From the NCBI GenBank assembly GCA_031292625.1, contig JARLGU010000019.1:310001-374000 (forward strand): DNA of 64,000 nucleotides, given 5' to 3'. This DNA comes from Capsulimonadaceae bacterium. Lineage in GTDB: Bacteria; Armatimonadota; Armatimonadia; Armatimonadales; Capsulimonadaceae. Under the pieces are notes generated by a model. It did not search any database, was not told where the DNA came from, and saw only the letters and a list, made by a program, of their open reading frames with translations. Below are positions 1-64,000 of this stretch, piece by piece; within the stretch, counting starts at the first letter, position 1; every line of letters starts with the position of its first letter. Made by a program: the position numbers and the translations under genes.

Positions 1-82
1 GCGATATTGCGTTGCCCAATAATGCCCTTCCCGCATAATAACCGCTCCTTTTGCCAATTTTAAAAATGTTTTACGCTAGCTA

Positions 83-111
83 TTGACAACATCGGCGCAC
101 CATGATTTAAT
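83..111 (+). promoter_or_regulatory. Sigma70-type promoter for first pseudopilin gene
   Basis: TTGACA (83-88) and TTTAAT (106-111) are separated by exactly 17 bp, about 90 bp upstream of the pseudopilin ATG at 202. The -35 is a perfect consensus and the -10 has two mismatches. No other gene starts here. Confidence 0.65.
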
Positions 112-201
112 GGAAATACACATCAATCCCGGACCGACCGCTCCGGCCGCGCGAACGGCGGCGGCAAACGGCCTGCCAAGCAGCAGAAAGCCTGAAAATT
201 A

Positions 202-1071
202 ATGACCACAAACACTCGCCAGGACAACCCGCACCTCCAACGTTCCGCATTTACATTGATTGAGCTTCTCGTCGTTATCGCTATCATTGCCATATTGGCA
301 GCGGTTCTCTTCCCGGTCTTTGCGACTGCACGCGAAAAGGCGCGCCAGTCGACCTGTGCGAGTAACCAAAAGCAAATCGTGCTCGCCATGCTCCAGTATG
401 CCAACGACTACGACGAAGTCTATCCGGCGGCGGCGGGCAATTCAGATAACACCGGAACGTACGCGCCGACGGCAGGTTGGGCGATGCAGGTTTACCCTTA
501 CGTAAAGTCTTTCAATGTTTTCCTTTGCCCGGACGACCAGGTTATTAGAAACACGAACCACTTTCCAGGCACTACGACAACCGTTCCCGTCTCGTACGCG
601 ATGCCGGATAGCGACAACGGAGGCAAGTACGGCTGCACCGGCCCCAATACAAACTGCGCCGGCATGGCCGGGTACTACGATGGCGTAATTTGGATGTCAT
701 GGAACATGTCGCAGATCCAAGCTGCTGCGACGACGCTCATGTTAGTCGAGTTTTATTCGCCGTATAACAGCCTGCCTGCCACAAACTACGAAACAGACGA
801 TGCGAACGCGCCGTCTATCAACTATCCGTGCAATATGCCTTCGACGACGGCCGCGTCCGATATTGGCAAGTTCAGCGGATGGGGAGTCAACGCCCAGGAC
901 GCATCGACGAACGGCATCGCGGTGCACTCCCAGGGCTGGAACTACGGATTTGCCGACGGCCATGTCAAGTTCTTGCAGCCACAACAGACGATCGGAGCGA
1001 CGCCAAGCGGTTGCCTCGTCAACGGCTATAGCAACGTCAAGGGAATGTGGACCGTCAATCCGAACGATTGA
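202..1071 (+). CDS. Type IV-like pseudopilin, H-X9-DG family (DUF1559-like)
   Basis: A 289-residue prepilin-like protein. A 16-residue leader (ending R-S-A) precedes F17-T-L-I-E21, then a hydrophobic helix of about 20 residues, the AREKARQ segment and a DYDE motif. The C-terminal half ends in the H-X9-DG box (H242, D252-G253) followed by HVKFL. In known prepilins the leader is cut before the Phe by a PilD-type peptidase and Glu5 of the mature protein helps assembly; Ala rather than Gly precedes the cut here, as in many relatives. The protein should end up in the inner membrane or a pseudopilus. A beta-helix protein follows 93 bp downstream on the same strand, and a consensus promoter lies upstream. 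What the globular part binds is unknown. Confidence 0.9.
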
Positions 1072-1083
1072 CAGCCTATCGAC

Positions 1084-1105
1084 GGCGGAAGGAGATTCGT
1101 CCGCC
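1084..1105 (+). other. Small hairpin between pseudopilin and beta-helix genes
   Basis: GGCGGA (1084-1089) pairs with TCCGCC (1100-1105) around a 10-nt loop, 12 bp after the pseudopilin stop. There is no T-tract, so it could be a partial terminator or an RNA stabiliser that adjusts expression of the downstream gene. Confidence 0.35.
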
Positions 1106-1164
1106 AGCATGAATGTATACCAAACGACATATCCGCTCGCTCGCTGAAATTGAGAAAGCAAACT

Positions 1165-3441
1165 ATGAGAATGCCTTTGCCGCCCTTCGTTAGCGTGCCC
1201 TTCGCCGCTTTGCTCTGCGCCTTACTGCTTTTGATAACGCCGGCGCTTTACGCGCAACCGATCACATTCTACGTCTCCCCCACGGGCAACGATGCCTGGA
1301 GCGGACAGACGGCGTCGCCGAACGGCGCGCGCACCAACGGCCCGTTTGCCACGGTAGACCGGGCTCACGATGCGCTCAGAAGCGTTCCCGCGCAGGACCG
1401 CCTCACACGCGGCGTCAACATCGTGCTTCGCGCAGGCACTTATCACCTGCAATGGCCGCTCCAGTTCGAGGCTCAGGATTCCGGGAGCGCGGACGCGCCG
1501 ACTGTGCTGGAGTCCTACCCAGGCGAGCAGGCGACCCTTTCCGGCGGCAGACCGGTAACCAATTGGCGGCCATACCGAGACGGCATCCTGCAAGCAAACA
1601 TTCGCCCGCTTGAATCAGGCAAAGAACACACGCTCGATGCCGTGAAACAAGGGAATGAACTTTTTTGCGGCGACGTTCGCATGGATCTCGCGCGCTGGCC
1701 CAACGCAAACGGCGCGTCAGGCGGCGGCGGATGGGCGTTCACCGCAGGGGTTCCCGTGAAGGACGGCAAGACGCAGTTCTATTACGCAGGCGATGCCCCC
1801 AAGCGCTGGTCGCATCCCGAACTTGCGCAGGCGCACATTTTCGCCAACGTCGACTGGTCCGACGACTACCGCAAGATTGCGTCGATCGATACGAGTCGTC
1901 GGCTGATCACCCTTTCGTCGCCGACCAGCTACGCCATCCAGACCGGACGAAGGTTCTACGTGCGAAACGTTCTTGAGGAACTGGATGCCCCCGGAGAGTG
2001 GTATCTCGACGGCGCTTCCGCAACACTCTACTTCTATCCGCCTGAGAACCTATCCGCAAGCAACGCGCAGATTTCCGTCTTGCCCTGGCTTGTCACAATT
2101 GCGAAGGCGCACGACATCGAGGTGCGCGGTCTTACACTGGAAGACGCCACGAACTCCGCGGTCGATTGCCAAGGCAGCTCCCGCGTGCGCGTCAATGCGT
2201 GCGAAATCCGCAACACCGGAAAGGACGGGATCCGCATCGCCGGAGGCGATTCGTGCGCGGTCGAGAGCTGTCTGATCCATGACACCGGCAACGGAGGCAT
2301 ATCGGTCACCGCAGGCGACCGGCAAACACTCAGGCCCGGCAAAATGCTGATCAGCAACAACAACATTTTCCGGTTCGGCAGGCTCGACGAATGCTACACG
2401 CCAGGCGTTTCGATCGACGGCGTCGGCATCACGGTGACGCATAACCTTATCCACGATGGGCCGCATGCGGGCATCCTGATGGGCGGCAACGATCATGAGA
2501 TCTCGTTCAACGAGATTCACCATGTATGCCTGGAAACGTCTGACTGCGGCGCGATTTACACGGGTCGCAACTGGACCTTTCGCGGCAATAAGATCCTCTG
2601 CAACAAGATCCACGATGTACCAGGGTTCGGCTATAAATCCTACGATAAAGCCACACGCGAGGTAGTCTACGCGCTATGGCACGATGCTCAAGCAATCTAC
2701 CTTGACGACGGGGTCTCAAGCTTCGATGTCACCGGCAACATCGTCTATCGCATCGGCGGTCTGGGCGTCGAGCTCGGCGGAGGACGCGATTCCACGATCA
2801 GCGGCAACGTCTTCGTGGACACCTCACGCGGGATCGGCATGGATGCACGGTACACGCACTGGGCGGCGCAATTCGCGGATACTCTGCGAGAGCGTCTGCA
2901 CGCCATGCCCTACCAAACGTCGCCGTGGCGCGAGCGTTACCCAAAGCTCGCCGCGCCGATGCGCCACGACGTATGGCCCGAGGGCGACGTGATTACCGGG
3001 AACGTCTTCGCGACGACCACTCCGCGCGACGGCAACGCCGCGGCGTTGGTCGGCCTTGAGTTTCCGTCGGATGCAACCACGATCGACCGCAACGTCTACT
3101 GGAATGCCGGCGCTCCGGTGATCGTACGGGAGAGAATGATCGACCAAGGCGACAAATGGTATAGCGCAACGTGGGACGACTGGAGCAAAACCGGGTTCGA
3201 CCGCAACAGCCTCTGCGCCGATCCGCTATTCGTCGCGCCAGCCAGCGATGACTACCGCCTTCGGCCAGAGTCGCCGATTTACAAGCTTGGCATCCCGAAA
3301 ATGCCGTGGTCCGAGATCGGCCTGCTTCCGTCGTTCCCTGCCGCGTGGCATCCCTCTCCCGACGCACCGGACAGCAAACCAATCGCCCCCGCGATATACC
3401 GGTACCCTCTGGAGATTGTGCCAACGCCCGTAGCGCCGTAA
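1165..3441 (+). CDS. Secreted right-handed parallel beta-helix protein (polysaccharide lyase/hydrolase-like)
   Basis: The ATG at 1165 gives a 758-residue protein with a clean signal peptide (hydrophobic stretch LLCALLLLITPALYA, about residues 14-28). A TTG five codons earlier is also open but less likely. After the signal comes a DUF1565-like opening (FYVSPTGNDAWSG), typical of pectate-lyase-fold proteins, then repeated N-x-I/F and G-I-x-I rungs (for example around NLIHDGPHAGILMGGNDHEI and GNVFVDTSRGIG) as expected for a right-handed beta-helix. Relatives act on pectin, alginate or other uronates, or merely bind polysaccharide. I see no residue pattern that fixes the substrate. It is probably co-expressed with the upstream pseudopilin. 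Confidence 0.8.
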   Translation: MRMPLPPFVSVPFAALLCALLLLITPALYAQPITFYVSPTGNDAWSGQTASPNGARTNGPFATVDRAHDALRSVPAQDRLTRGVNIVLRAGTYHLQWPLQFEAQDSGSADAPTVLESYPGEQATLSGGRPVTNWRPYRDGILQANIRPLESGKEHTLDAVKQGNELFCGDVRMDLARWPNANGASGGGGWAFTAGVPVKDGKTQFYYAGDAPKRWSHPELAQAHIFANVDWSDDYRKIASIDTSRRLITLSSPTSYAIQTGRRFYVRNVLEELDAPGEWYLDGASATLYFYPPENLSASNAQISVLPWLVTIAKAHDIEVRGLTLEDATNSAVDCQGSSRVRVNACEIRNTGKDGIRIAGGDSCAVESCLIHDTGNGGISVTAGDRQTLRPGKMLISNNNIFRFGRLDECYTPGVSIDGVGITVTHNLIHDGPHAGILMGGNDHEISFNEIHHVCLETSDCGAIYTGRNWTFRGNKILCNKIHDVPGFGYKSYDKATREVVYALWHDAQAIYLDDGVSSFDVTGNIVYRIGGLGVELGGGRDSTISGNVFVDTSRGIGMDARYTHWAAQFADTLRERLHAMPYQTSPWRERYPKLAAPMRHDVWPEGDVITGNVFATTTPRDGNAAALVGLEFPSDATTIDRNVYWNAGAPVIVRERMIDQGDKWYSATWDDWSKTGFDRNSLCADPLFVAPASDDYRLRPESPIYKLGIPKMPWSEIGLLPSFPAAWHPSPDAPDSKPIAPAIYRYPLEIVPTPVAP

Positions 3442-3483
3442 AACGGCGCGGCGAGCCGCGGGAGGACATTCCACAAAAACAAA

Positions 3484-3515
3484 CCGCCGCCTCCGGTAAA
3501 CCCGGCAAGCGGCGG
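3484..3515. terminator. Bidirectional terminator-like hairpin
   Basis: CCGCCGC (3484-3490) pairs with GCGGCGG (3509-3515), with an inner CCGG/CCGG pair. It lies between two convergent genes (beta-helix ending 3441, ArsR gene ending 3544). No clear T-tract is present on either side. Confidence 0.45.
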
Positions 3516-3543
3516 AACATGGCGGCGCACGTCGTGAGTCGTG

Positions 3544-3852
3544 CTACAGTTTCGCGCCTATCGTCTCGAGAAAAGCCGCAATCGTTTCTTCGTTGCGCTT
3601 GTAGAAAGTCCACTGACCCCGGCGCTCGGACTTCACCAATCCGGCGCGCTGCAGCACATCCATGTATGCAGAGACGGTGGATTGCGAAAGACCAGTCTTT
3701 TGGACGATCTTACCGACGCAGACCCCTTCGCACTCGGGATGCGCGGGATGTGAGAGGTCGAAGTTGTTCGCTGGGTCCTTCAACCACGCGAGCATCTGCC
3801 TGCGGCACGGATTTGCAATCGCCTTAATTATCTCGTCCAGGTCCAGTTCCAA
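3544..3852 (-). CDS. ArsR-family winged-helix repressor
   Basis: 102 residues, the normal length for ArsR/SmtB proteins. It has the IKAIANPCRRQMLAWL opening helix, a helix-turn-helix with recognition helix around GLSQSTVSAYMDVL (about residues 55-68) and a wing (ERRGQWTFYKRN). Three cysteines (C17, C43, C47) are visible, but the classical arsenic-binding CVC pair in helix 3 is not, so the inducer may not be a metal. Its ATG lies 1 bp after the stop of the ene-reductase gene, so it is the second gene of that operon. The perfect inverted repeat at 5037-5058 is the obvious autoregulatory operator. Confidence 0.88.
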   Translation of the reverse strand: MELDLDEIIKAIANPCRRQMLAWLKDPANNFDLSHPAHPECEGVCVGKIVQKTGLSQSTVSAYMDVLQRAGLVKSERRGQWTFYKRNEETIAAFLETIGAKL

Positions 3853-3853
3853 G

Positions 3854-4981
3854 TTACCTCACCAGCGTAGCAAGCGCCTCATCGGCGAACGGCCGAATGT
3901 CGCCGCGGCGGCCCGTCCGTAGCTTGTTGGGCCAATGCGGATCGTTCAGCAACGCTCGTCCGACCGCCGCGATGTCGAAATTGCCCGCCGACAACTCCTT
4001 CGCCGCTTCGTCGACGTTGTTCGGATTCCGGAACGGATCGGTGTCGTCCTGGCTTACAGTGCCGCGAAACTCGTAGCCGAGTCCGATGCTGCCCACGGTA
4101 ATCACCGGCTTGCCGGTAATCCGCTTCGTGAGCGCGGCAAGAGTCTCGGGGCGCCCCGCGAACTCAGGTTCCCAAAAGCGACGCGTGCTTGCGTGGAAAA
4201 TGTCCACTCCCGCCTCCGAGATCGGCTTAAGGACCCGCGCAAGATCTGCTTCCGAGTACGCGAGCTTGGCGTGGTAATCCTGCTGCTTCCATTGAGAGAA
4301 CCGGAAAATGACCGGAAAATCGGCGCCGACCGCCGCCCGAACCGCGCTGACCACTTCCACCGCGAGACGGTTGCGATTCTCGATGGATCCGCCGTACTCG
4401 TCGTCGCGCGTGTTCGTCTTCTCCCACAGAAACGCATCGATCAGATACTCATGCGCTCCGTGGATCTCCACCGCGTCGAAGCCGATCCGCTTCGCATCGC
4501 TCGCCGCCTGTCCGAATGCCGCAACGATATCGCTTATATCCTGTTTGGTCGCCCTTCTCACGATGAGCTGACCGTCCTTCACAACCTCATCCGGTCCGAT
4601 GCCGGGCAACGACGGGTCCGGCTCTATCCCCGGCCGTCGCGCGGGCCCGGTATGCCAGATCTGCGGCGCGATCTTGCCGCCGGCGGAGTGAACCGCCTCC
4701 ACAACGGCCTTCCAGCCATCCAGAGCCTTGCCGTAAAACGCCGGGACGTTGGCATAACCATTGGCCTGCGGATGATTGACGAACGTCCCTTCCGTGATAA
4801 TCAAGCCAACTCCGCCTTCCGCCCGGCTTTTGTAATATGCGGCGACATCCTTGCCCGGGACGTTGCCCGGCGAAAAACCGCGCGTCATCGGAGCCATTGC
4901 AATCCGGTTAGTGAGTTCGAGTCCGCCAAGCGAAAGCGGCTGGAAAAGCGAGGCGACCTTGGGGTCTGTCGATGTTGACAT
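3854..4981 (-). CDS. Old yellow enzyme family NAD(P)H:flavin oxidoreductase
   Basis: A 375-residue FMN-binding TIM barrel. It opens with LFQPLSLGGLELTNRIAMAPMTR, the normal OYE start, and carries the substrate-binding pair H174-x-x-H177 in EIHGAHEYLIDAFL. FMN-site segments (PQIWHTG, FRFSQWK, VGRALLNDP) are also present. The family reduces activated alkenes, quinones or nitro compounds with NAD(P)H in the cytoplasm. The ATG at 4981 has a good Shine-Dalgarno (AGGAGAT). It is first in a two-gene operon with an ArsR repressor, which suggests induction by an electrophile. The exact substrate cannot be read. Confidence 0.9.
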   Translation of the reverse strand: MSTSTDPKVASLFQPLSLGGLELTNRIAMAPMTRGFSPGNVPGKDVAAYYKSRAEGGVGLIITEGTFVNHPQANGYANVPAFYGKALDGWKAVVEAVHSAGGKIAPQIWHTGPARRPGIEPDPSLPGIGPDEVVKDGQLIVRRATKQDISDIVAAFGQAASDAKRIGFDAVEIHGAHEYLIDAFLWEKTNTRDDEYGGSIENRNRLAVEVVSAVRAAVGADFPVIFRFSQWKQQDYHAKLAYSEADLARVLKPISEAGVDIFHASTRRFWEPEFAGRPETLAALTKRITGKPVITVGSIGLGYEFRGTVSQDDTDPFRNPNNVDEAAKELSAGNFDIAAVGRALLNDPHWPNKLRTGRRGDIRPFADEALATLVR

Positions 4982-5036
4982 AAATGCATCTCCTGTCAGC
5001 GGTAAACGAGGGTGTGCTTTTGTATTACCCTATTTA

Positions 5037-5058
5037 TATATCGAAATGTTTCGATATA
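5037..5058. promoter_or_regulatory. Perfect palindromic operator upstream of ene-reductase/arsR operon
   Basis: Arms TATATCGAAA (5037-5046) and TTTCGATATA (5049-5058) are exact inverted copies around TG. The site lies 56 bp upstream of the ATG at 4981, in an AT-rich island, where ArsR-type repressors usually bind. No other structure is seen in the gene-free stretch 4982-5281. Confidence 0.75.
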
Positions 5059-5281
5059 ACGATAAGTTCCCTGCTGCATATTTGAAATGCCCCTTTCCCG
5101 GCAACAAGGAGAGCGTCACGAACGGCGAGAACCGGGATATAGGAGGCAGGGCAAAGGATCCCATGCAGGCCAACACCCCGATCTGGTCCTTGGGAGGGGA
5201 CAGACAGGGCTTGATGGGCGCACAAACGCAGCGCCGCCCACCGGTCCCCCGGCGGACGGCGTCCGCAATCTCCTTGGACCG

Positions 5282-7129
5282 CTACAGCGTTACCGTAATC
5301 GTCGAGTCTTTGAGCAGTTTGGCATCAACCGTCTTCGTAACGCCCCCACGTGTCACGGCGACCTTGTAATCGCCCATGAAACCGCGCGTATGGTAATCTC
5401 CCTTGCCGTCGGTCTTGCCCGATGCGCGCGTCCACCATTGGTGGAGAACGAGGTCCTCATACGCCAGCTCGGATGGACGTTTGCTCCAGTCCAATCGGTA
5501 AAGCGGCGCGCCGTTCGCCGCCATCCAGTGACTGCCCTCCCAAAAGCCCCATTGCACGAACGCGGTTACGGCCGGCTGGCTGAACGCCGCGGTGAGGAAG
5601 TCGCGGACATAGTCGCCCTGGACCTTGTCATCGGGGATACTGGCGTCGAATTCCGTAATCTCGAGAGGCTTGCCGAATTTCGCCATCTCGTCCCATATCT
5701 GCAGCACGCGATGGATTGGAGTCAGCGGCGCGCCCATATGAGCTTGATCGGAGATGACGTCCAGCGGCGCGCCGTGGTCTAGCAGGTACTGGATGCGCTG
5801 CTCGACGAGCTTGCGCTGCTTGCCGCCATCGGGGGATTCGTTGGCGATATTGTAATCGTTGTAGCAAAGCAAGACATTCGGATCGGCCTCGCGCGCCCAC
5901 TTGTAGGCGTTCGCGAAGTTCTCCCATCCGATCCGATCCCAGAGTTCCGTATTTGTCGCGGCCTCGTTGACCACATCCCAGATGTAGACCTGTCCCTTGA
6001 AATCCGCAACAGTATCCGTCACATGCTTGTGAACGGCGGCGACCAGATCGTCGTCGCTGAGATCCTTCATGCCCTTGGGCATATAGCGAAAGGATCCCCA
6101 AACCAGGTTATGCCCACGGACGTCGATCCCGTTCTGATGCAGCCAATCGATGGCCTCGTGGACTCTCGGTCCTCTGTGCCAGTCGGCGAGGTTAGGCCAT
6201 TTCATGTCGCCTTCAAAGGTGATCGTATTGTAGTTTTGCTTGATCGTGTCACGCATTCTTATGTTGTCGGGCGTATCGACCAGCGCGACTTCGGGGTTCC
6301 TGAGAATATTTCCAAATCGAAAGGCATGCCTCGTCATTTCAACCGATACCGCTGCTCCGCTTACCGGCTTGCCGGATGCGTTGACGACACGCACGGTCAG
6401 ATCGCGCTTCCGCAGCTTTTCGATGCGATCGAGCGCGGCCTTGCGCCAAGTATCAGGATGAGCTTGGCCTTCCCAGTAGTCGACCGTCGACCCGCCGATT
6501 GACGAAAGGATCACGAGGGGACTGCCTTTCCCGAAATCGTCCACCCGCACATCCGCAATCTCCACCGTCCCGCTTTGGTACGCCAGATGAAAGCTCAGTT
6601 GGAGCGCTCCTTGCGCGTAATCCCGGCGCGCCTTGCCGATAAAGCGAACTTCCTTCCATTGCTCCGTGGTCAAGGCGCTTTGCTCCGCAACCTTCGTATA
6701 GGGATCGGTTTCCTCCTCAACGAACACGCCCACATGCTGGCCGGCCGACGACCGCAGCCAGACGCGGACGGCGATTATATCGTCCTTCTTGACCGCCTGG
6801 AGAATCGGCTGACGAAGCATCGAGTCCCACGGCTTGCCGTCCGGTGTTGCGGTAACGGCCGCGCTGAGCACGCGCGACGATCCAAAGGGCGACGCGGCAG
6901 GGGACGGGAGCACCTGGATAACCGGTGCGCTTTTTCCGGCGCCCATCCATGTCCCCTCTAGCGGGCTCGCAAAGTTACCGTTCGTAATCATTGAAATCGG
7001 ATGCTCATTCGATTGGGATCGCGCAAACCCGGTGCTTCCAATCAACGCTGCAAACGCGATGATCAACGCGATCCCGGCGCCCGTCATGCCGTACAAGCGA
7101 TCTTTAGCTGACGTATCAACTTTATTCAT
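5282..7129 (-). CDS. GH10 endo-1,4-beta-xylanase with N-terminal carbohydrate-binding domain
   Basis: 615 residues. An N-terminal hydrophobic segment (about 17-36) acts as signal or anchor, followed by a beta-sandwich like CBM4/9 (about 45-200, opening ITNGNFASPLEGTW) and the GH10 TIM barrel (about 240-560). The barrel shows all expected landmarks: RGHNLVWG, acid/base E389 in WDVVNEA, and nucleophile E493 in EITEFDAS. A short beta domain closes the protein. It should cut xylan outside the cytoplasm. It is the third gene of a LacI-pseudopilin-xylanase operon (22 bp after the pseudopilin stop), so expression is expected to respond to xylan-derived sugars. Confidence 0.93.
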   Translation of the reverse strand: MNKVDTSAKDRLYGMTGAGIALIIAFAALIGSTGFARSQSNEHPISMITNGNFASPLEGTWMGAGKSAPVIQVLPSPAASPFGSSRVLSAAVTATPDGKPWDSMLRQPILQAVKKDDIIAVRVWLRSSAGQHVGVFVEEETDPYTKVAEQSALTTEQWKEVRFIGKARRDYAQGALQLSFHLAYQSGTVEIADVRVDDFGKGSPLVILSSIGGSTVDYWEGQAHPDTWRKAALDRIEKLRKRDLTVRVVNASGKPVSGAAVSVEMTRHAFRFGNILRNPEVALVDTPDNIRMRDTIKQNYNTITFEGDMKWPNLADWHRGPRVHEAIDWLHQNGIDVRGHNLVWGSFRYMPKGMKDLSDDDLVAAVHKHVTDTVADFKGQVYIWDVVNEAATNTELWDRIGWENFANAYKWAREADPNVLLCYNDYNIANESPDGGKQRKLVEQRIQYLLDHGAPLDVISDQAHMGAPLTPIHRVLQIWDEMAKFGKPLEITEFDASIPDDKVQGDYVRDFLTAAFSQPAVTAFVQWGFWEGSHWMAANGAPLYRLDWSKRPSELAYEDLVLHQWWTRASGKTDGKGDYHTRGFMGDYKVAVTRGGVTKTVDAKLLKDSTITVTL

Positions 7130-7150
7130 GTCGTTATCAGAATCATCTCC

Positions 7151-7987
7151 TCATTGATCGTCCCACGAATTCCGCGCGTCTCCATATGGCCAGCCCGCGG
7201 GTTGCGATACGCTTACACCGAGAAACTGATCGATCTTCGACCACTTTGAGTGGCCGTCACAGTAGATCACATTCAGTCCGCCGTTGTGCCTTCCAACCGG
7301 CCGGCGGCTGTTGTTCCCGTTTGAATCGTTCGTCGAATAGTTTGTGGACGTTGACGGCACATGAGCGTCGGTAGGATTCCAGCCGCTCGGAGGCACAGCC
7401 TGATAGTCCGATGGACCGGTTTGGAAGTTCGTCCACTGAGTCGAGTCGTAGTTTACCGCCGATGAAGCCCATAGACCGGACGTCGCACTATAGTCGAGTT
7501 GAACGGCCTCGCAAATAATGAACGTCCCTGATGGATTTCCGATCTGCGAGATCGCCCGCGACGGATAGGCATAAGACGACTGCGGATAGTAACTTCCGCC
7601 CAAATTGAAATTGTATCCGTATCCGCCTCCGCCTCTGGTCAAGTTCGACGACGCGACGCCTGGGTAGCCGACGGGAAGATATTCGGTCTTGCTTGGACAA
7701 ACGAATACGCCGTAGCTTTTCGTATAGACTTGCAGATCCGTACTCCATCGCGACGACTTGACGGGGTTGGTCGAGTCATTCCAGCACATCATGGGAAGGA
7801 TTTCGTCGTAGTCCTGAACATATTGCTGGACAGCCAGACCAATCTGCTTCGCGTTCGAGAGACACGCAGTCTGCCGCGCCTTTTCACGGGCCGTTGCGAA
7901 TACAGGAAAGAGAATAGCGGCTAAAATCGCAATAATCGCAATAACAACGAGTAGCTCAATTAATGTAAATGCTTTTCCGGAGTGCAT
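7151..7987 (-). CDS. Type IV-like pseudopilin, H-X9-DG family, in xylanase operon
   Basis: I choose the ATG at 7987 (278 residues) because AAAGGA lies 7 bp upstream; an upstream ATG would add ten residues and almost reach the lacI stop. The leader is only six residues (MHSGKA) before FTLIELL, then a hydrophobic helix, [20 protein letters not shown], a QDYDE motif, and near the end H-X9-DG ([12 protein letters not shown]) followed by HSKW. Processing by a prepilin peptidase is expected. It sits between the lacI gene (19 bp gap) and the GH10 xylanase gene (22 bp gap), so it is part of the xylan regulon and not of a pilus operon. Confidence 0.9.
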
Positions 7988-8006
7988 GGCGCCATCCTTT
8001 CGTTGA

Positions 8007-9035
8007 TCAACCTTCAAGCTTCCGTACGCTCTGCCTTTCGACGATCACTGGCTTCTTAACGATCTTCACGACCGGTTCGCCCGGATGCTCGACCTGGGCG
8101 ATTACGAGGTCACACGCCTGTTTCGCCATCTCCATGAGCGGCTGAGATATCGTCGTGAGCGGCGGCTCCGACGCCGCCGTGCTTGGCAAGCCGTCAAAAC
8201 CAATCATCGAGATGTCGTCCGGGACGACGACGCCGGCATCGGAAAACCCTTGCAGCGCCCCGAGAGCGACGGTGTCTCCTCCGCAGAAGATCGCGCTAGG
8301 CCACTTCGAGCGCGGGACATCGGCCGCGAGTTTCCTGGCCCGCTCATGTCCGGACGACCAGCTATAGTCCCCTGCAAACGCTGGACATTGGGCGCTATCG
8401 AGCCCGAGTTCACCAATTGCTTGGTTGAATCCCTTCAAGCGTCCGATCGTCGTCTCGTGTTCGCTATTCCCCGCGAAAAACGCAATTCGCCGGTGTCCCT
8501 TGTCGTAGAGGTGCTGGATTGCCATGCGCGCGCCAGCCTCATCGTCAACATTCACCGACGAAACCTCAGGCTCGTCAGAACACGCCCCAAGGACCGCAAT
8601 CGGAATGCCGCGCGCCTTCACCTCGGATATGAGTGTCGTCACTTCGAGCGGCGCGACAAGCACAAGGCCGTCGCAACGGCCGTCGAAGTGCTGACGAAGG
8701 CTTCGCAGAACATTTGTCCAGCGTGTTCGGCCGAAGTAGAGAAGACTGTAGCTCTGATCCTGTACCGACCAGAACAATCCATCGACGATCGGCCTGAAGT
8801 AAAGGAAGCTCTCCGGGTACGTCTTATACGCTTCGTAAAGCACGCCAATCGTGCGCGTTTTCTTGCTAATCTTCGTTTCCTCAGCCACCGTCGGCCGGTA
8901 GCCGAGTTCGCGTATCGTCTTAAGGACTCGAAGGCGCGTTGCAATGCTAATGGGACGCGAGCTGCCATTGATCACCAGCGACACCGTCGCCGGCGAACAT
9001 TCGGCAACCTTAGCGACATCCCGAATTGTTGTCAT
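8007..9035 (-). CDS. LacI-family transcriptional repressor
   Basis: 342 residues. The N-terminal LacI helix-turn-helix ([21 protein letters not shown], residues 2-22) and hinge are followed by a periplasmic-binding-protein-like sugar sensor from about residue 62 (TIGVLYE...). The sensor has typical landmarks ([44 protein letters not shown]). First gene of the operon with a pseudopilin and a GH10 xylanase. A perfect 18-bp palindrome at 9049-9066, just downstream of the promoter, is the expected operator, implying autorepression released by a xylo-sugar. Confidence 0.92.
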
Positions 9036-9048
9036 AATGGCGCAGCCT

Positions 9049-9100
9049 TGTTAAACGCGTTTAACAGGTCCATGATAACACCCTTTGGAGCCCTTGTCAA
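9049..9100 (-). promoter_or_regulatory. Promoter and LacI-type operator for lacI-pseudopilin-xylanase operon
   Basis: On the minus strand TTGACA (9095-9100) and TATCAT (9072-9077) are spaced by exactly 17 bp. Between the -10 and the lacI ATG lies the palindrome TGTTAAACGCGTTTAACA (9049-9066), with a central CG as in classical LacI-family operators. Its position over the transcription start fits steric repression. The remaining gene-free DNA up to about 9340 shows nothing else I can name. Confidence 0.85.
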
Positions 9101-9345
9101 TAAGTGCGCCGCTAACGCATACAACGAAGATTTATTGGAGAAGCGCCAAGAGAACGGCATGGTTGCAACAATAGGGACGTTGCGAGCGGCAATCGCGCGC
9201 CGAGGCGCGTTCACATTCGGCTGTAGGGATCCACGATGGTCAACATAAGCAGCGTGGCCCCGCATGCTAAAGGCGACAGTCAGGCGCGCAAACGTCCGCC
9301 AGGCAGGAGGGAGAGCCGGGCACATTCTCAGCTCCGCGATGCGAA

Positions 9346-9420
9346 CAAAAAGCGCGTGAAGCAAACCGGATGCGGCGCACGCTGAATGCGTCCTATCGCA
9401 ACCGGCTTATTTCACGCGCT
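9346..9420 (-). terminator. Intrinsic-type terminator downstream of thrS
   Basis: Read on the minus strand, AGCGCGTGAA (9411-9420) pairs with TTCACGCGCT (9351-9360), followed directly by a run of T (A's at 9347-9350 on the plus strand). The loop is long (50 nt) and may fold further. It lies 40 bp after the thrS stop. Confidence 0.65.
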
Positions 9421-9459
9421 CTCACAAGACTCCAATAACCGCGAAGCGCCGTTAGCCCC

Positions 9460-11214
9460 CTACCCTTGCGCTTCGGCCGTCAGGCGCGCGATCATGTCGT
9501 CGACGCTCAACGCGCCGAGATCGCCCTCTGCACGCTTGCGAACACTGACATTGCCAGCGGCGGCATCGCGGTCGCCGACGACCAGCATGTACGGGATCTT
9601 CTGCGCATTGCCTTCGGCGATTTTCTTGCCCAGCTTCTCGTTGCGCGCATCCACTTCCACGCGAAGTCCAGCCTTCTTAAAGCGCGCGGCGACATCCTGC
9701 GCATATTCGTGGTGCCGGTCGGCGATCGGCAGGATGATTGCCTGAACGGGCGCAAGCCAGACGGGGAACGCGCCGGCGTAGTGTTCGATCAAGTACGAGA
9801 CCATCCGCTCCATGGTCGAAATGACGCCGCGGTGAATCATCACCGGCCGATGGTACTGACCATCCTCCCCTACGTATTCAAGGTCGAACTGATTGGGCAG
9901 ATGCCGGTCAACCTGAACCGTCGAGACCGTCTCTTCTTTGCCCAGGAAGTTGCGCAATTGGATATCGATCTTCGGCCCGTAAAACGCCGCCTCGCCTACG
10001 CCCTCGTAGTATGGAACATCGAGCTCGTGGAAGACCTGGCGAAGCTCGCCTTCGGCCCGCTCCCAGAGTTCCGGGTTGTCAACGTACTTTTCCTTATTGT
10101 CCGGATCATGCAGGCTCAGCCGGAAGCGGAAATCGGTAAGGCCAAGCTTGGCGTAAGCGGCTTGCACCATGCGCACGCAGCTCTTGACCTCTTCAATGAC
10201 CTGATCCTCGGTGCAGAAGATATGGGCATCGTTGAGCGTCATGGCGCGGACGCGAGACAAGCCGCTCAGTTCACCGGACTTCTCGAACCGGAACTGCGAC
10301 GCAAGCTCAGCGATGCGCACCGGGAGATCGCGATAGGAATGCGAGTCGACCTTGAACACCTGAATATGGTGCGGGCAGTTCATCGGACGAAGCACAAATT
10401 CTTCGTTTTCGACCTTCATGATCGGGAACATGCTATCGATGTAGTGCGCGAGGTGCCCGGACTGCTTGTAGAGCTCAGTCTTGGCCATGATCGGCGTGTA
10501 TACGTGCTGATAGCCCGAATCCAGCTCGACATCCGTAATCCACCGCTCCAGGATGCGGCGAATCGTGGCTCCCTTGGGGAGCCAGAGCGGCAATCCAGGT
10601 CCCACGATGCTGGAGTTCGCAAAGAGGCCAAGCTGCTTTCCAAGCACTTTGTGGTCGCGCTTTTTCGCCTCTTCCAGACGCTCGTAATAGGCATTGAGCT
10701 CGTCTTCCGTCTCGAATAGCACGCCGTAGATGCGCTGAAGCATTGGACGATGCTCATCGCCGCGCCAATATGCTCCCGCGATCTTGTCCAGCTTGAAAGC
10801 CCCAATGCGTCCCGTGCTCTCAACATGCGGTCCGCGACAAAGATCGGTAAACGTGCCTTGCGTGTAGAACGAAATCGTCTCCCCTTCGGGCAAATCGTCG
10901 ACGAGCTCGACTTTGTACGCTTGGTGCAGCGCTTCCAAATATTCGCGAGCCTCGCCACGTGACTTCTCCGCGTAGACAAGCGGCAGATCCGCGTCGACGA
11001 TGCCGCGCATATGCAACTCGATCTCCTGCAGATCCTCTGGGGTCAAGCTGCGGGGCAGGTCGAAATCGTAGTAAAAACCGTCCTCGATCGGCGGTCCAAT
11101 CGCAAGTCCCGCCGTCGGAAAAATCTCAAGCACCGCCTGTGCCAGCACGTGTGCGGCCGTATGTCGCATCCGATAAAGATGCTCGTCCTTTTTGTCAACG
11201 CTGTTTGATGCCAC
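9460..11214 (-). CDS. thrS: Threonyl-tRNA synthetase lacking the TGS domain
   Basis: 584 residues from a GTG start. Class II synthetase that charges tRNA-Thr. The protein begins directly with the editing domain (RHTAAHVLAQAV, the HxxxH motif) and GPPIEDGFYYDF. The catalytic core follows: zinc-binding MNCPHH, motif 2 around YRDLPVRIAELASQFRFEKSGEL, and motif 3 around IHRGVISTMERM. The C-terminal anticodon-binding domain starts near WLAPVQAIILPI. Typical bacterial ThrRS is about 640 residues with an N-terminal TGS domain that is absent here; no in-frame extension could encode it, as upstream DNA is non-coding. Such TGS-less forms are known and active. Confidence 0.95.
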   Translation of the reverse strand: MASNSVDKKDEHLYRMRHTAAHVLAQAVLEIFPTAGLAIGPPIEDGFYYDFDLPRSLTPEDLQEIELHMRGIVDADLPLVYAEKSRGEAREYLEALHQAYKVELVDDLPEGETISFYTQGTFTDLCRGPHVESTGRIGAFKLDKIAGAYWRGDEHRPMLQRIYGVLFETEDELNAYYERLEEAKKRDHKVLGKQLGLFANSSIVGPGLPLWLPKGATIRRILERWITDVELDSGYQHVYTPIMAKTELYKQSGHLAHYIDSMFPIMKVENEEFVLRPMNCPHHIQVFKVDSHSYRDLPVRIAELASQFRFEKSGELSGLSRVRAMTLNDAHIFCTEDQVIEEVKSCVRMVQAAYAKLGLTDFRFRLSLHDPDNKEKYVDNPELWERAEGELRQVFHELDVPYYEGVGEAAFYGPKIDIQLRNFLGKEETVSTVQVDRHLPNQFDLEYVGEDGQYHRPVMIHRGVISTMERMVSYLIEHYAGAFPVWLAPVQAIILPIADRHHEYAQDVAARFKKAGLRVEVDARNEKLGKKIAEGNAQKIPYMLVVGDRDAAAGNVSVRKRAEGDLGALSVDDMIARLTAEAQG

Positions 11215-11360
11215 GCCTTTGTCTACGCTCCTGAGTCAGTAAATCGCTAGATGGCCTTAAGTATACCCCACGAGCCCCAGGCTACACGGGCTTGAGACCA
11301 GGGTCGCAATCCGGCGGGGCGCGCTCAAGCAGCGTGTGCAAAAGATCGAAAGGCTTTGTA

Positions 11361-11546
11361 AGACGGCTCCCCGGCCGCCGTGGCCGTTTTTGGGAAAGGG
11401 TCGGCGCAACGCTTTCACCGGTTAACAATACGCGCTGCGATCGGACCCGGGCGGCAAAAGGCCGTACGCGTGTTGACGACGCATCGTAAATTACCGCAGT
11501 GAACGAGACGCGGGCCAAAAAATGCCCCGGCGGCACGAGCCGTCCT
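11361..11546 (+). repeat. MITE-like inverted-repeat element, copy A
   Basis: A 186-bp element bounded by imperfect terminal inverted repeats of about 35 bp. The left end opens AGACGGCTC, then GGCCGCCGTGGCCGTTTTT (to about 11400). The right end (11512-11546), read in reverse complement, opens AGGACGGCTCGTGCCGCC and continues GGGGCATTTTTTGG. Copy C (52711-52897) matches it in inverted orientation over nearly its whole length (187 bp), including internal blocks GATCGGAC, GGCGGCAA and CGCGTGTTG. No ORF of note; non-autonomous mobile element or a structured intergenic repeat. Confidence 0.75.
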
Positions 11547-11680
11547 GAATCTTTCTTGCAATACGCCAGTTTATGACACACACTCACAGGCAAAAGCTGG
11601 TTCGCATTTTGAGAACAGCCTCCTTCCGGCCAGCGCAAGCAGGACCCGCTCGTTTTCATGCAAATATTGCCGCCCTTCTC

Positions 11681-11721
11681 TTGACGTCCTCGCCAGCATA
11701 TGATAAGATTTAAAATCTTAT
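11681..11721 (+). promoter_or_regulatory. Promoter with overlapping palindrome for GH13-like gene pair
   Basis: TTGACG (11681-11686) and TAAGAT (11704-11709) are 17 bp apart. The -10 lies inside the inverted repeat ATAAGATTT-A-AAATCTTAT (11703-11721), so a repressor binding there would occlude RNA polymerase. The ATG of the first GH13-like gene is 27 bp downstream. Which regulator binds is unknown; no regulator gene is adjacent. Confidence 0.65.
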
Positions 11722-11748
11722 TAAGAGTCTCGTCACAGGCAAACTCCC

Positions 11749-14700
11749 ATGCACTCGCTCCCACCCTCTCGCAACCGGGCATCCGTGTGTCGCACCGCCC
11801 TTATCCTGACGCTCGCCGTCACCGCTCAGTGCTTGGCGCGCGCGGCCGGCGATGCGCCCATGCTTACAGTTCGCCATTGTTGGCCAATCTTGACCGCCGG
11901 CACGTCGGAAGCAACCGCGACCGCCCCAGGCAGCCCAGTCAACGTTTCGGTCGATGATCGCCCGCTGATTACGCCGGACGTTGCGCCAACTGTTCAACCG
12001 CTTCCTGGCGGCGGGGTCGAACTCACATATACGCTTGCGAAAGGCACGCTCGTCGAGCAAATCACCCCCTTTGCCGCGATGGGCAACGGAGCCTGGTTGC
12101 AATCGATGACCTATACGAACCGAAGCGATAAGCGTCAGGACATTACGGGAGCGTCAATGCGCATCGCGCCGCGCGTCAAAGACGGCGGCATCGTCTGGAA
12201 TCCGGCGCCTTTTTGGATGGGCGAGCTTGGAGGAGGACTAACGCTGCATGTCGCTTACCGATCGGTCGAGGACGAATACTCGCTGAAGGTTTCCAGTGGC
12301 GTCGTAGAGACGCATATTACGGCTCAATGGCGTCTCGATCCGGGGCAAAGCGCGCCCATCGGAGCAATGGCATTCTGGGAAACCGCCGGCGGCGCTCAGG
12401 ATTTCCGCTCCGAAGCACAGCGCTGGTACAAGGCGATCGGCATTCGCGTCCCCGTGCCATCTCCTAACTGGCTCGCGACGGCGGTGCTCTACGAGGCGAG
12501 CGCCGGGGGGCATATCGAATCCCGGTTCAGCGACGTTGGCGGGTTCGACGCATTTGCGCATCAGCTCGATTACCTCCACGACCTGGGGGTAAATGCGATC
12601 TGGTACAACATGCCATTTTCCTTCAAGAGCGGACCGGACGGAGCGAAAGGGAACTGGAACCACTACGGCCCCCTCGACTATTCCAAAATCGATGAGATCC
12701 TCGGAGGAGCGCCCGCGTTCAAGCGGATGACCTCGCACAGCAAGGAACTCGGCATACACGTCCTGGCGGAACTCGTTCCGCACGGAGGACGTTCCGTGCA
12801 GGCGATGGCGCTCAAGCCCTGGTGGACCGGCAAGCGCGATGGCGCTCCCGTGGGCGAATGGGGCGGCGCGGATATGGATTACGCATCGCCGCCCTGGCAG
12901 GATGTCATGCGCACGGCTTGCCAGCGGCTCGCACGCGACTTCGACGTGGAAGGCGTGCGCATCGATCTTGGGAACGGCGACGGACCGAACTGGACATCGC
13001 CGGGAACCAATCACGCGTCTCTTTCGACACTGGGCGGAGCGCTCGGTATGATCCGCGCGGCGCGCGACGGACTGGCGGCCGGCGGCGCGAGAGGCCCAGT
13101 CATAATCCCCGAAAGCAACGATATCGCGGAGCATTACGCGTATACGGCGCTCGGATACGGAAGCGAGTTTACCCGCTTCTTCGAGCAAGAGCTTCCGAGC
13201 AATTTGGACGACGCCGCCGCAATGAACAAAGGCCTCCGAGACCTTCTGGAAAACGAGCGAGGAGCGCTGCCAGATGGCGCGATGAGGTTAAGGACCCTCA
13301 ACAACCACGATACAGTGATCTACAATGGCCGCGTGCATCTGCGCTTCGGCGTTGGACTTTCGCGCGCATTTCTCGGCGTCTGCCTCGCGGCCCCCGGTGT
13401 TCCGATGCTATACCAGGAACAAGAGGTCGGCGACTACGAGGCATTGCGGCGGATGCTCTGGGCGCGGCGCGCTCTTCCTGAACTCGGCGCGGGCGAACCC
13501 GATTATTTCGCGGCGACGTTCGATCCGAAGGTCTTCACCGTCGTCAGCACGCTGGACGGTTCACGGGCAATTGGACTGGTGAACCTATCCGGAACGAAGG
13601 TCGCGGGCAGAGTCGTCCTGGCACATGCGCTGAACATCGCGAACAATACGCTCGTATACGACGGCGTCTCGGATCGAAGCACCCGAGTGGTCAACGATGG
13701 ATTCGACTGGACTCTTGCCCCGTACGAAACCGCGTTGATCCGAATTGGGGCCAAGCCGGCATCAGCGACGCCCGCGGAGGTTTACGCGGGCGAGACGTAC
13801 GCGGACGCACGTGACGCTGGCAATGGCGGCTTAACGTGGCATTCGGGAAAGGTCACCCTCAATCTGCAGATGGGAGGCGACGGATGGACCGAGTCGGTAT
13901 CCGGCGAGCGGTCGACCTATTCGTCTCCCAACGGAACCGTCACCCTGCTTAGGAAGGCGCAGTCTACGCGGATCGACATCGATCTCAAGCCATCCGCGCC
14001 GACACCCCGTCTCGTGGTTCTCGGCGCGGATCGATGGCTTGTCTCGGGCCGGACAGCCATTGTAAACGATCGCGTGCTCAGACGCCATTTTCCATTTCCA
14101 GCGGGAAGCGGATATACGTGGAACCGAAAAATCGTGTCCGGATCCGCTCCCTGGGGAAAGCTCTATGACAGCGTTGCTCCCGAAGGCAGATTGTGGCAAT
14201 CGATTCTCGAGCCGCTGCATCCGGACGATCCCGGGCTCGAGTTCGCCGATCGCGCCGGAGCGGGATTATCGATTACTGGCTTGTCGACGACAGCCCGAAA
14301 TATCGTGCTGACCGACTGCACGGACGAGCCGGAGAGCGGGCCGTTTCGCTTGGAGACGCGCTTCTACGATATCGACACTGACTTGAACGCCAACGTCCGC
14401 GCGCTCGGCCTGGGAAGCCAATGGCTCATGAGCCGCGAGGCTTTGCCGCCCGTAACGCCTGCCGCGCTGCATGTCTCGTTCATGATTTCGAACAGCGAGG
14501 GCGATTGGCGCGCACGCTGGAGCGCTCCGCGCTTACCCGTGCAGCGAACGCCTCACGTCGCCGAAACCGATATCGGCCCCCGATTCGTACATGCGGTCCA
14601 ATCCACGTTCCTTCCTGAGCCCGGACAAGTCGCGTTCGACGGCTTCCCGCCGGTCGCGGGCGTGTATCAAATCGAACTCGATCTGCGCCGCAGTGAGGCG

Positions 14701-14931
14701 TCTGCAACGAGCCACGAGCTCGAAAGCGCCTATACGGTACGCGTCGACGGCATCGAACAGCCCCTGCAGTGGTCGCAAAGAGGATCGGGGGCCATGGGCA
14801 ATGCCTATTTCGCGACGGCCCTTACGCCTCCGATCGACCTTTCCGGCAAGACACACTCAATCTCGATCACGACGGCTCGACCGTGGTGCGCCGTCCATGA
14901 TCACTTCAAGCTAGTGAAGGCGAGCCAATGA
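11749..14931 (+). CDS. Secreted alpha-amylase-superfamily (GH13-like) glycoside hydrolase, paralogue 1
   Basis: 1060 residues. A signal peptide (about 1-35) precedes an N-terminal beta-sandwich (about 36-235), then an alpha-amylase-type barrel (about 238-610). The barrel shows the GH13 conserved regions: nucleophile D406 in GVRIDLGNG, likely acid E455 in IIPESND, and D521 in LNNHD. Region I is unusual (AELVPHGG in place of DxVxNH). After the barrel come a beta domain and a long C-terminal part (to 1060) with further beta-rich modules. Substrate is probably an alpha-glucan or related oligosaccharide, but the odd region I makes this uncertain. It overlaps the start of its paralogue by 4 bp (ATGA). 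Confidence 0.8.
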   Translation: MHSLPPSRNRASVCRTALILTLAVTAQCLARAAGDAPMLTVRHCWPILTAGTSEATATAPGSPVNVSVDDRPLITPDVAPTVQPLPGGGVELTYTLAKGTLVEQITPFAAMGNGAWLQSMTYTNRSDKRQDITGASMRIAPRVKDGGIVWNPAPFWMGELGGGLTLHVAYRSVEDEYSLKVSSGVVETHITAQWRLDPGQSAPIGAMAFWETAGGAQDFRSEAQRWYKAIGIRVPVPSPNWLATAVLYEASAGGHIESRFSDVGGFDAFAHQLDYLHDLGVNAIWYNMPFSFKSGPDGAKGNWNHYGPLDYSKIDEILGGAPAFKRMTSHSKELGIHVLAELVPHGGRSVQAMALKPWWTGKRDGAPVGEWGGADMDYASPPWQDVMRTACQRLARDFDVEGVRIDLGNGDGPNWTSPGTNHASLSTLGGALGMIRAARDGLAAGGARGPVIIPESNDIAEHYAYTALGYGSEFTRFFEQELPSNLDDAAAMNKGLRDLLENERGALPDGAMRLRTLNNHDTVIYNGRVHLRFGVGLSRAFLGVCLAAPGVPMLYQEQEVGDYEALRRMLWARRALPELGAGEPDYFAATFDPKVFTVVSTLDGSRAIGLVNLSGTKVAGRVVLAHALNIANNTLVYDGVSDRSTRVVNDGFDWTLAPYETALIRIGAKPASATPAEVYAGETYADARDAGNGGLTWHSGKVTLNLQMGGDGWTESVSGERSTYSSPNGTVTLLRKAQSTRIDIDLKPSAPTPRLVVLGADRWLVSGRTAIVNDRVLRRHFPFPAGSGYTWNRKIVSGSAPWGKLYDSVAPEGRLWQSILEPLHPDDPGLEFADRAGAGLSITGLSTTARNIVLTDCTDEPESGPFRLETRFYDIDTDLNANVRALGLGSQWLMSREALPPVTPAALHVSFMISNSEGDWRARWSAPRLPVQRTPHVAETDIGPRFVHAVQSTFLPEPGQVAFDGFPPVAGVYQIELDLRRSEASATSHELESAYTVRVDGIEQPLQWSQRGSGAMGNAYFATALTPPIDLSGKTHSISITTARPWCAVHDHFKLVKASQ

Positions 14932-17900
14932 AACACCAGTCTGGATCTCAGCGTCTCGCCTCTCTTTCCTGCGCAGCGCTTGTGATTGGCGGGCTTGCGG
15001 CGGCGCATCAGCCGGCAACGGCGGGCGCGCCCGCCGCCAACCTGAGCGTCCGCGACGGCTGGCCGATCGTCAGCGCAGCAGGCGTCGATGTGACGACATC
15101 CGCCAAGGGCCGTCCGGTGGACGTAACGGTAGACGGCAAATCCGTGCTTACTGGCGACGCGCCTTTCGCAGTCGTGCAAAATCCTGACGGCGAGATCGAC
15201 ATCACATATGCCGTCAGCCAAGGAACGCTTGTCGAGAAGTATGTCCCTTTCGCCGCAATGGGCCCCGGCGCATGGCTCCGATCGACAACCTATACGAATA
15301 CGACCAGCGGGACGGAGTATCTAACCGGCGCAGTCATGCGCATCGCGCCGAATGCGCAATCCGGCAATGCCCCCTGGAATCCAGGGCCATTCTGGATGGT
15401 CGAAGCGTCAGGAAACCAGACGCTGCACATTGCGTACAAATCGGCTGACGATTTCTATTCGATTAAAGGCGAAGATGGCTTCGTCGAGACCAGCATTGGC
15501 GCGCAATGGCGCCTTGCGGCCGGTCAAAGCGCGCAAATCGGCAGCGAGGGTCTTTGGGTACATCCTGGAAACCGCGACGACTTTCGCCCGGAAGCCCAAC
15601 GCTGGTACGAGGCCATCGGCATCCATGTGCCTCGCCCCCACCCCGACTGGCTTGCAAACGCCGTGCTGTACGAAGCAAGCGCCGGCGGGCATGTCGAATC
15701 GCGGTTCAGCGATGTAGGCGGGTTCGACGCGTTTGCGCATCAGCTCGACTATCTCGCGGACCTTGGCGTCAACGCAATCTGGTACAACATGCCGTTTACG
15801 TTCAAGTCGCCCCCGAATGGCGAGAAAGGCGGCTGGAACCATTACGATCCACGCGACTACAGCAAGATTGATGGCATTCTCGGTGGCCCGGACGCGTTCC
15901 ACCGCCTGACTCATGCGAGTCGTGAGCGAGGCATGCATGTCATCGCCGAGCTCGTCCCGCACGGAGGCCGCTCCGTTCAGGCGGAAGCCCTGAAAGCCTG
16001 GTGGACGGGAGGACGCGACGGAAAGCCCAATGGCGGCTGGGGCGGCGCGGATATGGACTACTCTTCGCCGCCCTGGCAGGCGGTGATGTGCAACGCGTGC
16101 ACGTATCTGGCCCACGATTTCGGCGTGGAAGGCGTTCGCATCGACCTCGGCGACGGCGACGGCGTCAACTGGACATCGCCGCTGACGAACCATGCCTCGT
16201 TTTCCAATCTCGGCGGCTCGATCGGAATGCTGAACGCCGCGCGGAAGGGCCTTCTTGCCGGCGGCGTGGGCGAGGGTGGACGCGTCCCGATCCTGATCCC
16301 CGAAAGCCCGGATCGTCCCGAGTATTACGCGATGACGCCGGTCGGTTACGGGGACAAGCTCACCATCCTCCTGCATGAATATGTCCAGAGCAACCCGAAC
16401 GACGCGGCGGGCAATTGCGAACACATTCGCGCCGTTCTAGAGGATGAACAGGGCTCGCTTCCAGCCGGAGCGATCAGCCTGCGAACCCTGGGAAACCACG
16501 ACACGACCCTCGAGCACGGCCGCGTCCAACAGCGCTTCGGCGCGGGGCTGGCCCGGGCGCTCTTTGGCGTCTGCCTTGCGGTTCCAGGCTTGCCGATGCT
16601 CTATCAAGAAGAAGAAAGCGGTTCCTTTGAGGCGCTTCGCAAAATGATTTGGGCCAGACGCCGCATCCCTGAGCTTGGATCTGGCACGGCGGATTACGAA
16701 GCCGTCTCGTTCGCGCCGGAGGTCTTCACGGTCGTCCGTTCGGCCGGCGCATCGAGGGCTATCGGGCTGGTCAATCTATCCGGCAACCCGGTTTCCGGCA
16801 AGGTTACGTTGGCCGCAAGCACTCCGGTTCCGGACGGCGCAATGGTCTTCGACGGCGTATCCGGCAAGAGCGCACGCGTCAACGGCAATGCGTTCACTTG
16901 GACGATCGGCCCCTACGAAACAGCGTTGCTGCGCGTCGGAAAGCATCCGGACGGCAACGTCCCCGCAATGCGCTTCGCTGGCGAACCAACGAGCAACGAG
17001 ATGCTTACGACAAGCAACATGCCCGTGTGGCGCAACGGCAAAATGGCAATCGCTCTTAGCCCTGGAACGGCAGCGTGGACAAAGCGCGTGGAGGGCGCGA
17101 CGACGACTTACGATTCGCCATCGGGACGAATAACAGTCCGAAACGAAGGGATAGCAGCGCACGTCGAGTTGGAATACGGCAAAGGAGCCCCCATTCCTTC
17201 GCTAGTCGTTCACAATGCCGACAGCTGGCTTGTCTCAGGACGAACCGCCATTCTTGACGATCGGGTCATTCGCAGGCACTTTCCATTTCCCGCATCGAGC
17301 GGGTACTCTTGGAAGCGAAATATCATCTGGGGATCCGCGCCATGGGGAAGCCTCTACCACGGCGTCGCCCCATGCGGACGGCTTTGGCAGTCTCTGCTTG
17401 AGCCGCTCCATCCTGACGAGCCCGATCTTGCCTTCGTTGACGGCGCAGGAACCGGGTTTGAGCTTTCGAGTGTGCACTGCGACGCCCAGAACACGGTGCT
17501 CACAGATGCAACAGATGAGCAGTCATCGGCTCCGTACCATCTGGATCTGCGATTCTACGCGGCCGATCCGGACCTCAGCCAGATGGTCCAGGTGTTCGGC
17601 CTCGGCAAACAATGGCAAATGGACGCGCCTCCTGCCGCAGTCGCCGCAAACAGCCTTCACGCGTCGTTCGAGATCACGCCAACGTCCGGCAATCCGGCGG
17701 CCCGTTGGGCGTCGCCCCGCCTGCCGGTCGAACGCGGCGGCATGCGCGAAACAATAAGCGGCAACGATTATCATCAAGGCTTTAACGGCGTCTTCTTTCC
17801 GAAAGGCGGCAAGGTCACGTGGGCCGGTTTCGCCGCCGCGCCTGGCGTATACAGGATCGAGTTTGAACTGAGGCATAGCGAAGCATCTGCAACGGGAACG

Positions 17901-18119
17901 GACCTGGATGCCGCCTACGCCGTCACCGTCGATGGGGCGACGCAGCCGCTCACGTGGACGAAGCGAGGCACGGCGACCTATGGCAACGCCTACTTCGGCC
18001 TTGCAACGACTCGACCAATCGACCTGAAGGGCAAGGCGCACACGGTCGAAATCACTTGCACGAAGCCCTGGACCGCAGTGCGCGAACACTACCGGTTGAT
18101 CGAGGGGACAGAAAAATGA
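14928..18119 (+). CDS. Secreted alpha-amylase-superfamily (GH13-like) glycoside hydrolase, paralogue 2
   Basis: 1063 residues, collinear with the upstream gene over its whole length and clearly a tandem duplicate. Signal peptide about 1-32. Catalytic landmarks sit at nearly the same positions: D406 in GVRIDLGDG, E459 in LIPESPD, D525 in LGNHD. Region I is again AELVPHGG. The shared block NAVLYEASAGGHVESRFSDVGG opening the barrel is nearly identical in both. Translation is coupled by the ATGA overlap, so both proteins are made together. Retention of all acidic residues in both copies suggests both are active, perhaps on different linkages or chain lengths. The CAZy subfamily cannot be assigned by eye. 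Confidence 0.8.
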   Translation: MKHQSGSQRLASLSCAALVIGGLAAAHQPATAGAPAANLSVRDGWPIVSAAGVDVTTSAKGRPVDVTVDGKSVLTGDAPFAVVQNPDGEIDITYAVSQGTLVEKYVPFAAMGPGAWLRSTTYTNTTSGTEYLTGAVMRIAPNAQSGNAPWNPGPFWMVEASGNQTLHIAYKSADDFYSIKGEDGFVETSIGAQWRLAAGQSAQIGSEGLWVHPGNRDDFRPEAQRWYEAIGIHVPRPHPDWLANAVLYEASAGGHVESRFSDVGGFDAFAHQLDYLADLGVNAIWYNMPFTFKSPPNGEKGGWNHYDPRDYSKIDGILGGPDAFHRLTHASRERGMHVIAELVPHGGRSVQAEALKAWWTGGRDGKPNGGWGGADMDYSSPPWQAVMCNACTYLAHDFGVEGVRIDLGDGDGVNWTSPLTNHASFSNLGGSIGMLNAARKGLLAGGVGEGGRVPILIPESPDRPEYYAMTPVGYGDKLTILLHEYVQSNPNDAAGNCEHIRAVLEDEQGSLPAGAISLRTLGNHDTTLEHGRVQQRFGAGLARALFGVCLAVPGLPMLYQEEESGSFEALRKMIWARRRIPELGSGTADYEAVSFAPEVFTVVRSAGASRAIGLVNLSGNPVSGKVTLAASTPVPDGAMVFDGVSGKSARVNGNAFTWTIGPYETALLRVGKHPDGNVPAMRFAGEPTSNEMLTTSNMPVWRNGKMAIALSPGTAAWTKRVEGATTTYDSPSGRITVRNEGIAAHVELEYGKGAPIPSLVVHNADSWLVSGRTAILDDRVIRRHFPFPASSGYSWKRNIIWGSAPWGSLYHGVAPCGRLWQSLLEPLHPDEPDLAFVDGAGTGFELSSVHCDAQNTVLTDATDEQSSAPYHLDLRFYAADPDLSQMVQVFGLGKQWQMDAPPAAVAANSLHASFEITPTSGNPAARWASPRLPVERGGMRETISGNDYHQGFNGVFFPKGGKVTWAGFAAAPGVYRIEFELRHSEASATGTDLDAAYAVTVDGATQPLTWTKRGTATYGNAYFGLATTRPIDLKGKAHTVEITCTKPWTAVREHYRLIEGTEK

Positions 18120-18248
18120 TTATGAGAAAATGCCCTCTTACACCGGGCTGGGCACATTTCATTGAACGCTTAACACTCAGCCTGTTGGCAAGCCGCACGC
18201 GAAGCGCTTGAAAAGTAAGGCACGATATTCCTACGAAGGACTCACCAT

Positions 18249-20111
18249 ATGACGAACACGAAACACCTGTATCTGCTCATCTTATTCGTCGCCACCCTCG
18301 GCGCGGCGTATGCCGACGAAGCGCCCCCAGCCTTCCTTGCAGTAAACAAGGTACGGTTTACCGCCGTCAAAGGACACGAGCAAGATGTGCTCGGCGCGAA
18401 AATCCTCGGCTCGAACAAATCCGCGTTCGATGGATTCGTTGAGCTAGGCACGATCACGGGGATTCCCCCGGCAGACCAAGAATCAGGAGACTTGACGCTA
18501 TCCAACAAGACGCCCTACCGATGGATCAAATATCTTGCCGCCCCTGGGACTTGGGGACGAATCTACGATATCGAATACTTTGCGGGTAACCAAAGGCTCA
18601 AGGCCGTCAATAGCTACGGCAACTTTGAGCAGGGTAAATGGCATCAAAGCTATGCGGCCGACGACCAATTCTCGGTCATCGATATTGGCGACGCGGCGAC
18701 GGGACCTTCTCCGGGATTCTCTCCGTCCCCTACCGAGTCGACGGGACCTATCAAGGTCGAGATCCAGAACAAGTTGCCAGGATCAGTTATTCGCTACACG
18801 CTCGACGGCACGGAGCCGACGCAAGAGAACAGCCGCATCTATACCGGACCGCTCACGATCTCCAGGACGACGACGATCGAGGCATCGTCCTTCGTCGACG
18901 GCCATGCGCCAACTCCCGCAGTCTGGGCAACCTATATCATCGGTTCTCCCGCACACATGACGACGTTTCACCTGGGCAACAGCCTGACCGGCGTCACGAC
19001 GCGCTTCGACAGCCAGGCGCGCACCGCCGGTGCGATCCATATTTCCAACCGGTACATGCTCGGCGCTGCGTTTACGAAGACCTTGTGGAACGCCGCGATG
19101 CTTCCCATTGGCGATCCCACGGACAAACAGGCCTGGGCCGATGTCTACAACACCCGGATTGCGCTCAACTTGACGTATACACGCAAGAACATCGAAGACA
19201 CAGCGGCCGCGTGGAAGGCGCTTTGGCCAACGGTCACCCATATCGACGCTCTCACTCTCCAGCCGCGTGACTTCGACATTGCGGAAGAGGCTGACTACGA
19301 CAATCGCTTCCTGTCTCTGGCGCAACAGAAGTCCCCCGACCTGCAGCCGTGGCTCTATATCGAATGGGTAGAGCGCAGCCGCAAGAACCGCCCCACGGAT
19401 TCGGGAAAGGAACCTACGACCGAAATGACCAAGGTCTATCCTGCCCTTAGCTGGGAAGAATCGATGTCGGCAATGCTCCTGTACGGCGAGGACCTGAAAG
19501 ACAAGGTCAACGAGACTTACAAAGGCGCAAAACCGATCCGCATGATTCCCGCCGGCATCGCGCTCGGACAGCTGCACCACATGATCGACATCGGGCTGGT
19601 TCCCGGTTTCGCAAAGGACGATTTCTACGGAAAGCTCTTCAAAGACGGCGTCCATCTCAACGCGAACGGTTCCTTCCTCGTCGACTGCATGTTTTACTCG
19701 GCCTTCTACGGCGAGTCGCCGGAAGGCAAGTTTCTGCCGGTGCTGACGGAGCTCACCGCACGACAGGCTACCATCATGCAAAAGCTTGCATGGGACACGA
19801 TGACGAATTATCCGTTCAGCGGATTTTACAAGGAGGGGACAAAAATTGCCGGCAAGCCCCAATTCTCCCCCTCCGCCGCGCCGATCAAAGACGTCACCAC
19901 GGTTTCACTCGCCAGCGCGACGCCCGGAGCGTGGTTTCGTTATACGCTCGACGGCACAACGCCGACGCGAACGAAAGGTTACGTGTACTGCGGGGCGATC
20001 AGCGCGCGCCCAGGGATGACGATCAAAGCGATCGCCTACAAGAGCGGCATGGCCGATAGCCCGGTCGCGGAAATCACATACGCCGACGGCAGCGGCGCGC
20101 CTCGCCCGTAG
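18249..20111 (+). CDS. Secreted SGNH-hydrolase-like protein with chitobiase C-terminal-type domains
   Basis: 620 residues with a signal peptide (about 1-22, LLILFVATLGAAYA). The N-terminal part looks like a discoidin-type beta-sandwich (about 28-155). Two chitobiase/beta-hexosaminidase C-terminal-type modules flank a central domain: one near 165-235 (SVIRYTLDGTEPTQ) and one near 545-615 (AWFRYTLDGTTPT). The central domain opens with HLGNSLTG (S245) and closes with D466-G-V-H469, the Ser and DxxH positions of SGNH/GDSL esterases. It may remove acyl groups from polysaccharide. SD GAAGGA precedes the ATG. Located 129 bp after the GH13-like pair. Confidence 0.7.
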   Translation: MTNTKHLYLLILFVATLGAAYADEAPPAFLAVNKVRFTAVKGHEQDVLGAKILGSNKSAFDGFVELGTITGIPPADQESGDLTLSNKTPYRWIKYLAAPGTWGRIYDIEYFAGNQRLKAVNSYGNFEQGKWHQSYAADDQFSVIDIGDAATGPSPGFSPSPTESTGPIKVEIQNKLPGSVIRYTLDGTEPTQENSRIYTGPLTISRTTTIEASSFVDGHAPTPAVWATYIIGSPAHMTTFHLGNSLTGVTTRFDSQARTAGAIHISNRYMLGAAFTKTLWNAAMLPIGDPTDKQAWADVYNTRIALNLTYTRKNIEDTAAAWKALWPTVTHIDALTLQPRDFDIAEEADYDNRFLSLAQQKSPDLQPWLYIEWVERSRKNRPTDSGKEPTTEMTKVYPALSWEESMSAMLLYGEDLKDKVNETYKGAKPIRMIPAGIALGQLHHMIDIGLVPGFAKDDFYGKLFKDGVHLNANGSFLVDCMFYSAFYGESPEGKFLPVLTELTARQATIMQKLAWDTMTNYPFSGFYKEGTKIAGKPQFSPSAAPIKDVTTVSLASATPGAWFRYTLDGTTPTRTKGYVYCGAISARPGMTIKAIAYKSGMADSPVAEITYADGSGAPRP

Positions 20112-20120
20112 AGAAAACCG

Positions 20121-20155
20121 CCGCAAGCGCTGCGCTCGCTGCCCAGCGCTTGCGG
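20121..20155. terminator. Strong GC-rich hairpin after SGNH-hydrolase gene
   Basis: CCGCAAGCGCTG (20121-20132) and CAGCGCTTGCGG (20144-20155) form a perfect 12-bp stem with an 11-nt loop, 9 bp after the stop codon. No T-tract follows, so it may act with Rho or protect the mRNA 3' end. Confidence 0.55.
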
Positions 20156-20156
20156 A

Positions 20157-20500
20157 AGCGGATGAGACGCGTCGGGCCACTGGGAGCGCTTTCGAGGCAG
20201 CAACTCATATTATCGCATAGTCAACAATCGGATTGCAGCGCCGGAAAATCAATGACGGCGGAGACGTTAGAAGCCTTGACGAGCATGCCAATATATCCAC
20301 GAACGAAGTCATATTAAAACTAGCGTGGAACGTCGAGAGCTCCCGCTTGTACTGGCGCCATTAGCGGATACAATCGCAGGCCCTAAAGTGACGGCGCAGT
20401 CTCGACATTGTTTCGCTCGCTCCACGTCCCCGCCTTAGACATTTCCAGACGACCATTATTTGTTTTGTCATCCGAAAATTCGGCCACACATTTCATTCTT
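20157..20500. other. Intergenic stretch without recognised content
   Basis: About 340 bp upstream of the lacI promoter. I see no ORF with family resemblance, no repeat copy and no strong RNA structure. Confidence 0.5.
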
Positions 20501-20506
20501 CGTATC

Positions 20507-20548
20507 TTGACAGATATTGGCTTCCGTGCTACCCTTACAGCTGTAAGG
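20507..20548 (+). promoter_or_regulatory. Promoter and palindromic operator of second lacI gene
   Basis: TTGACA (20507-20512) is followed after 17 bp by TACCCT (20530-20535), then immediately by the perfect palindrome CCTTACAG-CTGTAAGG (20533-20548). The ATG is 7 bp further on. The palindrome overlaps the -10 and the probable transcription start and ribosome-binding site, so the LacI protein can shut off its own operon. Confidence 0.75.
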
Positions 20549-20555
20549 TCGCAGG

Positions 20556-21599
20556 ATGCCGAGTAGGTTACCCAAAAAACCGAGCAGCGACGATGTGGCG
20601 AGGTTAGCGTCCGTTTCACGGGCGACCGTCTCGTACGTCCTGAATGGCAAGAGCGCAGGTCTCGTTTCCGATGAAACCTGCGAGCGCGTGTACGCGGCGG
20701 CAAGGCAAGTAGGCTATCGCGTCAACAATCTCGCAAAAGGCCTCAAGTCCGGTCGAACCGCGCTGATCGGCGTCTTTTGCAAGGTGCGCGAAGACAGCTT
20801 TCACGCGAGGTTGCTGCACGGTATTTACGACATTTGCTATGACGCAGGCTATAACGTTTTAATCGCCTACTTGGGCGCTAACGAGCAGATCGAGGAAGAG
20901 TGCCTGCAACGGATGCTCGATTACAATGTTACTGGCATCATACGGATCGCGTCCGCCAACCTCTCCGATGTCGAGATTAATCGTCTTAGCCGGATGCAGA
21001 CGCACGGCGATACTCCTTGCGTCCTCGTCGACGATCCGACCCACGGGGATCTGTTTGATTCCGTCGTATCCGACGACAAAGCCGGAGCGATCGCGGCAGT
21101 GCAGCACCTAATCAGCCTGGGCCATACGCGCATCGGTCATATCAACACCGGCAACGTCGCCAACAGAGGCAGGCGCGCGCGCCACGAAGGCTTTCTTGCC
21201 GCAATGAGATCGGCGGACCTCCCCGCCAATGACATACTTGTCAGCCCTGTATTCGATAACGACGAGATCGATGCCATACGGGCGTTCATGGACCAGCCGG
21301 ACCGGCCAACGGCCCTGTTTTGCACGAACGATTGGGGAGCCGGGATCACGCGGGAAGTTGTGCGGAAGCTAGGCATCCGGGTGCCGGAAGATCTGGCAAT
21401 CGTGGGATTTGGGGACAACGAAATCGCCAAATGCAGCGGCTTGACAACCGTTCACGAAGAACCGGAGTTGATGGGGCAACAAGCGGTCCGCTTGCTGCTC
21501 GCGCGAAAAGACATGCCGGCGATTGATCACGCGTCGGTCGTGGAACCAACGAGGCTTGTGATACGCGAGTCGACCAGGCCCGTCCTGAACAAACGTTAG
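20556..21599 (+). CDS. LacI-family transcriptional repressor
   Basis: 347 residues. N-terminal helix-turn-helix ([20 protein letters not shown], about 9-28), then hinge and sugar-binding-protein-like sensor from about residue 68. Landmarks include [29 protein letters not shown] and [17 protein letters not shown]. It is the first gene of a rightward cluster with a pilin remnant, DJ-1/PfpI protein, MDR dehydrogenase and TIM-barrel isomerase. The ligand is presumably the sugar or sugar acid handled by those enzymes. Confidence 0.92.
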
Positions 21600-21637
21600 C
21601 CCAATACCGGAAAAGTGCTTGCGAAAGGAAGGAACGT

Positions 21638-21802
21638 CTGCGACAATTCGGTTTTACACATATTGAATTATTGATATTTATCGCGATTATAGCAATATTA
21701 ACGGCAATGCTATTTCCCGTGTTTGCGGCGGCTCCGGAGAAGGCGCGGCAATCGACGTGCTCATCCAACGAAAAGCAGATCGGTCTGGCCATGACGCAGT
21801 AA
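21638..21802 (+). pseudogene. Truncated H-X9-DG pseudopilin remnant
   Basis: In frame from a CTG at 21638, this reads a pseudopilin N-terminus (GFTHIELL, then [18 protein letters not shown]) followed by [21 protein letters not shown] and a stop at 21800-21802. Only the leader, helix and first linker (about 54 codons) remain; the globular domain and H-X9-DG box are gone. There is no ATG or GTG start. A purine-rich AAGGAA precedes the CTG, so a minimal helix peptide cannot be excluded. The next gene starts 12 bp later, as if a deletion fused the remnant to it. Confidence 0.8.
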
Positions 21803-21814
21803 GGAATGGAACTT

Positions 21815-22423
21815 ATGAGTTACAACAAAGTACTGATTATCATCGGCGATGCCGCCGAGACCGTCGACACGCTCTACCCGCTTCTGCGGGTTCAGGAAGA
21901 CGGTTTCGTCCCGGTTGTCGCCGCTCCCGAAGTGCGCAGGTATCAGATGGTCCTGCACGAGATCCCCGCGCTCGGCTGGGACATTACGCGTGAATACGAA
22001 GGGTACACGATGCAAGCCAATGTCGCCTTTCGCGAAATTGATCCAACTCAATACGCCGGGATCTTTTTCTCCGGCGGCCGCGCGCCGGAATATATCCGCG
22101 ACGACGAAGACTTGCTTCGTGTTACCCGGTATTTTTTCGACCACGATAAACCAGTCGCCAGCGTCTGTCACGGCGTCGAAATTCCGGCGCGGGCCGACCG
22201 CGTCCGGGGACGCCGTATGGCAACCGTCGCCAAGTGCCGTTTCGACCTCGAGGTCTGCGGCGGGATCTATGCCGATGCCCCCTGCGTAATCGACCGCAAC
22301 CTCGTGAGCGGGCGGACATGGCATGACCACGGGCAGTATATGAAGGCGTGGATGGAGCTGCTGATCGCGGAAAGAAAGCGAAATACAGATTGGCGAGGCG
22401 GCGCGCCTTCGTGCCAAAACTAG
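21815..22423 (+). CDS. DJ-1/PfpI-family protein
   Basis: I prefer the ATG at 21815 (202 residues), since AAGGA is 10 bp upstream; the ATG at 21806 would abut that same sequence. The fold starts with KVLIIIGDAAETVDTLYPLLR. The nucleophile-elbow cysteine is C118 in ASVCHGVE, with an acidic residue in FFSGGRAPEY upstream, as in DJ-1/PfpI enzymes. Family members include deglycases, glyoxalases, amidases and proteases. A role in repairing or isomerising a reactive sugar intermediate is suggested by its LacI-controlled neighbours (MDR dehydrogenase 19 bp downstream, isomerase), but this is inference. Confidence 0.82.
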   Translation: MSYNKVLIIIGDAAETVDTLYPLLRVQEDGFVPVVAAPEVRRYQMVLHEIPALGWDITREYEGYTMQANVAFREIDPTQYAGIFFSGGRAPEYIRDDEDLLRVTRYFFDHDKPVASVCHGVEIPARADRVRGRRMATVAKCRFDLEVCGGIYADAPCVIDRNLVSGRTWHDHGQYMKAWMELLIAERKRNTDWRGGAPSCQN

Positions 22424-22442
22424 AGCAGCAAGAAAGCCAATA

Positions 22443-23465
22443 ATGGAACGTACAATCAAGAAAATCATTTTCGCCGCTCGAAACACGGTCGCATGCACAT
22501 CCGAGAAGGCGAATATCGATCCCCCCGCAAATGGAGCGCTCGTTGAGACACGCTACTCGTGCATTAGCGCGGGGACCGAGCTGGCCAAACTGACCGGCAA
22601 GCAGTCCTTCCCCTACCCGGCCGGCATCGGCAACCGCGCAATAGGCCGCGTTATCGCCGCCGGCTCAGCCTGTTCGCGCGTCAAAAGCGGCGACCTTGTC
22701 TTCGCCCACGCGGCGCATGCAAGCGTCGCGGCAACGGACGGCCTTGTGGTCCGCCTGCCAGACGAGCTCGATCAACCGGAGACCGCGTTAATTGGCATGG
22801 CTTCCGTCGCGATGACAGGCGTTCGCGTCGCGCGTCCCGAAATTGGCGACAGGGCCGTCGTCCTTGGCGCGGGGCCGGTCGGTCAACTCGCCGCGCAGCT
22901 TCTTGCGCTCGATGGCGCGCGCGTCATCATGATCGACCCGGTGAAGGAACGCCTCGGAGTCGCGCGGCGGTGCGGAATCTTGCACGTCATCGACTCCAGC
23001 GAAGGCGACGCGGCGGAACGCGTGCTCGACCTGACCGATGGGGAAGGCGCGGAGCATATTCTTGACTGTACCGGTCTACAAAGCGTCATCGTGTCCGCGC
23101 CGCCAATGGCGCGAAAGGGCGGTCAGATCGTGCTCGTGGGCTCGCCGCGCGGGGAGTATCAGACCGACGTCACCGATTTCTTGAACGCCTTTCACCTCGA
23201 CCGCGCGCACGGCGACCTGACTCTTCGCGGGGCGCACGAGTGGAAGATCCCGATCTACCCGGTAGCGGGTCTCAAGCACAGTCAGGAGCGCAACGTACAG
23301 ACTATCGTGCAACTTATATGCGAAAAGCGCCTTAAACTCTCCCCGCTGCTCTCGAAGACGTTCTCGCCGGACGATGCGCAGGCGGCCTACGACGCGCTCG
23401 CCCAATCCCCATCCGCCATTCTCGGAGCCGTGTTCGATTGGAGCGGCATATCAGGAAGCGTATAA
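22443..23465 (+). CDS. Medium-chain dehydrogenase/reductase, zinc-poor type
   Basis: 340 residues with the MDR layout: a GroES-like N-terminal half and a Rossmann fold from about residue 135 (VVLGAGPVGQLAAQLLALDGA), with D/acidic residue at the end of the second strand (MIDP) suggesting NAD preference. The usual catalytic zinc set is disturbed: the GHE motif is replaced by GNRAIGRV and the four-cysteine structural loop is missing. Only a Cys in YSCISAGTE remains at the expected place. This resembles the BchC/threonine-dehydrogenase-like subgroup. In a LacI operon with an isomerase it likely oxidises a polyol or sugar. Confidence 0.8.
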   Translation: MERTIKKIIFAARNTVACTSEKANIDPPANGALVETRYSCISAGTELAKLTGKQSFPYPAGIGNRAIGRVIAAGSACSRVKSGDLVFAHAAHASVAATDGLVVRLPDELDQPETALIGMASVAMTGVRVARPEIGDRAVVLGAGPVGQLAAQLLALDGARVIMIDPVKERLGVARRCGILHVIDSSEGDAAERVLDLTDGEGAEHILDCTGLQSVIVSAPPMARKGGQIVLVGSPRGEYQTDVTDFLNAFHLDRAHGDLTLRGAHEWKIPIYPVAGLKHSQERNVQTIVQLICEKRLKLSPLLSKTFSPDDAQAAYDALAQSPSAILGAVFDWSGISGSV

Positions 23466-23467
23466 CC

Positions 23468-24298
23468 ATGAAACTAGGATACGGTACGTACGGCATGAAG
23501 GAACTCGATATTATCGAGGTGATCCCCCGCTTGCGTGACATTGGCTACGAGATGATCGAAATCAGCGTCGCCCCGGCATGGACAACCGCTCCAGCCAAGC
23601 TGTCCGCCGGACGACGCGCAAGCGTGCGGCGTGAACTTGAGCGGACGGAAATGGGGCAACCGGTATTGCTGTGTTTGGTATCCCCCTGCGAAATGGGAGA
23701 CGCGCGCAATGCGATGCTGAGCGAGTTCGAGGATGTCTGCCGGCTGGCGGACGATCTCAACACCGGCGACGGACCGGCGATTGTCACAAGTACGCTGGGC
23801 GGGCCGCAACCGCCATGGGACGAAGGCAAGGAGACAATCGCGTCAAGCCTGATCGACCTCGCGGATATCGCCGCAAAGCACGGGGTTGTCTATGCAATCG
23901 AACCGCATGTTGGCGGCTCGCTCGACCGACCCGAGAAGGCAGAATGGCTGATTCGCCGCGCCGGACACGAGAACCTGAAGCTGAACTTCGACTACAGCCA
24001 CTTCCACGTTCAAGGGATCGACCTGGAATACTGCATCGACAAGTGCATGCCCTACTCAGTTCACACGCACATCAAGGATGGGAGCATAATCGACGGGCGT
24101 GTCGCCTTCACGCTCCCCGGCGACGGCAACCTCGACCTTGCCGCGTACTTTGCGGCCCTTCTGCGACACGGCTGCGCGCTCCCGGCGTGCGTCGAGGTAA
24201 GCGGCATGGTCTGGAACGCGCCGGGTTACGATCCATGGGACGCAGCTCAGCGCTGTTACAAGGCGCTTGACGACGCGCGTTTGGCGGCCGCCAAGTGA
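23468..24298 (+). CDS. Xylose-isomerase-like TIM-barrel sugar epimerase/isomerase
   Basis: The ATG at 23468 (276 residues) is chosen because the product then begins MKLGYGTYGM, the first barrel strand; an upstream start would overlap the dehydrogenase gene. The AP-endonuclease-2-type barrel has all likely metal ligands: Glu in AIEPHVGG, Asp in LNFDYSHF, His in VHTHIKDG and Glu in CVEVSGM. Members epimerise or isomerise ketoses, inositols or sugar acids in the cytoplasm. Last gene of the LacI cluster, 2 bp after the dehydrogenase stop. Confidence 0.85.
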   Translation: MKLGYGTYGMKELDIIEVIPRLRDIGYEMIEISVAPAWTTAPAKLSAGRRASVRRELERTEMGQPVLLCLVSPCEMGDARNAMLSEFEDVCRLADDLNTGDGPAIVTSTLGGPQPPWDEGKETIASSLIDLADIAAKHGVVYAIEPHVGGSLDRPEKAEWLIRRAGHENLKLNFDYSHFHVQGIDLEYCIDKCMPYSVHTHIKDGSIIDGRVAFTLPGDGNLDLAAYFAALLRHGCALPACVEVSGMVWNAPGYDPWDAAQRCYKALDDARLAAAK

Positions 24299-24329
24299 AC
24301 ACGAGCGTAGCGGCGCGAGAAACGTGCCC

Positions 24330-25196
24330 CTATATAACGCCGTACTTCTCGAACCAGGCGTACATGCGCGATTCGCCGTCGGCGGCATCTTTGGCATTGT
24401 ACGACGGACGATAGTCGGCGTGGAACGCATGGCCGGAGTCCGGATAGATGACGACATCGACCTGCTTACCGGCGGACAGCGCATCGGCCTTCATTCGCTC
24501 GACCGTCGCGACCGGAATGCTCTGATCCTGCGCGCCATACAGGCCAAGAACCGGCGCATTGAGCTCGCCAGCGATATCGATCGGATACTTGGGGTGCAGC
24601 GGGTCTGTTTGTCCCGATATCCTGCCGTACCACGCGACGCCGGCCTTCAGCTCTTTCGAGTGCGCTGCATACAGCCACGCGATGCGCCCTCCCCAGCAAA
24701 ACCCGGTGATTCCAAGACGCGACCGATCGCCCTTGCCGGCATGCTCCGCCCATGTGACGGCGGAATCGAGATCGGACATCACTTGCGCATCGGGAACCTT
24801 GGCGACAATCGACAGGATCTGTTGGAAATCCGTGAGCTTAGACACGTCGCCCTGGCGCGCAAACAGTTCCGGCGCAACCGCGACATAGCCCCGCTTTGCG
24901 AAGCGGCGGCAGACATCCTTAATATGCTCATGCACGCCGAAAATCTCCTGTACGACAAGCATGATCGGAAACGTCCCATCGCGATCCGGACGCGCGACGT
25001 ATCCTGGGATCACACCGTCCTGCGTGGGAATCTGCACGGCCTCCGCGACCAATCCGGCGCTGTCCGTGTGGATCGTCATTGCGCCGACCGGCTGGACCGC
25101 CATTGCAAATCCGGCCGTCAAAGTAGTCGCCATCACGGCCTGCTTGATCAACTCACGCCGGGTCAGTTCCGAACCGGTCGACAAATATTCGTCCAT
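24330..25196 (-). CDS. Dienelactone-hydrolase-family protein with Tat signal
   Basis: Start at 25196 (288 residues) is set by GAGGAGGC just upstream. The N-terminus has a twin-arginine motif (TRRELIKQA) followed by a hydrophobic stretch ending in an Ala-rich cut site, so the enzyme is probably exported folded. The alpha/beta-hydrolase core carries nucleophile Cys in ITGFCWGGR, Asp in the GAQDQSIP turn and His in SGHAFHADY, the Cys-His-Asp triad of the DLH family. Function in this context is unclear: ester or lactone hydrolysis outside the cytoplasm. It is convergent with the isomerase gene. Confidence 0.88.
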   Translation of the reverse strand: MDEYLSTGSELTRRELIKQAVMATTLTAGFAMAVQPVGAMTIHTDSAGLVAEAVQIPTQDGVIPGYVARPDRDGTFPIMLVVQEIFGVHEHIKDVCRRFAKRGYVAVAPELFARQGDVSKLTDFQQILSIVAKVPDAQVMSDLDSAVTWAEHAGKGDRSRLGITGFCWGGRIAWLYAAHSKELKAGVAWYGRISGQTDPLHPKYPIDIAGELNAPVLGLYGAQDQSIPVATVERMKADALSAGKQVDVVIYPDSGHAFHADYRPSYNAKDAADGESRMYAWFEKYGVI

Positions 25197-25266
25197 GCCG
25201 CCTCCTCTTCTCTGCAAGAAACTGCTATTACAACTCGACAGCGAAGGAGGCAGTTCCTATGCCGGA

Positions 25267-26208
25267 TTACGGATTCGTTGACGACTGTTTAAGGTTGCTC
25301 ATCCACTCCCGGATGCGCGGATAGACAACGCCGCCGCCAGAGGAGAAGAAATCGTTGTGCGCGACGCCATGGACGCGTACGAACGTAACCGGCGCATGGG
25401 CGGCGCGGACGAGGCGGCCGGACATGGCATACGGCACCGAGTGGTCGCAATCGCCGTGTGCGATGAGGATAGGACAACGAACCTTGCCGATGCGCGCCTC
25501 GCTGGGAAATCGATACTTCAACAGAAGGCGAATCAGCGGCGCGGGAAAAATCTTGTACCGGTACGCGGCCGTCTCGGCGATGCTGGTATACGCGCTGCAT
25601 AGGATCAGCCCCCGGACCGGGCGCTGAGACGCGAGGTTCACGGCAACGCCTGATCCGAGCGACCAGCCGGCAACGACGATGCTCTGCGGCTGTACGCCCA
25701 ACGTGCGCGTCGCGAGGGCGTACGCGGCATCGGCCGCGTCGTAACAGCCATCTTCGGAAACTGTCCCGCCGGACACCCCGTAACCTGGGTACTCGGGGAT
25801 TATGACATTAACGTTCAGGCGGCGAAAACCATTGAGTATCTCCGTCGAGCAACTCAGGTAGCTTCCGTTTCCGTAAAAGAACAGGACAGTCGGGCGCCGG
25901 GACGCCAGTGGATCGGGCGTACCGTCGGCGTTCAACGCCTTGCCGTACAACGCCTTAATGGGGATCCTCAACCGTGGGGTGGTCAACGATACCACTTCTA
26001 CGCCGTCGGCCGGCAACAGTTGTGCGCGATCGCTGTCCTGGTAAAGCGAACCGGGGAAAACGAGTGCGCGCTGGTTGAAGTAGGCGAGCGCGGCAAGTAG
26101 ACCGTATCCTGCGGCCAATAGGGACAACAGCATGATCGCTAAGGTCTTCCAAACAGGCGCGCGTGGAGGGCAGTCGAGCTCTTCCATCGGCTTTGATTGC
26201 GGCGGCAT
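25267..26208 (-). CDS. Membrane-anchored alpha/beta hydrolase
   Basis: 313 residues. A single N-terminal transmembrane helix (about 22-44, LAIMLLSLLAAGYGLLAALAYF) precedes an alpha/beta-hydrolase domain like the BEM46/ABHD13 group. Landmarks are VLFFYGNGSYLS (oxyanion loop), nucleophile Ser in VVAGWSLGSGVA, Asp in AHGDCDH and His in VHGVAHNDFF. Likely a serine esterase or lipase anchored in the inner membrane. It precedes the DLH gene by about 70 bp on the same strand, so the two may be co-transcribed. Confidence 0.85.
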   Translation of the reverse strand: MPPQSKPMEELDCPPRAPVWKTLAIMLLSLLAAGYGLLAALAYFNQRALVFPGSLYQDSDRAQLLPADGVEVVSLTTPRLRIPIKALYGKALNADGTPDPLASRRPTVLFFYGNGSYLSCSTEILNGFRRLNVNVIIPEYPGYGVSGGTVSEDGCYDAADAAYALATRTLGVQPQSIVVAGWSLGSGVAVNLASQRPVRGLILCSAYTSIAETAAYRYKIFPAPLIRLLLKYRFPSEARIGKVRCPILIAHGDCDHSVPYAMSGRLVRAAHAPVTFVRVHGVAHNDFFSSGGGVVYPRIREWMSNLKQSSTNP

Positions 26209-26295
26209 CGCGGGTACCTCTTCATCAATCTACCCGTCAAGCGCCGCAATTGCAAGCCAAATAACGCTCAGAATCAACGTGGAAAAACTCGCGCC

Positions 26296-27741
26296 TTACT
26301 TCCCGTACGCCTCGAGAACCTTGTGAATTGCATCGAGCCTATCCGAGCCGTGCAGCAGGGTTGGACAAATCCACCCGCCTTCGTCGAATTCGTTCCAAGC
26401 GTAAATCAGTACGAGGCGCGAGGGATCGGCGCCAGGGTTCGCATCGATCCAATCCATCGCCTGCTTGACGTGCGCCCCCACTTCGCCGGGCGTCGGTTCC
26501 TGCGCCCAGTGGTCGGCATAGTACCGCGCCCACGGGACCGGGTTGACTAAGCGCGGGCGCGGATCGGCGCCCGCCGTCACATTGGGGACGACATCGAGCC
26601 CAAACATCTTGTCACGGTTCCAGCGTTCTTCCGAATTGCTCATCACGGCCGTAAACGGCGCGCCGCCGATTGCACCGGTGACGTAGTGGCTTATCGCATC
26701 GTAATGAAACCCCGTTGACGATGCCGAGGCCTTTTTGTCGAGCGCGAGATTAGCGCTCCCCGCCGCGGAGTTGTAGATCTGAAACTCGCAGATCTCTGGT
26801 TGTTGCGTTCCGGAGAGAAAGCAGAGGCGCGCCCTTGTCCCGGTGACGGGCGCAAACGTAACGGAAGTTGGCGCTTTTCGCGTAGCGATGGTCGTCCCGG
26901 CAAACGCAACTTGCCACTGCGAACCGTCCCATACGCGTATTTCATACGCGCTTGTATGCCCATCGAGCTCGGCCAGAACCGCCTTGTCGAATGTGGTATT
27001 CGCGCCGAAATCAACTTGCAGCCACTCGCCCGAATAAGCCCCCGTCGCCGCCTGCCAGTAAGACCCCATGTCGCCGTCGAAAGCAGCCCCAGCCGTGTGG
27101 CCGCCCCCCTTGCCCGTCTCGCACTTGATGACGTATGGATCGCCAAGGCCCGCCGCCCGCGATAGCCGCGCCAGCGACGCGAAATCCTCGGGGGTGTACT
27201 TGTCCGAGAACAGATAGAAGACGGGGCGGTTGTCGAGAACCTTCAGATAATCCGGATCCTTGAAATACTTCTCGACCATCGCAGGAAACAGATTGCTCGG
27301 GTACGTGTCCTGCATCACGAAGCAGTACTTCACGAGGCTCTTGATGGAACTCGAAAGATAGAGACGGCGGGCGATGGCTAGCCCGCTCTCGTCGTTGTAC
27401 CAATCGAACGCCCAATAGTCGATGCCCGCATCGTGCGCGTACCGAATCTCCTGGTCCATGACATCCTGCGTCAGTTCGCGCGCCTCGACGGAATCAGGCC
27501 CCGTTTCCTTACCGAAAAACGGGATGCGGTCGTGGAATTGATGCGGTCCAAGCGCTTTCTCGACCGGTAATCCGACGCCCGGGTTCGTGTCGCCCACCCA
27601 GGCATCCCAGCGGATCGCGCCAACGAGCGGGCGAGGCTTCTTTGCCGCGCTTTGCCCTGGCGCTGCCGAGGCAATTACGCTGCTGATCATCGCCCACGTA
27701 ACAATGCCAAGCACAACAAGCCAATATTTTTCATGTCGCAT
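26296..27741 (-). CDS. Secreted GH99-like/WbsX-related protein with inserted discoidin domain
   Basis: The ATG at 27741 (481 residues) has GGATGGAG upstream and begins a signal peptide (about 1-26). The N-terminal barrel half (GAIRWDAW, AGIDYWAFDWYND) and the C-terminal half (VVPNVTAGADPRPR, YAWNEFDEGGW) match the glycan-active WbsX/GH99-like fold. Between them, about residues 200-340, lies an F5/8-type-C (discoidin) module (GEWLQVDFGANTTFDKAVL, ARLCFLSGTQQPEICEFQIY). The discoidin module probably binds sugar. Last gene of the leftward polysaccharide cluster. Confidence 0.78.
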   Translation of the reverse strand: MRHEKYWLVVLGIVTWAMISSVIASAAPGQSAAKKPRPLVGAIRWDAWVGDTNPGVGLPVEKALGPHQFHDRIPFFGKETGPDSVEARELTQDVMDQEIRYAHDAGIDYWAFDWYNDESGLAIARRLYLSSSIKSLVKYCFVMQDTYPSNLFPAMVEKYFKDPDYLKVLDNRPVFYLFSDKYTPEDFASLARLSRAAGLGDPYVIKCETGKGGGHTAGAAFDGDMGSYWQAATGAYSGEWLQVDFGANTTFDKAVLAELDGHTSAYEIRVWDGSQWQVAFAGTTIATRKAPTSVTFAPVTGTRARLCFLSGTQQPEICEFQIYNSAAGSANLALDKKASASSTGFHYDAISHYVTGAIGGAPFTAVMSNSEERWNRDKMFGLDVVPNVTAGADPRPRLVNPVPWARYYADHWAQEPTPGEVGAHVKQAMDWIDANPGADPSRLVLIYAWNEFDEGGWICPTLLHGSDRLDAIHKVLEAYGK

Positions 27742-27831
27742 ATATGTTCTCCATCCTACCGACTGGCATAAAGCGCCTTCAAAACCACATAAACGATAAG
27801 AGCGCCTCATTGCCCCGCGACGAGAGCGCTT

Positions 27832-29673
27832 TCACGGCGTGGTCTCGACCAGTTTGCCGTACAGACCATCTTCGACCTTGTTTCCGGAAAGCTGAGGCGG
27901 CGCGCACCCCTTAAGATCGAATACGGGGTCGCCGGATGTGCCGGCCTGGTTCTCGGCACGCCCGGTCACCTTGTTGTTCTTGATCGTCAAACCCGCGACA
28001 TGACGCGCAACCACGGCAGGCGCGCTGCGATTGATAAAACGATTGCCGGCGACGGTAAAGTTGTTGTAGGTCGTGGCCTGGATGCCGCCGTCCGCGTTGC
28101 CGAGCAAGATAGCGGGCGCGCGGTATTCGGACCCTACGAACTCGTTATCCCGAATCGTTAACCCTTCGGCGATCGGACCTTCGCGCCAACTGGGATCGAA
28201 ACCGACCACGACAGACGCCCCCATTAGCCACATCATCGCCTTGTGGAAACCGGGATCGGTAGAGACGACCGGCGGATTCAGCTCGCTAAGGCGTTTGACA
28301 AAGCGATTGTTCTCGACAACGCCGCCGATCGATTGCAGCAGGACGTCCCGGCCGCGATGAGTGCCGAAGGTGTTGCCTCGTATCATGCAGTCTGGATTGC
28401 TTTCGTTCAGATTGAAGAACTGGTCTCCCGCGTTTCTGGTCGCGGCAAATTCGACATCGGGAGCATCTTGCAGGAAGACAACGTGGCAGCCATCCTTCTG
28501 AGTGTCGTCCACGCTCTTGACAACATATTTACCGATCACATGCCTCGTCACCGGACGGACTTGCTCAATCGTATCGCCTACCCTTGGCGGATAAGAGAAC
28601 CGGTTCCAGCCCCGCCGGAAGACCAGCGCGTTTTGAGCGGTGCGCGAAATCGCGCCAATTGCCGACGCATGCAAATTGATCGTGTCGTCTCCGTTGCCCG
28701 CCAGAGAGCACCCTTCGATCACGATCCGCCGGTTGCACACGCCGTGAATGCCATCGGAATCGGCTGAAAGGACACGTCTGCTTCCCGGTTTGATTTCCAT
28801 GATGCAGTCGACAATACGAACCTCATCGTTGCTGACGGGAACGAAAGCCATGCCGGGCGCGGCGTGCACCGTGATTCGGCGCGCTTCAACATATTTGTTG
28901 TTCGCCATGTTCAGCGCGTGGCCGACATAGGCAAAGGACGATGCCATAAACAGGTCGCCGGCTTTCAGGCCCGCAATATGGATTCCGTCGCGCCGCGTAA
29001 ACGTCGGCTTCTGGGTCACGGCCAGTTTCCACCTGTGCGGCCCGGTCTGCTCGGCGCGCTCCAGATCAACGCCTTCGATTCCCCAAATGGGCGAACCGTC
29101 GCTTGCGCGCTGATAGTTGAAGCTGTAGAACTTTTTCCCCGGCTGCCCCAAAACGGGATCGCCAATCGACATCATGTCCGGATCAGCCGGTGCATCCTCA
29201 ACCTCGATAAAACCGCCGTCAGGGTCGACGGATACGATCGTTCCGGTTACCTGAGGCACGGGATCATAGTCGATCGTTAGGTCCTGCGCAACGACGTGAA
29301 GGCAGTTCTCCAGGTCGATCGCGCCTGCCCACGGATCGGCGATAACGAGCGTCGTTTTCGGCCTGCCCAAGAGCCTAAGGTCCTTTGCGCCATCGACCAT
29401 GATCGCGTAGCGCTCCCACCACACGTGATCCGGAATCGACTTGATCGTGTAAACGCCGCCGCCAAAGACAACGTCCGCCGGCTGGCCGGACGCAACCGCG
29501 GCTGCAATCGCCTTGCGAATTGCCGGTCCCGAATCCGCGTCCGTGTTCGGCGTCGCGCCAAAATCCGCGACACTGAAGGCCTTCCGGGTCAAGGGGGAAG
29601 CATGGGCAAACGACGCATCAAGCGCCAGGGCGGCGAAACCCAAGAGAGCCGCGACAACGAATATTCGCGTCAT
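27832..29673 (-). CDS. Secreted right-handed beta-helix protein, GH110-like
   Basis: Start at 29673 (613 residues) has AAAGGA upstream and a signal peptide (about 1-25). The mature protein opens FSVADFGATPNTDADSGPAIRKAI, the usual entry of pectinase-fold glycosidases, and then shows beta-helix rungs. SADSDGIHGVCNRRIVIEGC followed by GDDTINLH resembles the active-site rungs of GH110 alpha-galactosidases. The end again has rung repeats (NEFVGSEYRAPAILLGN, NRFINRSAPAVVARH). Hydrolysis of galactosyl or galacturonosyl links is plausible but not certain. It follows the GH106-like gene on the same strand. Confidence 0.72.
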   Translation of the reverse strand: MTRIFVVAALLGFAALALDASFAHASPLTRKAFSVADFGATPNTDADSGPAIRKAIAAAVASGQPADVVFGGGVYTIKSIPDHVWWERYAIMVDGAKDLRLLGRPKTTLVIADPWAGAIDLENCLHVVAQDLTIDYDPVPQVTGTIVSVDPDGGFIEVEDAPADPDMMSIGDPVLGQPGKKFYSFNYQRASDGSPIWGIEGVDLERAEQTGPHRWKLAVTQKPTFTRRDGIHIAGLKAGDLFMASSFAYVGHALNMANNKYVEARRITVHAAPGMAFVPVSNDEVRIVDCIMEIKPGSRRVLSADSDGIHGVCNRRIVIEGCSLAGNGDDTINLHASAIGAISRTAQNALVFRRGWNRFSYPPRVGDTIEQVRPVTRHVIGKYVVKSVDDTQKDGCHVVFLQDAPDVEFAATRNAGDQFFNLNESNPDCMIRGNTFGTHRGRDVLLQSIGGVVENNRFVKRLSELNPPVVSTDPGFHKAMMWLMGASVVVGFDPSWREGPIAEGLTIRDNEFVGSEYRAPAILLGNADGGIQATTYNNFTVAGNRFINRSAPAVVARHVAGLTIKNNKVTGRAENQAGTSGDPVFDLKGCAPPQLSGNKVEDGLYGKLVETTP

Positions 29674-29714
29674 ACGATAGTGTCCTTTTGCATAGGTTTG
29701 AGTTATTTTGCAGT

Positions 29715-29784
29715 TAGGGCGCACTATCCATTGCGATCGAGGGACAGTGCGTGCGCTCGTTGGCGCACGCACTGTCGCGCCCTA
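29715..29784 (-). other. Nested inverted repeats after the GH106-like stop codon
   Basis: GACAGTGCGTGCGC (29743-29756) and its exact complement (29763-29776) form a 14-bp stem with a 6-nt loop. Outside it TAGGGCGC (29715-29722) and GCGCCCTA (29777-29784) can pair as a second 8-bp stem, leaving a 20-nt bulge. The structure starts 2 bp after the stop of the GH106-like gene and ends 41 bp before the next start. It may be a terminator, an mRNA end protector or a remnant of a mobile repeat. Confidence 0.65.
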
Positions 29785-29786
29785 CT

Positions 29787-32700
29787 TTACAGATCGATCG
29801 GATCCGCGCCTATTACGGTAACAGGTCCAAAGAGCCCGGATGGAATCAGCGGATCGTCGGCGCTGTAGAACTGCTGTGTCGTAAACGTAACGCGCTGCTC
29901 CGCCGTCAGACTCGCGTCGCCGATCAGCCGGTTCACCCACGTGTCGGTCACTTTGATCTGCAACGCGTTATCGCCCGGCTTAAGAATGCCCGTAACATCG
30001 ATCCGGTACGGCGGAGACCAGAGGCAACCCAGGTCGCGGCCGTTCAGGGTCACGTTCGCCAGGCTTTCCAGATCGCCCAGATCGAGATACGCCACGCGGC
30101 CGGCCTTAAACCAGTCGTTGGGAACGTTGATCGTTTTGTCGTATTCAGCCGTGCCCGAGTAGTATTTGATGCCGGGTTCCGGCCGCTTGGTCCAATCGGT
30201 AAGCGAGTCAAACGTCGCGGTTTGCGGGCCGCCCCAGCGTGGGTCGAAGTGGAGCGTCCATGGTCCGTCAACGGCGATCGATGCCGGCGTGGACGCAACA
30301 TCCTTCGACATCGCCTTCCCAGCCGCGTCCTTCACGGTGAACAACCCCGCTGCCCACGGAATGAGACGAGCTTGTCCCTTCGAACTTTGGACAACGGCGA
30401 ACTTCGCCTTGCCGGGTTGGTACGGCGGAAGCGTGACCATATCGTTCTCGCCGACGCTTATCGTGCCCGGCACTCCGCCGACCGTGTACTCGACCGTCGC
30501 CGATTTCACGATCATCGGCGCCGGATCCGATCCGACCAGATCGTTGCCAATTGCAGCAACGAGCTGGTTCTTGTCGATCAGGCTGGAGAGCTTCGCCGTG
30601 ATGTCGACGACGCCGCCGTGCCCCGCGATGTCGCCGTAGATCGCCTTAGTGATCACGAGTTGCTTGCTCTCAGGCTCCGCGTCCGCCGACGATTTCATGG
30701 CGACCGAGACCAGATGGTTCTTCGGCGCGGGCTTGCGGAACACAACGAACAGGCTCTGGCCGGGTGCAAGCTGCAAAGGAATAACCGTACCGCCGGAACC
30801 ATCCGCGCTCCACACAGGGGCATCGGCAAGCGTCCCTTTTTGCGGATCCCAAATTTCGGGAAGCTTCCCAGTCACCCGGAAGGTTGCGTTCGTGGATACG
30901 GCTCCGGAAACCTGGTTGGATAGGAAATAGGCATCAGCCGTATTGATGCGCCGGTGCAGGTAAGGTATGGACGCGGCGATGGCGTCGTACGAGAAATCCG
31001 GCGCGATGCGCAGGTCGTCCAGAGCCAGGCTAATCTTCTTGCTGTCGCCGGTCCAGTAAACGCAGCCCTTGCCTAAGTTGTTCTTGATCGTAGCCTGTCC
31101 GTCGATCTTGCCCCAGAGCTCACCGGCAATCTTCGCGACCTCGGTCTCACTCTCCGGATAGCCGGTCAGGCCAAGAGAGTGCTCGGGACGCGGTCCGAAA
31201 ACGATTGCCCCGGCATGAACAAGCGCATCGATTTTCTTGAGGACCGGCAAGGAGATGCTGGTCGAGTTCGGCAGCGCAAGCATTCGATAGCGCTGGCCGC
31301 TCGGCACGCTCAAGATGCCGTTCTCGACGGTCAGGCTTTCCATGAGCAGATCCGTATCGATCTGATCGGCTGCGTATCCGCGAGGCGCTTGAAGCGCCAT
31401 GCGGCCGTTCCCCTCCGCTCCTTCATAAGCGAGAATGTCGCCGATGAAGCGTCCCTGCTGAAGCAACGATTCACAGCGAGCGAGGTAACGGAAGTAATCC
31501 TTCCCGGTTTCGTACCAGGTGTTGTTCCGGTTCTGGAACATGCCGAACGCCCAAGTCATTCCAGGCGCGCGGCCGTCGGTCCACGGCTGATGAGCGCCAG
31601 AGTGGAAATAGTAGCGATTGACGCCGGCCGCCAGAATGCCGTCGCCCTCGCGCTTTAGGTTCCAGGGCGTCGCGCTGAAATACTTTCCGCCCGCCGTAAA
31701 CGACTCCGCGCCGACAAGCGTATGACCATAAAGGTGCGCCGCGGATGCGACCTTGCGGGCAAGACCGACATCGCCCTGACCAGGGTACCAAAACTCGCTC
31801 ATCGGCATGTCGACGAGCCCGGAGGATCTGAGCGTATCGAAGGCGCCGTCGCCATACGCTTCCACCTGCGCTTTCAGCCCGTGCTGATGGAGGAGGACGG
31901 CAAAGTATCCCCAATAGTTGGTGTCCCAGAGTTCCGAAATTGTGCGCGTAAAGTCGAACTCAAAGCGCCGGGTCTGCTCCAAGGATGCAACCGGCCGGCC
32001 GGTCAATGTGACCAGCCAAGGAGTGATCGCATACCCCGTACGCGCCTTAAATTCGCCAGGAAAGTTGTCGGTCCAGTTTTGCGGTCCGACCTCGTAGCTG
32101 TCGATCAACGACCACTGAAGCGGTCTTCCCGGCACGGTCGCGCCGGTGGCCATGACACGGTCGAAAAGTCCGGCGAAGTGATGCTCCAACGCGATTTTGC
32201 TAAGCTTATCGCATTCGAGACCGATCCCATACTTGGACGCCGGATGGTTGACCGCTCCGATGGCCGTGTAGCCGAAACGAACGACGGTCCAATTTCCGGC
32301 AGGCGCAGTCCAGGCCAGCGTGCCGTCAGACTTCATCGACGACGAAATATCGACGACGTTCGAGACTGGCACGGCAGCCTCTTTCGTCGAGTCGGGACCG
32401 AACAAGTTGAACATTGCGAGTTCTATGCCGTTGAGACGTTCCGGCTGTTCGATACCGTTGATACGTCCCGGCTTGACCTTGTAGCTGATACGAAAGTATC
32501 GCGCGGTCACCGGTGCGAATGTCTTGCTGCAGATCCAGTCGACGCCCTCTCCCGGCACGCCGAACATCGCGGCCTTTTTCCATGTGACGCCATCATCCGA
32601 TGACTCCAGTTTCATGGTCCCGCCAGGATTGTGCGGCTTATAAGAGAAGCGGATGGCGTCCGCCGTAAAGGAACCAGCGCAGTCGATGAGCAAGCCCGGG

Positions 32701-33365
32701 TTGTCAGCGGTTCCAGCCGGGATCGTAACATACTTGCTGACATCGCCGCTCATCAGAGCCGCAACGTTCACCGGCTTTCCCGAAGCGGTCATCTTTGGCG
32801 AGAGATCCGCGAGAGACGGTCCCGCCTCGCTAGCGATTGTGGGGAATGCCAGAACCGCGACGTCCCTATAAAAATCGTGGCGAGTGAGAGGCTGAGCGAG
32901 CGGGCCGGCAAGCGCCGCGCCGCCTTTGACGCGCGCTTCGCTCCAGACCAGCATCTTCATCGCGTCTTCCGGCTTGATCCAAGGGCCGCCGCTCGAGCTC
33001 CAGCCCTCGCAGTTTTCGACCCCAAGTTCCAGTCCAAGCCGCGCGGCCTCGGTCATGGCGAACTTCGTATCGTCCCACCATTCGTCGGAATTGAAATGGG
33101 CGTCCCCAGGCGCCGCATACGCCCCTAGGTTACAAATCGTTCCTCCGCCAATGCCGACGCGCTTCATCGCCTCGAGATCGGCGGTGATCCCGGGCTTTGA
33201 AATATTGCCATTCACCCAATGCCACCAAACCTGCGGCCTCGCGGACGACGGCGGATTCGTGAACGAGTCGGCCAGCGGATCAGCGTGCGGCGGTGCGATG
33301 ACCGCGACGGTGAGTGCCAGCAGAACTCCCAAATAGATTGCTGCTTTCGCTATGCGCTTGCACAT
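29787..33365 (-). CDS. GH106-like secreted alpha-L-rhamnosidase-type glycoside hydrolase
   Basis: The ATG at 33365 (1192 residues) follows AAAGGGG and a signal peptide is evident (IYLGVLLALTVAVIAPPHA). The mature part opens with FTNPPSSARPQVWWHWVNG, the hallmark of GH106 and related large enzymes, then GITADLEAMKRVGIGG. Central segments (YEVGPQNWTDNFPGEF, YGDGAFDTLRSSGLVDMP) belong to the barrel. A jelly-roll carbohydrate module closes the protein (LGDLESLANVTLNGRDLGCLWSPPYR). Family members release L-rhamnose from pectic or other polymers. Fourth functional gene after the WbsX-like gene in the leftward cluster. Confidence 0.85.
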   Translation of the reverse strand: MCKRIAKAAIYLGVLLALTVAVIAPPHADPLADSFTNPPSSARPQVWWHWVNGNISKPGITADLEAMKRVGIGGGTICNLGAYAAPGDAHFNSDEWWDDTKFAMTEAARLGLELGVENCEGWSSSGGPWIKPEDAMKMLVWSEARVKGGAALAGPLAQPLTRHDFYRDVAVLAFPTIASEAGPSLADLSPKMTASGKPVNVAALMSGDVSKYVTIPAGTADNPGLLIDCAGSFTADAIRFSYKPHNPGGTMKLESSDDGVTWKKAAMFGVPGEGVDWICSKTFAPVTARYFRISYKVKPGRINGIEQPERLNGIELAMFNLFGPDSTKEAAVPVSNVVDISSSMKSDGTLAWTAPAGNWTVVRFGYTAIGAVNHPASKYGIGLECDKLSKIALEHHFAGLFDRVMATGATVPGRPLQWSLIDSYEVGPQNWTDNFPGEFKARTGYAITPWLVTLTGRPVASLEQTRRFEFDFTRTISELWDTNYWGYFAVLLHQHGLKAQVEAYGDGAFDTLRSSGLVDMPMSEFWYPGQGDVGLARKVASAAHLYGHTLVGAESFTAGGKYFSATPWNLKREGDGILAAGVNRYYFHSGAHQPWTDGRAPGMTWAFGMFQNRNNTWYETGKDYFRYLARCESLLQQGRFIGDILAYEGAEGNGRMALQAPRGYAADQIDTDLLMESLTVENGILSVPSGQRYRMLALPNSTSISLPVLKKIDALVHAGAIVFGPRPEHSLGLTGYPESETEVAKIAGELWGKIDGQATIKNNLGKGCVYWTGDSKKISLALDDLRIAPDFSYDAIAASIPYLHRRINTADAYFLSNQVSGAVSTNATFRVTGKLPEIWDPQKGTLADAPVWSADGSGGTVIPLQLAPGQSLFVVFRKPAPKNHLVSVAMKSSADAEPESKQLVITKAIYGDIAGHGGVVDITAKLSSLIDKNQLVAAIGNDLVGSDPAPMIVKSATVEYTVGGVPGTISVGENDMVTLPPYQPGKAKFAVVQSSKGQARLIPWAAGLFTVKDAAGKAMSKDVASTPASIAVDGPWTLHFDPRWGGPQTATFDSLTDWTKRPEPGIKYYSGTAEYDKTINVPNDWFKAGRVAYLDLGDLESLANVTLNGRDLGCLWSPPYRIDVTGILKPGDNALQIKVTDTWVNRLIGDASLTAEQRVTFTTQQFYSADDPLIPSGLFGPVTVIGADPIDL

Positions 33366-33385
33366 TTTCAATCGATCCCCTTTGA

Positions 33386-33407
33386 GCGGATCGCGAACGC
33401 GATCCGC
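33386..33407. promoter_or_regulatory. Perfect 22-bp GC-rich inverted repeat upstream of GH106-like gene
   Basis: GCGGATCGCG (33386-33395) and CGCGATCCGC (33398-33407) are exact complements around AA. It lies 20 bp upstream of the ATG at 33365, next to the ribosome-binding site. It could be a repressor operator, or in RNA a hairpin affecting translation or terminating the upstream transcript. Confidence 0.6.
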
Positions 33408-33569
33408 ACCACCATCCAATAACGTGTGCCATTCGTTGAGCAGACACAGCATTTTGCTGCAAGAATTCACGAACGACACCAAATACCCATTGGATAGCGG
33501 CGGGCGGTCTCCCTGCCTGTCAGTCGAAAAACATTTCACGGCGGGGCCATGGAGCGTGCATCTACCAGA

Positions 33570-35273
33570 CTATTGCGATTTCAAGACCAGAAGATAATCC
33601 GTGCGGCCAGGCATCGGCGGCGCGGCCCAGTCGCCTCTTGCGTTCGCCAAAGCGTCGCCGATCGGGATCCATGCTCCCTGACGCGGATCGTACCAGGAGG
33701 CCGCATATACGCGCCCCGGCACAAGGCGGTGCAGACGGAGCCGATCCCGGCCCCAGTAGAGGACGACAGTCACGCCGTCAGTGGACGCAAGCCTCGCGTC
33801 CTCCGGATCGGCGACGGTCAGCCATTGCCCGATGTCGAACCGCGGGATCAGTTTCCACCACTCGAGGCTTTGAAAGAACTTCGCCAGATAGCTCATTTGC
33901 GTCGCGCCAGGCCGATCCAACGCTTCGTACCAAACATTGCATGTCCCGTCCAGCGTTTTCTGGTCGCGCGCGGCCTCTTCCAGCGTATAGTGGTCGTCCC
34001 ATATTGCGGCCGTCCCATACCCGCAGCCATAGAAGCCGCAGAGAAACGGAGCATAGGCATTGATGCGCGCGTTATTGACATCCGTCCCGTAGTTCTCGTA
34101 TTGGCCCTCGTACAGTATGGCTGGCTTCGTAGGCAGCGAATCCCAGTATTCCTTTGCGGTCGAGTCCCATAGCGGACCATCCTTATGGAGGCGGCCGTTG
34201 TTACTGATGTTCTGCACGGCGAACCAGGTATGGTAAGGCTTATCGCGCCAGACGGAGGTTGACGCCGTAACACGGAACTCTTCGTGCATGTGCGCGGTCA
34301 AGGGATGGTGATACGCATCGCTTGCGCTGAGCGCATCGGCCATGGTCTGCCATTTACCGACAAGCCCCGGAGGATCGTTCGGATCCGCGCAGTCGACCTC
34401 CTGCGCCATTGTCCATAAGACTGGATACGCTCCGTACCGCGCGGACCAATTGCGACCGAGACGGCGAAGATACGCGTCGTCGAAGTCCGCGATCGTCGTG
34501 CGCCATGTTACTGCGTTGGCGACGACCATTCCTTTTTCCGCGAGGTAGGCGAACTTGCGATCGACATTGTGGAACCCCGGCAAATCGCTCTCGCCAATCC
34601 CATCTTTCCAGTTGTAGCCGCAATCGAAATCCTTCGCCGGCCAACCGCCCATCCCCCACTCGGTCTGATAGACCGTAAAGCCCTGCGCGGACCGCAAGTC
34701 CACGTAGCGCTTGAATTGCGACGGACAGCCGGGCAGGTTGCTCGACGCAAAGCGCTCCTTCATCGCGAACCAGTGCGTGTCGCCCAGATAGAAGAACGGC
34801 GTGCCGTCGGCATACACAAAGTACCGGCGGTTTGGGCTAATCGTCACGAATCCATGCTTGTAAACCGCCAGATCCCCACGATAGGGCTCGACGAGAACGG
34901 TACCCGCGTCCCCATCGAGCCCCTTATTAGATCCGTCGGATGCCGCCGTAACATACGTCCAGCGTCCGGGCTTCGTGGCCGCGAAACGCACTCGCCATGT
35001 CGTCCCGCCATCCCAGAACGCTGGGCGCTCGATCGTCACGCCATCCGGCCCAGTGAACGTCGCCGTAACGTCCACATCGTAGAACGGTCTGGCATAGGCA
35101 ACCTGACTGACCAGCGTTATCTCGACCGCCTGCCAGCAAATCGCGCGAATCGGCGCCGGCGACGGCGACGGCGCCGGCGACGGCGAACTCTGCTGAGCAT
35201 GAAGCGATGCCGGAAGGAGCAGCAGGGTGAACGCTAATGAAACAATATAGGGGCATCTCATAGAGTGGTTCAT
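33570..35273 (-). CDS. Secreted DUF5060/DUF4038-type glycoside hydrolase (GH140-like)
   Basis: 567 residues. A signal peptide (about 1-26) precedes a low-complexity Ser-Pro/Ala-Pro linker, a DUF5060 beta-sandwich (about 45-130) and an apiosidase-like barrel. The barrel opens YFVYADGTPFFYLGDTHWF and contains DGIGESDLPGFHNVDRKFAYL, TMAQEVDCADPND and ILYEGQYENYGTD; the Glu of the last segment may be a catalytic residue. A short putative collagen-binding-type domain ends the protein. Known relatives cleave apiose or rhamnogalacturonan side chains. The neighbouring GH106-like gene fits a pectin or rhamnogalacturonan cluster. Confidence 0.8.
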   Translation of the reverse strand: MNHSMRCPYIVSLAFTLLLLPASLHAQQSSPSPAPSPSPAPIRAICWQAVEITLVSQVAYARPFYDVDVTATFTGPDGVTIERPAFWDGGTTWRVRFAATKPGRWTYVTAASDGSNKGLDGDAGTVLVEPYRGDLAVYKHGFVTISPNRRYFVYADGTPFFYLGDTHWFAMKERFASSNLPGCPSQFKRYVDLRSAQGFTVYQTEWGMGGWPAKDFDCGYNWKDGIGESDLPGFHNVDRKFAYLAEKGMVVANAVTWRTTIADFDDAYLRRLGRNWSARYGAYPVLWTMAQEVDCADPNDPPGLVGKWQTMADALSASDAYHHPLTAHMHEEFRVTASTSVWRDKPYHTWFAVQNISNNGRLHKDGPLWDSTAKEYWDSLPTKPAILYEGQYENYGTDVNNARINAYAPFLCGFYGCGYGTAAIWDDHYTLEEAARDQKTLDGTCNVWYEALDRPGATQMSYLAKFFQSLEWWKLIPRFDIGQWLTVADPEDARLASTDGVTVVLYWGRDRLRLHRLVPGRVYAASWYDPRQGAWIPIGDALANARGDWAAPPMPGRTDYLLVLKSQ

Positions 35274-35386
35274 TTGAGGCGACGCCGCTATTGGGCGCGC
35301 GAGGCATCAGTGGGTTGTGGTCAGAATGCAAAGTGCTTCATGGGTCAAGCGGTCTGCTCGGCCCACAAAGCGATTGGACTATTCGG

Positions 35387-36253
35387 CTACCAAGTGAGAC
35401 CATCGGGATTAAAATAGACCGCGCCGTTCGGAGCTACAGAGCCGCCACACCAATTGCTGCCTCCGTAAACAATACATGCGTCGCGGACGATGTTAGGGGG
35501 CGCGAACTTGACGTGACCGTCCAGCATCGCGTAATTGGAGCCTGCTGCGCCATTATGCCGTGCAACATTACCGGCGCATGGAACATCGCCCCCCGTCCCA
35601 CCGCATACGCCGCTCATGTAGTTGCCGCCGATCGGCCCGATTGCCAGGTATTGCCCGCAGCAATTGCCGGTGCCATACCAGTTGTAATAAAGCCAACTTC
35701 CAACTAACGACATCGTTCCCCCAGTTGAGGAACCGTTGCCATCGTTGGCCTGGTTCAGATTGATTCCGATGTGCGTCGCGCCATTGCTCGGGGACACGGC
35801 CTCAAACAGCATCACTGTCTGAACCGGAGTTTGATACTTGCTAATCGGGTTGAAGCAGGCGATCCCGTTGATCGCGTAAGACACCTCGGAGACTCCTGCC
35901 CCTGCGACCTGCTGGGTGTCATCAGGGCACGTATAGGCTGCGCTTGTTTTTACGTAAGGATAGATTTCCCCGCCCCAGCCCATGCCAACGAAGTTCGCGC
36001 CGGCAGCCGGCGTGCCGCACGGATTTGCATAAGTGCATGTGCCGGACGGCAGGCGTTCGTCATAGTCTTGCGAGTATTGGATCAGCGCAAGCCCAAGCTG
36101 CTTTTCGTTGCTCAGACACGCCGTGCACCTGGCCTTTTCACGCGCAGTCGCAAACACAGGGAACAGAATAGCGGCCAATATCGCAATAATGGCTATAACT
36201 ACGAGAAGCTCAATTAATGTAAAACCCGGCGCCACACCCTTCTTCGCGTTCAT
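35387..36253 (-). CDS. Type IV-like pseudopilin, H-X9-DG family, in polysaccharide cluster
   Basis: Start at 36253 (288 residues) is fixed by AAGGAG 8 bp upstream. Leader [10 protein letters not shown], with Gly before the cut, then FTLIELL and helix, [20 protein letters not shown], and SQDYDE. The C-terminal box is a variant: the His (in RHNGA) and DG are separated by 11 residues, not 9 (two-residue insertion), before HVKF. Lies between the WbsX-like and DUF4038-type genes of the same strand, so it is part of the enzyme operon. Confidence 0.9.
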
Positions 36254-36335
36254 GGCAGTCTCCTTCGTACGGTAATCGCGTCTACGCGCGCTGAAACTGT
36301 TGGGCAAAAGGATGCCCTCCGCCCCGCACAACTTG

Positions 36336-37514
36336 CTACCTTGCTTCAACGAGCGATCGCGACGCGGCGAACACGTCGCGTATCGCCTCAAGATATTGCG
36401 TGCCAGTGACTGTATCCGGCAGCAGATAGCTGCCTTCGGTCCACTCGTTCCACGCATTAAGTGTAACCATCTTCAAGCCGCCCGATTTCGCGCACACATC
36501 CGGGCGGTCCACGAATTGCTTCGCCTTAACGAGAGCCGCGCGAAACGCTTCCGGCGTATTGCCGTCAAGCACCGACAACCACGGATAACCGCGCGGTTCG
36601 TACCGGTCGGTTCCAACTGTTCTCGGGCTCGAATCCCACCCCATCGACACATTCGGATGATACGGGATCGAAAAGAGATCCTGGTTTGCCTCCCAGGTCG
36701 CGTAATTTGCGCGAGCCGCCTCGCGATAGCTCGAAACCGGAAAGCCCACGCTGTTCGGATCGAAATGGTGCACCCAGGCGTAGCTGGTCACGCTGGAAAA
36801 TCCCATATAATCGAGCACTTGCGCCGGCCGTTCGAGCCCAATCTCGTTGGGCAATACCTTGACGCCCCAAATTGTCGCATTCAGGTGCACATCGGGGAAG
36901 CCGGCATCGCGCGTGACGTCGCGCAGCCTATTAAGCGCCTCGCAGGCCTGGGACATTCCCCCCATGGCGTCAATAAAGGATGCGAGCTCGTAGACACAAA
37001 AGTAAGGCCGGTCGTCTATCGTCAGGTAATTTGGCCGCGAGAAGTAGTTCTCCACGATATGATCCGTCATCGCGTCGAACGCGCGCCGGGAGATTCTGCC
37101 GGAGACTAGCTTTTCCGGCTTATTGCGGAAATTCGACGGATGGATGTTCAGCCATTCGTGATTGGCCCACATCAACGCAAATTTGAGCCGGTTGCTGTTC
37201 GATGCGCCCAAAAATCCCTTGTCGAGGCCATCCTGCAGGAACGGACCGTCCTCGTACCAGTACCAATCGTACAAGAATGAAGTAATGCCATGGTCCGCCG
37301 CCAGATCGATCTCACGCTCAGCCCAAAGTGGGTCGGATTCGTCGAAATAGCCCCACGCCGGCACGACCGGCTGCCGGTGCCCCGCGTACCGCGGCCGCGC
37401 GGCCTTAACCAATTCCCACTCCGTCCACCCCGCTCCGTGCCAGCCGTCATTGCGCGGATCGGGATGGTAATTCGGAAAATAGTAGGCGGCAACTTCGTAT
37501 TCGGACGTTGGCAT
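36336..37514 (-). CDS. WbsX-like (GH99-type fold) glycan-active protein
   Basis: 392 residues with no signal peptide. The N-terminus [33 protein letters not shown] and [19 protein letters not shown] are diagnostic of the WbsX family (Pfam Glyco_tranf_WbsX), whose fold resembles GH99 glycosidases. Late landmark: [17 protein letters not shown]. Relatives occur in polysaccharide biosynthesis and degradation loci, and their reaction is poorly defined. The gene begins 1 bp after the stop of the GntR-LacI regulator, with its AAGGAA inside that gene's end, so it is its direct target. Confidence 0.85.
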
Positions 37515-37515
37515 C

Positions 37516-38709
37516 TCAAAGGTTTCCTTGCGTTAGAATTCTTTCGTCCGCCTGGTTCGCGGGCTCGTCGCCGCCGGCCAAGGCGCTTGTGCGCACGAGC
37601 AGCGGCGCTTCGAGCACATAGGTGCGCGGCGATGTGTTCTCGCCCGACATCTGTTCAAGCAACACGCTGCAGGCAAGCTCGCCCATGCGGTGAAACTCAG
37701 GGCGCGTCGTCGTAATATTCGGCCGGAAAAGCCTTGCCATGTCGAGGTTGTCGAATCCTGTCACGCACACCTGCTCCGGAACACGGACGCCGCGCATGCG
37801 CAGAAGCTCGATGATCTCGATAGCGGTCGAATCTTCCAGCGCCATGATCGCCGTCGGCGGCTCGTCGAGGCCGAGCCAGCCGTCGATAATTTCGCCGAGC
37901 CGGCCATCCACGCGAGCCTGATTGCTAAACCGCGACTCGATAACATCCATCGATATCCGGGCAATCCAACGTGGATCGCTTTGCACCTCATGGTCCGCAA
38001 GCGCTTCTTTGTAACCGCGAAGGCGCGCCAGAACCGGCATATGCTGGCTGTTGTCCGCAACGGTGACGATGCCGATCCGTCTGTGCCCCTGCTCGATCAG
38101 CCACGACGCCATGTCGTAACCCGCGCGCCGGTTGTCGAAAACGATCTGAGTGTGCCCCTGACTGGGCGTACAGTTATCGAGAAGCACCACGGGAACCCCG
38201 AGATCCTGCCGGATAAGATAATCGTCCTCGATCTCGCGGCCGGTTCGCGGAAAAGGCCAGATCACGAGCCCCGAGGCGCCCGACTCGATCAGATTGGCAA
38301 CGGCGGCGCGCTCGCTGGCGATATTCTCGAGCGAAACGCCCATCAGCACGCGCACATTGTGCCGCGCCGCCATGTCGTGGATCCCGCGAAATACGCGATG
38401 ACCGAGCTGCGCCCCGAAGCTAACCGACGACAGGTCGCCAGCGACGTAGCCGATCATGCTGGTATCGCGACGCGGAGGAAGCTCGGCGCGGGCGTGATCA
38501 GCAATGCTGTAGTGGCGGCGTCCTGGAGCGCGAACAAGCAGACCCTCCGCGGCAAGCTCGGTCAATGCGCGGTTGATCGTCGGCCGGCTCGCGCCGAAAC
38601 GCTGCTGGAGATCGCGCTCGCTCGGAATGCGCGTCCCGGAAATGCCCGCGCCAAAGCACAGGATCTCCGAGCGTATCCGCTCCTTAACCGAATCGGTAAC
38701 TGCCCCCAT
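37516..38709 (-). CDS. GntR-LacI hybrid transcriptional regulator
   Basis: Start at 38709 (397 residues) because an upstream ATG at 38772 would lie inside the -10 box of the promoter. N-terminal GntR winged helix (about 1-70: SVKERIRSEI, RIPSERDLQQRFGASRPTINRAL) joined to a LacI-type sensor from about residue 85 (SMIGYVAGDLS). Sensor landmarks: LIEQGHRRIGIVTV, PTAIMALEDSTAIEI, PEQVCVTGFDNLDM. This is the AraR-like architecture. It leads the WbsX-pseudopilin-hydrolase cluster and probably senses the released sugar. Confidence 0.9.
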   Translation of the reverse strand: MGAVTDSVKERIRSEILCFGAGISGTRIPSERDLQQRFGASRPTINRALTELAAEGLLVRAPGRRHYSIADHARAELPPRRDTSMIGYVAGDLSSVSFGAQLGHRVFRGIHDMAARHNVRVLMGVSLENIASERAAVANLIESGASGLVIWPFPRTGREIEDDYLIRQDLGVPVVLLDNCTPSQGHTQIVFDNRRAGYDMASWLIEQGHRRIGIVTVADNSQHMPVLARLRGYKEALADHEVQSDPRWIARISMDVIESRFSNQARVDGRLGEIIDGWLGLDEPPTAIMALEDSTAIEIIELLRMRGVRVPEQVCVTGFDNLDMARLFRPNITTTRPEFHRMGELACSVLLEQMSGENTSPRTYVLEAPLLVRTSALAGGDEPANQADERILTQGNL

Positions 38710-38770
38710 CGCCGCCCCTCTCGCCGCCGCTCGCCCACCAAAACTCGCCGTAATGGTATAGTCTACGAGC

Positions 38771-38799
38771 ATAATAAGGCATCAGAGGTTATTTGTCAA
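38771..38799 (-). promoter_or_regulatory. Promoter of the GntR-LacI/WbsX polysaccharide cluster
   Basis: On the minus strand TTGACA (38794-38799) and TATTAT (38771-38776) are 17 bp apart: perfect -35, one-mismatch -10. The regulator ATG at 38709 is about 60 bp downstream. Confidence 0.8.
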
Positions 38800-38984
38800 G
38801 CAGAATTTTAAACAAATTATATCCAAAATGGAAATACGTCCAGCGCACGGATTGCGTAGGCAAGACGACGTCCCGCGCGCATATTGATGGATGCGGCAAC
38901 GCATCTGGGGGTCAACGGCGCAATATACATGCTTTTGCGCGAAAGCAGCAAGCTTCTTGTCATACTTACAACAAAATTGAGAAT

Positions 38985-39001
38985 ATTACCAAATTGGTAA
39001 T
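38985..39001. promoter_or_regulatory. Operator-like palindrome ATTACCAA-A-TTGGTAAT
   Basis: Two exact 8-bp arms around a single A, about 190 bp upstream of the cluster promoter at 38771-38799, in an AT-rich pocket. Its half-site TACCA resembles the operator at 40587-40603. It could be an upstream binding site for one of the two nearby GntR-LacI regulators. Confidence 0.45.
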
Positions 39002-39051
39002 GTCTAGTCATCGATCAGGACATTCACTTTGGATGCGAGCGGTAAAGAGTG

Positions 39052-39170
39052 AGGACGGCTCAGGCCGCCATGGCCTTTTTTCGCAAAGGGGAGTCGTTAA
39101 GCTATGGATACTTGGTCAAGCGTTTGAATATTGCGCCGCGGCAAACACGGTGCGGCTCGCGTATCTCGAA
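39052..39170 (+). repeat. Decayed, right-end-truncated copy B of the inverted-repeat element
   Basis: Opens AGGACGGCTCAGGCCGCC-A-TGGCC, then TTTTTT and CAAAGGG, matching the left terminus of copies A and C. About 50 bp later GCGGCAAA followed by CGG matches the internal block at a similar spacing. The right terminal repeat is not found before the next gene ends at 39275. The right boundary is approximate. Confidence 0.5.
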
Positions 39171-39274
39171 CCGAAGACCGAAGCCGGATGTACCGCTGCA
39201 ACGTGGCTAGCGGCGAGAGGTGCACAAGGCTTGCTTAATGCGCTGGCAATCGCGGTAGAACGCGAGCGAACAGG

Positions 39275-40531
39275 CTATCGAACCGACGCGAGCGCCTCTT
39301 CGGGACGGTGGTATTTCAGTACGCGAGGCGCAATTCCCTTGAGCGGATTCGTCGATGAGCGCGCGATAAAGCTCGGCGACAGCTCAATCCGCGTCCGCGC
39401 CGCGTTTCCCTTGAGCGCCGCGGACAGGACCCGGGCGGCTTCCGTTCCCATTGCCGCAAGCGGCGGCCGGAAGGTGCTGAGAGAGACCAGCCGGGCAGAC
39501 TCGTCGTCGTCGAAACCGATGATATTGTAGTCGACTCCCGGCAAGATATTCGCCTCGGTCGTCGCGCGCACGAATCCGCAGGCAATGAAATCGTTTGCCG
39601 CGATAACGGCGGTAAACGGCTCATGCGACTCGATCATCCTTCTACCGATCTCGTACGCCGCCTGTTGGGGATCGAATTCCTCGTCCTTGGGAGGAGGAAT
39701 GGCCGGAAGAACGTCGAGCGATCCGTTTATCACGCCGAACTGGCGGAATGCATCGCGAGCGCCCTCCGCGCGAACGCGCATCCAGGGAATATCGTGCGTA
39801 GCGAGGAAGACGATTCGCTCGTGTCCCGCCCGCAAGAGACGCTGCGCCGCGAGAAATCCTAGCCGCCTGTGGTTAAAATAGACCTGGTCGATATCGTAAT
39901 CGAGCTCGCCGATGCCCACGAACACGTTCGGACATCCGGCCGCATGAAGCGCATCGACGACCGCGTTCAGGTCTCGATCCTCGTCCCCCGCGCCCAAAAG
40001 GGCGACCGCGGCGACCCCGTCGGCAAGCGCCCGCTGCAAGACTTCTAGGATCGGCCTGTATTCGTCGCCGGTCATATACCGGTTATAGAACTGAATCGTG
40101 AACCCTTCCGCCGAAAGATGCGTCTCGACGGATTGGATCGCCGGCAGCCAGAACCGGCTGGGGATGCTCCACTCCTTGACATCCGGCGCGACATGGCCGA
40201 TCACCGCGACAACGGCCCCGTGCGCTTCAACGTCCTTGGGCGCGTCGCGCATTTCGGGCTGACGCGCCGGTCCGCCGTTGTCGTGCGCGACGAACGTGCC
40301 GCGACGGCTATCGGCTGTCAAAAGACCTTCGCTGAGCAGTAGCAGGATGGCCCTCTGCAGCGTGCTCAAATCGACGCCATATTCCTTGGCGAGCCGCGCC
40401 CGGCCGGGCAGCTTTTCGCCCTGAGCCCACTCCGAACGCTGCAGCCGATCGCGCAAATCTTCCGCGATCCGGTCATACATCGGAACCGGGGCGATCCCTC
40501 CACGCGCGGCTTTGATGGAATGTGTGTTCAT
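39275..40531 (-). CDS. GntR-LacI hybrid transcriptional regulator
   Basis: Start at 40531 (418 residues) follows AAGGGA. GntR winged helix (about 17-80: PMYDRIAEDLRDRLQRSEW, LAKEYGVDLSTLQRAILLLLSEGLL) plus LacI-type sensor from about residue 105 (VVAVIGHVAPD). Landmarks: LLRAGHERIVFLAT, FTAVIAANDFIACG, VDYNIIGFDDDE. Divergent from a pseudopilin gene with 161 bp between the start codons and one shared operator, so it likely controls both that gene and itself. Confidence 0.9.
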   Translation of the reverse strand: MNTHSIKAARGGIAPVPMYDRIAEDLRDRLQRSEWAQGEKLPGRARLAKEYGVDLSTLQRAILLLLSEGLLTADSRRGTFVAHDNGGPARQPEMRDAPKDVEAHGAVVAVIGHVAPDVKEWSIPSRFWLPAIQSVETHLSAEGFTIQFYNRYMTGDEYRPILEVLQRALADGVAAVALLGAGDEDRDLNAVVDALHAAGCPNVFVGIGELDYDIDQVYFNHRRLGFLAAQRLLRAGHERIVFLATHDIPWMRVRAEGARDAFRQFGVINGSLDVLPAIPPPKDEEFDPQQAAYEIGRRMIESHEPFTAVIAANDFIACGFVRATTEANILPGVDYNIIGFDDDESARLVSLSTFRPPLAAMGTEAARVLSAALKGNAARTRIELSPSFIARSSTNPLKGIAPRVLKYHRPEEALASVR

Positions 40532-40578
40532 GATCGATCCCTTGTCGTATATGTCGCCGAAAAAAGCGACAATACTAC

Positions 40579-40607
40579 TTGCAGTATACCATGCTATATG
40601 GTACAAT
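40579..40607. promoter_or_regulatory. Divergent promoter with shared operator (regulator/pseudopilin)
   Basis: Plus strand: TTGCAG (40579-40584), 17 bp, TACAAT (40602-40607), serving the pseudopilin at 40693. Minus strand: TATACT (40583-40588) can serve as -10 for the regulator. The inverted repeat TACCAT (40587-40592)/ATGGTA (40598-40603) lies exactly in the plus-strand spacer and overlaps the minus-strand -10, so one bound dimer could block both. Confidence 0.7.
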
Positions 40608-40692
40608 CCAGATAGATCACTGAAGAGTGTTCGCGCATTTGATGACGGAGCATATCATCATTGAAAACGTGCTCCAATAAGGGGTGAAGGAA

Positions 40693-41481
40693 ATGACCCG
40701 CAAATCCGGTTTCACGTTGATTGAGCTGCTAGTCGTCATTGCAATTATCGCAATTCTTGCGGCAGTCTTATTTCCCGTATTCGCGACGGCGCGCGAAAAG
40801 GCGAGGCAATCCACGTGCACGTCCAATCTAAAGCAGATCGGCCTTGCGTTTGTCCAGTATTGCCAGGACTACGACGAGGCGACGCCCTACGCTTGCTATA
40901 CCGACGCGGCGTCCTACTGTGGCGCATCGAACGCCCTGCACGGCACGAGCGCCGGCTTCCTGCTTAATCCGTATATCAAGACGACACAGGTCTGGCGCTG
41001 CCCCAGCGACTCGGCAACAGTTGGAGCAGTTACCACGTCAGGCACTTACGGAGGATGGAACAACATCAGCTACGGCTATAACTTCTATTTCCTTGAGATG
41101 TGGCAGAACACCAAAGAAGCAGCCCCTACCCCCATACAATTGTCACAGCTGCAATTCCCGGCATCCGACATGGTCTTCGTCGGCGCTTGGTGCGGCACGG
41201 CGAACTGGTTCTGGCTGCTCGACAACACCACAACTTTCTCGCAACGTATCGAGGGAAGCGAAAATGCCCAGACATGGGGCACAAATTCGAACTATGTCGC
41301 CTGTCCAGCTCTCGCCGCCGGACACAACGCCGGAGGCAACGCTTCCTACGCCGATGGACATGTCAAATGGTTTTCCCGGGGCTACCTCGATGCCCAGATA
41401 GCTATCGAAAATAGTTCACCGGCCAATGTCCTTAGAAGTACGCGCGCATTTGGCCTAGCGCCGTCGATGTTCCACGAATGA
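40693..41481 (+). CDS. Type IV-like pseudopilin, H-X9-DG family
   Basis: ATG at 40693 (262 residues) with GAAGGA upstream; a GTG three codons earlier is also open. Leader MTRKSG before FTLIELL, hydrophobic helix, [26 protein letters not shown]. Box: [12 protein letters not shown] (H, nine residues, DG) then HVKW. Unlike the other copies it stands alone, divergent from a GntR-LacI regulator, and is followed by three hairpins, not by an enzyme gene. Confidence 0.9.
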
Positions 41482-41487
41482 GCGGTT

Positions 41488-41597
41488 CTTCGCGAAGAAT
41501 GCCGCGGAACGGATCTTGCAGCCGTTCAAAATGGCTGCCGGGATGAGCGCACCTCGCTCCAATCGACCGTCGCGCTGTCGTGACGGTCGATTGGAGC
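41488..41597. terminator. Three successive hairpins after the lone pseudopilin gene
   Basis: First, the palindrome TTCTTCGCGAAGAA flanked by GCGG and CCGC (about 41486-41512). Second, GCAGCC/GGCTGC (about 41518-41538). Third, a perfect 16-bp stem: GCTCCAATCGACCGTC (41556-41571) with its exact complement at 41582-41597 and a 10-nt loop. None has a T-tract. They could be terminators or a stable 3' RNA. The remaining DNA to 41742 shows nothing. Confidence 0.55.
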
Positions 41598-41742
41598 TGG
41601 CGCAAGATTGCGATTCCAGCACGACGGTCCTCCCTTCAGGCTTGTAGCTTGTCACCACGCGAAGGCATTGAGCGCTCCTCTCGAAGATCCTGCGCTCCCG
41701 AATTGCCGAAAACACAATTGTCCACTTCAACTGGCCAGCCCC

Positions 41743-41796
41743 TTGACGCCCTGTTCTTCTTATGTTACAATATTGACTGACCAATCAATCAATTGG
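41743..41796 (+). promoter_or_regulatory. Promoter and TetR-type operator of the export operon
   Basis: TTGACG (41743-41748), 17 bp, TACAAT (41766-41771). Directly downstream TTGACTGA (41773-41780) and TCAATCAA (41785-41792) form a near-perfect inverted repeat (7 of 8), overlapped by CCAAT/ATTGG (41781-41796). The TetR ATG is 15 bp further on. Confidence 0.8.
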
Positions 41797-41810
41797 CGGG
41801 AGCAGCACAG

Positions 41811-42467
41811 ATGTCATACAGTCGAGCCCAAATCGCTCCTCAACGACGCGCGCAAATACTGGAAGCCGCGCTGCGAGTTTTTGCCGTCAAGGGTTTCGCG
41901 CACGCGACGAACAAAGAGATCGCCGACGCCGCGGGGATTAACTCGCCCGGGCTGATCTATCATTACTTCCACGACAAGGCCGACCTCCTCCGAAACGTCA
42001 TGGAGGCGTACGCCCCGCCCCTGCAACTGACCGGCGACCCTGGCCTTTTGATGGGGCTTCCAGTCGAGCAGGGCTTGCGTCTCCTGGCATCCAAGTATCT
42101 CGACATCGCGGCGAATCCGCAAGTCATCGCGTGCCTCAGGTTGTTGATCGGCGAAGCGATGCGCAGCGACGAGCTCGCTCAGACGGTGGCGGCGCTCGGA
42201 CCACGGCGCATTTGCAGCCTTATCAGCGAATACCTAACGGTTAAGATGGAGCGAGGCGAGATTCGGACGATCGATCCCGAGCGAACCGCATGGTCGTTCA
42301 TGGGCGGTCTGTTTGCGTTTATTCTGGCCGGCAGTCTGTTGCACTTCGACGAAACCCTGCTGCAGGAGCCGGCATCGCTCGTCGACGTCCACGTCGGCAT
42401 CTTCGTTCGAGGTCTCGCTCCCGTGCCGGAGGCAAGCGCACCTCAAGGAGTTTGCAGTGGCGCATAA
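41811..42467 (+). CDS. TetR-family repressor of an ABC export operon
   Basis: ATG at 41811 (218 residues), GGGAG upstream. N-terminal TetR helix-turn-helix: RRAQILEAALRVFAVKGFAHATNKEIADAAGINSPGLIYHYF, positions about 13-55. Variable ligand domain follows, hydrophobic near the end (FMGGLFAFILAGSLLHF). First gene of a TetR-HlyD-ATPase-permease operon, the same order as the CecR-YbhGFSR locus of E. coli, where the regulator responds to toxic compounds. It overlaps the HlyD gene by 11 bp. Confidence 0.9.
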   Translation: MSYSRAQIAPQRRAQILEAALRVFAVKGFAHATNKEIADAAGINSPGLIYHYFHDKADLLRNVMEAYAPPLQLTGDPGLLMGLPVEQGLRLLASKYLDIAANPQVIACLRLLIGEAMRSDELAQTVAALGPRRICSLISEYLTVKMERGEIRTIDPERTAWSFMGGLFAFILAGSLLHFDETLLQEPASLVDVHVGIFVRGLAPVPEASAPQGVCSGA

Positions 42468-43917
42468 ACCACCCGTATTCATCGCACCGATCGTCATCCT
42501 AACGCTCCTTGGCGCTGGCGGCTGGCTCGTCGAGCGACAACGCGCCGCCAATCGAAGCACGCTGTCCGGTTTCTTTGAAAACCAGCCGTCACAGATTGCG
42601 TCAAAAATCGGGGGACGCGTCCTCTCAATCGATGCGCGCGAGGGAGACGCGGTCAAGGTAGGCGAGCCGATCGTCGAGCTGGACTCCGCGACCGCGCGCG
42701 CAGCGCTCGATCAGCAGACCGCCTCCGCGCGGCAAGCCGACGCCCGCCTCTCGCTCATCGACGCCGGCTCCCGGCAAGAGGACATTGTCCGCCAGCAAGA
42801 AGTCGTTCGCGAAGCCGCCGCCGCGCTCCAAAAGGCGGTCGCTGGCCCGCGTCCTCAAGAGATCGCCCAGGCCCGTGCCCATTTGGCCGAGGCTCAAGCA
42901 GCCTACGACCGCGCGGTGAACGGGGCTCGTCCCGAAGAGCTCGCACAGGCCAAGGCAAACGCGCGCGCTGCGAAAGACCGGCTGGATGCGGCAGTCCGGG
43001 GCCTGACGCCATCAGAGATCGCCCAGTATAAAGACCGCGTCGACGCCGCCAGGGCACGAAACCTTGTCGCCTCCAAGGAGCTCGAACGGTATCGAAGACT
43101 GCTCGCTGCCGACGCCGTCACGCGGGAGCAATTCGACAAAGTCAAAGCCGACGCCGACGCAGCGGACGCGCAGGAACAAGAGGCGAGCGACGCGTACACG
43201 AAAGCCGTGCAGGGAACGCCAAGCGAAGAGCTTCGAGAAGCGCGCCACGAATATGACGCCGCGGCCGCGGCTCTGGCCATCTTGGCGAACGGCGTCCGGC
43301 GCGAGGATATTGATGCGGCGCGCGAGCACCGGAACGAGGCGCGGGAGGCGCTCCGTTTGGTGCTTGCCGGCACGCGGCGGGAGGATATCGACGCTGCGGC
43401 GGCCGCGCTAAAACAGGCGCAGGCAACGCTCAAGGAATTGGTCGCGGGCAACCGTCCGCAGGAAAGGGACGAAGCGAAGGCAACGGCGCTCGCGGCACAC
43501 GCCGCAGTCCGCAACGCGAAGATCAATTTCGACGAACACGCAATCCGCGCGGAGATGAACGGCATTATTGATCGCGTCTTCGTCGCCGAAGGCGACGTGG
43601 TCAGCGCGGGCACGCCCGTCGCCCGCATCGACGACCCCGCCGACATCTGGATCCGCGTCTACGTCCCCGAAAGCATGCTCGCCAACGTAAGCGCCGGCGC
43701 TCCGGCATCGCTCAAGGTCGACGGCATCGATGCGCCCCTCGCCGCGCACGTCGACCGGGTTGCGAGCCAGGGCGAGTTTACGCCCGCGAACTTGCAGACG
43801 CCGGACGAGCGCGGCAAGCAGGTGTTCGAGGTTCGCTTGCGCTTGAACAGACCCGACGCGCGCGTCAAGCCCGGCATGTACGCGACCGTCCGTTCGCTCG
43901 GGAGCATCCGCCTGTGA
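42457..43917 (+). CDS. HlyD-type periplasmic adaptor of ABC exporter with long coiled coil
   Basis: GTG at 42457 (486 residues) with a perfect AAGGAG 6 bp upstream; the longer open frame lies inside the TetR gene. One N-terminal anchor helix (about 7-22), a biotinyl-lipoyl-like half motif (GGRVLSIDAREGDAVKVGEPIVELD), then an Ala-rich coiled coil of about 250 residues built from spaced repeats (AGSRQEDI, AGPRPQEI, NGARPEEL, NGVRREDI, AGTRREDI, AGNRPQER). The closing lipoyl half is NGIIDRVFVAEGDVVSAGTPVARI, then a beta-barrel. Acts in the cell envelope, coupling the ABC pump to the outside. Confidence 0.92.
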   Translation: MAHKPPVFIAPIVILTLLGAGGWLVERQRAANRSTLSGFFENQPSQIASKIGGRVLSIDAREGDAVKVGEPIVELDSATARAALDQQTASARQADARLSLIDAGSRQEDIVRQQEVVREAAAALQKAVAGPRPQEIAQARAHLAEAQAAYDRAVNGARPEELAQAKANARAAKDRLDAAVRGLTPSEIAQYKDRVDAARARNLVASKELERYRRLLAADAVTREQFDKVKADADAADAQEQEASDAYTKAVQGTPSEELREARHEYDAAAAALAILANGVRREDIDAAREHRNEAREALRLVLAGTRREDIDAAAAALKQAQATLKELVAGNRPQERDEAKATALAAHAAVRNAKINFDEHAIRAEMNGIIDRVFVAEGDVVSAGTPVARIDDPADIWIRVYVPESMLANVSAGAPASLKVDGIDAPLAAHVDRVASQGEFTPANLQTPDERGKQVFEVRLRLNRPDARVKPGMYATVRSLGSIRL

Positions 43918-44858
43918 ACGTCATCGAGATCAATGGCCTCACGCGCAAGTTCGGCGACTTTACGGCGGTGGACGACGTTTCGTTCAATGTCGAAAAGGGA
44001 TCGATATTCGGCTTCCTCGGTCCAAACGGCAGCGGCAAGAGCACGTGCATCCGCATGCTTTGCGGCCTCCTTGCGCCGACATCCGGTACAGCAACGGTAA
44101 ATGGATTCGACATCGTAAAGCAAAGCGAACAGGTCAAGCAATCGATCGGCTACATGAACCAGGCATTTAGCCTCTATCGCGACCTCACGGTCGAGGAAAA
44201 CCTGACGTTTTTCGGCGGCATCTACGGCCTTCGGGGCAAGGAACTGGCGGATCGCAGGAGCAAAGTTACCGACTTGGTCGGCATCCGATCGTACGCGAAC
44301 CGGCGTGCGGGGGACCTTTCGGGAGGCTGGAAGCAACGGCTTTCACTGGCCGCCGCCCTTATCCACGAGCCGCCACTGATTTTTCTAGACGAACCCACCG
44401 CCGGTATCGATCCCGTTGCGCGGCGCGAGTTGTGGGACCTGTTGTTCGAGCTTGCAAGCAGCGGCAAGACATTGTTCGTCACGACCCACTATATGGACGA
44501 AGCGGAACGGTGCAACCAGATCGGCTACATCTACCTCTCGAAACTCGTCCTCAAAGGCACGCCCCACGAGCTCAAGGAGCTGCCCGAAGTTTGTCCGCCT
44601 CACACGAAGCGGATTGCGATTGCGACGCTGAGTCCGGCGCCGGCGCTCTCCGCGCTCAAGACGCAGCCGTTCGCGGTCGATGTGACGCTTGTCGAGTCCG
44701 AGATTCACCTGCTCATGCCGGATGACACCAAGAATCAGACGGTTCTGGATGCCATGGAGAAGGCCGGAACGCCTGGCTACAACGTGCGCGACGTTGAGCC
44801 GTCGTTGGAAGACGTATTCGTCCTACTGACCCGCGAGCTCGCCCGGAAGATGCCATGA
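43914..44858 (+). CDS. ABC-2-type exporter ATPase
   Basis: 314 residues from a GTG overlapping the HlyD stop (GTGA). Walker A GPNGSGKST (about 38-46), Q-loop MNQAFSLYRDLTVEEN, signature LSGGWKQRLSLA, Walker B LIFLDEPTAGIDP, H-loop VTTHYMDEAERC. Single nucleotide-binding domain, so it should work as a homodimer, whereas E. coli YbhF carries two. It drives the permease encoded downstream, overlapping by ATGA. Confidence 0.94.
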   Translation: MNVIEINGLTRKFGDFTAVDDVSFNVEKGSIFGFLGPNGSGKSTCIRMLCGLLAPTSGTATVNGFDIVKQSEQVKQSIGYMNQAFSLYRDLTVEENLTFFGGIYGLRGKELADRRSKVTDLVGIRSYANRRAGDLSGGWKQRLSLAAALIHEPPLIFLDEPTAGIDPVARRELWDLLFELASSGKTLFVTTHYMDEAERCNQIGYIYLSKLVLKGTPHELKELPEVCPPHTKRIAIATLSPAPALSALKTQPFAVDVTLVESEIHLLMPDDTKNQTVLDAMEKAGTPGYNVRDVEPSLEDVFVLLTRELARKMP

Positions 44859-45946
44859 ACTCAATGTACGGCTTTCAATCGATCGCGCTCAAAGAGTTCC
44901 TGCACCTGCGGCGGGACGTGACCACGCTTGTGATCGCGCTTGCGATTCCCGTCATCCAGCTCATTTTGTTCGGCTACGCGATCGATTTCGATATTCGCCA
45001 TATTCGCACAATGATCGTCGACACCGATCGATCCCCGGCGAGCCGTCAATTTATCGACAACCTGCGCACCACCGACTATCTGCAGATCGTCAGCGAGGCG
45101 CACAATCCCATGGAGGCGGAGGATGCCCTTCGACGCGGCGATGTCCGGGTCGCCGTGATTATCCCGCCCGACTTCGGCCGGATCAGCGGCTCGCCGTTCG
45201 GCAATCGTCCGCAAGTGAAGGTGATGATCGACGGCTCGGATAGCCAGGTCGCCCTACGCGCCCGCATGGCGTTCGTCCGGCCCGCAACAAGCGGCGCTGA
45301 AGCAGGCGTCGACGTGCGCTTTAACATCATGTACAACCCGGACATGCGTACGGCGACATTCATGATACCGGGCCTTATCGGCGTCATATTACAGCTTGTG
45401 ACGGTTGCGTTGACCAGCTTCAGCCTCGTGCGGGAACGGGAGCAAGGAAGCCTCGAACAGTTGATGGTCAGCCCGGTCGGCAGGCTTGGATTGATGATCG
45501 GCAAGCTGGTCCCGTACGCCTGCCTCGCGCTGATCGAGGTGGTCATGGTGCTCACGCTGGGCCGCCTGGTCTTCGATGTACACGTCGCCGGAAGCGTCGC
45601 GCTGCTCTTCCTGCTCTCGATCCCGTTTGTAGTGGCGACACTTTCGCTGGGGCTTTTGATTAGCACCGTCGCCAAAACCCAGGCAGCCGCGCTGCAGTTT
45701 ACGATCTTAATCACCCTGCCGTCGATCTTGATGTCCGGCTTCATCTTCCCTCGCGACACGATGCCGGGATGCCTTTACTTGCTCACGTTCCTCCTGCCCG
45801 TAACATACTATATCGAGATCCTTCGCGGCATCGTCGTCCGCGGCGCGGGCTTCTTCGATGTCTGGCCCTCTCTCGCCGCGCTCCTCGTCATCGATTGTGT
45901 CCTGATCGCCGTCGCGACCGCCCGCTTCCGCAAGACGCTTGTATAG
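44855..45946 (+). CDS. ABC-2-type exporter permease
   Basis: 363 residues. One N-terminal membrane helix (about 24-44, VTTLVIALAIPVIQLILFGYAI), a large external domain (about 50-165) and five C-terminal helices (for example TFMIPGLIGVILQLVTVALTSF and VALLFLLSIPFVVATLSLGLLI). This is the YbhS/YbhR-type layout. Only one permease is encoded, so a homodimer is likely. Ends the TetR-HlyD-ATPase-permease operon. Substrate probably an amphipathic drug or toxic lipid (inference). Confidence 0.92.
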   Translation: MNSMYGFQSIALKEFLHLRRDVTTLVIALAIPVIQLILFGYAIDFDIRHIRTMIVDTDRSPASRQFIDNLRTTDYLQIVSEAHNPMEAEDALRRGDVRVAVIIPPDFGRISGSPFGNRPQVKVMIDGSDSQVALRARMAFVRPATSGAEAGVDVRFNIMYNPDMRTATFMIPGLIGVILQLVTVALTSFSLVREREQGSLEQLMVSPVGRLGLMIGKLVPYACLALIEVVMVLTLGRLVFDVHVAGSVALLFLLSIPFVVATLSLGLLISTVAKTQAAALQFTILITLPSILMSGFIFPRDTMPGCLYLLTFLLPVTYYIEILRGIVVRGAGFFDVWPSLAALLVIDCVLIAVATARFRKTLV

Positions 45947-46029
45947 CGCGCCAAGTGGCCCCCAGGGCGGACGTGAGGCGTATTTTGCCGGCTTAACCAA
46001 CTCGCTCGAAAGATTCTATAGCACATTTC

Positions 46030-46084
46030 TTGACACCCGGACGATTCACAACTATAATGCAAACATATAGAATATTTGCTATAG
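46030..46084 (+). promoter_or_regulatory. Consensus sigma70 promoter with overlapping operator
   Basis: TTGACA (46030-46035), exactly 17 bp, TATAAT (46053-46058): a perfect consensus. An inverted repeat overlays the -10: CTATA (46052-46056) and GCAAA (46059-46063) pair with TTTGC (46075-46079) and TATAG (46080-46084). The GntR-LacI ATG is 21 bp downstream. A full-strength promoter under tight repression is the simplest reading. Confidence 0.9.
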
Positions 46085-46105
46085 AAATTTTCCTTCCGAA
46101 GAACC

Positions 46106-47218
46106 ATGAAATACCAACAGGTCGCCGAGAGCATTAAGAACCGGGTCAACTCGGGCGAGTTTCTCGCAACCGGCATCCCAGCCGAGCGAGAGCTTGCGGC
46201 GCTCCACGGCGTCAGTTACATGACCGCGCGCCGGGCCGTGGAACAGCTCATCGCGGAGCGGACGCTGGCTCGGAAATCGAATGGACGTATCGAGGCAATC
46301 ACATCGTTCGCAGGTTCGCCTTCCGGCCGGCTTCCAAGCATCGCTTTCCTCGCTCCCTCCTGGCGCTCGGAGGATATCGGAACCTACCGATCCGCCGTCG
46401 TGAAGGCTGCGAGCGCGCGGGGCTTAATCGTTAAGACGATCGTACACACGGATATTGCGGAGAGAGTTGTCACGGAAACTCTTATCGGATACGATGCCGT
46501 CTTCTTCCTTCCATTTACCGATCCGATGCCCGAGTCGGTTATCGATTGCATACGCAAAACGGGCAGACGCGTCATCGGTCTCAATTACGACCTGTCCCGC
46601 TATGGCATTCCGTCCATTGTCCCGCTTCCATCGACCAGCGTTCGCCGGTTGCTCGACCATCTTGCATCCATGGGACACGAGCGCATCCATTGCGTAAACA
46701 CGCAGCCCATCGACACGGTCAACCGGGAATGGATCGGCCAGTGGCGCCTCTGGCGCTCGATGCGCGGCGCGAACGGAACTTTGTACGATTACCCGGAACC
46801 GATTGGCGGCGATCCGAGAAGCGTCGCGTACGAACTGATCCGGCGCTTGCTGAGCGACGATGCATTCGATGCAACGGCGCTTTTGTGTACGACCATAGAC
46901 TGCGCCGAAGGGTGCATGCGCGCCCTTCGAGAAGCCGGGATCACCATCGGCGGGCAGGTTTCCGTCTGTACCGTCAACAGCGAAATGCGCGCCCAGTATC
47001 TTCACCCGACGATGACATCCGTAACGATGATCGACCCGACGCCTTACTTCGCGTTTTGCCTCGATTGGATACTGGAAAACCGTACGGAATGGCAGGGTCC
47101 AATGGTCCTGTCCCCAATCGAGGCGCCGCTCTTTATCGGCGAATCGACCGCTCCTGCTCCCGAAAGTCGCACCGGGCATACGAGCATGCTTATTGAAAGT
47201 GCAGTCAACTCACATTAA
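46106..47218 (+). CDS. GntR-LacI hybrid transcriptional regulator
   Basis: 370 residues. GntR winged helix (about 1-66: [45 protein letters not shown]) and LacI-type sensor from about residue 75 (SIAFLAPSW), with [14 protein letters not shown] and [16 protein letters not shown]. First gene of an operon with a pseudopilin 10 bp downstream, then GH110-like and GH42-like enzymes. Probably represses its own strong promoter until a substrate-derived sugar binds. Confidence 0.9.
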
Positions 47219-47228
47219 GGAGATAAAG

Positions 47229-48080
47229 ATGAAGGCTTCAAAAGGATTCACTCTTATTGAACTACTCGTCGTAATAGCTATAATTGCAATTCTTGCTGCA
47301 ATATTATTTCCCGTGTTCGCACGAGCGCGCGAAAAGGCGAGACAGACGACTTGCGCCAGCAACCTCAAACAACTCGGACTGGCGTTAACACAATATGTCC
47401 AGGACTACGACGAATGTTTTCCCGGCGGCATGACGATCGGCGCCGCAGGCTCCACATCGGCAACGCAGCACGCATTATCGCTGTCTGACCCAGTCACCGC
47501 GGCCGCTGGATATACGTTTAACGGAAATAGCTGGGCACAGCAGTTGTACCCATACGTCAAGAGCATGGGAGCGTACGTCTGCCCGGACGATACGCACGCC
47601 CAATACTCTGGTCAATCCTATGCGATGAACTATAACTTGGCCGGACTATCTTCCGCGAAAGTCACGGCATCTGCACTTACCGTCGCGCTGTACGAGAGCT
47701 GCGTCACACTCACGCCGTTCCCGGGCAACGGCGCGGACCCGAGCACATACAACGGTATGTCGGTCACGGGCCTTACGTGCGACGGTCCGTACTGGGCGGG
47801 CAATCCTCCGGCGTCCGATATCTGCCAGGGCATCGGCGGCAATCTAGATGCCGGCGGCGGCTCCGTTCGTCACGATCCGGGCAACAATTGGCTCGCGGCG
47901 GATGGACACGTCAAATTCCTGGTGCCAACCAAGATTAGCCCCGGACCGACGCCTCTCAAGACCGGCTGCGTTCAAGGCACGACGGGCTGTGTCACGGGCT
48001 CAAACTGGAACGCGACCAGCACCGACACCATGCAGCTCCACAGCGGAGCCCCGGCTACGATGACGTACAGCACAATTTAA
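47229..48080 (+). CDS. Type IV-like pseudopilin, H-X9-DG family, in GntR-LacI operon
   Basis: ATG at 47229 (283 residues) with AAGGAG 6 bp upstream. Leader MKASKG before FTLIELL, then helix, [27 protein letters not shown]-terminal box [12 protein letters not shown] (H, nine residues, DG) and HVKFL. The helix segment (about 47250-47320) is strikingly AT-rich, with ATA and TTA codons rare in neighbouring genes. Sits between its regulator and two carbohydrate-active enzymes. Confidence 0.92.
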
Positions 48081-48102
48081 CCGGAAGGCAGCACCGAATA
48101 CA

Positions 48103-49935
48103 TTGAAGAACCTTCGTCGAATGAACTTACTCTGCGCCGCCGCGCTGCTGGCAACCTGCGGCGCGCGCGCGGACACCCTAACGCCGGGTAACCATTGGGG
48201 CATTACGCCATTGGACCCGGCCTCGGTCCAACGCGGCATTGACGCGGCTCGCGCGGCGGGCGCGTCTAAAGTCGTCATTCCGCCGGGACGGTACGTAATC
48301 GACCAGTCTAGCGATCCGGCGGGGCTGATCCGGCTTGACGGACTGAAGAACTTCGAGATCGATGCGCGCGGCGTCACGCTCGCCTTCCCCAATGTGTTCA
48401 AGCACGATCTGTACATAACCAACTGCGAGAACGTAAGGATTAGCGGTCCAACGATCACGCGAGGAGTAATCGTCAGTTCTCAGGGGACCGTTGCGGCCAT
48501 TGCTCCGGACAGGAAATCCATCGATATCCGGATCCATGCGGGGTATCCAACGAACGTCGCGGATCGGCGGTACTTTGGAGATGCACCGGTCCTCACGTTC
48601 TACCGGCCGGGCAGCCGCGAAATCCTGCCTGGGACTTACAACGTATTCTACGGCGCACCTCAGCAACTGGAAAAGGATCTCTTCCGGTTCCCCCTGGCGC
48701 GCCCGCTCGCGCAATCGCCGTTTGCGGTCGGGCAATATGTTGCATGGCGCGGCACGGTGCGAGACGACATAATCCTCGGTCATTGCTCAAGAATGCGCTT
48801 GGAAAAGATCGTGATGTTGGGCGGGACCGGGTTCGCCATTCATGAGCACAACTGCGACGGCGGAAACTACTACCAATACGACGTAACATATCCGCCGATG
48901 CCGCCCGGCGCAACCGTTGCGCCCCTGCTTTCGACCAATGCCGACGCCTTCCACAGCAGCAACGTCCGCAAAGGCCCCACCCTCGAAAACTGTCATTTCG
49001 AGGGAATGCACGACGACGGAATCCCAATCCATGGCGCGTACTCGCTCGCATTGGAGTCGTCCGAAAACTCGGTCGTCATCAACCTGCCCGATCCCGGCGC
49101 CGACTACCGTCCCGGCGATCGCCTCGCGTTTTACGATCTCAACGGCGCGCAAAACGCCATTGCGACTCTCGTATCCATTGAACCTATCAAGTACCCCGCC
49201 CATTACTACAACGGCTCGAAGTACTTTAGCGAACGCCCCTCGACGCCGCTCAATTACCGGCGCATCACGCTCGATCGTCCCGTACCTGCGCAACTCGGCT
49301 GGATGCTGGCGGACACGGACGTTTGCGGTTCGGGCTTCGTCATACGCGGCTGCACGATCAGGAACGCGAGAGCGAGAGGGATGCTTATCAAGGCATCGGA
49401 CGGTCTAATCGAGAACTGCACGATCGAAGGCACCACATCGGGAGGGATCGTATTGGCCCCCGAGATGAAATCATGGAACGAAGCCGATTTCTCGAAAAAC
49501 ATCCTCATCAGAAACAATACAATCCGCCACTGCGGACTCTATATGCATAACGACAACTTCGAGCAAAGCGCGATGACGATTGGCAACGAGCAGGACGGGC
49601 ACTTTACGCCATCGCCCGGCCACGCCAATATTCGGATCGAACACAATAAGTTCATCGACAATCCGGGTCCCAACATCCTCATCACATCCGCATCCAACGT
49701 CACGATCAAGGACAACGAGTTCATACGCCCAATGCAGGAATGGGACGCCTCTGATGAAGGCATAACGAACCTTGGCGAAAATCAGAACGCGCTCATCTTC
49801 GCCGCGCAAGCAAACGGTCTGGCGTTCAGCGAAAATCGCGTCTCGTCTCCCGGGAAGCACATGAATGCGATCGAGACGACAGGGCCGAACGTCGTACAAT
49901 CGGGCTTGCCGTCCGGTATAACTCTTCGAAAATAG
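48103..49935 (+). CDS. Secreted right-handed beta-helix glycosidase, GH110-like
   Basis: 610 residues from a TTG at 48103; an ATG at 48121 is also possible, but the TTG gives a better positively charged signal peptide (MKNLRRMNLLCAAALLATC). A lipobox-like LATC could indicate a lipoprotein. Beta-helix rungs follow. STNADAFHSSNVRKGPTLENC and then HDDGIPIHG match the layout of GH110 alpha-1,3-galactosidases and echo the same region of the gene at 27832-29673. Likely exo-acting on galactosyl chains. 22 bp after the pseudopilin. Confidence 0.78.
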   Translation: MKNLRRMNLLCAAALLATCGARADTLTPGNHWGITPLDPASVQRGIDAARAAGASKVVIPPGRYVIDQSSDPAGLIRLDGLKNFEIDARGVTLAFPNVFKHDLYITNCENVRISGPTITRGVIVSSQGTVAAIAPDRKSIDIRIHAGYPTNVADRRYFGDAPVLTFYRPGSREILPGTYNVFYGAPQQLEKDLFRFPLARPLAQSPFAVGQYVAWRGTVRDDIILGHCSRMRLEKIVMLGGTGFAIHEHNCDGGNYYQYDVTYPPMPPGATVAPLLSTNADAFHSSNVRKGPTLENCHFEGMHDDGIPIHGAYSLALESSENSVVINLPDPGADYRPGDRLAFYDLNGAQNAIATLVSIEPIKYPAHYYNGSKYFSERPSTPLNYRRITLDRPVPAQLGWMLADTDVCGSGFVIRGCTIRNARARGMLIKASDGLIENCTIEGTTSGGIVLAPEMKSWNEADFSKNILIRNNTIRHCGLYMHNDNFEQSAMTIGNEQDGHFTPSPGHANIRIEHNKFIDNPGPNILITSASNVTIKDNEFIRPMQEWDASDEGITNLGENQNALIFAAQANGLAFSENRVSSPGKHMNAIETTGPNVVQSGLPSGITLRK

Positions 49936-50046
49936 CGTCCATGCAAGAAGGGATTATGGACTTTGCGGTCTAATGATCCCTTGCACGCCCCTCCGGATAA
50001 TCAACAACAGTTCGCTCTCAACGCTCAACGATTGGTGGAACATCCT

Positions 50047-52662
50047 ATGCCCCCTCGCTTCATTTCGCTGCCGCTCTTCGCGGCTTCTGCCGCAATGGCG
50101 CTCATAGCGCTCGTACCCACGCTCGCATCGGCCAACGGTTTGACGGCGCGCGTCAAGACAATCGACGGCGTACCGCGCCTTGTCGTAAACGGTAAGATCA
50201 CGCGGCCGCGCATCTTCTGGGGCGGTCCAGGGTCGTCGTCGATCCCAATCGCTGCCGGCGAACAGTCGCTATCGTTCACCTTTTCGCCCGTGCTCAGCGA
50301 ACCGTCCACCGCGACGCTGCACCTAAGGTTCGAGCACAAGGCGAGCAAGGTCGTCGTCAAGAGCGTCCATCTCGTCGACCTGACAACCGGAAGCGACGTC
50401 ATACCCGAGACGCATTTTCGCGATCAGGCCGAGTTCGATAAAGAATGGGCATTCTGGCCGGCGAACGCCCCCGGCGTTAACGGCTCGGTAAGCGTGCTTG
50501 CAAACGGCGGAGTGGAACTCGCGCAGTGGAAGCCGGATGCGGGCAAGGAGTGGGCCGACAAGCATATTTACCACAAGCCCGATCTGGCCCTTGACGAATC
50601 GCACCAGTACAAGCTGGACATTACGGTCACATCCGACACTCCGTCCATGGGCTTCTTCAGCTTCTACCGTCCTGGTCAAACGTACGTTTTCCTCGCGGGC
50701 GTCTCTGATTCGTTTAAGGACCAAATATCCCTCGCGGCGAAATCCGGCGTCAACATCATTTCGTTCATTAACGATATGCCCTGGGCCAAGCCCGGAGAGA
50801 CGCAGGATACTGCCGCCATCGACACGACCATAAGGACGATTCTGAAGACCAACCCGAAGGCCATCATTCTTCCGCGCATCTACCTGCGGCCGCCGACGTG
50901 GTGGCTCGACGCGCATCCCGCCGACGAGATGCGGTGGATGGGCGCTAAGGAACAGCACCGGCGCGGTCCTACGGTGGCATCGGAATCCTTCCGGGAGGAC
51001 GCTTCAGCACAGCTCGTCACGCTCATCAACCATCTCGAATCCACGTTCGGAGACCATATGATCGGCTACCACGTCGCTGGCCAGAATACGGACGAGTGGT
51101 TCTACCAGGACTCGTGGGGCCCCGATTGGAATGGCTATGCCGAAGCGGACACGATCGCGTTCCGGAAGTGGCTGACCGCCAAATACGGCAGCGATGCGGC
51201 GCTGAAGGCCTCATGGCGCAAAGACGACGTCACCCTTGCTAACGCAAGCGTTCCAACGCCTAGCGAGCGGCAAGGCGGCGACAGCGATCTGCGCGATCCG
51301 GCGACGCAGCAAAACGTGATCGACTTCACCCTCTTCCAGCAAGACAATATCGCGGACTGCGTCTGTCACTTCGCGCATGTTGTTCGCACGGCTACGCACG
51401 GCAATAAGCTGTCGGTGTTCTTCTATGGCTACGCCTACGAATTCGGCGGAGCGCAGAATGGTCCCGCAAACGCCGGACACTACGCGATGCGGCGTCTTCT
51501 GGACAGTCCGGATATCGATGCGATCGCCAGCCCATGGTCTTACTTTGACCGCGGCTTGCACGGTTCGGGGCCGATCATGGTTACCGCGGACAGCGTCGCG
51601 CTTGCAGGCAAGCTATACATCGCCGAGGACGATACGGCAACCGCGAAGAGCTCAGGCAACGCCCCCGGCTCCGATGTCCGCATGACGACGGCGGAAGAAA
51701 CCAATCAAGTCCTCATGCGCAACAGCGCCGAAGTCGCTCTGCGCAATATCGCAACATGGTGGATGGATCTTGGACGCGCGGGCTGGTTTGACGATCCGGC
51801 CTACTGGATGGCCCTCGATACGTTCGCCCCTGTCGAGCAAAGCCAGCTTGCGAACGCGCGCCCGTTCCATCCCGAGATCGCGTCGGTGGTCGACGAAAAG
51901 AGCGTGCCCCTTCTCGCGTGGCACGGCCATGCCGGAAGCCTTCTCGGCGACTCGCGTGCGGCGCTCGGACGTGCCGGCGCGCCTTACGGCCAGTACCTGC
52001 AGGATGACGTCGCCGCAGGGAAGGTGCATGCCAAGCTCTTCGTCTTCCTAACAGCCTACCGGATGCCCCAGGCGCAGCGCGCGAGCCTCTTGAAGGCAGC
52101 CCAGGGCGCGACTCGCATCTGGTGCTACGCTCCGGGCTACTTTGATGGCGACGCCGCATCGCTTGCGGCCGTCAAGCAGACCACCGGGTTCGACGTCAAG
52201 CTGCTTGCTTCCGTACAAGCAATCGCGACGCCAACAGAGGCCGGCAATAAACTGGGCCTGACGACGCCGTTCGGCGTCGGAGTCGCCCTGCGGCCAACCC
52301 TCGCGGTCACGGACGCGACTCCCGCCGAGACGTTGGCGACCTACCCCGACGGCTCGGTCGCCGTCGCGATGCGCAAGACGCCAACGGGAACGTCGATCTT
52401 CGTCGGTCCCCCTCGGATCAGCGCGGAGCTCGTCCGCATGGCCGCTCGCAACGCCGGCGTACATCTGTTCACGCAAACCGATGCCACGGTGTTCGCGAAC
52501 GGACCGTTCCTGACCGTTCACGCGACAACCGGCGGTCCGCTGACGATCGATACCGGCAAAGACAGCGAGATCGTCGACGTGATCAGCGGCGCGAAGCTCG
52601 GAAAAGGTCCCGGGCTTACCCTCCCAGTTGCAGCGGGTGACACGAGGGTGCTGCGCTATTAG
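50047..52662 (+). CDS. Secreted GH42-like beta-galactosidase-type hydrolase
   Basis: ATG at 50047 (871 residues) after GGTGG, with a signal peptide (LPLFAASAAMALIALVPTLASA). N-terminal beta-sandwich (about 30-215), then a GH42-like barrel: LAAKSGVNIISFINDMPW, YHVAGQNTDEWFY (candidate acid/base Glu in DEW) and KLYIAEDDT (candidate nucleophile Glu). A trimerisation-like domain with YGQYLQDDVAAGKVHAKLFVFLTAY and a C-terminal beta domain complete the normal GH42 order. It would act on beta-galactosides or arabinogalactan. Follows the GH110-like gene by 111 bp, and the pair suggests a galactan substrate. Confidence 0.78.
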   Translation: MPPRFISLPLFAASAAMALIALVPTLASANGLTARVKTIDGVPRLVVNGKITRPRIFWGGPGSSSIPIAAGEQSLSFTFSPVLSEPSTATLHLRFEHKASKVVVKSVHLVDLTTGSDVIPETHFRDQAEFDKEWAFWPANAPGVNGSVSVLANGGVELAQWKPDAGKEWADKHIYHKPDLALDESHQYKLDITVTSDTPSMGFFSFYRPGQTYVFLAGVSDSFKDQISLAAKSGVNIISFINDMPWAKPGETQDTAAIDTTIRTILKTNPKAIILPRIYLRPPTWWLDAHPADEMRWMGAKEQHRRGPTVASESFREDASAQLVTLINHLESTFGDHMIGYHVAGQNTDEWFYQDSWGPDWNGYAEADTIAFRKWLTAKYGSDAALKASWRKDDVTLANASVPTPSERQGGDSDLRDPATQQNVIDFTLFQQDNIADCVCHFAHVVRTATHGNKLSVFFYGYAYEFGGAQNGPANAGHYAMRRLLDSPDIDAIASPWSYFDRGLHGSGPIMVTADSVALAGKLYIAEDDTATAKSSGNAPGSDVRMTTAEETNQVLMRNSAEVALRNIATWWMDLGRAGWFDDPAYWMALDTFAPVEQSQLANARPFHPEIASVVDEKSVPLLAWHGHAGSLLGDSRAALGRAGAPYGQYLQDDVAAGKVHAKLFVFLTAYRMPQAQRASLLKAAQGATRIWCYAPGYFDGDAASLAAVKQTTGFDVKLLASVQAIATPTEAGNKLGLTTPFGVGVALRPTLAVTDATPAETLATYPDGSVAVAMRKTPTGTSIFVGPPRISAELVRMAARNAGVHLFTQTDATVFANGPFLTVHATTGGPLTIDTGKDSEIVDVISGAKLGKGPGLTLPVAAGDTRVLRY

Positions 52663-52710
52663 GTGTGCTAATTGACTGGGTAATCAGTGGTCATACCGGG
52701 AACAAAACAT

Positions 52711-52897
52711 AGGACGGCTCGTGCCGCCGGTGCATTTTGGGCCTGCGCTGGAATCACAACGGCGGCATACGAGCAATCGCCAACACGCGAACGGCTTCTT
52801 GCCGCCAACGTCCGATCCCAGCGCACATTGGGCCCCCATGCAATCGCCATGCCGGCCCTTTGTCAAAAACGTCCACGGCGGCCGCAGAGCGCAGGAC
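52711..52897 (-). repeat. MITE-like inverted-repeat element, copy C
   Basis: A 187-bp element in the gap before the sulfatase, in inverted orientation to copy A. Plus-strand left end AGGACGGCTCGTGCCGCCGG is identical to the reverse complement of copy A's right end over those 18-20 bases; right end (about 52855-52897) matches A's left end (GGCCGCCGTGG, CGTTTTTG, AAAGGG). Internal blocks also align without large gaps. The small open frames across it are by-products. Confidence 0.75.
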
Positions 52898-52931
52898 TAG
52901 CGCTTCGATTTGTTACACCCGTAACTAAGCC

Positions 52932-54245
52932 ATGACAAACTACAACATTCTCTATCTCCACTCCCATGACACGGGACGCGCGATCCAGCCTTACGGCTAT
53001 GGAGTCGCAACGCCGCATTTGCAGCGTTTCGCCGAGCAGGGCGTCCTCTTCCGGCAGGCATTCTGCGCCGGTCCGACTTGCTCTCCAAGCCGCGCGGGGT
53101 TATTGACCGGCACGTATCCACACGTCAACGGCATGTTGGGTCTCGCGCACCGAGGTTTTGGCTTGAAGGACTATAAACAACACCTCGCGCGCGTCTTTGG
53201 CGAAGCCGGCTACGAAACGGCGCTAGCGGGCATGCAGCATGAGGCGGGAGATGTTCGCGCCATCGGCTACGAGCACGTATTGCCGACCCGGTCCTCAGCC
53301 GCGGCCGACGTTGTACCGCACGCAGTTGAGTTTCTGGCGCGAACTCACGACCGCCCCTTCTTTTTGTCGGCGGGCTTCTTTGAAACCCATCGGCCCTTCC
53401 CCACTCCCGAGATCGATCCCCGCTTCGTGAAGCCTCCCGCGCCAATCGCCGATACGGAGAGCACCCGCCGCGACATGGCGGGCTTTGCGACAAGCGCCCA
53501 GCGGATGGACGAGGGGTACGGCCTCATCCTGGCAGCGCTTGACAGGTCGGGACTTGCGGACAAAACGATTGTCATTATTACAACCGATCACGGTCCCGCG
53601 TTTCCTGGCATGAAGTGCAACCTCACCGACCACGGCATCGGCGTTCTGCTCATGGTGCGCGGCCCAGGAGGTTTCGAGGGCGGGCGCGTTATCGACGCGG
53701 CAGTGACTCACCTGGACCTGTTTCCCACGCTTTGCGACCTCGCCGGCATCGACAAGCCCGCGCGCCTTCAAGGGAAGTCGCTCCTGCCGCTTGTTCGAGG
53801 GGACGTAACGAACCTGCACGAGCGGATTGTCGCCGAGGTGAACTTTCACGCCGCATATGAGCCGCAGCGATGCGTGCGCACCAGCCGGTACAAGTACATC
53901 CGCCGGTTCGCCTCCCGCACAAGCCCCGTCCTGCCGAACTGCGACGCAGGCGAGTCCAAGGACCTATGGCTAAGCGCGGGATGGCGGAAGATAGCGCCAG
54001 AGGACGAGCAGCTTTACGACCTGATCCTGGACCCAAACGAAGTGCGCAACCTCGTAGGCGACGCATCAGCCGCGTCCGAGTTGTCCGCGATGCGATTGAG
54101 TCTGCGGGAATGGATGGAACAAACGAGCGATCCGCTGCTCGACGGCCCGCTCATGATCCCTGCGGGGGCGGCGCTTGACGACGTGGATGCGCTGGACCCG
54201 GACGAGAAGGTGACGCGGTATAAGACGTCTCAGCGCGCGGAGTGA
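52932..54245 (+). CDS. Type I sulfatase (N-sulfoglucosamine sulfohydrolase-like)
   Basis: 437 residues. Opens NILYLHSHDTGRAIQPYG, with metal-binding residues, and has the sulfatase signature C50-S-P-S-R54, where the Cys must be converted to formylglycine by an FGE-type enzyme. Further landmarks: TGTYPHVNGML, FFETHRPF, IIITTDHGPAFPGMKCNLTDHGIGV. No signal peptide is present, so the enzyme would be cytoplasmic and act on imported sulfated sugars, unlike the exported enzymes around it. No strong ribosome-binding site is seen before the ATG. No FGE gene lies in the window. Confidence 0.92.
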   Translation: MTNYNILYLHSHDTGRAIQPYGYGVATPHLQRFAEQGVLFRQAFCAGPTCSPSRAGLLTGTYPHVNGMLGLAHRGFGLKDYKQHLARVFGEAGYETALAGMQHEAGDVRAIGYEHVLPTRSSAAADVVPHAVEFLARTHDRPFFLSAGFFETHRPFPTPEIDPRFVKPPAPIADTESTRRDMAGFATSAQRMDEGYGLILAALDRSGLADKTIVIITTDHGPAFPGMKCNLTDHGIGVLLMVRGPGGFEGGRVIDAAVTHLDLFPTLCDLAGIDKPARLQGKSLLPLVRGDVTNLHERIVAEVNFHAAYEPQRCVRTSRYKYIRRFASRTSPVLPNCDAGESKDLWLSAGWRKIAPEDEQLYDLILDPNEVRNLVGDASAASELSAMRLSLREWMEQTSDPLLDGPLMIPAGAALDDVDALDPDEKVTRYKTSQRAE

Positions 54246-54267
54246 CAATTCATAGCGCCGCAAAGAA

Positions 54268-54287
54268 GCGGGCGACAAGACGCCCGC
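54268..54287 (+). terminator. Terminator-like hairpin after sulfatase gene
   Basis: GCGGGCG (54268-54274) pairs with CGCCCGC (54281-54287), 6-nt loop, followed by ACTTTC. It lies 22 bp after the stop, before the next promoter. Confidence 0.5.
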
Positions 54288-54321
54288 ACTTTCGGGGTGG
54301 ATTATAACGCCTGCTTCCTCC

Positions 54322-54351
54322 TTGACACGAACCCCCTCGGCGGGTTATAGT
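54322..54351 (+). promoter_or_regulatory. Promoter of D,D-carboxypeptidase operon
   Basis: TTGACA (54322-54327) with TTATAG after 17 bp, or TATAGT (54346-54351) after 18 bp. About 75 bp upstream of the GTG start at 54426. Confidence 0.65.
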
Positions 54352-54425
54352 ATCACCGGTCTTCCGGGCGTCCCGGTCACGGGAGCCGGACGCAAGCCGG
54401 AGCAGGCTTGGGCGGAGGAGAAAGC

Positions 54426-55769
54426 GTGATCGTTGCCCGACATTGCCGGAGAGCCTTTTCTCTGGTCCTTGCCGTAATTGGATTTCTCGCATGCGGGCTA
54501 GCCGCCCACGGGCAAGATACGGAGACCAAGGAAGATCCCCACTTCGCGAAGTTTATGACGGGGGCGCTTCCCACACCTCACAGCAAGCTGTGCGTTCTGA
54601 TCGACGGTAACACCGGCACGATCCTCTACGAACGCAACGCCCATATGCGCCGCCCTCCGGCCAGTACGACCAAGATGGCGGCCTGTCTCGTGTTGATCCA
54701 CGACGGCAAACTCTCCGACACGGTAACGGCCCCTCCCGGGATCGAAAAGACCGAGGAAAGCAGCCTGCATCTGGCGTCGGGAGAAAAGATCAGCCTCGAA
54801 GACCTGCTCTATGCCATGATGCTTCGCTCCGCCAACGATACGCCCGTTGCGGGAGCATATTACCTTTGCGGATCGATTCCCCCGTTTGTCGATAAGATGA
54901 ACGACCTCGTGAAGACGATCGGCTGCCGCGACACCCATTTCGTCACGCCAAACGGGCTCTACGCGCCCAACCATTATTCGACCCCCTACGATCTCGCACT
55001 GATCGCCCGGTACGGTCTGACGCATTCATCCGTATTTGCGAGGATCGTGAAGACGCAGCGACGCAAGATCGTGCGGAGCATCCATAAGCGCGACAACGTC
55101 GTCAAGAACACCGCGGAAACATTCCTGAAGGTATTTCCCGGCGCCAATGGCGTAAAGACCGGCTACGTTCGTCAGGCCGGACACTGCTTCGTCGGCTCCG
55201 CAACTCGAAACGGCTGGCCTCTGATTGCCGTGGCCCTCAACAGCCCGTCGTGCCGGTCTGACGTGATGCAGATGCTGTCGTACGGTTTCTCCAACTTTGA
55301 GCCTTCGATGGTCTACAAGAAGTTTACGCCGGCCGGGCAAGTTCAGCTCGCGGGCGTCGCCGGCGCGGTCCCCGTCAAAACAGCGATGCCGCTATTCGAT
55401 GTCGTCAGCCGGCATGGCGCGCCAATCGCCTCGCCCGTTTACACGATCAAGGCGATTCCGGCAAGCCATCGAAGGCCCGGCAATGTTCGCAAAGGCGAGT
55501 TAGTCGGCTCCGTAATGCTTCTCGCAAACGGAAAACCGATCATGACCACGGGGGCGGTAGCCACCGAGCCCGCCTCGGAAGCGCTCAGCGCGCGACTTGA
55601 GAACGCCGTCAGCAACGGAAGCGGCTCCGGGGCGGGTATCATAATCGCAAAACTGCTCGTCGGCGCTGCGATAGTCGTGGCGATTGGACTGGTGGTCCTG
55701 GTTTTCTATGGCAGAACGCTTACAAAAACTAATCGCCGCCGCCGGTCTCGCGTCACGCCGAACGTCTGA
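54426..55769 (+). CDS. D-alanyl-D-alanine carboxypeptidase (peptidase S11, penicillin-binding)
   Basis: GTG at 54426 (447 residues), GGAGGAG 5 bp upstream. Signal peptide (FSLVLAVIGFLACGLAAHG). Active-site triad of S11 enzymes: S80-T-T-K83, S135-A-N137, K244-T-G246. A C-terminal beta domain precedes a transmembrane tail (about 405-430, [24 protein letters not shown]), where DacA relatives use an amphipathic anchor. It trims the terminal D-Ala from peptidoglycan stem peptides at the outer face of the inner membrane. Its end overlaps the pseudouridine synthase gene by 62 bp. Confidence 0.93.
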   Translation: MIVARHCRRAFSLVLAVIGFLACGLAAHGQDTETKEDPHFAKFMTGALPTPHSKLCVLIDGNTGTILYERNAHMRRPPASTTKMAACLVLIHDGKLSDTVTAPPGIEKTEESSLHLASGEKISLEDLLYAMMLRSANDTPVAGAYYLCGSIPPFVDKMNDLVKTIGCRDTHFVTPNGLYAPNHYSTPYDLALIARYGLTHSSVFARIVKTQRRKIVRSIHKRDNVVKNTAETFLKVFPGANGVKTGYVRQAGHCFVGSATRNGWPLIAVALNSPSCRSDVMQMLSYGFSNFEPSMVYKKFTPAGQVQLAGVAGAVPVKTAMPLFDVVSRHGAPIASPVYTIKAIPASHRRPGNVRKGELVGSVMLLANGKPIMTTGAVATEPASEALSARLENAVSNGSGSGAGIIIAKLLVGAAIVVAIGLVVLVFYGRTLTKTNRRRRSRVTPNV

Positions 55770-56706
55770 ACAATGGATCGTCGCGGGACGCGTCTGTGTG
55801 GACGGCGTCGTGGTCACCGAATTGGGCGCTCGGGCCGATCCCGCGACGCAACGGGTCACGGTCGACGGCCGTCCGTTGCCATCCACTCAGCAGCGGCATC
55901 ACTACATTGTCCTGCACAAGCCGCGCGGTTACACATGCACGGTCTCCGATCCGCATGCGCACCATGTTATCGGCGAGCTTGTGGACCTCCCTAGCGGCCT
56001 GTTCCTGCGTCCGGTCGGGCGGCTTGACGTAGATTCCGAAGGCCTGATCTTTCTTTCCGATGACGGCGATTTCATCAATCGCATGACCCACCCACGCTAC
56101 CATGTCGCCAAAACCTACTTGGCGACGGTGCGCGGAACGCCTACGGAAGCTGAGCTTGAGCGGCTTCGCAAGGGCGTCTATATCGAGACGGGCAAGACCG
56201 CCCCCGCCGAGAGGGCCGACCTCGTTGGGCAGTTTCCCACGACTGACAGTTCCGATATTGAGCTGGTCATCCACGAAGGCAAAAACCGCCAGGTGAGGCG
56301 AATGATGTCTGCAATCGGCCATCAATGTCTCCGTCTCGTACGGACACAGATCGGACCAATTCGCATCAAGGGGCTTCCGTCCGGAGCGTGGCGGCATCTT
56401 ACGCCGAGTGAGGTGAACCGGCTGATGACGGGCGATACCGATTCGGCCGCTTCATCCGAGCCCATATTTAAATCTGTGGTTTCGCGGACAAGACCTCGCG
56501 CGTCCGCGCGGCCAGCCGAGTCTGTCAAAAACACCCACGCGCCTCGAAGAGGCGCCGTGAGACACCCGGACACGGAAACTCGAAAGCGCATGGATGGTTT
56601 AGGACCGCCGCGCGACCGAAAGAAGGACGAGGAGCCGGAACGAATCGACCGTGCGCGGCGCCCCAGCGCGCCGCGCCAATCCAAGAGGAGAAGAGACAAT
56701 GGCTAA
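55708..56706 (+). CDS. rRNA pseudouridine synthase, RsuA/RluB family
   Basis: ATG at 55708 (332 residues). N-terminal S4 RNA-binding domain ([22 protein letters not shown]) and catalytic domain with D107 in [10 protein letters not shown] and the late motif [13 protein letters not shown]. Acts on large- or small-subunit rRNA. The C-terminal 85 residues or so form a basic, disordered tail ([20 protein letters not shown], ending QSKRRRDNG) beyond the usual length of about 245, probably aiding RNA binding. Starts inside the dac gene and ends overlapping the cyclophilin start. Confidence 0.93.
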
Positions 56707-57157
56707 CCCCACAGCAACCTTGAACACGAACAAGGGACTTATAGAAATGGAGCTATTCGTAGACGAGGCTCCCATCACCGCAGGCAACTTTGTGGATCTG
56801 ATCGGCAAAGGCTTCTACAATGGACTGACCTTTCATCGCTACGAGCCGGGCTTCGTAATCCAGGGCGGCTGCCCGCATGGGACGGGCACGGGCGGATATG
56901 TTGACCCCGCCAAAGGAACCGAGCGGCGAATTTCGTTGGAAGTCTCCAACAGCCTCAAGCACGATTCCGCAGGCGTCGTCGCAATGGCCCGCGCGCAGCA
57001 TCCGGACAGCGCCTCGTCGCAGTTCTACATTACGCTCGCAGCCGCGAGCTTCCTGGACAACAACTACGCCGTCTTCGGCAAGGTCACCAAGGGACTTGAT
57101 GTCGTTCTCAGCCTACGCAAGGGCGACAAGATCGAATCCGCGACCCTATCCAGCTAA
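56699..57157 (+). CDS. Cyclophilin-type peptidyl-prolyl cis-trans isomerase
   Basis: ATG at 56699 (152 residues) with GAGGAG upstream, overlapping the previous stop by 8 bp. Compact bacterial cyclophilin: [43 protein letters not shown] (the catalytic Arg in FHR), [18 protein letters not shown] and the closing [11 protein letters not shown]. No signal peptide, so cytoplasmic. Catalyses proline isomerisation during folding. Confidence 0.95.
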
Positions 57158-57167
57158 CGATATTCGT

Positions 57168-57202
57168 GCCCCTCGCACCAGATGCCATATCGGTCGAGGG
57201 GC
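57168..57202 (+). terminator. Hairpin after cyclophilin gene
   Basis: GCCCCTCG (57168-57175) pairs with CGAGGGGC (57195-57202), 19-nt loop, 10 bp after the stop. T-tract absent. Likely end of the dac-rlu-ppi transcript. Confidence 0.5.
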
Positions 57203-57346
57203 GTTACTCCCACGCTCCCGGTTTCGCCAGATCAATTCGCGCGGCTGCCGCGGAGCTAGTTCGCGCCAATCCCAACTCGCGCAGGCGCACGATCTCCCCT
57301 TTACGTTGCGTCGCGCACGCCAAGTGTTCAGCGAGGTTCACCATGA

Positions 57347-57370
57347 GGAACAATGACAGTGTCAAACGTT
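57347..57370 (+). promoter_or_regulatory. Possible ECF-type promoter of the sigma operon
   Basis: GGAAC (57347-57351), 15 bp, CGTT (57367-57370) resembles the GGAAC/CGTC-type promoters recognised by RpoE-like sigmas. It includes the small palindrome TGACA-G-TGTCA. If used, transcription would begin at or just after the first ATG (57375), so a downstream start codon would be needed. Confidence 0.4.
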
Positions 57371-57374
57371 CTTA

Positions 57375-58061
57375 ATGTTAAGTCTGGCTGTTTGGGAAAC
57401 TTCCACGGCCCGGAACTTTTCAGGCCGTATCGTCGCTATCAAAAGTGTGATCGCGACTACCGACGAAAGAGCATTGACGTTGGTTACTGACAAAGATCGC
57501 AAAGCGGCCGAAAACGATTCGGCGCTTTTCGAGAGACTTGTCTCGCGACATCAAGAGCGGTTATATCGAATTGCCTATCGCATGACTGGGAACGCCGACG
57601 AGGCGCAAGATCTGCTCCAGGATGCGGTGGTCGAGGCGTACCGGGCTTTTTCGAGCTTTCGGCAGGGAACCTTCTTTGACCGTTGGCTGTACAGAATTAT
57701 GAGCCGGACGTTTATCGACCGGCAGCGTGCGAAGAAGCGGGGGCGCGCGGTATCGCTGGATGCGCCAGCGTTTCAGGCGGATGGTGACGAATCGGGAGGC
57801 GGTTACGAGATCGCGGACACAACCGCGGAGCCGGGGACGCTCATTGAACAGGGCGTTCTGACCGAGTCGCTTGAGGCGGCGATCGCGCAATTAGCGCCGG
57901 ATTTCCGGCTGATCCTGATTCTTGCGGATGTTGAGGAACTGTCATACGACGAAATCGCGGAGATTCTTAGCTGTCCCGTAGGCACGATAAAGTCAAGGCT
58001 ACACCGGGCTCGTTTGCAGGTGAAGACAAAAATGGAAAAAGCCGGCTATATCGGCCGTTAG
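57375..58061 (+). CDS. ECF RNA polymerase sigma factor
   Basis: Up to 228 residues; the real start may be a GTG at 57447 (204 residues), since homology begins only near FERLVSRHQERLYRIAYRMTGNADEAQDLLQDAVVEAYRAFSSF (region 2). Region 2.4 follows (FFDRWLYRIMSRTFIDRQRAKKR) and region 4 closes the protein (SLEAAIAQLAPDFRLILILADVEELSYDEIAEILSCPVGTIKSRLHRAR). First of a three-gene set with a zinc anti-sigma factor and an RseB-like protein, so it should be held inactive until an envelope signal arrives. Confidence 0.93.
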   Translation: MLSLAVWETSTARNFSGRIVAIKSVIATTDERALTLVTDKDRKAAENDSALFERLVSRHQERLYRIAYRMTGNADEAQDLLQDAVVEAYRAFSSFRQGTFFDRWLYRIMSRTFIDRQRAKKRGRAVSLDAPAFQADGDESGGGYEIADTTAEPGTLIEQGVLTESLEAAIAQLAPDFRLILILADVEELSYDEIAEILSCPVGTIKSRLHRARLQVKTKMEKAGYIGR

Positions 58062-58068
58062 TGCAGGG

Positions 58069-58689
58069 ATGGAGCGCGCGGGGAGCGTGCTGAGGCGGAA
58101 ATTGAACGGTAAGTTTCAATCGTGTGCAATCTGTAGCGGCGATAATCTCTCGGCGTTCCTCGACGGCATGCTGGACGGCGGCCGAATGCGCGCCATCGAC
58201 GCGCATTTGAGGGAGTGCCCGGATTGCATGGCGGAGTTTCGCGGTCTGGAACAGACCAGGTCGCTTCTCAGAGGCATGCGACCGAGTGTTCCCGATGCGC
58301 CTGGCGCATTTTGGGCGGATGCCTATCGCACGGCAAGAATAAGCGCGCCGCACGAGGATACAGCGAATTGGATAAGTCGGCCTCGATCATGGAAGCTTGG
58401 CGTCATGGCCACATCGATCAGCTTGGCAGCCGTGTTCGGCATTACCATGCTGATGACGACGCCATCTACCCCGCCAATGCCGCAGATCATATCGCAGGCA
58501 GTCGATCAGGTCGATGTGGCATCGCTTATCTCGGCGCACGCCAATTATATCGCTGGCAAGAAGCTTGCAGATGGATCTGGGAACCGGATCATCAGATCGG
58601 ATCTCGCGTCGCAGTCGAGCGGCGATCCGGGCGTCGTGCCGGCCGATCCACTTCTCGCCGAATCGGCGAGCTATACAACGGCGGATTAA
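58069..58689 (+). CDS. Membrane-bound zinc-finger anti-sigma factor
   Basis: 206 residues, 7 bp after the sigma gene. Putative zinc finger of ZAS type: Cys in SCAICSGDNLSAFLDGML and H-L-R-E-C-P-D-C. One membrane helix (about 105-127, LGVMATSISLAAVFGITMLM) separates a cytoplasmic sigma-binding part from a periplasmic tail of about 80 residues. It should sequester the ECF sigma and be degraded or released on envelope stress. Confidence 0.88.
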   Translation: MERAGSVLRRKLNGKFQSCAICSGDNLSAFLDGMLDGGRMRAIDAHLRECPDCMAEFRGLEQTRSLLRGMRPSVPDAPGAFWADAYRTARISAPHEDTANWISRPRSWKLGVMATSISLAAVFGITMLMTTPSTPPMPQIISQAVDQVDVASLISAHANYIAGKKLADGSGNRIIRSDLASQSSGDPGVVPADPLLAESASYTTAD

Positions 58690-58690
58690 C

Positions 58691-59806
58691 GTGACAGCCA
58701 TCCGCATCGCATCGATTTGTTGGCTTGCGGCCATTCTATTGCCGGTTGTCGTTGGAGCAGGAGCGGGAGCGTCCTCCTCGGTGGCCCCCGTTCACGCGCC
58801 AAAGCCGCCGGATGCTTTCGCGCTCTACCGGAAATCCGTCGATGCCGCAGACGGCTGCTCTTTTGCTGGACATCAATACGTAACCACGTGGAGCGACGAC
58901 GGCCGATCGAGCACGGTCGTCGCCCGCGTCTATCATCAGGCGCCGGACCAATTCTTCCTTCGCTTTCTCGCGCCCCGCACCCGTGCAGGCCGGGTTATCC
59001 TTGAAAACAAGGCGAACCAATGGACCTTCGTGCCATCGCCGAAAACTGTTATCCATACCGCAAAGTCCACGGCGGCTCGGGAGGATGTCAACCCTGACTT
59101 GCTGCGAGCCCACTATAGCTTCACGATCGGCGCAAAGCGGGACCGGATCGCCGGTCGGGACGCGTATGTCATATCGCTCACGTCAAAAATCCGCAAGGAC
59201 CGGGCTATCCGCTACTGGATTGATCCCTATACGGGCATCGCGCTCAGAACGGAACGCTATCATGCAGGCGGAAACCTGGCATTCGTTTCCTACTATAGCG
59301 ACATCAACTTCCATCCGAAGTTTGCCCCTAGCCAGTTCTCGCCCTCCCAGTGGACCGGCGCGAAGGTCGAGCAGTCTCGCGAGAGTCCGTCGAACCCGGA
59401 AGAGCTTGGCGTGCAAAACATCTCGTCAAATCTGAATGGAGAGCTGTTCGCCCCGCCGCGAATCCGGGAGTACACGCTCGTCGGCGTGACAAAAATGCAG
59501 GAAGCATCCCGCCAAACCCTGCACCTCCATTATTCCGACGGCCTCTCCAATCTCTCGCTATTCGAGACGCTCAAGCATAACCGCCGCGCAACGCACATGG
59601 CCGGTTCAAAGCCGGTTCGCATCGGCGGCCAGGCGACCGGGCGGCTAAGCGAACGCTTTAACTATTGCTTGCTCAACTGGGACTCCAAGAATCTAAGTCT
59701 CACGCTACTCGGCGACGTCAGCCCCGAAACCCTCCTCGATCTCGCGACGGCCCTGGTTCCCCCTGGCCCTCACAATGCCGCGGCACACTCCTGGCGCGCT
59801 CCTTAG
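58691..59806 (+). CDS. RseB/MucB-like or lipoprotein-carrier-fold exported protein
   Basis: GTG at 58691 (371 residues), 1 bp after the anti-sigma stop; the longer open frame lies inside that gene. N-terminal signal (ICWLAAILLPVVVGAGAGA). The mature half resembles the MucB/RseB N-domain, related to LolA/LolB folds: DAADGCSFAGHQYVTTWSDDG, YHQAPDQFFLRF, GRDAYVISL, RYWIDPYTGIALRTERY. In RseB the protein shields the anti-sigma from proteolysis and senses lipid or mislocalised envelope components. The gene order makes that role likely here. Confidence 0.78.
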   Translation: MTAIRIASICWLAAILLPVVVGAGAGASSSVAPVHAPKPPDAFALYRKSVDAADGCSFAGHQYVTTWSDDGRSSTVVARVYHQAPDQFFLRFLAPRTRAGRVILENKANQWTFVPSPKTVIHTAKSTAAREDVNPDLLRAHYSFTIGAKRDRIAGRDAYVISLTSKIRKDRAIRYWIDPYTGIALRTERYHAGGNLAFVSYYSDINFHPKFAPSQFSPSQWTGAKVEQSRESPSNPEELGVQNISSNLNGELFAPPRIREYTLVGVTKMQEASRQTLHLHYSDGLSNLSLFETLKHNRRATHMAGSKPVRIGGQATGRLSERFNYCLLNWDSKNLSLTLLGDVSPETLLDLATALVPPGPHNAAAHSWRAP

Positions 59807-59965
59807 CGGACACGGGCACGCGCGAGGAAGAGTTTTCCTCAACCTATCCAGCATCGCACTTCATTACGAACGATCGGAAGGTCTCCGCCTGGCAAGCGTT
59901 GAATAGATGCGATGATCCGTTAAGCATCCCGCCGTACATATAACGGATGCGGAAGAGGACAAGGC

Positions 59966-61186
59966 ATGTCAGAGCAGTATGACGTGATCGTCTGCGGAGC
60001 TGGAGTCGCAGGGATCGCCGCGGCGCTTGAAAGCGCGCGCGCCGGGCTCTCCGTAGCGCTCGTGGAGAAGACGATTATTCCCGGCGGTCTGGCAACCTCG
60101 GGCCTGGTCTACGTTTATTTGCCTCTTTGCGACGGACGCGGAACACAGGTCACGTTCGGCATCGCGGAGGAATTGTTGCTGCTCAGTACGCGCTACGGCC
60201 CGGGCAAGCCTCCTGCCGGCTGGGAAACTCCCCAAACGCCAGAAAAGGCGGGACGCTACCAAGTGACGTTTTCCCCGGCATCCTTCATCCTCGCGCTAGA
60301 CGAAGCGCTGATCGATGCCGGAGTGCATCTCTGGCTCGACACGCTCGCTTGCGTGCCCGTCATGCGCGACCAGCGCGTGTGCGGCGTCGAGGTTGAGACA
60401 AAAGCCGGTCGCGAAACCCTGCTAGCGCCGGTAACGATCGACGCAACCGGCGACGCGGATATCGCCTGCCGCGCGGGCGTCCCCTGCGCGACAAGCGCAA
60501 ACATTATGTCGATTTGGGCTCTCCAAGCCACGCTCGCAAGCGCTGATGTCGCGGCGTCGAAGCGCGACGGGACAGCGCTGCTGAGCATGTTCGCCCACGG
60601 CGGAGACGGCGACGACCCCGAAATCGAAAGCGAAGACCGCATCTGGAACATTGGCGCAGCAAAGGAAATCACCGCGTTTGTTGTAGAAGGCCGCCGCCAG
60701 ATGCGAGAACATTACAAAGCCGTGCAAGCGCAAGCGGGTCGCACCAACGCCTACCCAATCACTGTCCCCTCGATGGCGCAATATCGGATGACGCGGCGCA
60801 TCGTCGGTCAGGAAACCATCTCCCCGGGACACTCTTGGACGCGCCGTTCGGATTCCGTGGGCGTCGTCGCTGACTGGCGGGCCGACGGGAGCGTCTGGGA
60901 GATTCCCTACGGGGCGCTGATACCGAAAACAATAAGCGGGTTGCTTGTCGCAGGACGCTGCATATCAGCCGCCGGAGACGCGTGGCACGTGACGCGCGTC
61001 ATCCCTGCGGCAGCGCTGACCGGACAGATCACCGGGGCTGCGGCTGCAATTGCCGTGCGAAAGGGCATCGAACCGGCAAACGTCGACGCCTCTGCCATTC
61101 AAAAGGCCTTGCGTAAAAAGGGAATGCCGTGCAAGATTGAGGACATCTACGACGCACCGTCGATCCCAAAACCGGGCGCATCCTAA
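59966..61186 (+). CDS. FAD-dependent oxidoreductase
   Basis: 406 residues after AAGAGGACAAGG. Rossmann FAD motif G-A-G-V-A-G in YDVIVCGAGVAGIAAALESARAG (about 5-27), then VEKTIIPGGLATSGLVYVYLP, and a second FAD contact late in the protein (GLLVAGRCISAAGDAWHVTRVIPAAALTGQITGAAAAIAV). This layout is that of the FAD_oxidored family, whose members often occur beside polysaccharide-degrading genes. Substrate unknown. No signal peptide. It stands alone between the sigma operon and a convergent ABC operon. Confidence 0.85.
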   Translation: MSEQYDVIVCGAGVAGIAAALESARAGLSVALVEKTIIPGGLATSGLVYVYLPLCDGRGTQVTFGIAEELLLLSTRYGPGKPPAGWETPQTPEKAGRYQVTFSPASFILALDEALIDAGVHLWLDTLACVPVMRDQRVCGVEVETKAGRETLLAPVTIDATGDADIACRAGVPCATSANIMSIWALQATLASADVAASKRDGTALLSMFAHGGDGDDPEIESEDRIWNIGAAKEITAFVVEGRRQMREHYKAVQAQAGRTNAYPITVPSMAQYRMTRRIVGQETISPGHSWTRRSDSVGVVADWRADGSVWEIPYGALIPKTISGLLVAGRCISAAGDAWHVTRVIPAAALTGQITGAAAAIAVRKGIEPANVDASAIQKALRKKGMPCKIEDIYDAPSIPKPGAS

Positions 61187-61211
61187 ATGGCGCGGAATCG
61201 AGACCTGCTAC

Positions 61212-61820
61212 CTATCCGCCGCTGACCGGGGAGACGCCTTTCGCAACATCTTGTTCGAGCCCGCGAACGAGCATTGACAGACGCCTTTTGTAAAACGGAT
61301 CGGTCGCGAGTTCGCGGGCTTTGCGCGCGTAGGGCAAGGCCGCTTTTGCGTCCCGCTGGTACCATGCGTGAAGCATGGCCAGATCGTAATATAACTGCCA
61401 GTTTGAGGGATTGTTCTTGATGCCCTCATCCAGGAACCGCTGTCCTTCGTCAAACTGATGGAGAGACGGCAAAATCGCCCCTGCAACGTCGTACGCTTCG
61501 ATGAAATGCGGATCGAGCCAGGTGATCATGCGGATAAACGGTAAAAGCGACGCATTGCGCGACCACGCCCCGCCCTGCTCCATAAACTCGTGGTGGTAGC
61601 GATCAACGACGTTTAGCCAGATCATGTTGGCCGCCACGATCCTAAACTCGCCGAAAGCGTGCGCAAGCGCCCTGTTGGAAGGCTGCCCTGCCTCTTGTTC
61701 CGTCGACGCCAGGTATCCTCGCTCGACGCCCACGCGGCTGAACGAGTTCTCGAAGACCGACGATGCGATCAGCAAGATCAAGGCGAGAGACAGCTTTTTT
61801 ATCGTCCCCGAGCAAATCAA
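61212..61820 (-). CDS. Membrane-anchored TPR-like protein of unknown function
   Basis: 202 residues from a TTG at 61820 overlapping the previous gene's stop. N-terminal anchor helix (KKLSLALILLIASSVF), then VDRYHHEFMEQGG and a TPR-like tail (WLDPHFIEAYDVAGAILPSLHQFDEGQRFLDEG, NWQLYYDLAMLHAW). I do not recognise a named family. Fourth gene of the ABC operon, so it may help the transporter or its substrate at the membrane. Confidence 0.72.
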   Translation of the reverse strand: MICSGTIKKLSLALILLIASSVFENSFSRVGVERGYLASTEQEAGQPSNRALAHAFGEFRIVAANMIWLNVVDRYHHEFMEQGGAWSRNASLLPFIRMITWLDPHFIEAYDVAGAILPSLHQFDEGQRFLDEGIKNNPSNWQLYYDLAMLHAWYQRDAKAALPYARKARELATDPFYKRRLSMLVRGLEQDVAKGVSPVSGG

Positions 61821-62125
61821 CGCGTGAGTTCCTTCAGTCTAAATCCACGTACGAGGCCGAAGATCGCCGCGACAAGCAAAAATGACGCGGCCCCGCGCAT
61901 TTGCAGCAGCTCTTCGCGTGAGTACTTAATATCTTCCCACTGGTAGACCAGGTCGTGGTCCTCGCCATGAGCCGCCGGCGGAGCCGGACTTGCAGCGGGC
62001 CTCGCGGCCGCTAACTGCCCTGACGCGTGGGCGACGCGCAACGGCATGCTTGCTCCGCACAGCGACAGCACGAAAAGCGTCACGATAAGCGCCGGTATCC
62101 TGCGCCGAGCGATAAACCTTGCCAC
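61817..62125 (-). CDS. Small two-helix membrane protein in ABC operon
   Basis: GTG at 62125 (102 residues), AAGGAG 7 bp upstream; the longer open frame lies antisense-like inside the permease gene and is not used. Signal-like helix (IPALIVTLFVLSLCGASMPL), an Ala/Pro-rich linker, a conserved-looking HDLVYQWEDIKYSREELLQM stretch and a C-terminal helix (GAASFLLVAAIFGLV). No family recognised. Translationally linked to the permease upstream and the TPR-like gene downstream. Confidence 0.75.
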   Translation of the reverse strand: MARFIARRRIPALIVTLFVLSLCGASMPLRVAHASGQLAAARPAASPAPPAAHGEDHDLVYQWEDIKYSREELLQMRGAASFLLVAAIFGLVRGFRLKELTR

Positions 62126-62126
62126 G

Positions 62127-62909
62127 TCACAGCTCCTTGCGCGAAAACGAATACGACGCCACGGTGAGCACGGCAGCCGTGTAAAGCACAGCGTACAAGG
62201 CCGTCTGGACCAGATAGCCTGCCGGAACCGGCAGATGGTGGACGAGCGCCTCCTTGAAATTGAAGCACTCCAGGTTCGGCAACAGGTGGTAAATGGCCGT
62301 GCCGACGGCCTTAGAGACGAGATTGGCCTCATGCCCGCCGGTCAAATAGGCGTAGATGCCAAACTTTGCGCTGCCAAGACAGTAGATAAACGCCCCAAGG
62401 AACCATGCAAGCGGAGGGGATGCAAGCGTCGACAGCAGCAGGCCAACCGCCGCCAGGAGCGCCGCTTCCAACAAAATGTACGGAAGAACGAGCAGCAGCC
62501 CCGGATCGACGGTATGCGCGTAACCCAACAGGACGACGCAGAATGTCGCGGCTAGGATGACAATCCCAATCGCAACCGCGCCCATCGTCCCAAGGTATTT
62601 GCCAACGACGAACTCCCAGCGATCGAGCGGCTTGGCAAGAACCGGATACGCGGTCTTTTGCTCGATCTCCTGCGGGATACCGGTCACGCTGAGCGTGATC
62701 GCAATAAGAGAAGCGGAGATCTGGATCACGGCTGAGCACATATCCTTGATAGTTTGGATCTGGACATCATGCCCGAAACGCCCAAGCAGCACGGCGCACG
62801 CAAGAAGCGTCAACGCAAAAAGCATCAACACGTGGAAAATCTGCTTGCGCGCGTTCTCCAGCATCGATATGGTGGCAATTACGCCGATATGTCGAAATAC
62901 GTTCAGCAT
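62127..62909 (-). CDS. ABC-2-family transporter permease
   Basis: 260 residues with about six membrane helices: HVLMLFALTLLACAVLLG, ISASLIAITLSVTGI, GAVAIGIVILAATFCVVLL, LVLPYILLEAALLAAVGLLL, PLAWFLGAFIYCLGSA and AVLYTAAVLTVASY. The cytoplasmic segment EIEQKTAYPVLAKPLDRWEFVVGKYLG is a hallmark of ABC-2 permeases. Located 21 bp after its ATPase. Confidence 0.88.
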   Translation of the reverse strand: MLNVFRHIGVIATISMLENARKQIFHVLMLFALTLLACAVLLGRFGHDVQIQTIKDMCSAVIQISASLIAITLSVTGIPQEIEQKTAYPVLAKPLDRWEFVVGKYLGTMGAVAIGIVILAATFCVVLLGYAHTVDPGLLLVLPYILLEAALLAAVGLLLSTLASPPLAWFLGAFIYCLGSAKFGIYAYLTGGHEANLVSKAVGTAIYHLLPNLECFNFKEALVHHLPVPAGYLVQTALYAVLYTAAVLTVASYSFSRKEL

Positions 62910-62930
62910 CGGAATATATCCTGACCCGCC

Positions 62931-63875
62931 TTAGCTCACCAAACGAACGAAAGCATCTTCCAGGGTCTCGCGCCGGGGCGCAACCGAAATCAAACGAGCC
63001 TGGCGCGGGCGAAGAAGGTCGATTAACCGGTAAAGCCCCGCTTCCGGTACAACGACGGCGGACGCAAGGCCGCGATCATTCGCGACAATCCGGCCGCCCA
63101 ATCGGAGAATGTCGCACGCAAAGTCTTCGTCCTGCTCAAGTTCTTCGATGCGCACTTCAAGGCTATCGTCGGATTGCACGATGTCCGATGGACGCCCCGA
63201 CGCAACCAAGCGCCCCTGCGAAAGCACGGCCACGCAATCGCACACGGTTTCCATTTCGGAAAGCAAGTGCGACGAAAGAAAAATGGTCTTTCCCTGTGTC
63301 CGGAGAAGCATCAACAAATCGCGCAGGAACTTGCGGCCGATTGGATCGAGGCCCGATGACGGTTCATCGAGGATAAGCAGCTTGGGATCGCCGACCAAGG
63401 CGCTGGCCAGTGCAATCCGCTGCATCATGCCCTTGGAGAGCTTCGAGAGCGGCGATGCCTCATGGTCGCTCATTTCGACAAGCTCAAGACACTCCGCGGC
63501 CTTGCGCCGGGCATCGGCCCAACTCAAGCCAGCCAGGACTCCATGACTGCGCACAACTTCCAAAACGGTCAGAAAGCGAGGGAAGTAGGGTTGTTCGGGA
63601 AGGTAACCGACTTGCTCACGGGAAAGGCAATCGAGCGTCGAACGCCCGAGCATCCACGCTGTCCCGAAGGTCGGCGCCGTAAATCCCAAAAGCATCTTGA
63701 TCGTCGTGGTCTTGCCCGCGCCGTTTGGCCCCAGGAACCCGAATATCGTCTGCTGCGGGACCTCAAGGTTGAGATCGCTCACCGCCAGACGTTTCGCCTT
63801 CTTGCCCGGCGCGGCATAGTGCTTGGTCAGGCCGTAGGTTTCGACGGCCAATCCGCATTTCGTCTCGCGGTCCAT
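62931..63875 (-). CDS. ABC transporter ATPase
   Basis: ATG at 63875 (314 residues) with GGAG 6 bp upstream; an ATG four codons earlier is possible. Walker A GPNGAGKTT, Q-loop GYLPEQPYFPRFLTVLE, signature LSKGMMQRIALA, Walker B LLILDEPSSGLDP, H-loop FLSSHLLSEME, and the C-terminal DUF4162-type extension. First gene of a leftward operon with a permease, a small membrane protein and a TPR-like protein. Substrate direction probably export. Confidence 0.94.
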   Translation of the reverse strand: MDRETKCGLAVETYGLTKHYAAPGKKAKRLAVSDLNLEVPQQTIFGFLGPNGAGKTTTIKMLLGFTAPTFGTAWMLGRSTLDCLSREQVGYLPEQPYFPRFLTVLEVVRSHGVLAGLSWADARRKAAECLELVEMSDHEASPLSKLSKGMMQRIALASALVGDPKLLILDEPSSGLDPIGRKFLRDLLMLLRTQGKTIFLSSHLLSEMETVCDCVAVLSQGRLVASGRPSDIVQSDDSLEVRIEELEQDEDFACDILRLGGRIVANDRGLASAVVVPEAGLYRLIDLLRPRQARLISVAPRRETLEDAFVRLVS

Positions 63876-63893
63876 ACTTCGCTCCATAAATGA

Positions 63894-63910
63894 GGCGGCG
63901 TTTCGCCGCC
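63894..63910 (-). other. Leader hairpin upstream of ABC ATPase gene
   Basis: GGCGGCG (63894-63900) pairs with CGCCGCC (63904-63910) around three bases, 18 bp before the ATG at 63875. Could be a terminator of upstream transcription or a translation-affecting leader structure. Upstream, TTGACG near 63985 and TAATGT about 18 bp on may form the promoter on the minus strand. Confidence 0.4.
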
Positions 63911-64000
63911 GAAAGCAAACGCGCGTCGCGTAATCACCCCGTATTATTGGCAGGTAGTGCGGCTTACATTAGGCTAAGGCGTCGAGGGACGTCAACATCA

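Follow-up and report, generated by a model that had tools for sequence, protein, structure and literature searches.

An RseB-type exported protein behind an ECF sigma factor and a zinc-type anti-sigma factor in Armatimonadota: a probable envelope-stress switch

The window analysed here, a stretch of 64,000 nucleotides from a Capsulimonadaceae genome, carries three forward-strand open reading frames in the order sigma factor, anti-sigma factor and exported protein, all present in the reading-frame calls. Between the end of the sigma stop codon at 58061 and the anti-sigma ATG at 58069 lie 7 nt, and 1 nt separates the anti-sigma stop, ending at 58689, from the GTG of the third gene at 58691. The first-pass annotation described a trio of ECF sigma factor, zinc-finger membrane anti-sigma factor and RseB-like exported protein in a probable Armatimonadota. 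The phylum is right, and the open reading frames and Pfam matches agree with the description. The features of the locus are:

57412..57437, + strand, probable ECF promoter of the operon, GGAACTTTT-N13-CGCT (single window match; conserved in relatives)
57480..58061, + strand, ECF sigma factor, TTG start favoured (Pfam Sigma70_r2 and Sigma70_r4_2; start context; identity with relatives)
58069..58689, + strand, membrane-spanning zinc-type anti-sigma factor, 206 aa (zf-HC2; 28-member profile against RsiW)
58141..58227, + strand, predicted zinc-finger core, residues 25–53, ending HLRECPDC (Pfam; H46, C50, C53)
58396..58452, + strand, predicted transmembrane segment, residues 110–128 (mean hydropathy 1.95 over 19 residues)
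58516..58572, + strand, proposed RseB-docking helix and following stretch with H157, residues 150–168 (H157 conservation; motif counts)
58691..59806, + strand, exported MucB/RseB-type protein, 371 aa, GTG start (Pfam, family profile, predicted model)
58802..59386, + strand, RseB N-domain (LolA-like), residues 38–232 (range common to LolA and RseB chains)
59438..59758, + strand, RseB C-domain, residues about 250–356 (covered by RseB/MucB chains; SDGL core)

The sigma factor scores 64.3 bits with Sigma70_r2 and 61.8 bits with Sigma70_r4_2, and is 50–52% identical to its counterparts at loci L003–L006. Its frame is open from 57375, and TTG at 57480 is the likelier start because AAAGAG lies 8 nt ahead and the resulting product has 193 aa, compared with 192 aa in L004 and L005. 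An ECF-like promoter sequence does precede the operon as previously noted, and its position is likely to be 57412–57437 and not 57347, which is 65 nt too far upstream. The element at 57412–57437, with 17 nt between GGAAC and CGCT, is the single match in the window against a chance expectation of 0.01; it sits inside the long version of the sigma frame, and the same element precedes the sigma gene in L003, L004, L005 and L007. The GGAAC at 57347 was ranked second, since its N15 spacing to CGTT is unusual and the nearest relatives conserve the 57412 element instead.

The anti-sigma factor has one hydrophobic segment and a zf-HC2 match of 38.8 bits, SIP1 being the only other Pfam row at E 1. H46, C50 and C53 are invariant across 28 aligned anti-sigma factors. 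PMC4598750 gives HxxxCxxC as the defining motif of zinc-type (ZASD) anti-sigma factors, and HLRECPDC together with the single hydrophobic segment places the protein in this membrane-anchored class, with zinc binding predicted. A profile of the 28 proteins has RsiW (5wuq) as its best PDB match (E 4e-13) and also matches ChrR and RsrA. The NCBIfam model anti_sig_RseA scores 21 bits, far under its cut-off of 165, and the 58069–58689 protein does not carry the zinc-less RseA-type domain. Judged by its sequence, the anti-sigma factor is RsiW-like, not RseA-like. The earlier label of an RpoE-RseA-RseB-like trio is therefore apt for the RseB relative and inapt as a statement of RseA family membership.

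For the exported protein one can imagine a mere LolA-like lipoprotein carrier that shares the operon and makes no contact with the anti-sigma factor. Taken by itself, the window protein has LolA_like as its top Pfam match (36.0 bits, cut-off 30), and a PDB search with it at E 1 lists a single entry, from the LolA superfamily (E 0.0042). The MucB_RseB N-domain also scores above its cut-off (29.6 against 22.3 bits), with MucB_RseB_C below its own (17.3 against 30.1). The carrier explanation is nevertheless very improbable, as profile and fold group the protein with RseB/MucB over both domains and LolA chains are confined to the N-domain. A profile of 25 family members matches MucB (6in8) with E 3e-26 over positions 28–339 of 339 and E. 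coli RseB with E 3e-15, compared with E 4e-6 for the best LolA-type chain. Scanned individually at E 0.01, 24 of the 25 members match MucB_RseB, 19 LolA_like, 11 MucB_RseB_C and one LolA (PF03548, E 0.0077), and the SDGL core of the C-domain is common to family members. The predicted model (pLDDT 85.8) aligns with E. coli RseB (2v42) over 272 residues at model positions 38–369 (Z 21.1, rmsd 3.3), giving the two-domain RseB fold. LolA chains reach Z 15.1 at most, over the N-domain alone (within about 36–232), and among the best 50 structure matches listed the C-domain is spanned solely by RseB/MucB chains. An uncharacterised single-domain Thermus protein (2yzy) gives Z 16.9 over 40–229. Membership in the LolA group alone was rejected, as a second domain is present and profile and model favour RseB/MucB; sequence and predicted structure identify the third protein as an RseB relative with two domains. 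The first-pass annotation had proposed this HMM comparison of 58691–59806 with the MucB_RseB and LolA families, naming an exclusive match to lipoprotein-carrier families as the outcome that would speak against it; Pfam, family profile and model all match RseB/MucB.

The trio had also been presented as worth comparing, RseB-like partners being described mainly from Proteobacteria. This statement fits the searchable papers, and our literature search found no paper joining RseB with Armatimonadota and a single one joining Armatimonadetes with ECF sigma factors, which by its title concerns Paenibacillus; mention of the trio is possible in ECF re-classification literature beyond its coverage. The trio is widespread, not rare, in Armatimonadota. 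The family profile matches at least 149 of 156 genera and at least 274 of 291 genomes of the phylum, the latter tally counting profile matches per genome irrespective of trio context and being a lower bound because at most seven candidates were scored in each. In a non-random set of 104 RseB-like genes from the phylum (loci of the best profile matches plus 60 regions picked by eye, with at least 1100 nt of upstream sequence required and 7 of 111 genes dropped as shorter), an ECF sigma gene lies within 1500 nt upstream of 102, and in 96 of these a zinc-finger membrane frame stands between the two. Eight of the 104 depart from the full trio. Six have a sigma gene and no HxxxCxxC membrane frame: the intervening membrane frame lacks the zinc motif in L203, L219, L227 and L231 (148–165 aa) and in L021 (123 aa), and none was seen in L214. 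L172 and L196 have the zinc-finger frame, with no sigma gene found. An Armatimonadetes bacterium record, JACQGL010000035.1, carries the three genes with lengths equal to those of the trio in a genome of the same phylum (G038). In the window's own genome, 24 sigma-70 region-2 matches occur in 5.77 Mb, yet both RseB-like genes found there stand behind a sigma gene, so the neighbourhood is more than chance. The window protein used alone as query against the genome contigs found no relative.

This distribution bears on the possibility that the trio was recently transferred from Proteobacteria, which the identical gene order in E. coli might suggest. Such a transfer is extremely unlikely given the spread through the phylum and an anti-sigma factor of another class. 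In a tree of 72 proteins, moreover, the four gammaproteobacterial sequences fall into a clade of their own (support 1.0), separate from those of Armatimonadota and Actinomycetota; the Armatimonadota group, drawn from 45 shuffled rows (44 after duplicate removal), has a node support of just 0.378.

The outer tail of the anti-sigma factor contains a candidate counterpart of the RseB-docking helix of RseA, around H157, a column at least 90% conserved among the 28 anti-sigma factors. The pattern [YFLMW][ILVMA]xxH, chosen after inspection of the tails, is present in 50 of 113 trio tails compared with 7.0 in shuffles (maximum 15), and in 7 of 39 control tails from anti-sigma factors without an RseB-like neighbour (shuffles 3.5); both sets were thinned for kinship (from 131 and 41) and are not independent samples. 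A search for a profile link between the tail and chains of RseA or MucA found none, the matches to known anti-sigma factors being confined to the cytoplasmic part.

RseB-like genes are also found in Actinomycetota, where the profile tally is a lower bound with at most seven candidates scored per genome. Of 31 distinct loci, 3 had too little upstream sequence and were left out; among the other 28, 13 have a sigma gene and a zinc finger, 4 a sigma gene alone (including the fusion L277), and 11 neither. Seven of these 11 end at or before profile position 236, about the N-domain; L279, also partnerless, matches positions 65–338, covering both domains. Two proteins join an anti-sigma factor and an RseB part in one chain. 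In L141 (Granulicoccus phenolivorans DSM 17626) Pfam finds zf-HC2 alone (28.3 bits) and the family profile recognises the RseB part (E 1.6e-15). In L277 the zinc finger is called from Pfam (26.0 bits), and the 15 best Foldseek rows for the model are all RseB/MucB chains (E 4e-9 to 3e-7); the model is poor mid-chain (pLDDT below 50 for 171 of 450 residues), and its similarity to RsiW (Z 6.8, rmsd 6.0) is in a range common for helical parts. Seven possible C-domain-only fusions were weak and left uncounted: MucB_RseB_C matched none of them at E 0.05, and the C-domain profile matched L121 (E 7e-4), L122 (E 0.0035) and L139 (E 0.03), with no match at E 10 for L109, L135, L136 and L140.

Instead of regulating the sigma factor, the exported protein might be one of its outputs, namely the regulon's first member, with a part in building the envelope or handling lipids. 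Its model would be SsdC (YdcC) of Bacillus subtilis, an RseB-like protein outside Proteobacteria that is membrane-anchored and influences spore shape (PMC7769602); in the main text of that paper the term "anti-sigma" never occurs. SsdC is an exception among described RseB relatives, and indicates that such a protein can serve quite another job, which counts against an RseB-gated switch. The 11 partnerless Actinomycetota loci and L063, in which the RseB-like part is joined to a polysaccharide deacetylase, also fit an output. We consider this explanation unlikely, as the gene is kept behind sigma and anti-sigma genes across diverse Armatimonadota, the anti-sigma and RseB parts are fused in L141 and L277, and the motif is enriched in anti-sigma tails.

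The best reading is that the three genes form one operon encoding an RseB-gated ECF envelope-stress switch, a variant of the known alarm built on a zinc-type regulator, to which we assign a probability of about 0.78. Gene content, the RseB family and fold, the zinc-type anti-sigma factor, conserved linkage, the promoter element kept in relatives, the natural fusions and candidate genes for proteases and LPS in the genome support it. Against it count the sub-cut-off MucB_RseB_C and above-cut-off LolA_like scores, the 63 of 113 trio tails without the motif, the partnerless Actinomycetota loci, the absence of a protease gene within the operon, and the gene that follows, which encodes a FAD-dependent oxidoreductase, with no rseC following in the window. 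In the mechanism that we propose, the zinc-type domain would hold the ECF sigma factor at the membrane, and the exported protein would dock on the outer tail, with the H157 helix as the contact, and shield this tail from a site-1 protease; linkage, fusions and the tail motif are indirect pointers to this binding and block. A lipid or lipoprotein signal taken up by the lipid-binding N-domain may cause the RseB-type protein to let go. An HtrA-type protease would then cut the exposed tail and an M50 site-2 protease would follow, releasing the sigma factor to transcribe its own operon from the GGAACTTTT promoter. We infer the binding, the direction of its effect, the ligand, the proteases and the autoregulation. 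The genome has five trypsin-like protease matches and four matched M50 stretches at three places, none linked to the operon or tied to this anti-sigma factor. An LpxC match is present, so LPS is possible.

Studies of a few Proteobacteria have established what RseB senses and why cells need a second lock in addition to the protease. In the present case a relative of the same sensor is near-universal in a phylum far from these, and it is also present in Actinomycetota, where no LpxC match was found in 23 of 24 genomes tested (chosen by hand among those whose RseB-like gene follows a sigma gene or is part of a fusion). If the systems in those genomes work alike, LPS cannot be the sole signal. The spread in Armatimonadota and some Actinomycetota hints at a sensor part that predates the E. 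coli version and is independent of it. We speculate, tentatively and at somewhat less than even odds, that the control of membrane anti-sigma factors by RseB is an ancient module general to bacteria, used also, and perhaps first, with zinc-type partners and sensing a lipid or lipoprotein common to cells with one membrane and cells with two. Pairing with an RseA-type anti-sigma factor to sense LPS, as in E. coli, would then be a specialisation that came later; many partners would be marked by a shared docking helix whose end reads aromatic residue or Leu, hydrophobic residue, x, x, His, and the fusions would be self-contained sensors. The identity of the original ligand can be tested directly, given clonable pairs, an H157 point mutation, naturally occurring fusions and hosts in culture.

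Among known systems, SigW-RsiW of Bacillus subtilis is alike in its zinc-type membrane anti-sigma factor, the best PDB match noted above. SigW-RsiW is not known to have an RseB-type partner. The proteases that serve it are PrsW and RasP (PMC4598750). RpoE-RseA-RseB of Escherichia coli shares the gene order, the RseB fold and, as a candidate, the docking helix in the outer tail, and differs in its RseA-type anti-sigma domain and in the rseC that has no counterpart behind the window trio. In AlgU-MucA-MucB of Pseudomonas aeruginosa, MucB has the nearest solved structure in the profile comparison, whereas the MucA N-domain is RseA-like (6in7 is found by E. coli RseA). Changes at W158, R162 and H170 of MucA helix alpha-I are the three reported to abolish MucB complex formation (PMC7400510). 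Matched from this published description and not from the MucA tail sequence, H157 is the candidate counterpart of H170, whereas R162 has none in the window protein, where Asp stands at that place.

Three closely spaced genes, 7 nt (sigma/anti-sigma) and 1 nt (anti-sigma/exported protein) apart, make up the trio, listed here with its upstream neighbour and putative promoter:

57375-58061, + strand: open frame of the ECF sigma gene, favoured start TTG 57480; Pfam sigma-70 regions 2 and 4
58069-58689, + strand: anti-sigma gene; Pfam zf-HC2
58691-59806, + strand: exported-protein gene; Pfam LolA_like and MucB_RseB above cut-offs, MucB_RseB_C below
56699-57157: cyclophilin-type isomerase gene just upstream of the trio
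57412-57437, + strand: putative promoter GGAACTTTT-N13-CGCT

The spacing and Pfam matches bear out the first-pass annotation of an ECF sigma, a zinc-finger membrane anti-sigma and an RseB-like exported protein in tight succession. Its assignment of the host to Armatimonadota also holds, as eight of the ten best named sigma relatives belong to that phylum (including Chthonomonadales), the other two being metagenome bins labelled Bacillota or Firmicutes. The same three genes, equal in protein length to those of genome G038 from this phylum, occur in JACQGL010000035.1 ("Armatimonadetes bacterium"). The window spans 310001-374000 of contig C46 in a genome of 5.77 Mb, which carries a second trio on contig C12. 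An FAD-dependent oxidoreductase gene lies downstream of the trio, and in the near relatives L003 and L005 the ends of similar isomerase frames were seen by eye ahead of it.

Of 117 regions preceding the sigma gene, 58 contain the pattern GGAAC-N13-18-CGT[ACT], against 2.8 on average (at most 9) over 100 block shuffles; 57 of 62 spacings were 16–18. The window matches have spacings of 15 (at 57347) and 14 (at 57412). An ECF-like promoter sequence had been proposed from 57347; the form conserved in the nearest relatives (L003, L004, L005 and L007) is that at 57412-57437; no match to it was found in L008, nor in the short upstream sequence of L006. A promoter at this position would set the transcription start just before TTG 57480 and exclude ATG 57375 as the start on that transcript. 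If the promoter is real, this operon is probably controlled by its own sigma, a common arrangement among ECF operons. L007 has a second copy, GGAACNTTT-N13-CGCT, at 229-254 on the - strand. It faces the opposite way to the trio, and transcription of the divergent gene there may therefore depend on this sigma too.

Taken as a single sequence, the third protein makes a weak case for RseB: its sole PDB match at E 1 was a LolA-superfamily protein (E 0.0042), and NCBIfam at E 1 listed no family for it. With an alignment of 25 family members, sequence comparison clearly places it as an RseB relative. The profile matches MucB of Pseudomonas aeruginosa with E 3e-26 (positions 28-339 of 339) and E. coli RseB with E 3e-15, compared to 4e-6 and worse for LolA-type chains. 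Scanned singly against Pfam at E 0.01, 24 of the 25 members matched MucB_RseB, 19 LolA_like, 11 MucB_RseB_C and one LolA. The AlphaFold2 model (mean pLDDT 85.8) has E. coli RseB as its top Foldseek match (E 6e-17), and VIA-align superimposes 272 residues (model 38-369) on that structure with Z 21.1 and rmsd 3.3; LolA chains (Z ≤ 15.1) and a single-domain Thermus protein (Z 16.9) align with the N-domain only. Profile and fold thus favour RseB/MucB, and the matches are not confined to lipoprotein-carrier families, the outcome that the first-pass annotation had named as refuting. The RseB fold is present in the model and the N-domain in Pfam, with the MucB_RseB_C match staying below its cut-off.

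The likeness to RpoE-RseA-RseB does not extend to the anti-sigma domain. H46, C50 and C53 are invariant in all 28 aligned anti-sigmas of trio-type loci, and the profile of these proteins matches RsiW (E 4e-13) as well as ChrR and RsrA, with neither RseA nor MucA among the 19 PDB matches listed. The anti-sigma domain is held by hydrophobic contacts in RseA and by a structural zinc in ChrR (PMC4598750). By sequence, the window anti-sigma is of the zinc type and falls outside the RseA family; the locus therefore joins an inhibitor of the RsiW kind to a guard resembling RseB. No HxxxCxxC zinc motif occurs in the membrane protein encoded between the sigma and RseB-like genes at L203, L219, L227 and L231, and zinc may thus have been lost more than once.

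Genes found fused often encode partner proteins. In two Actinomycetota loci, L141 (Granulicoccus) and L277, a single open frame encodes an RseB-like part together with a zinc finger and a membrane span. Both pass the zf-HC2 cut-off of 22.2 (26.0 in L277, 28.3 in L141); L277 also passes that of MucB_RseB (23.8, cut-off 22.3), and L141 matches the RseB family profile with E 1.6e-15. The L277 model, with a pLDDT of 66.4 and a poorly predicted middle part, has only RseB/MucB chains as its best 15 Foldseek matches (E 4e-9 to 3e-7), and its start aligns weakly with RsiW (Z 6.8). The fusions are thus indirect evidence for contact between the anti-sigma and the RseB-like protein. Long Actinomycetota anti-sigmas at L121, L122 and L139 (and, by eye only, L135) have outer parts weakly resembling the RseB C-domain alone, and at L063:5042-7486, downstream of a sigma/anti-sigma pair, an RseB-like protein is joined to a polysaccharide deacetylase domain.

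A candidate contact site lies in the outer tail, where at least 90% of the 28 anti-sigmas share a His past the membrane span (H157 in the window) in the context [YFL][VLI]xxHxxxxxxxP[LFV]. In a thinned set of 113 trio tails, and with patterns chosen after the data were seen, [YFLMW][ILVMA]xxH occurred in 50 tails (shuffles 7.0, maximum 15) and HxxxxxxxP in 48 (shuffles 12.6, maximum 22). Among 39 anti-sigma tails from loci lacking a neighbouring RseB-like gene, the counts were 7 (shuffles 3.5) and 8 (shuffles 5.3). The corresponding RseA helix reads RINAMLQDYELQ in E. coli, RLGLMLQQYELD in Proteus, RINAFLRDHQLQ in Aeromonas and RINAYIMDHAQQ in Catenovulum, with His in two and Tyr in two at the His column; the window anti-sigma has VASLISAHANYI. 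MucA binds MucB chiefly through helix alpha-I (157-177), and most MucA mutants kept this binding, except those changed at W158, R162 and H170 (PMC7400510). If H170 is tentatively set on the His/Tyr column, R162 coincides with an Arg that each of the four RseA sequences has eight positions before it, which is consistent. The window anti-sigma has Asp in place of this Arg, and its resemblance to the RseA docking helix is a by-eye match over a short candidate helix that no profile comparison supports. Outer tails at L209, L216, L221, L222 and L228 (family f14 genomes) lack the conserved His and carry a DP[FLM]GG stretch instead.

Within Armatimonadota, matches to the profile of 25 members occur at E 1e-6 in 274 of 291 genomes and 149 of 156 genera. 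Upstream sequence of 1100 nt or more was available for 104 distinct RseB-like genes, at loci not drawn at random: 96 follow both a sigma gene and a membrane ORF with zinc finger, six a sigma without the zinc motif, two a zinc-finger ORF without sigma, and none lacks both. The profile matches 47 of 296 Actinomycetota genomes (E 1e-8); among the 28 loci whose upstream sequence was long enough, 17 have a sigma (13 also a zinc-finger anti-sigma) and 11 neither. Three Phytoactinopolyspora species and Granulicoccus phenolivorans are the named isolates in which the trio or a fusion occurs. The profile match of one Actinomycetota protein (L279:1495-2841) takes in both RseB domains (positions 65-338); neither sigma nor zinc-finger anti-sigma was found upstream of it. 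A FastTree built from 72 proteins puts the four gammaproteobacterial rows in one cluster (support 1.0) and 21 of the 23 rows from Actinomycetota in another; the window protein falls in a third with the 44 rows from Armatimonadota, which has two Actinomycetota rows among them and a support of only 0.378. Such a grouping argues against a recent gene transfer from Proteobacteria.

RseB of E. coli and MucB of P. aeruginosa guard the anti-sigma tail against site-1 cleavage until released by lipids (PMC7400510, PMC4598750, PMC8103513). The window trio probably works likewise: the exported protein would hold and shield the anti-sigma tail, and a lipid-type signal filling its N-domain would end the shielding. 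We found no description of a zinc-type anti-sigma combined with RseB in the literature searched (PMC8103513, PMC7406223, PMC7769602 and PMC4598750 among it), most subscription papers being beyond reach. The window genome has five matches to trypsin-like proteases, four matched M50 stretches at three places and an LpxC match of 241 bits, so an E. coli style proteolytic chain with LPS is possible. Of the 291 Armatimonadota genomes 278 have an LpxC match, but only one of 24 Actinomycetota genomes chosen for their RseB-like gene does; that one (G295, source of L114) is a metagenome bin, and bin mixing is suspected. Should the systems of Actinomycetota work in the same way, LPS could not be what they sense, which we consider the most interesting consequence. 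Elsewhere in the window genome (L155 on contig C36, locus positions 527-2350), the place of the RseB-like gene behind another sigma/zinc-finger anti-sigma pair is taken by a gene for a trypsin-like (HtrA-type) protease, a candidate site-1 protease.
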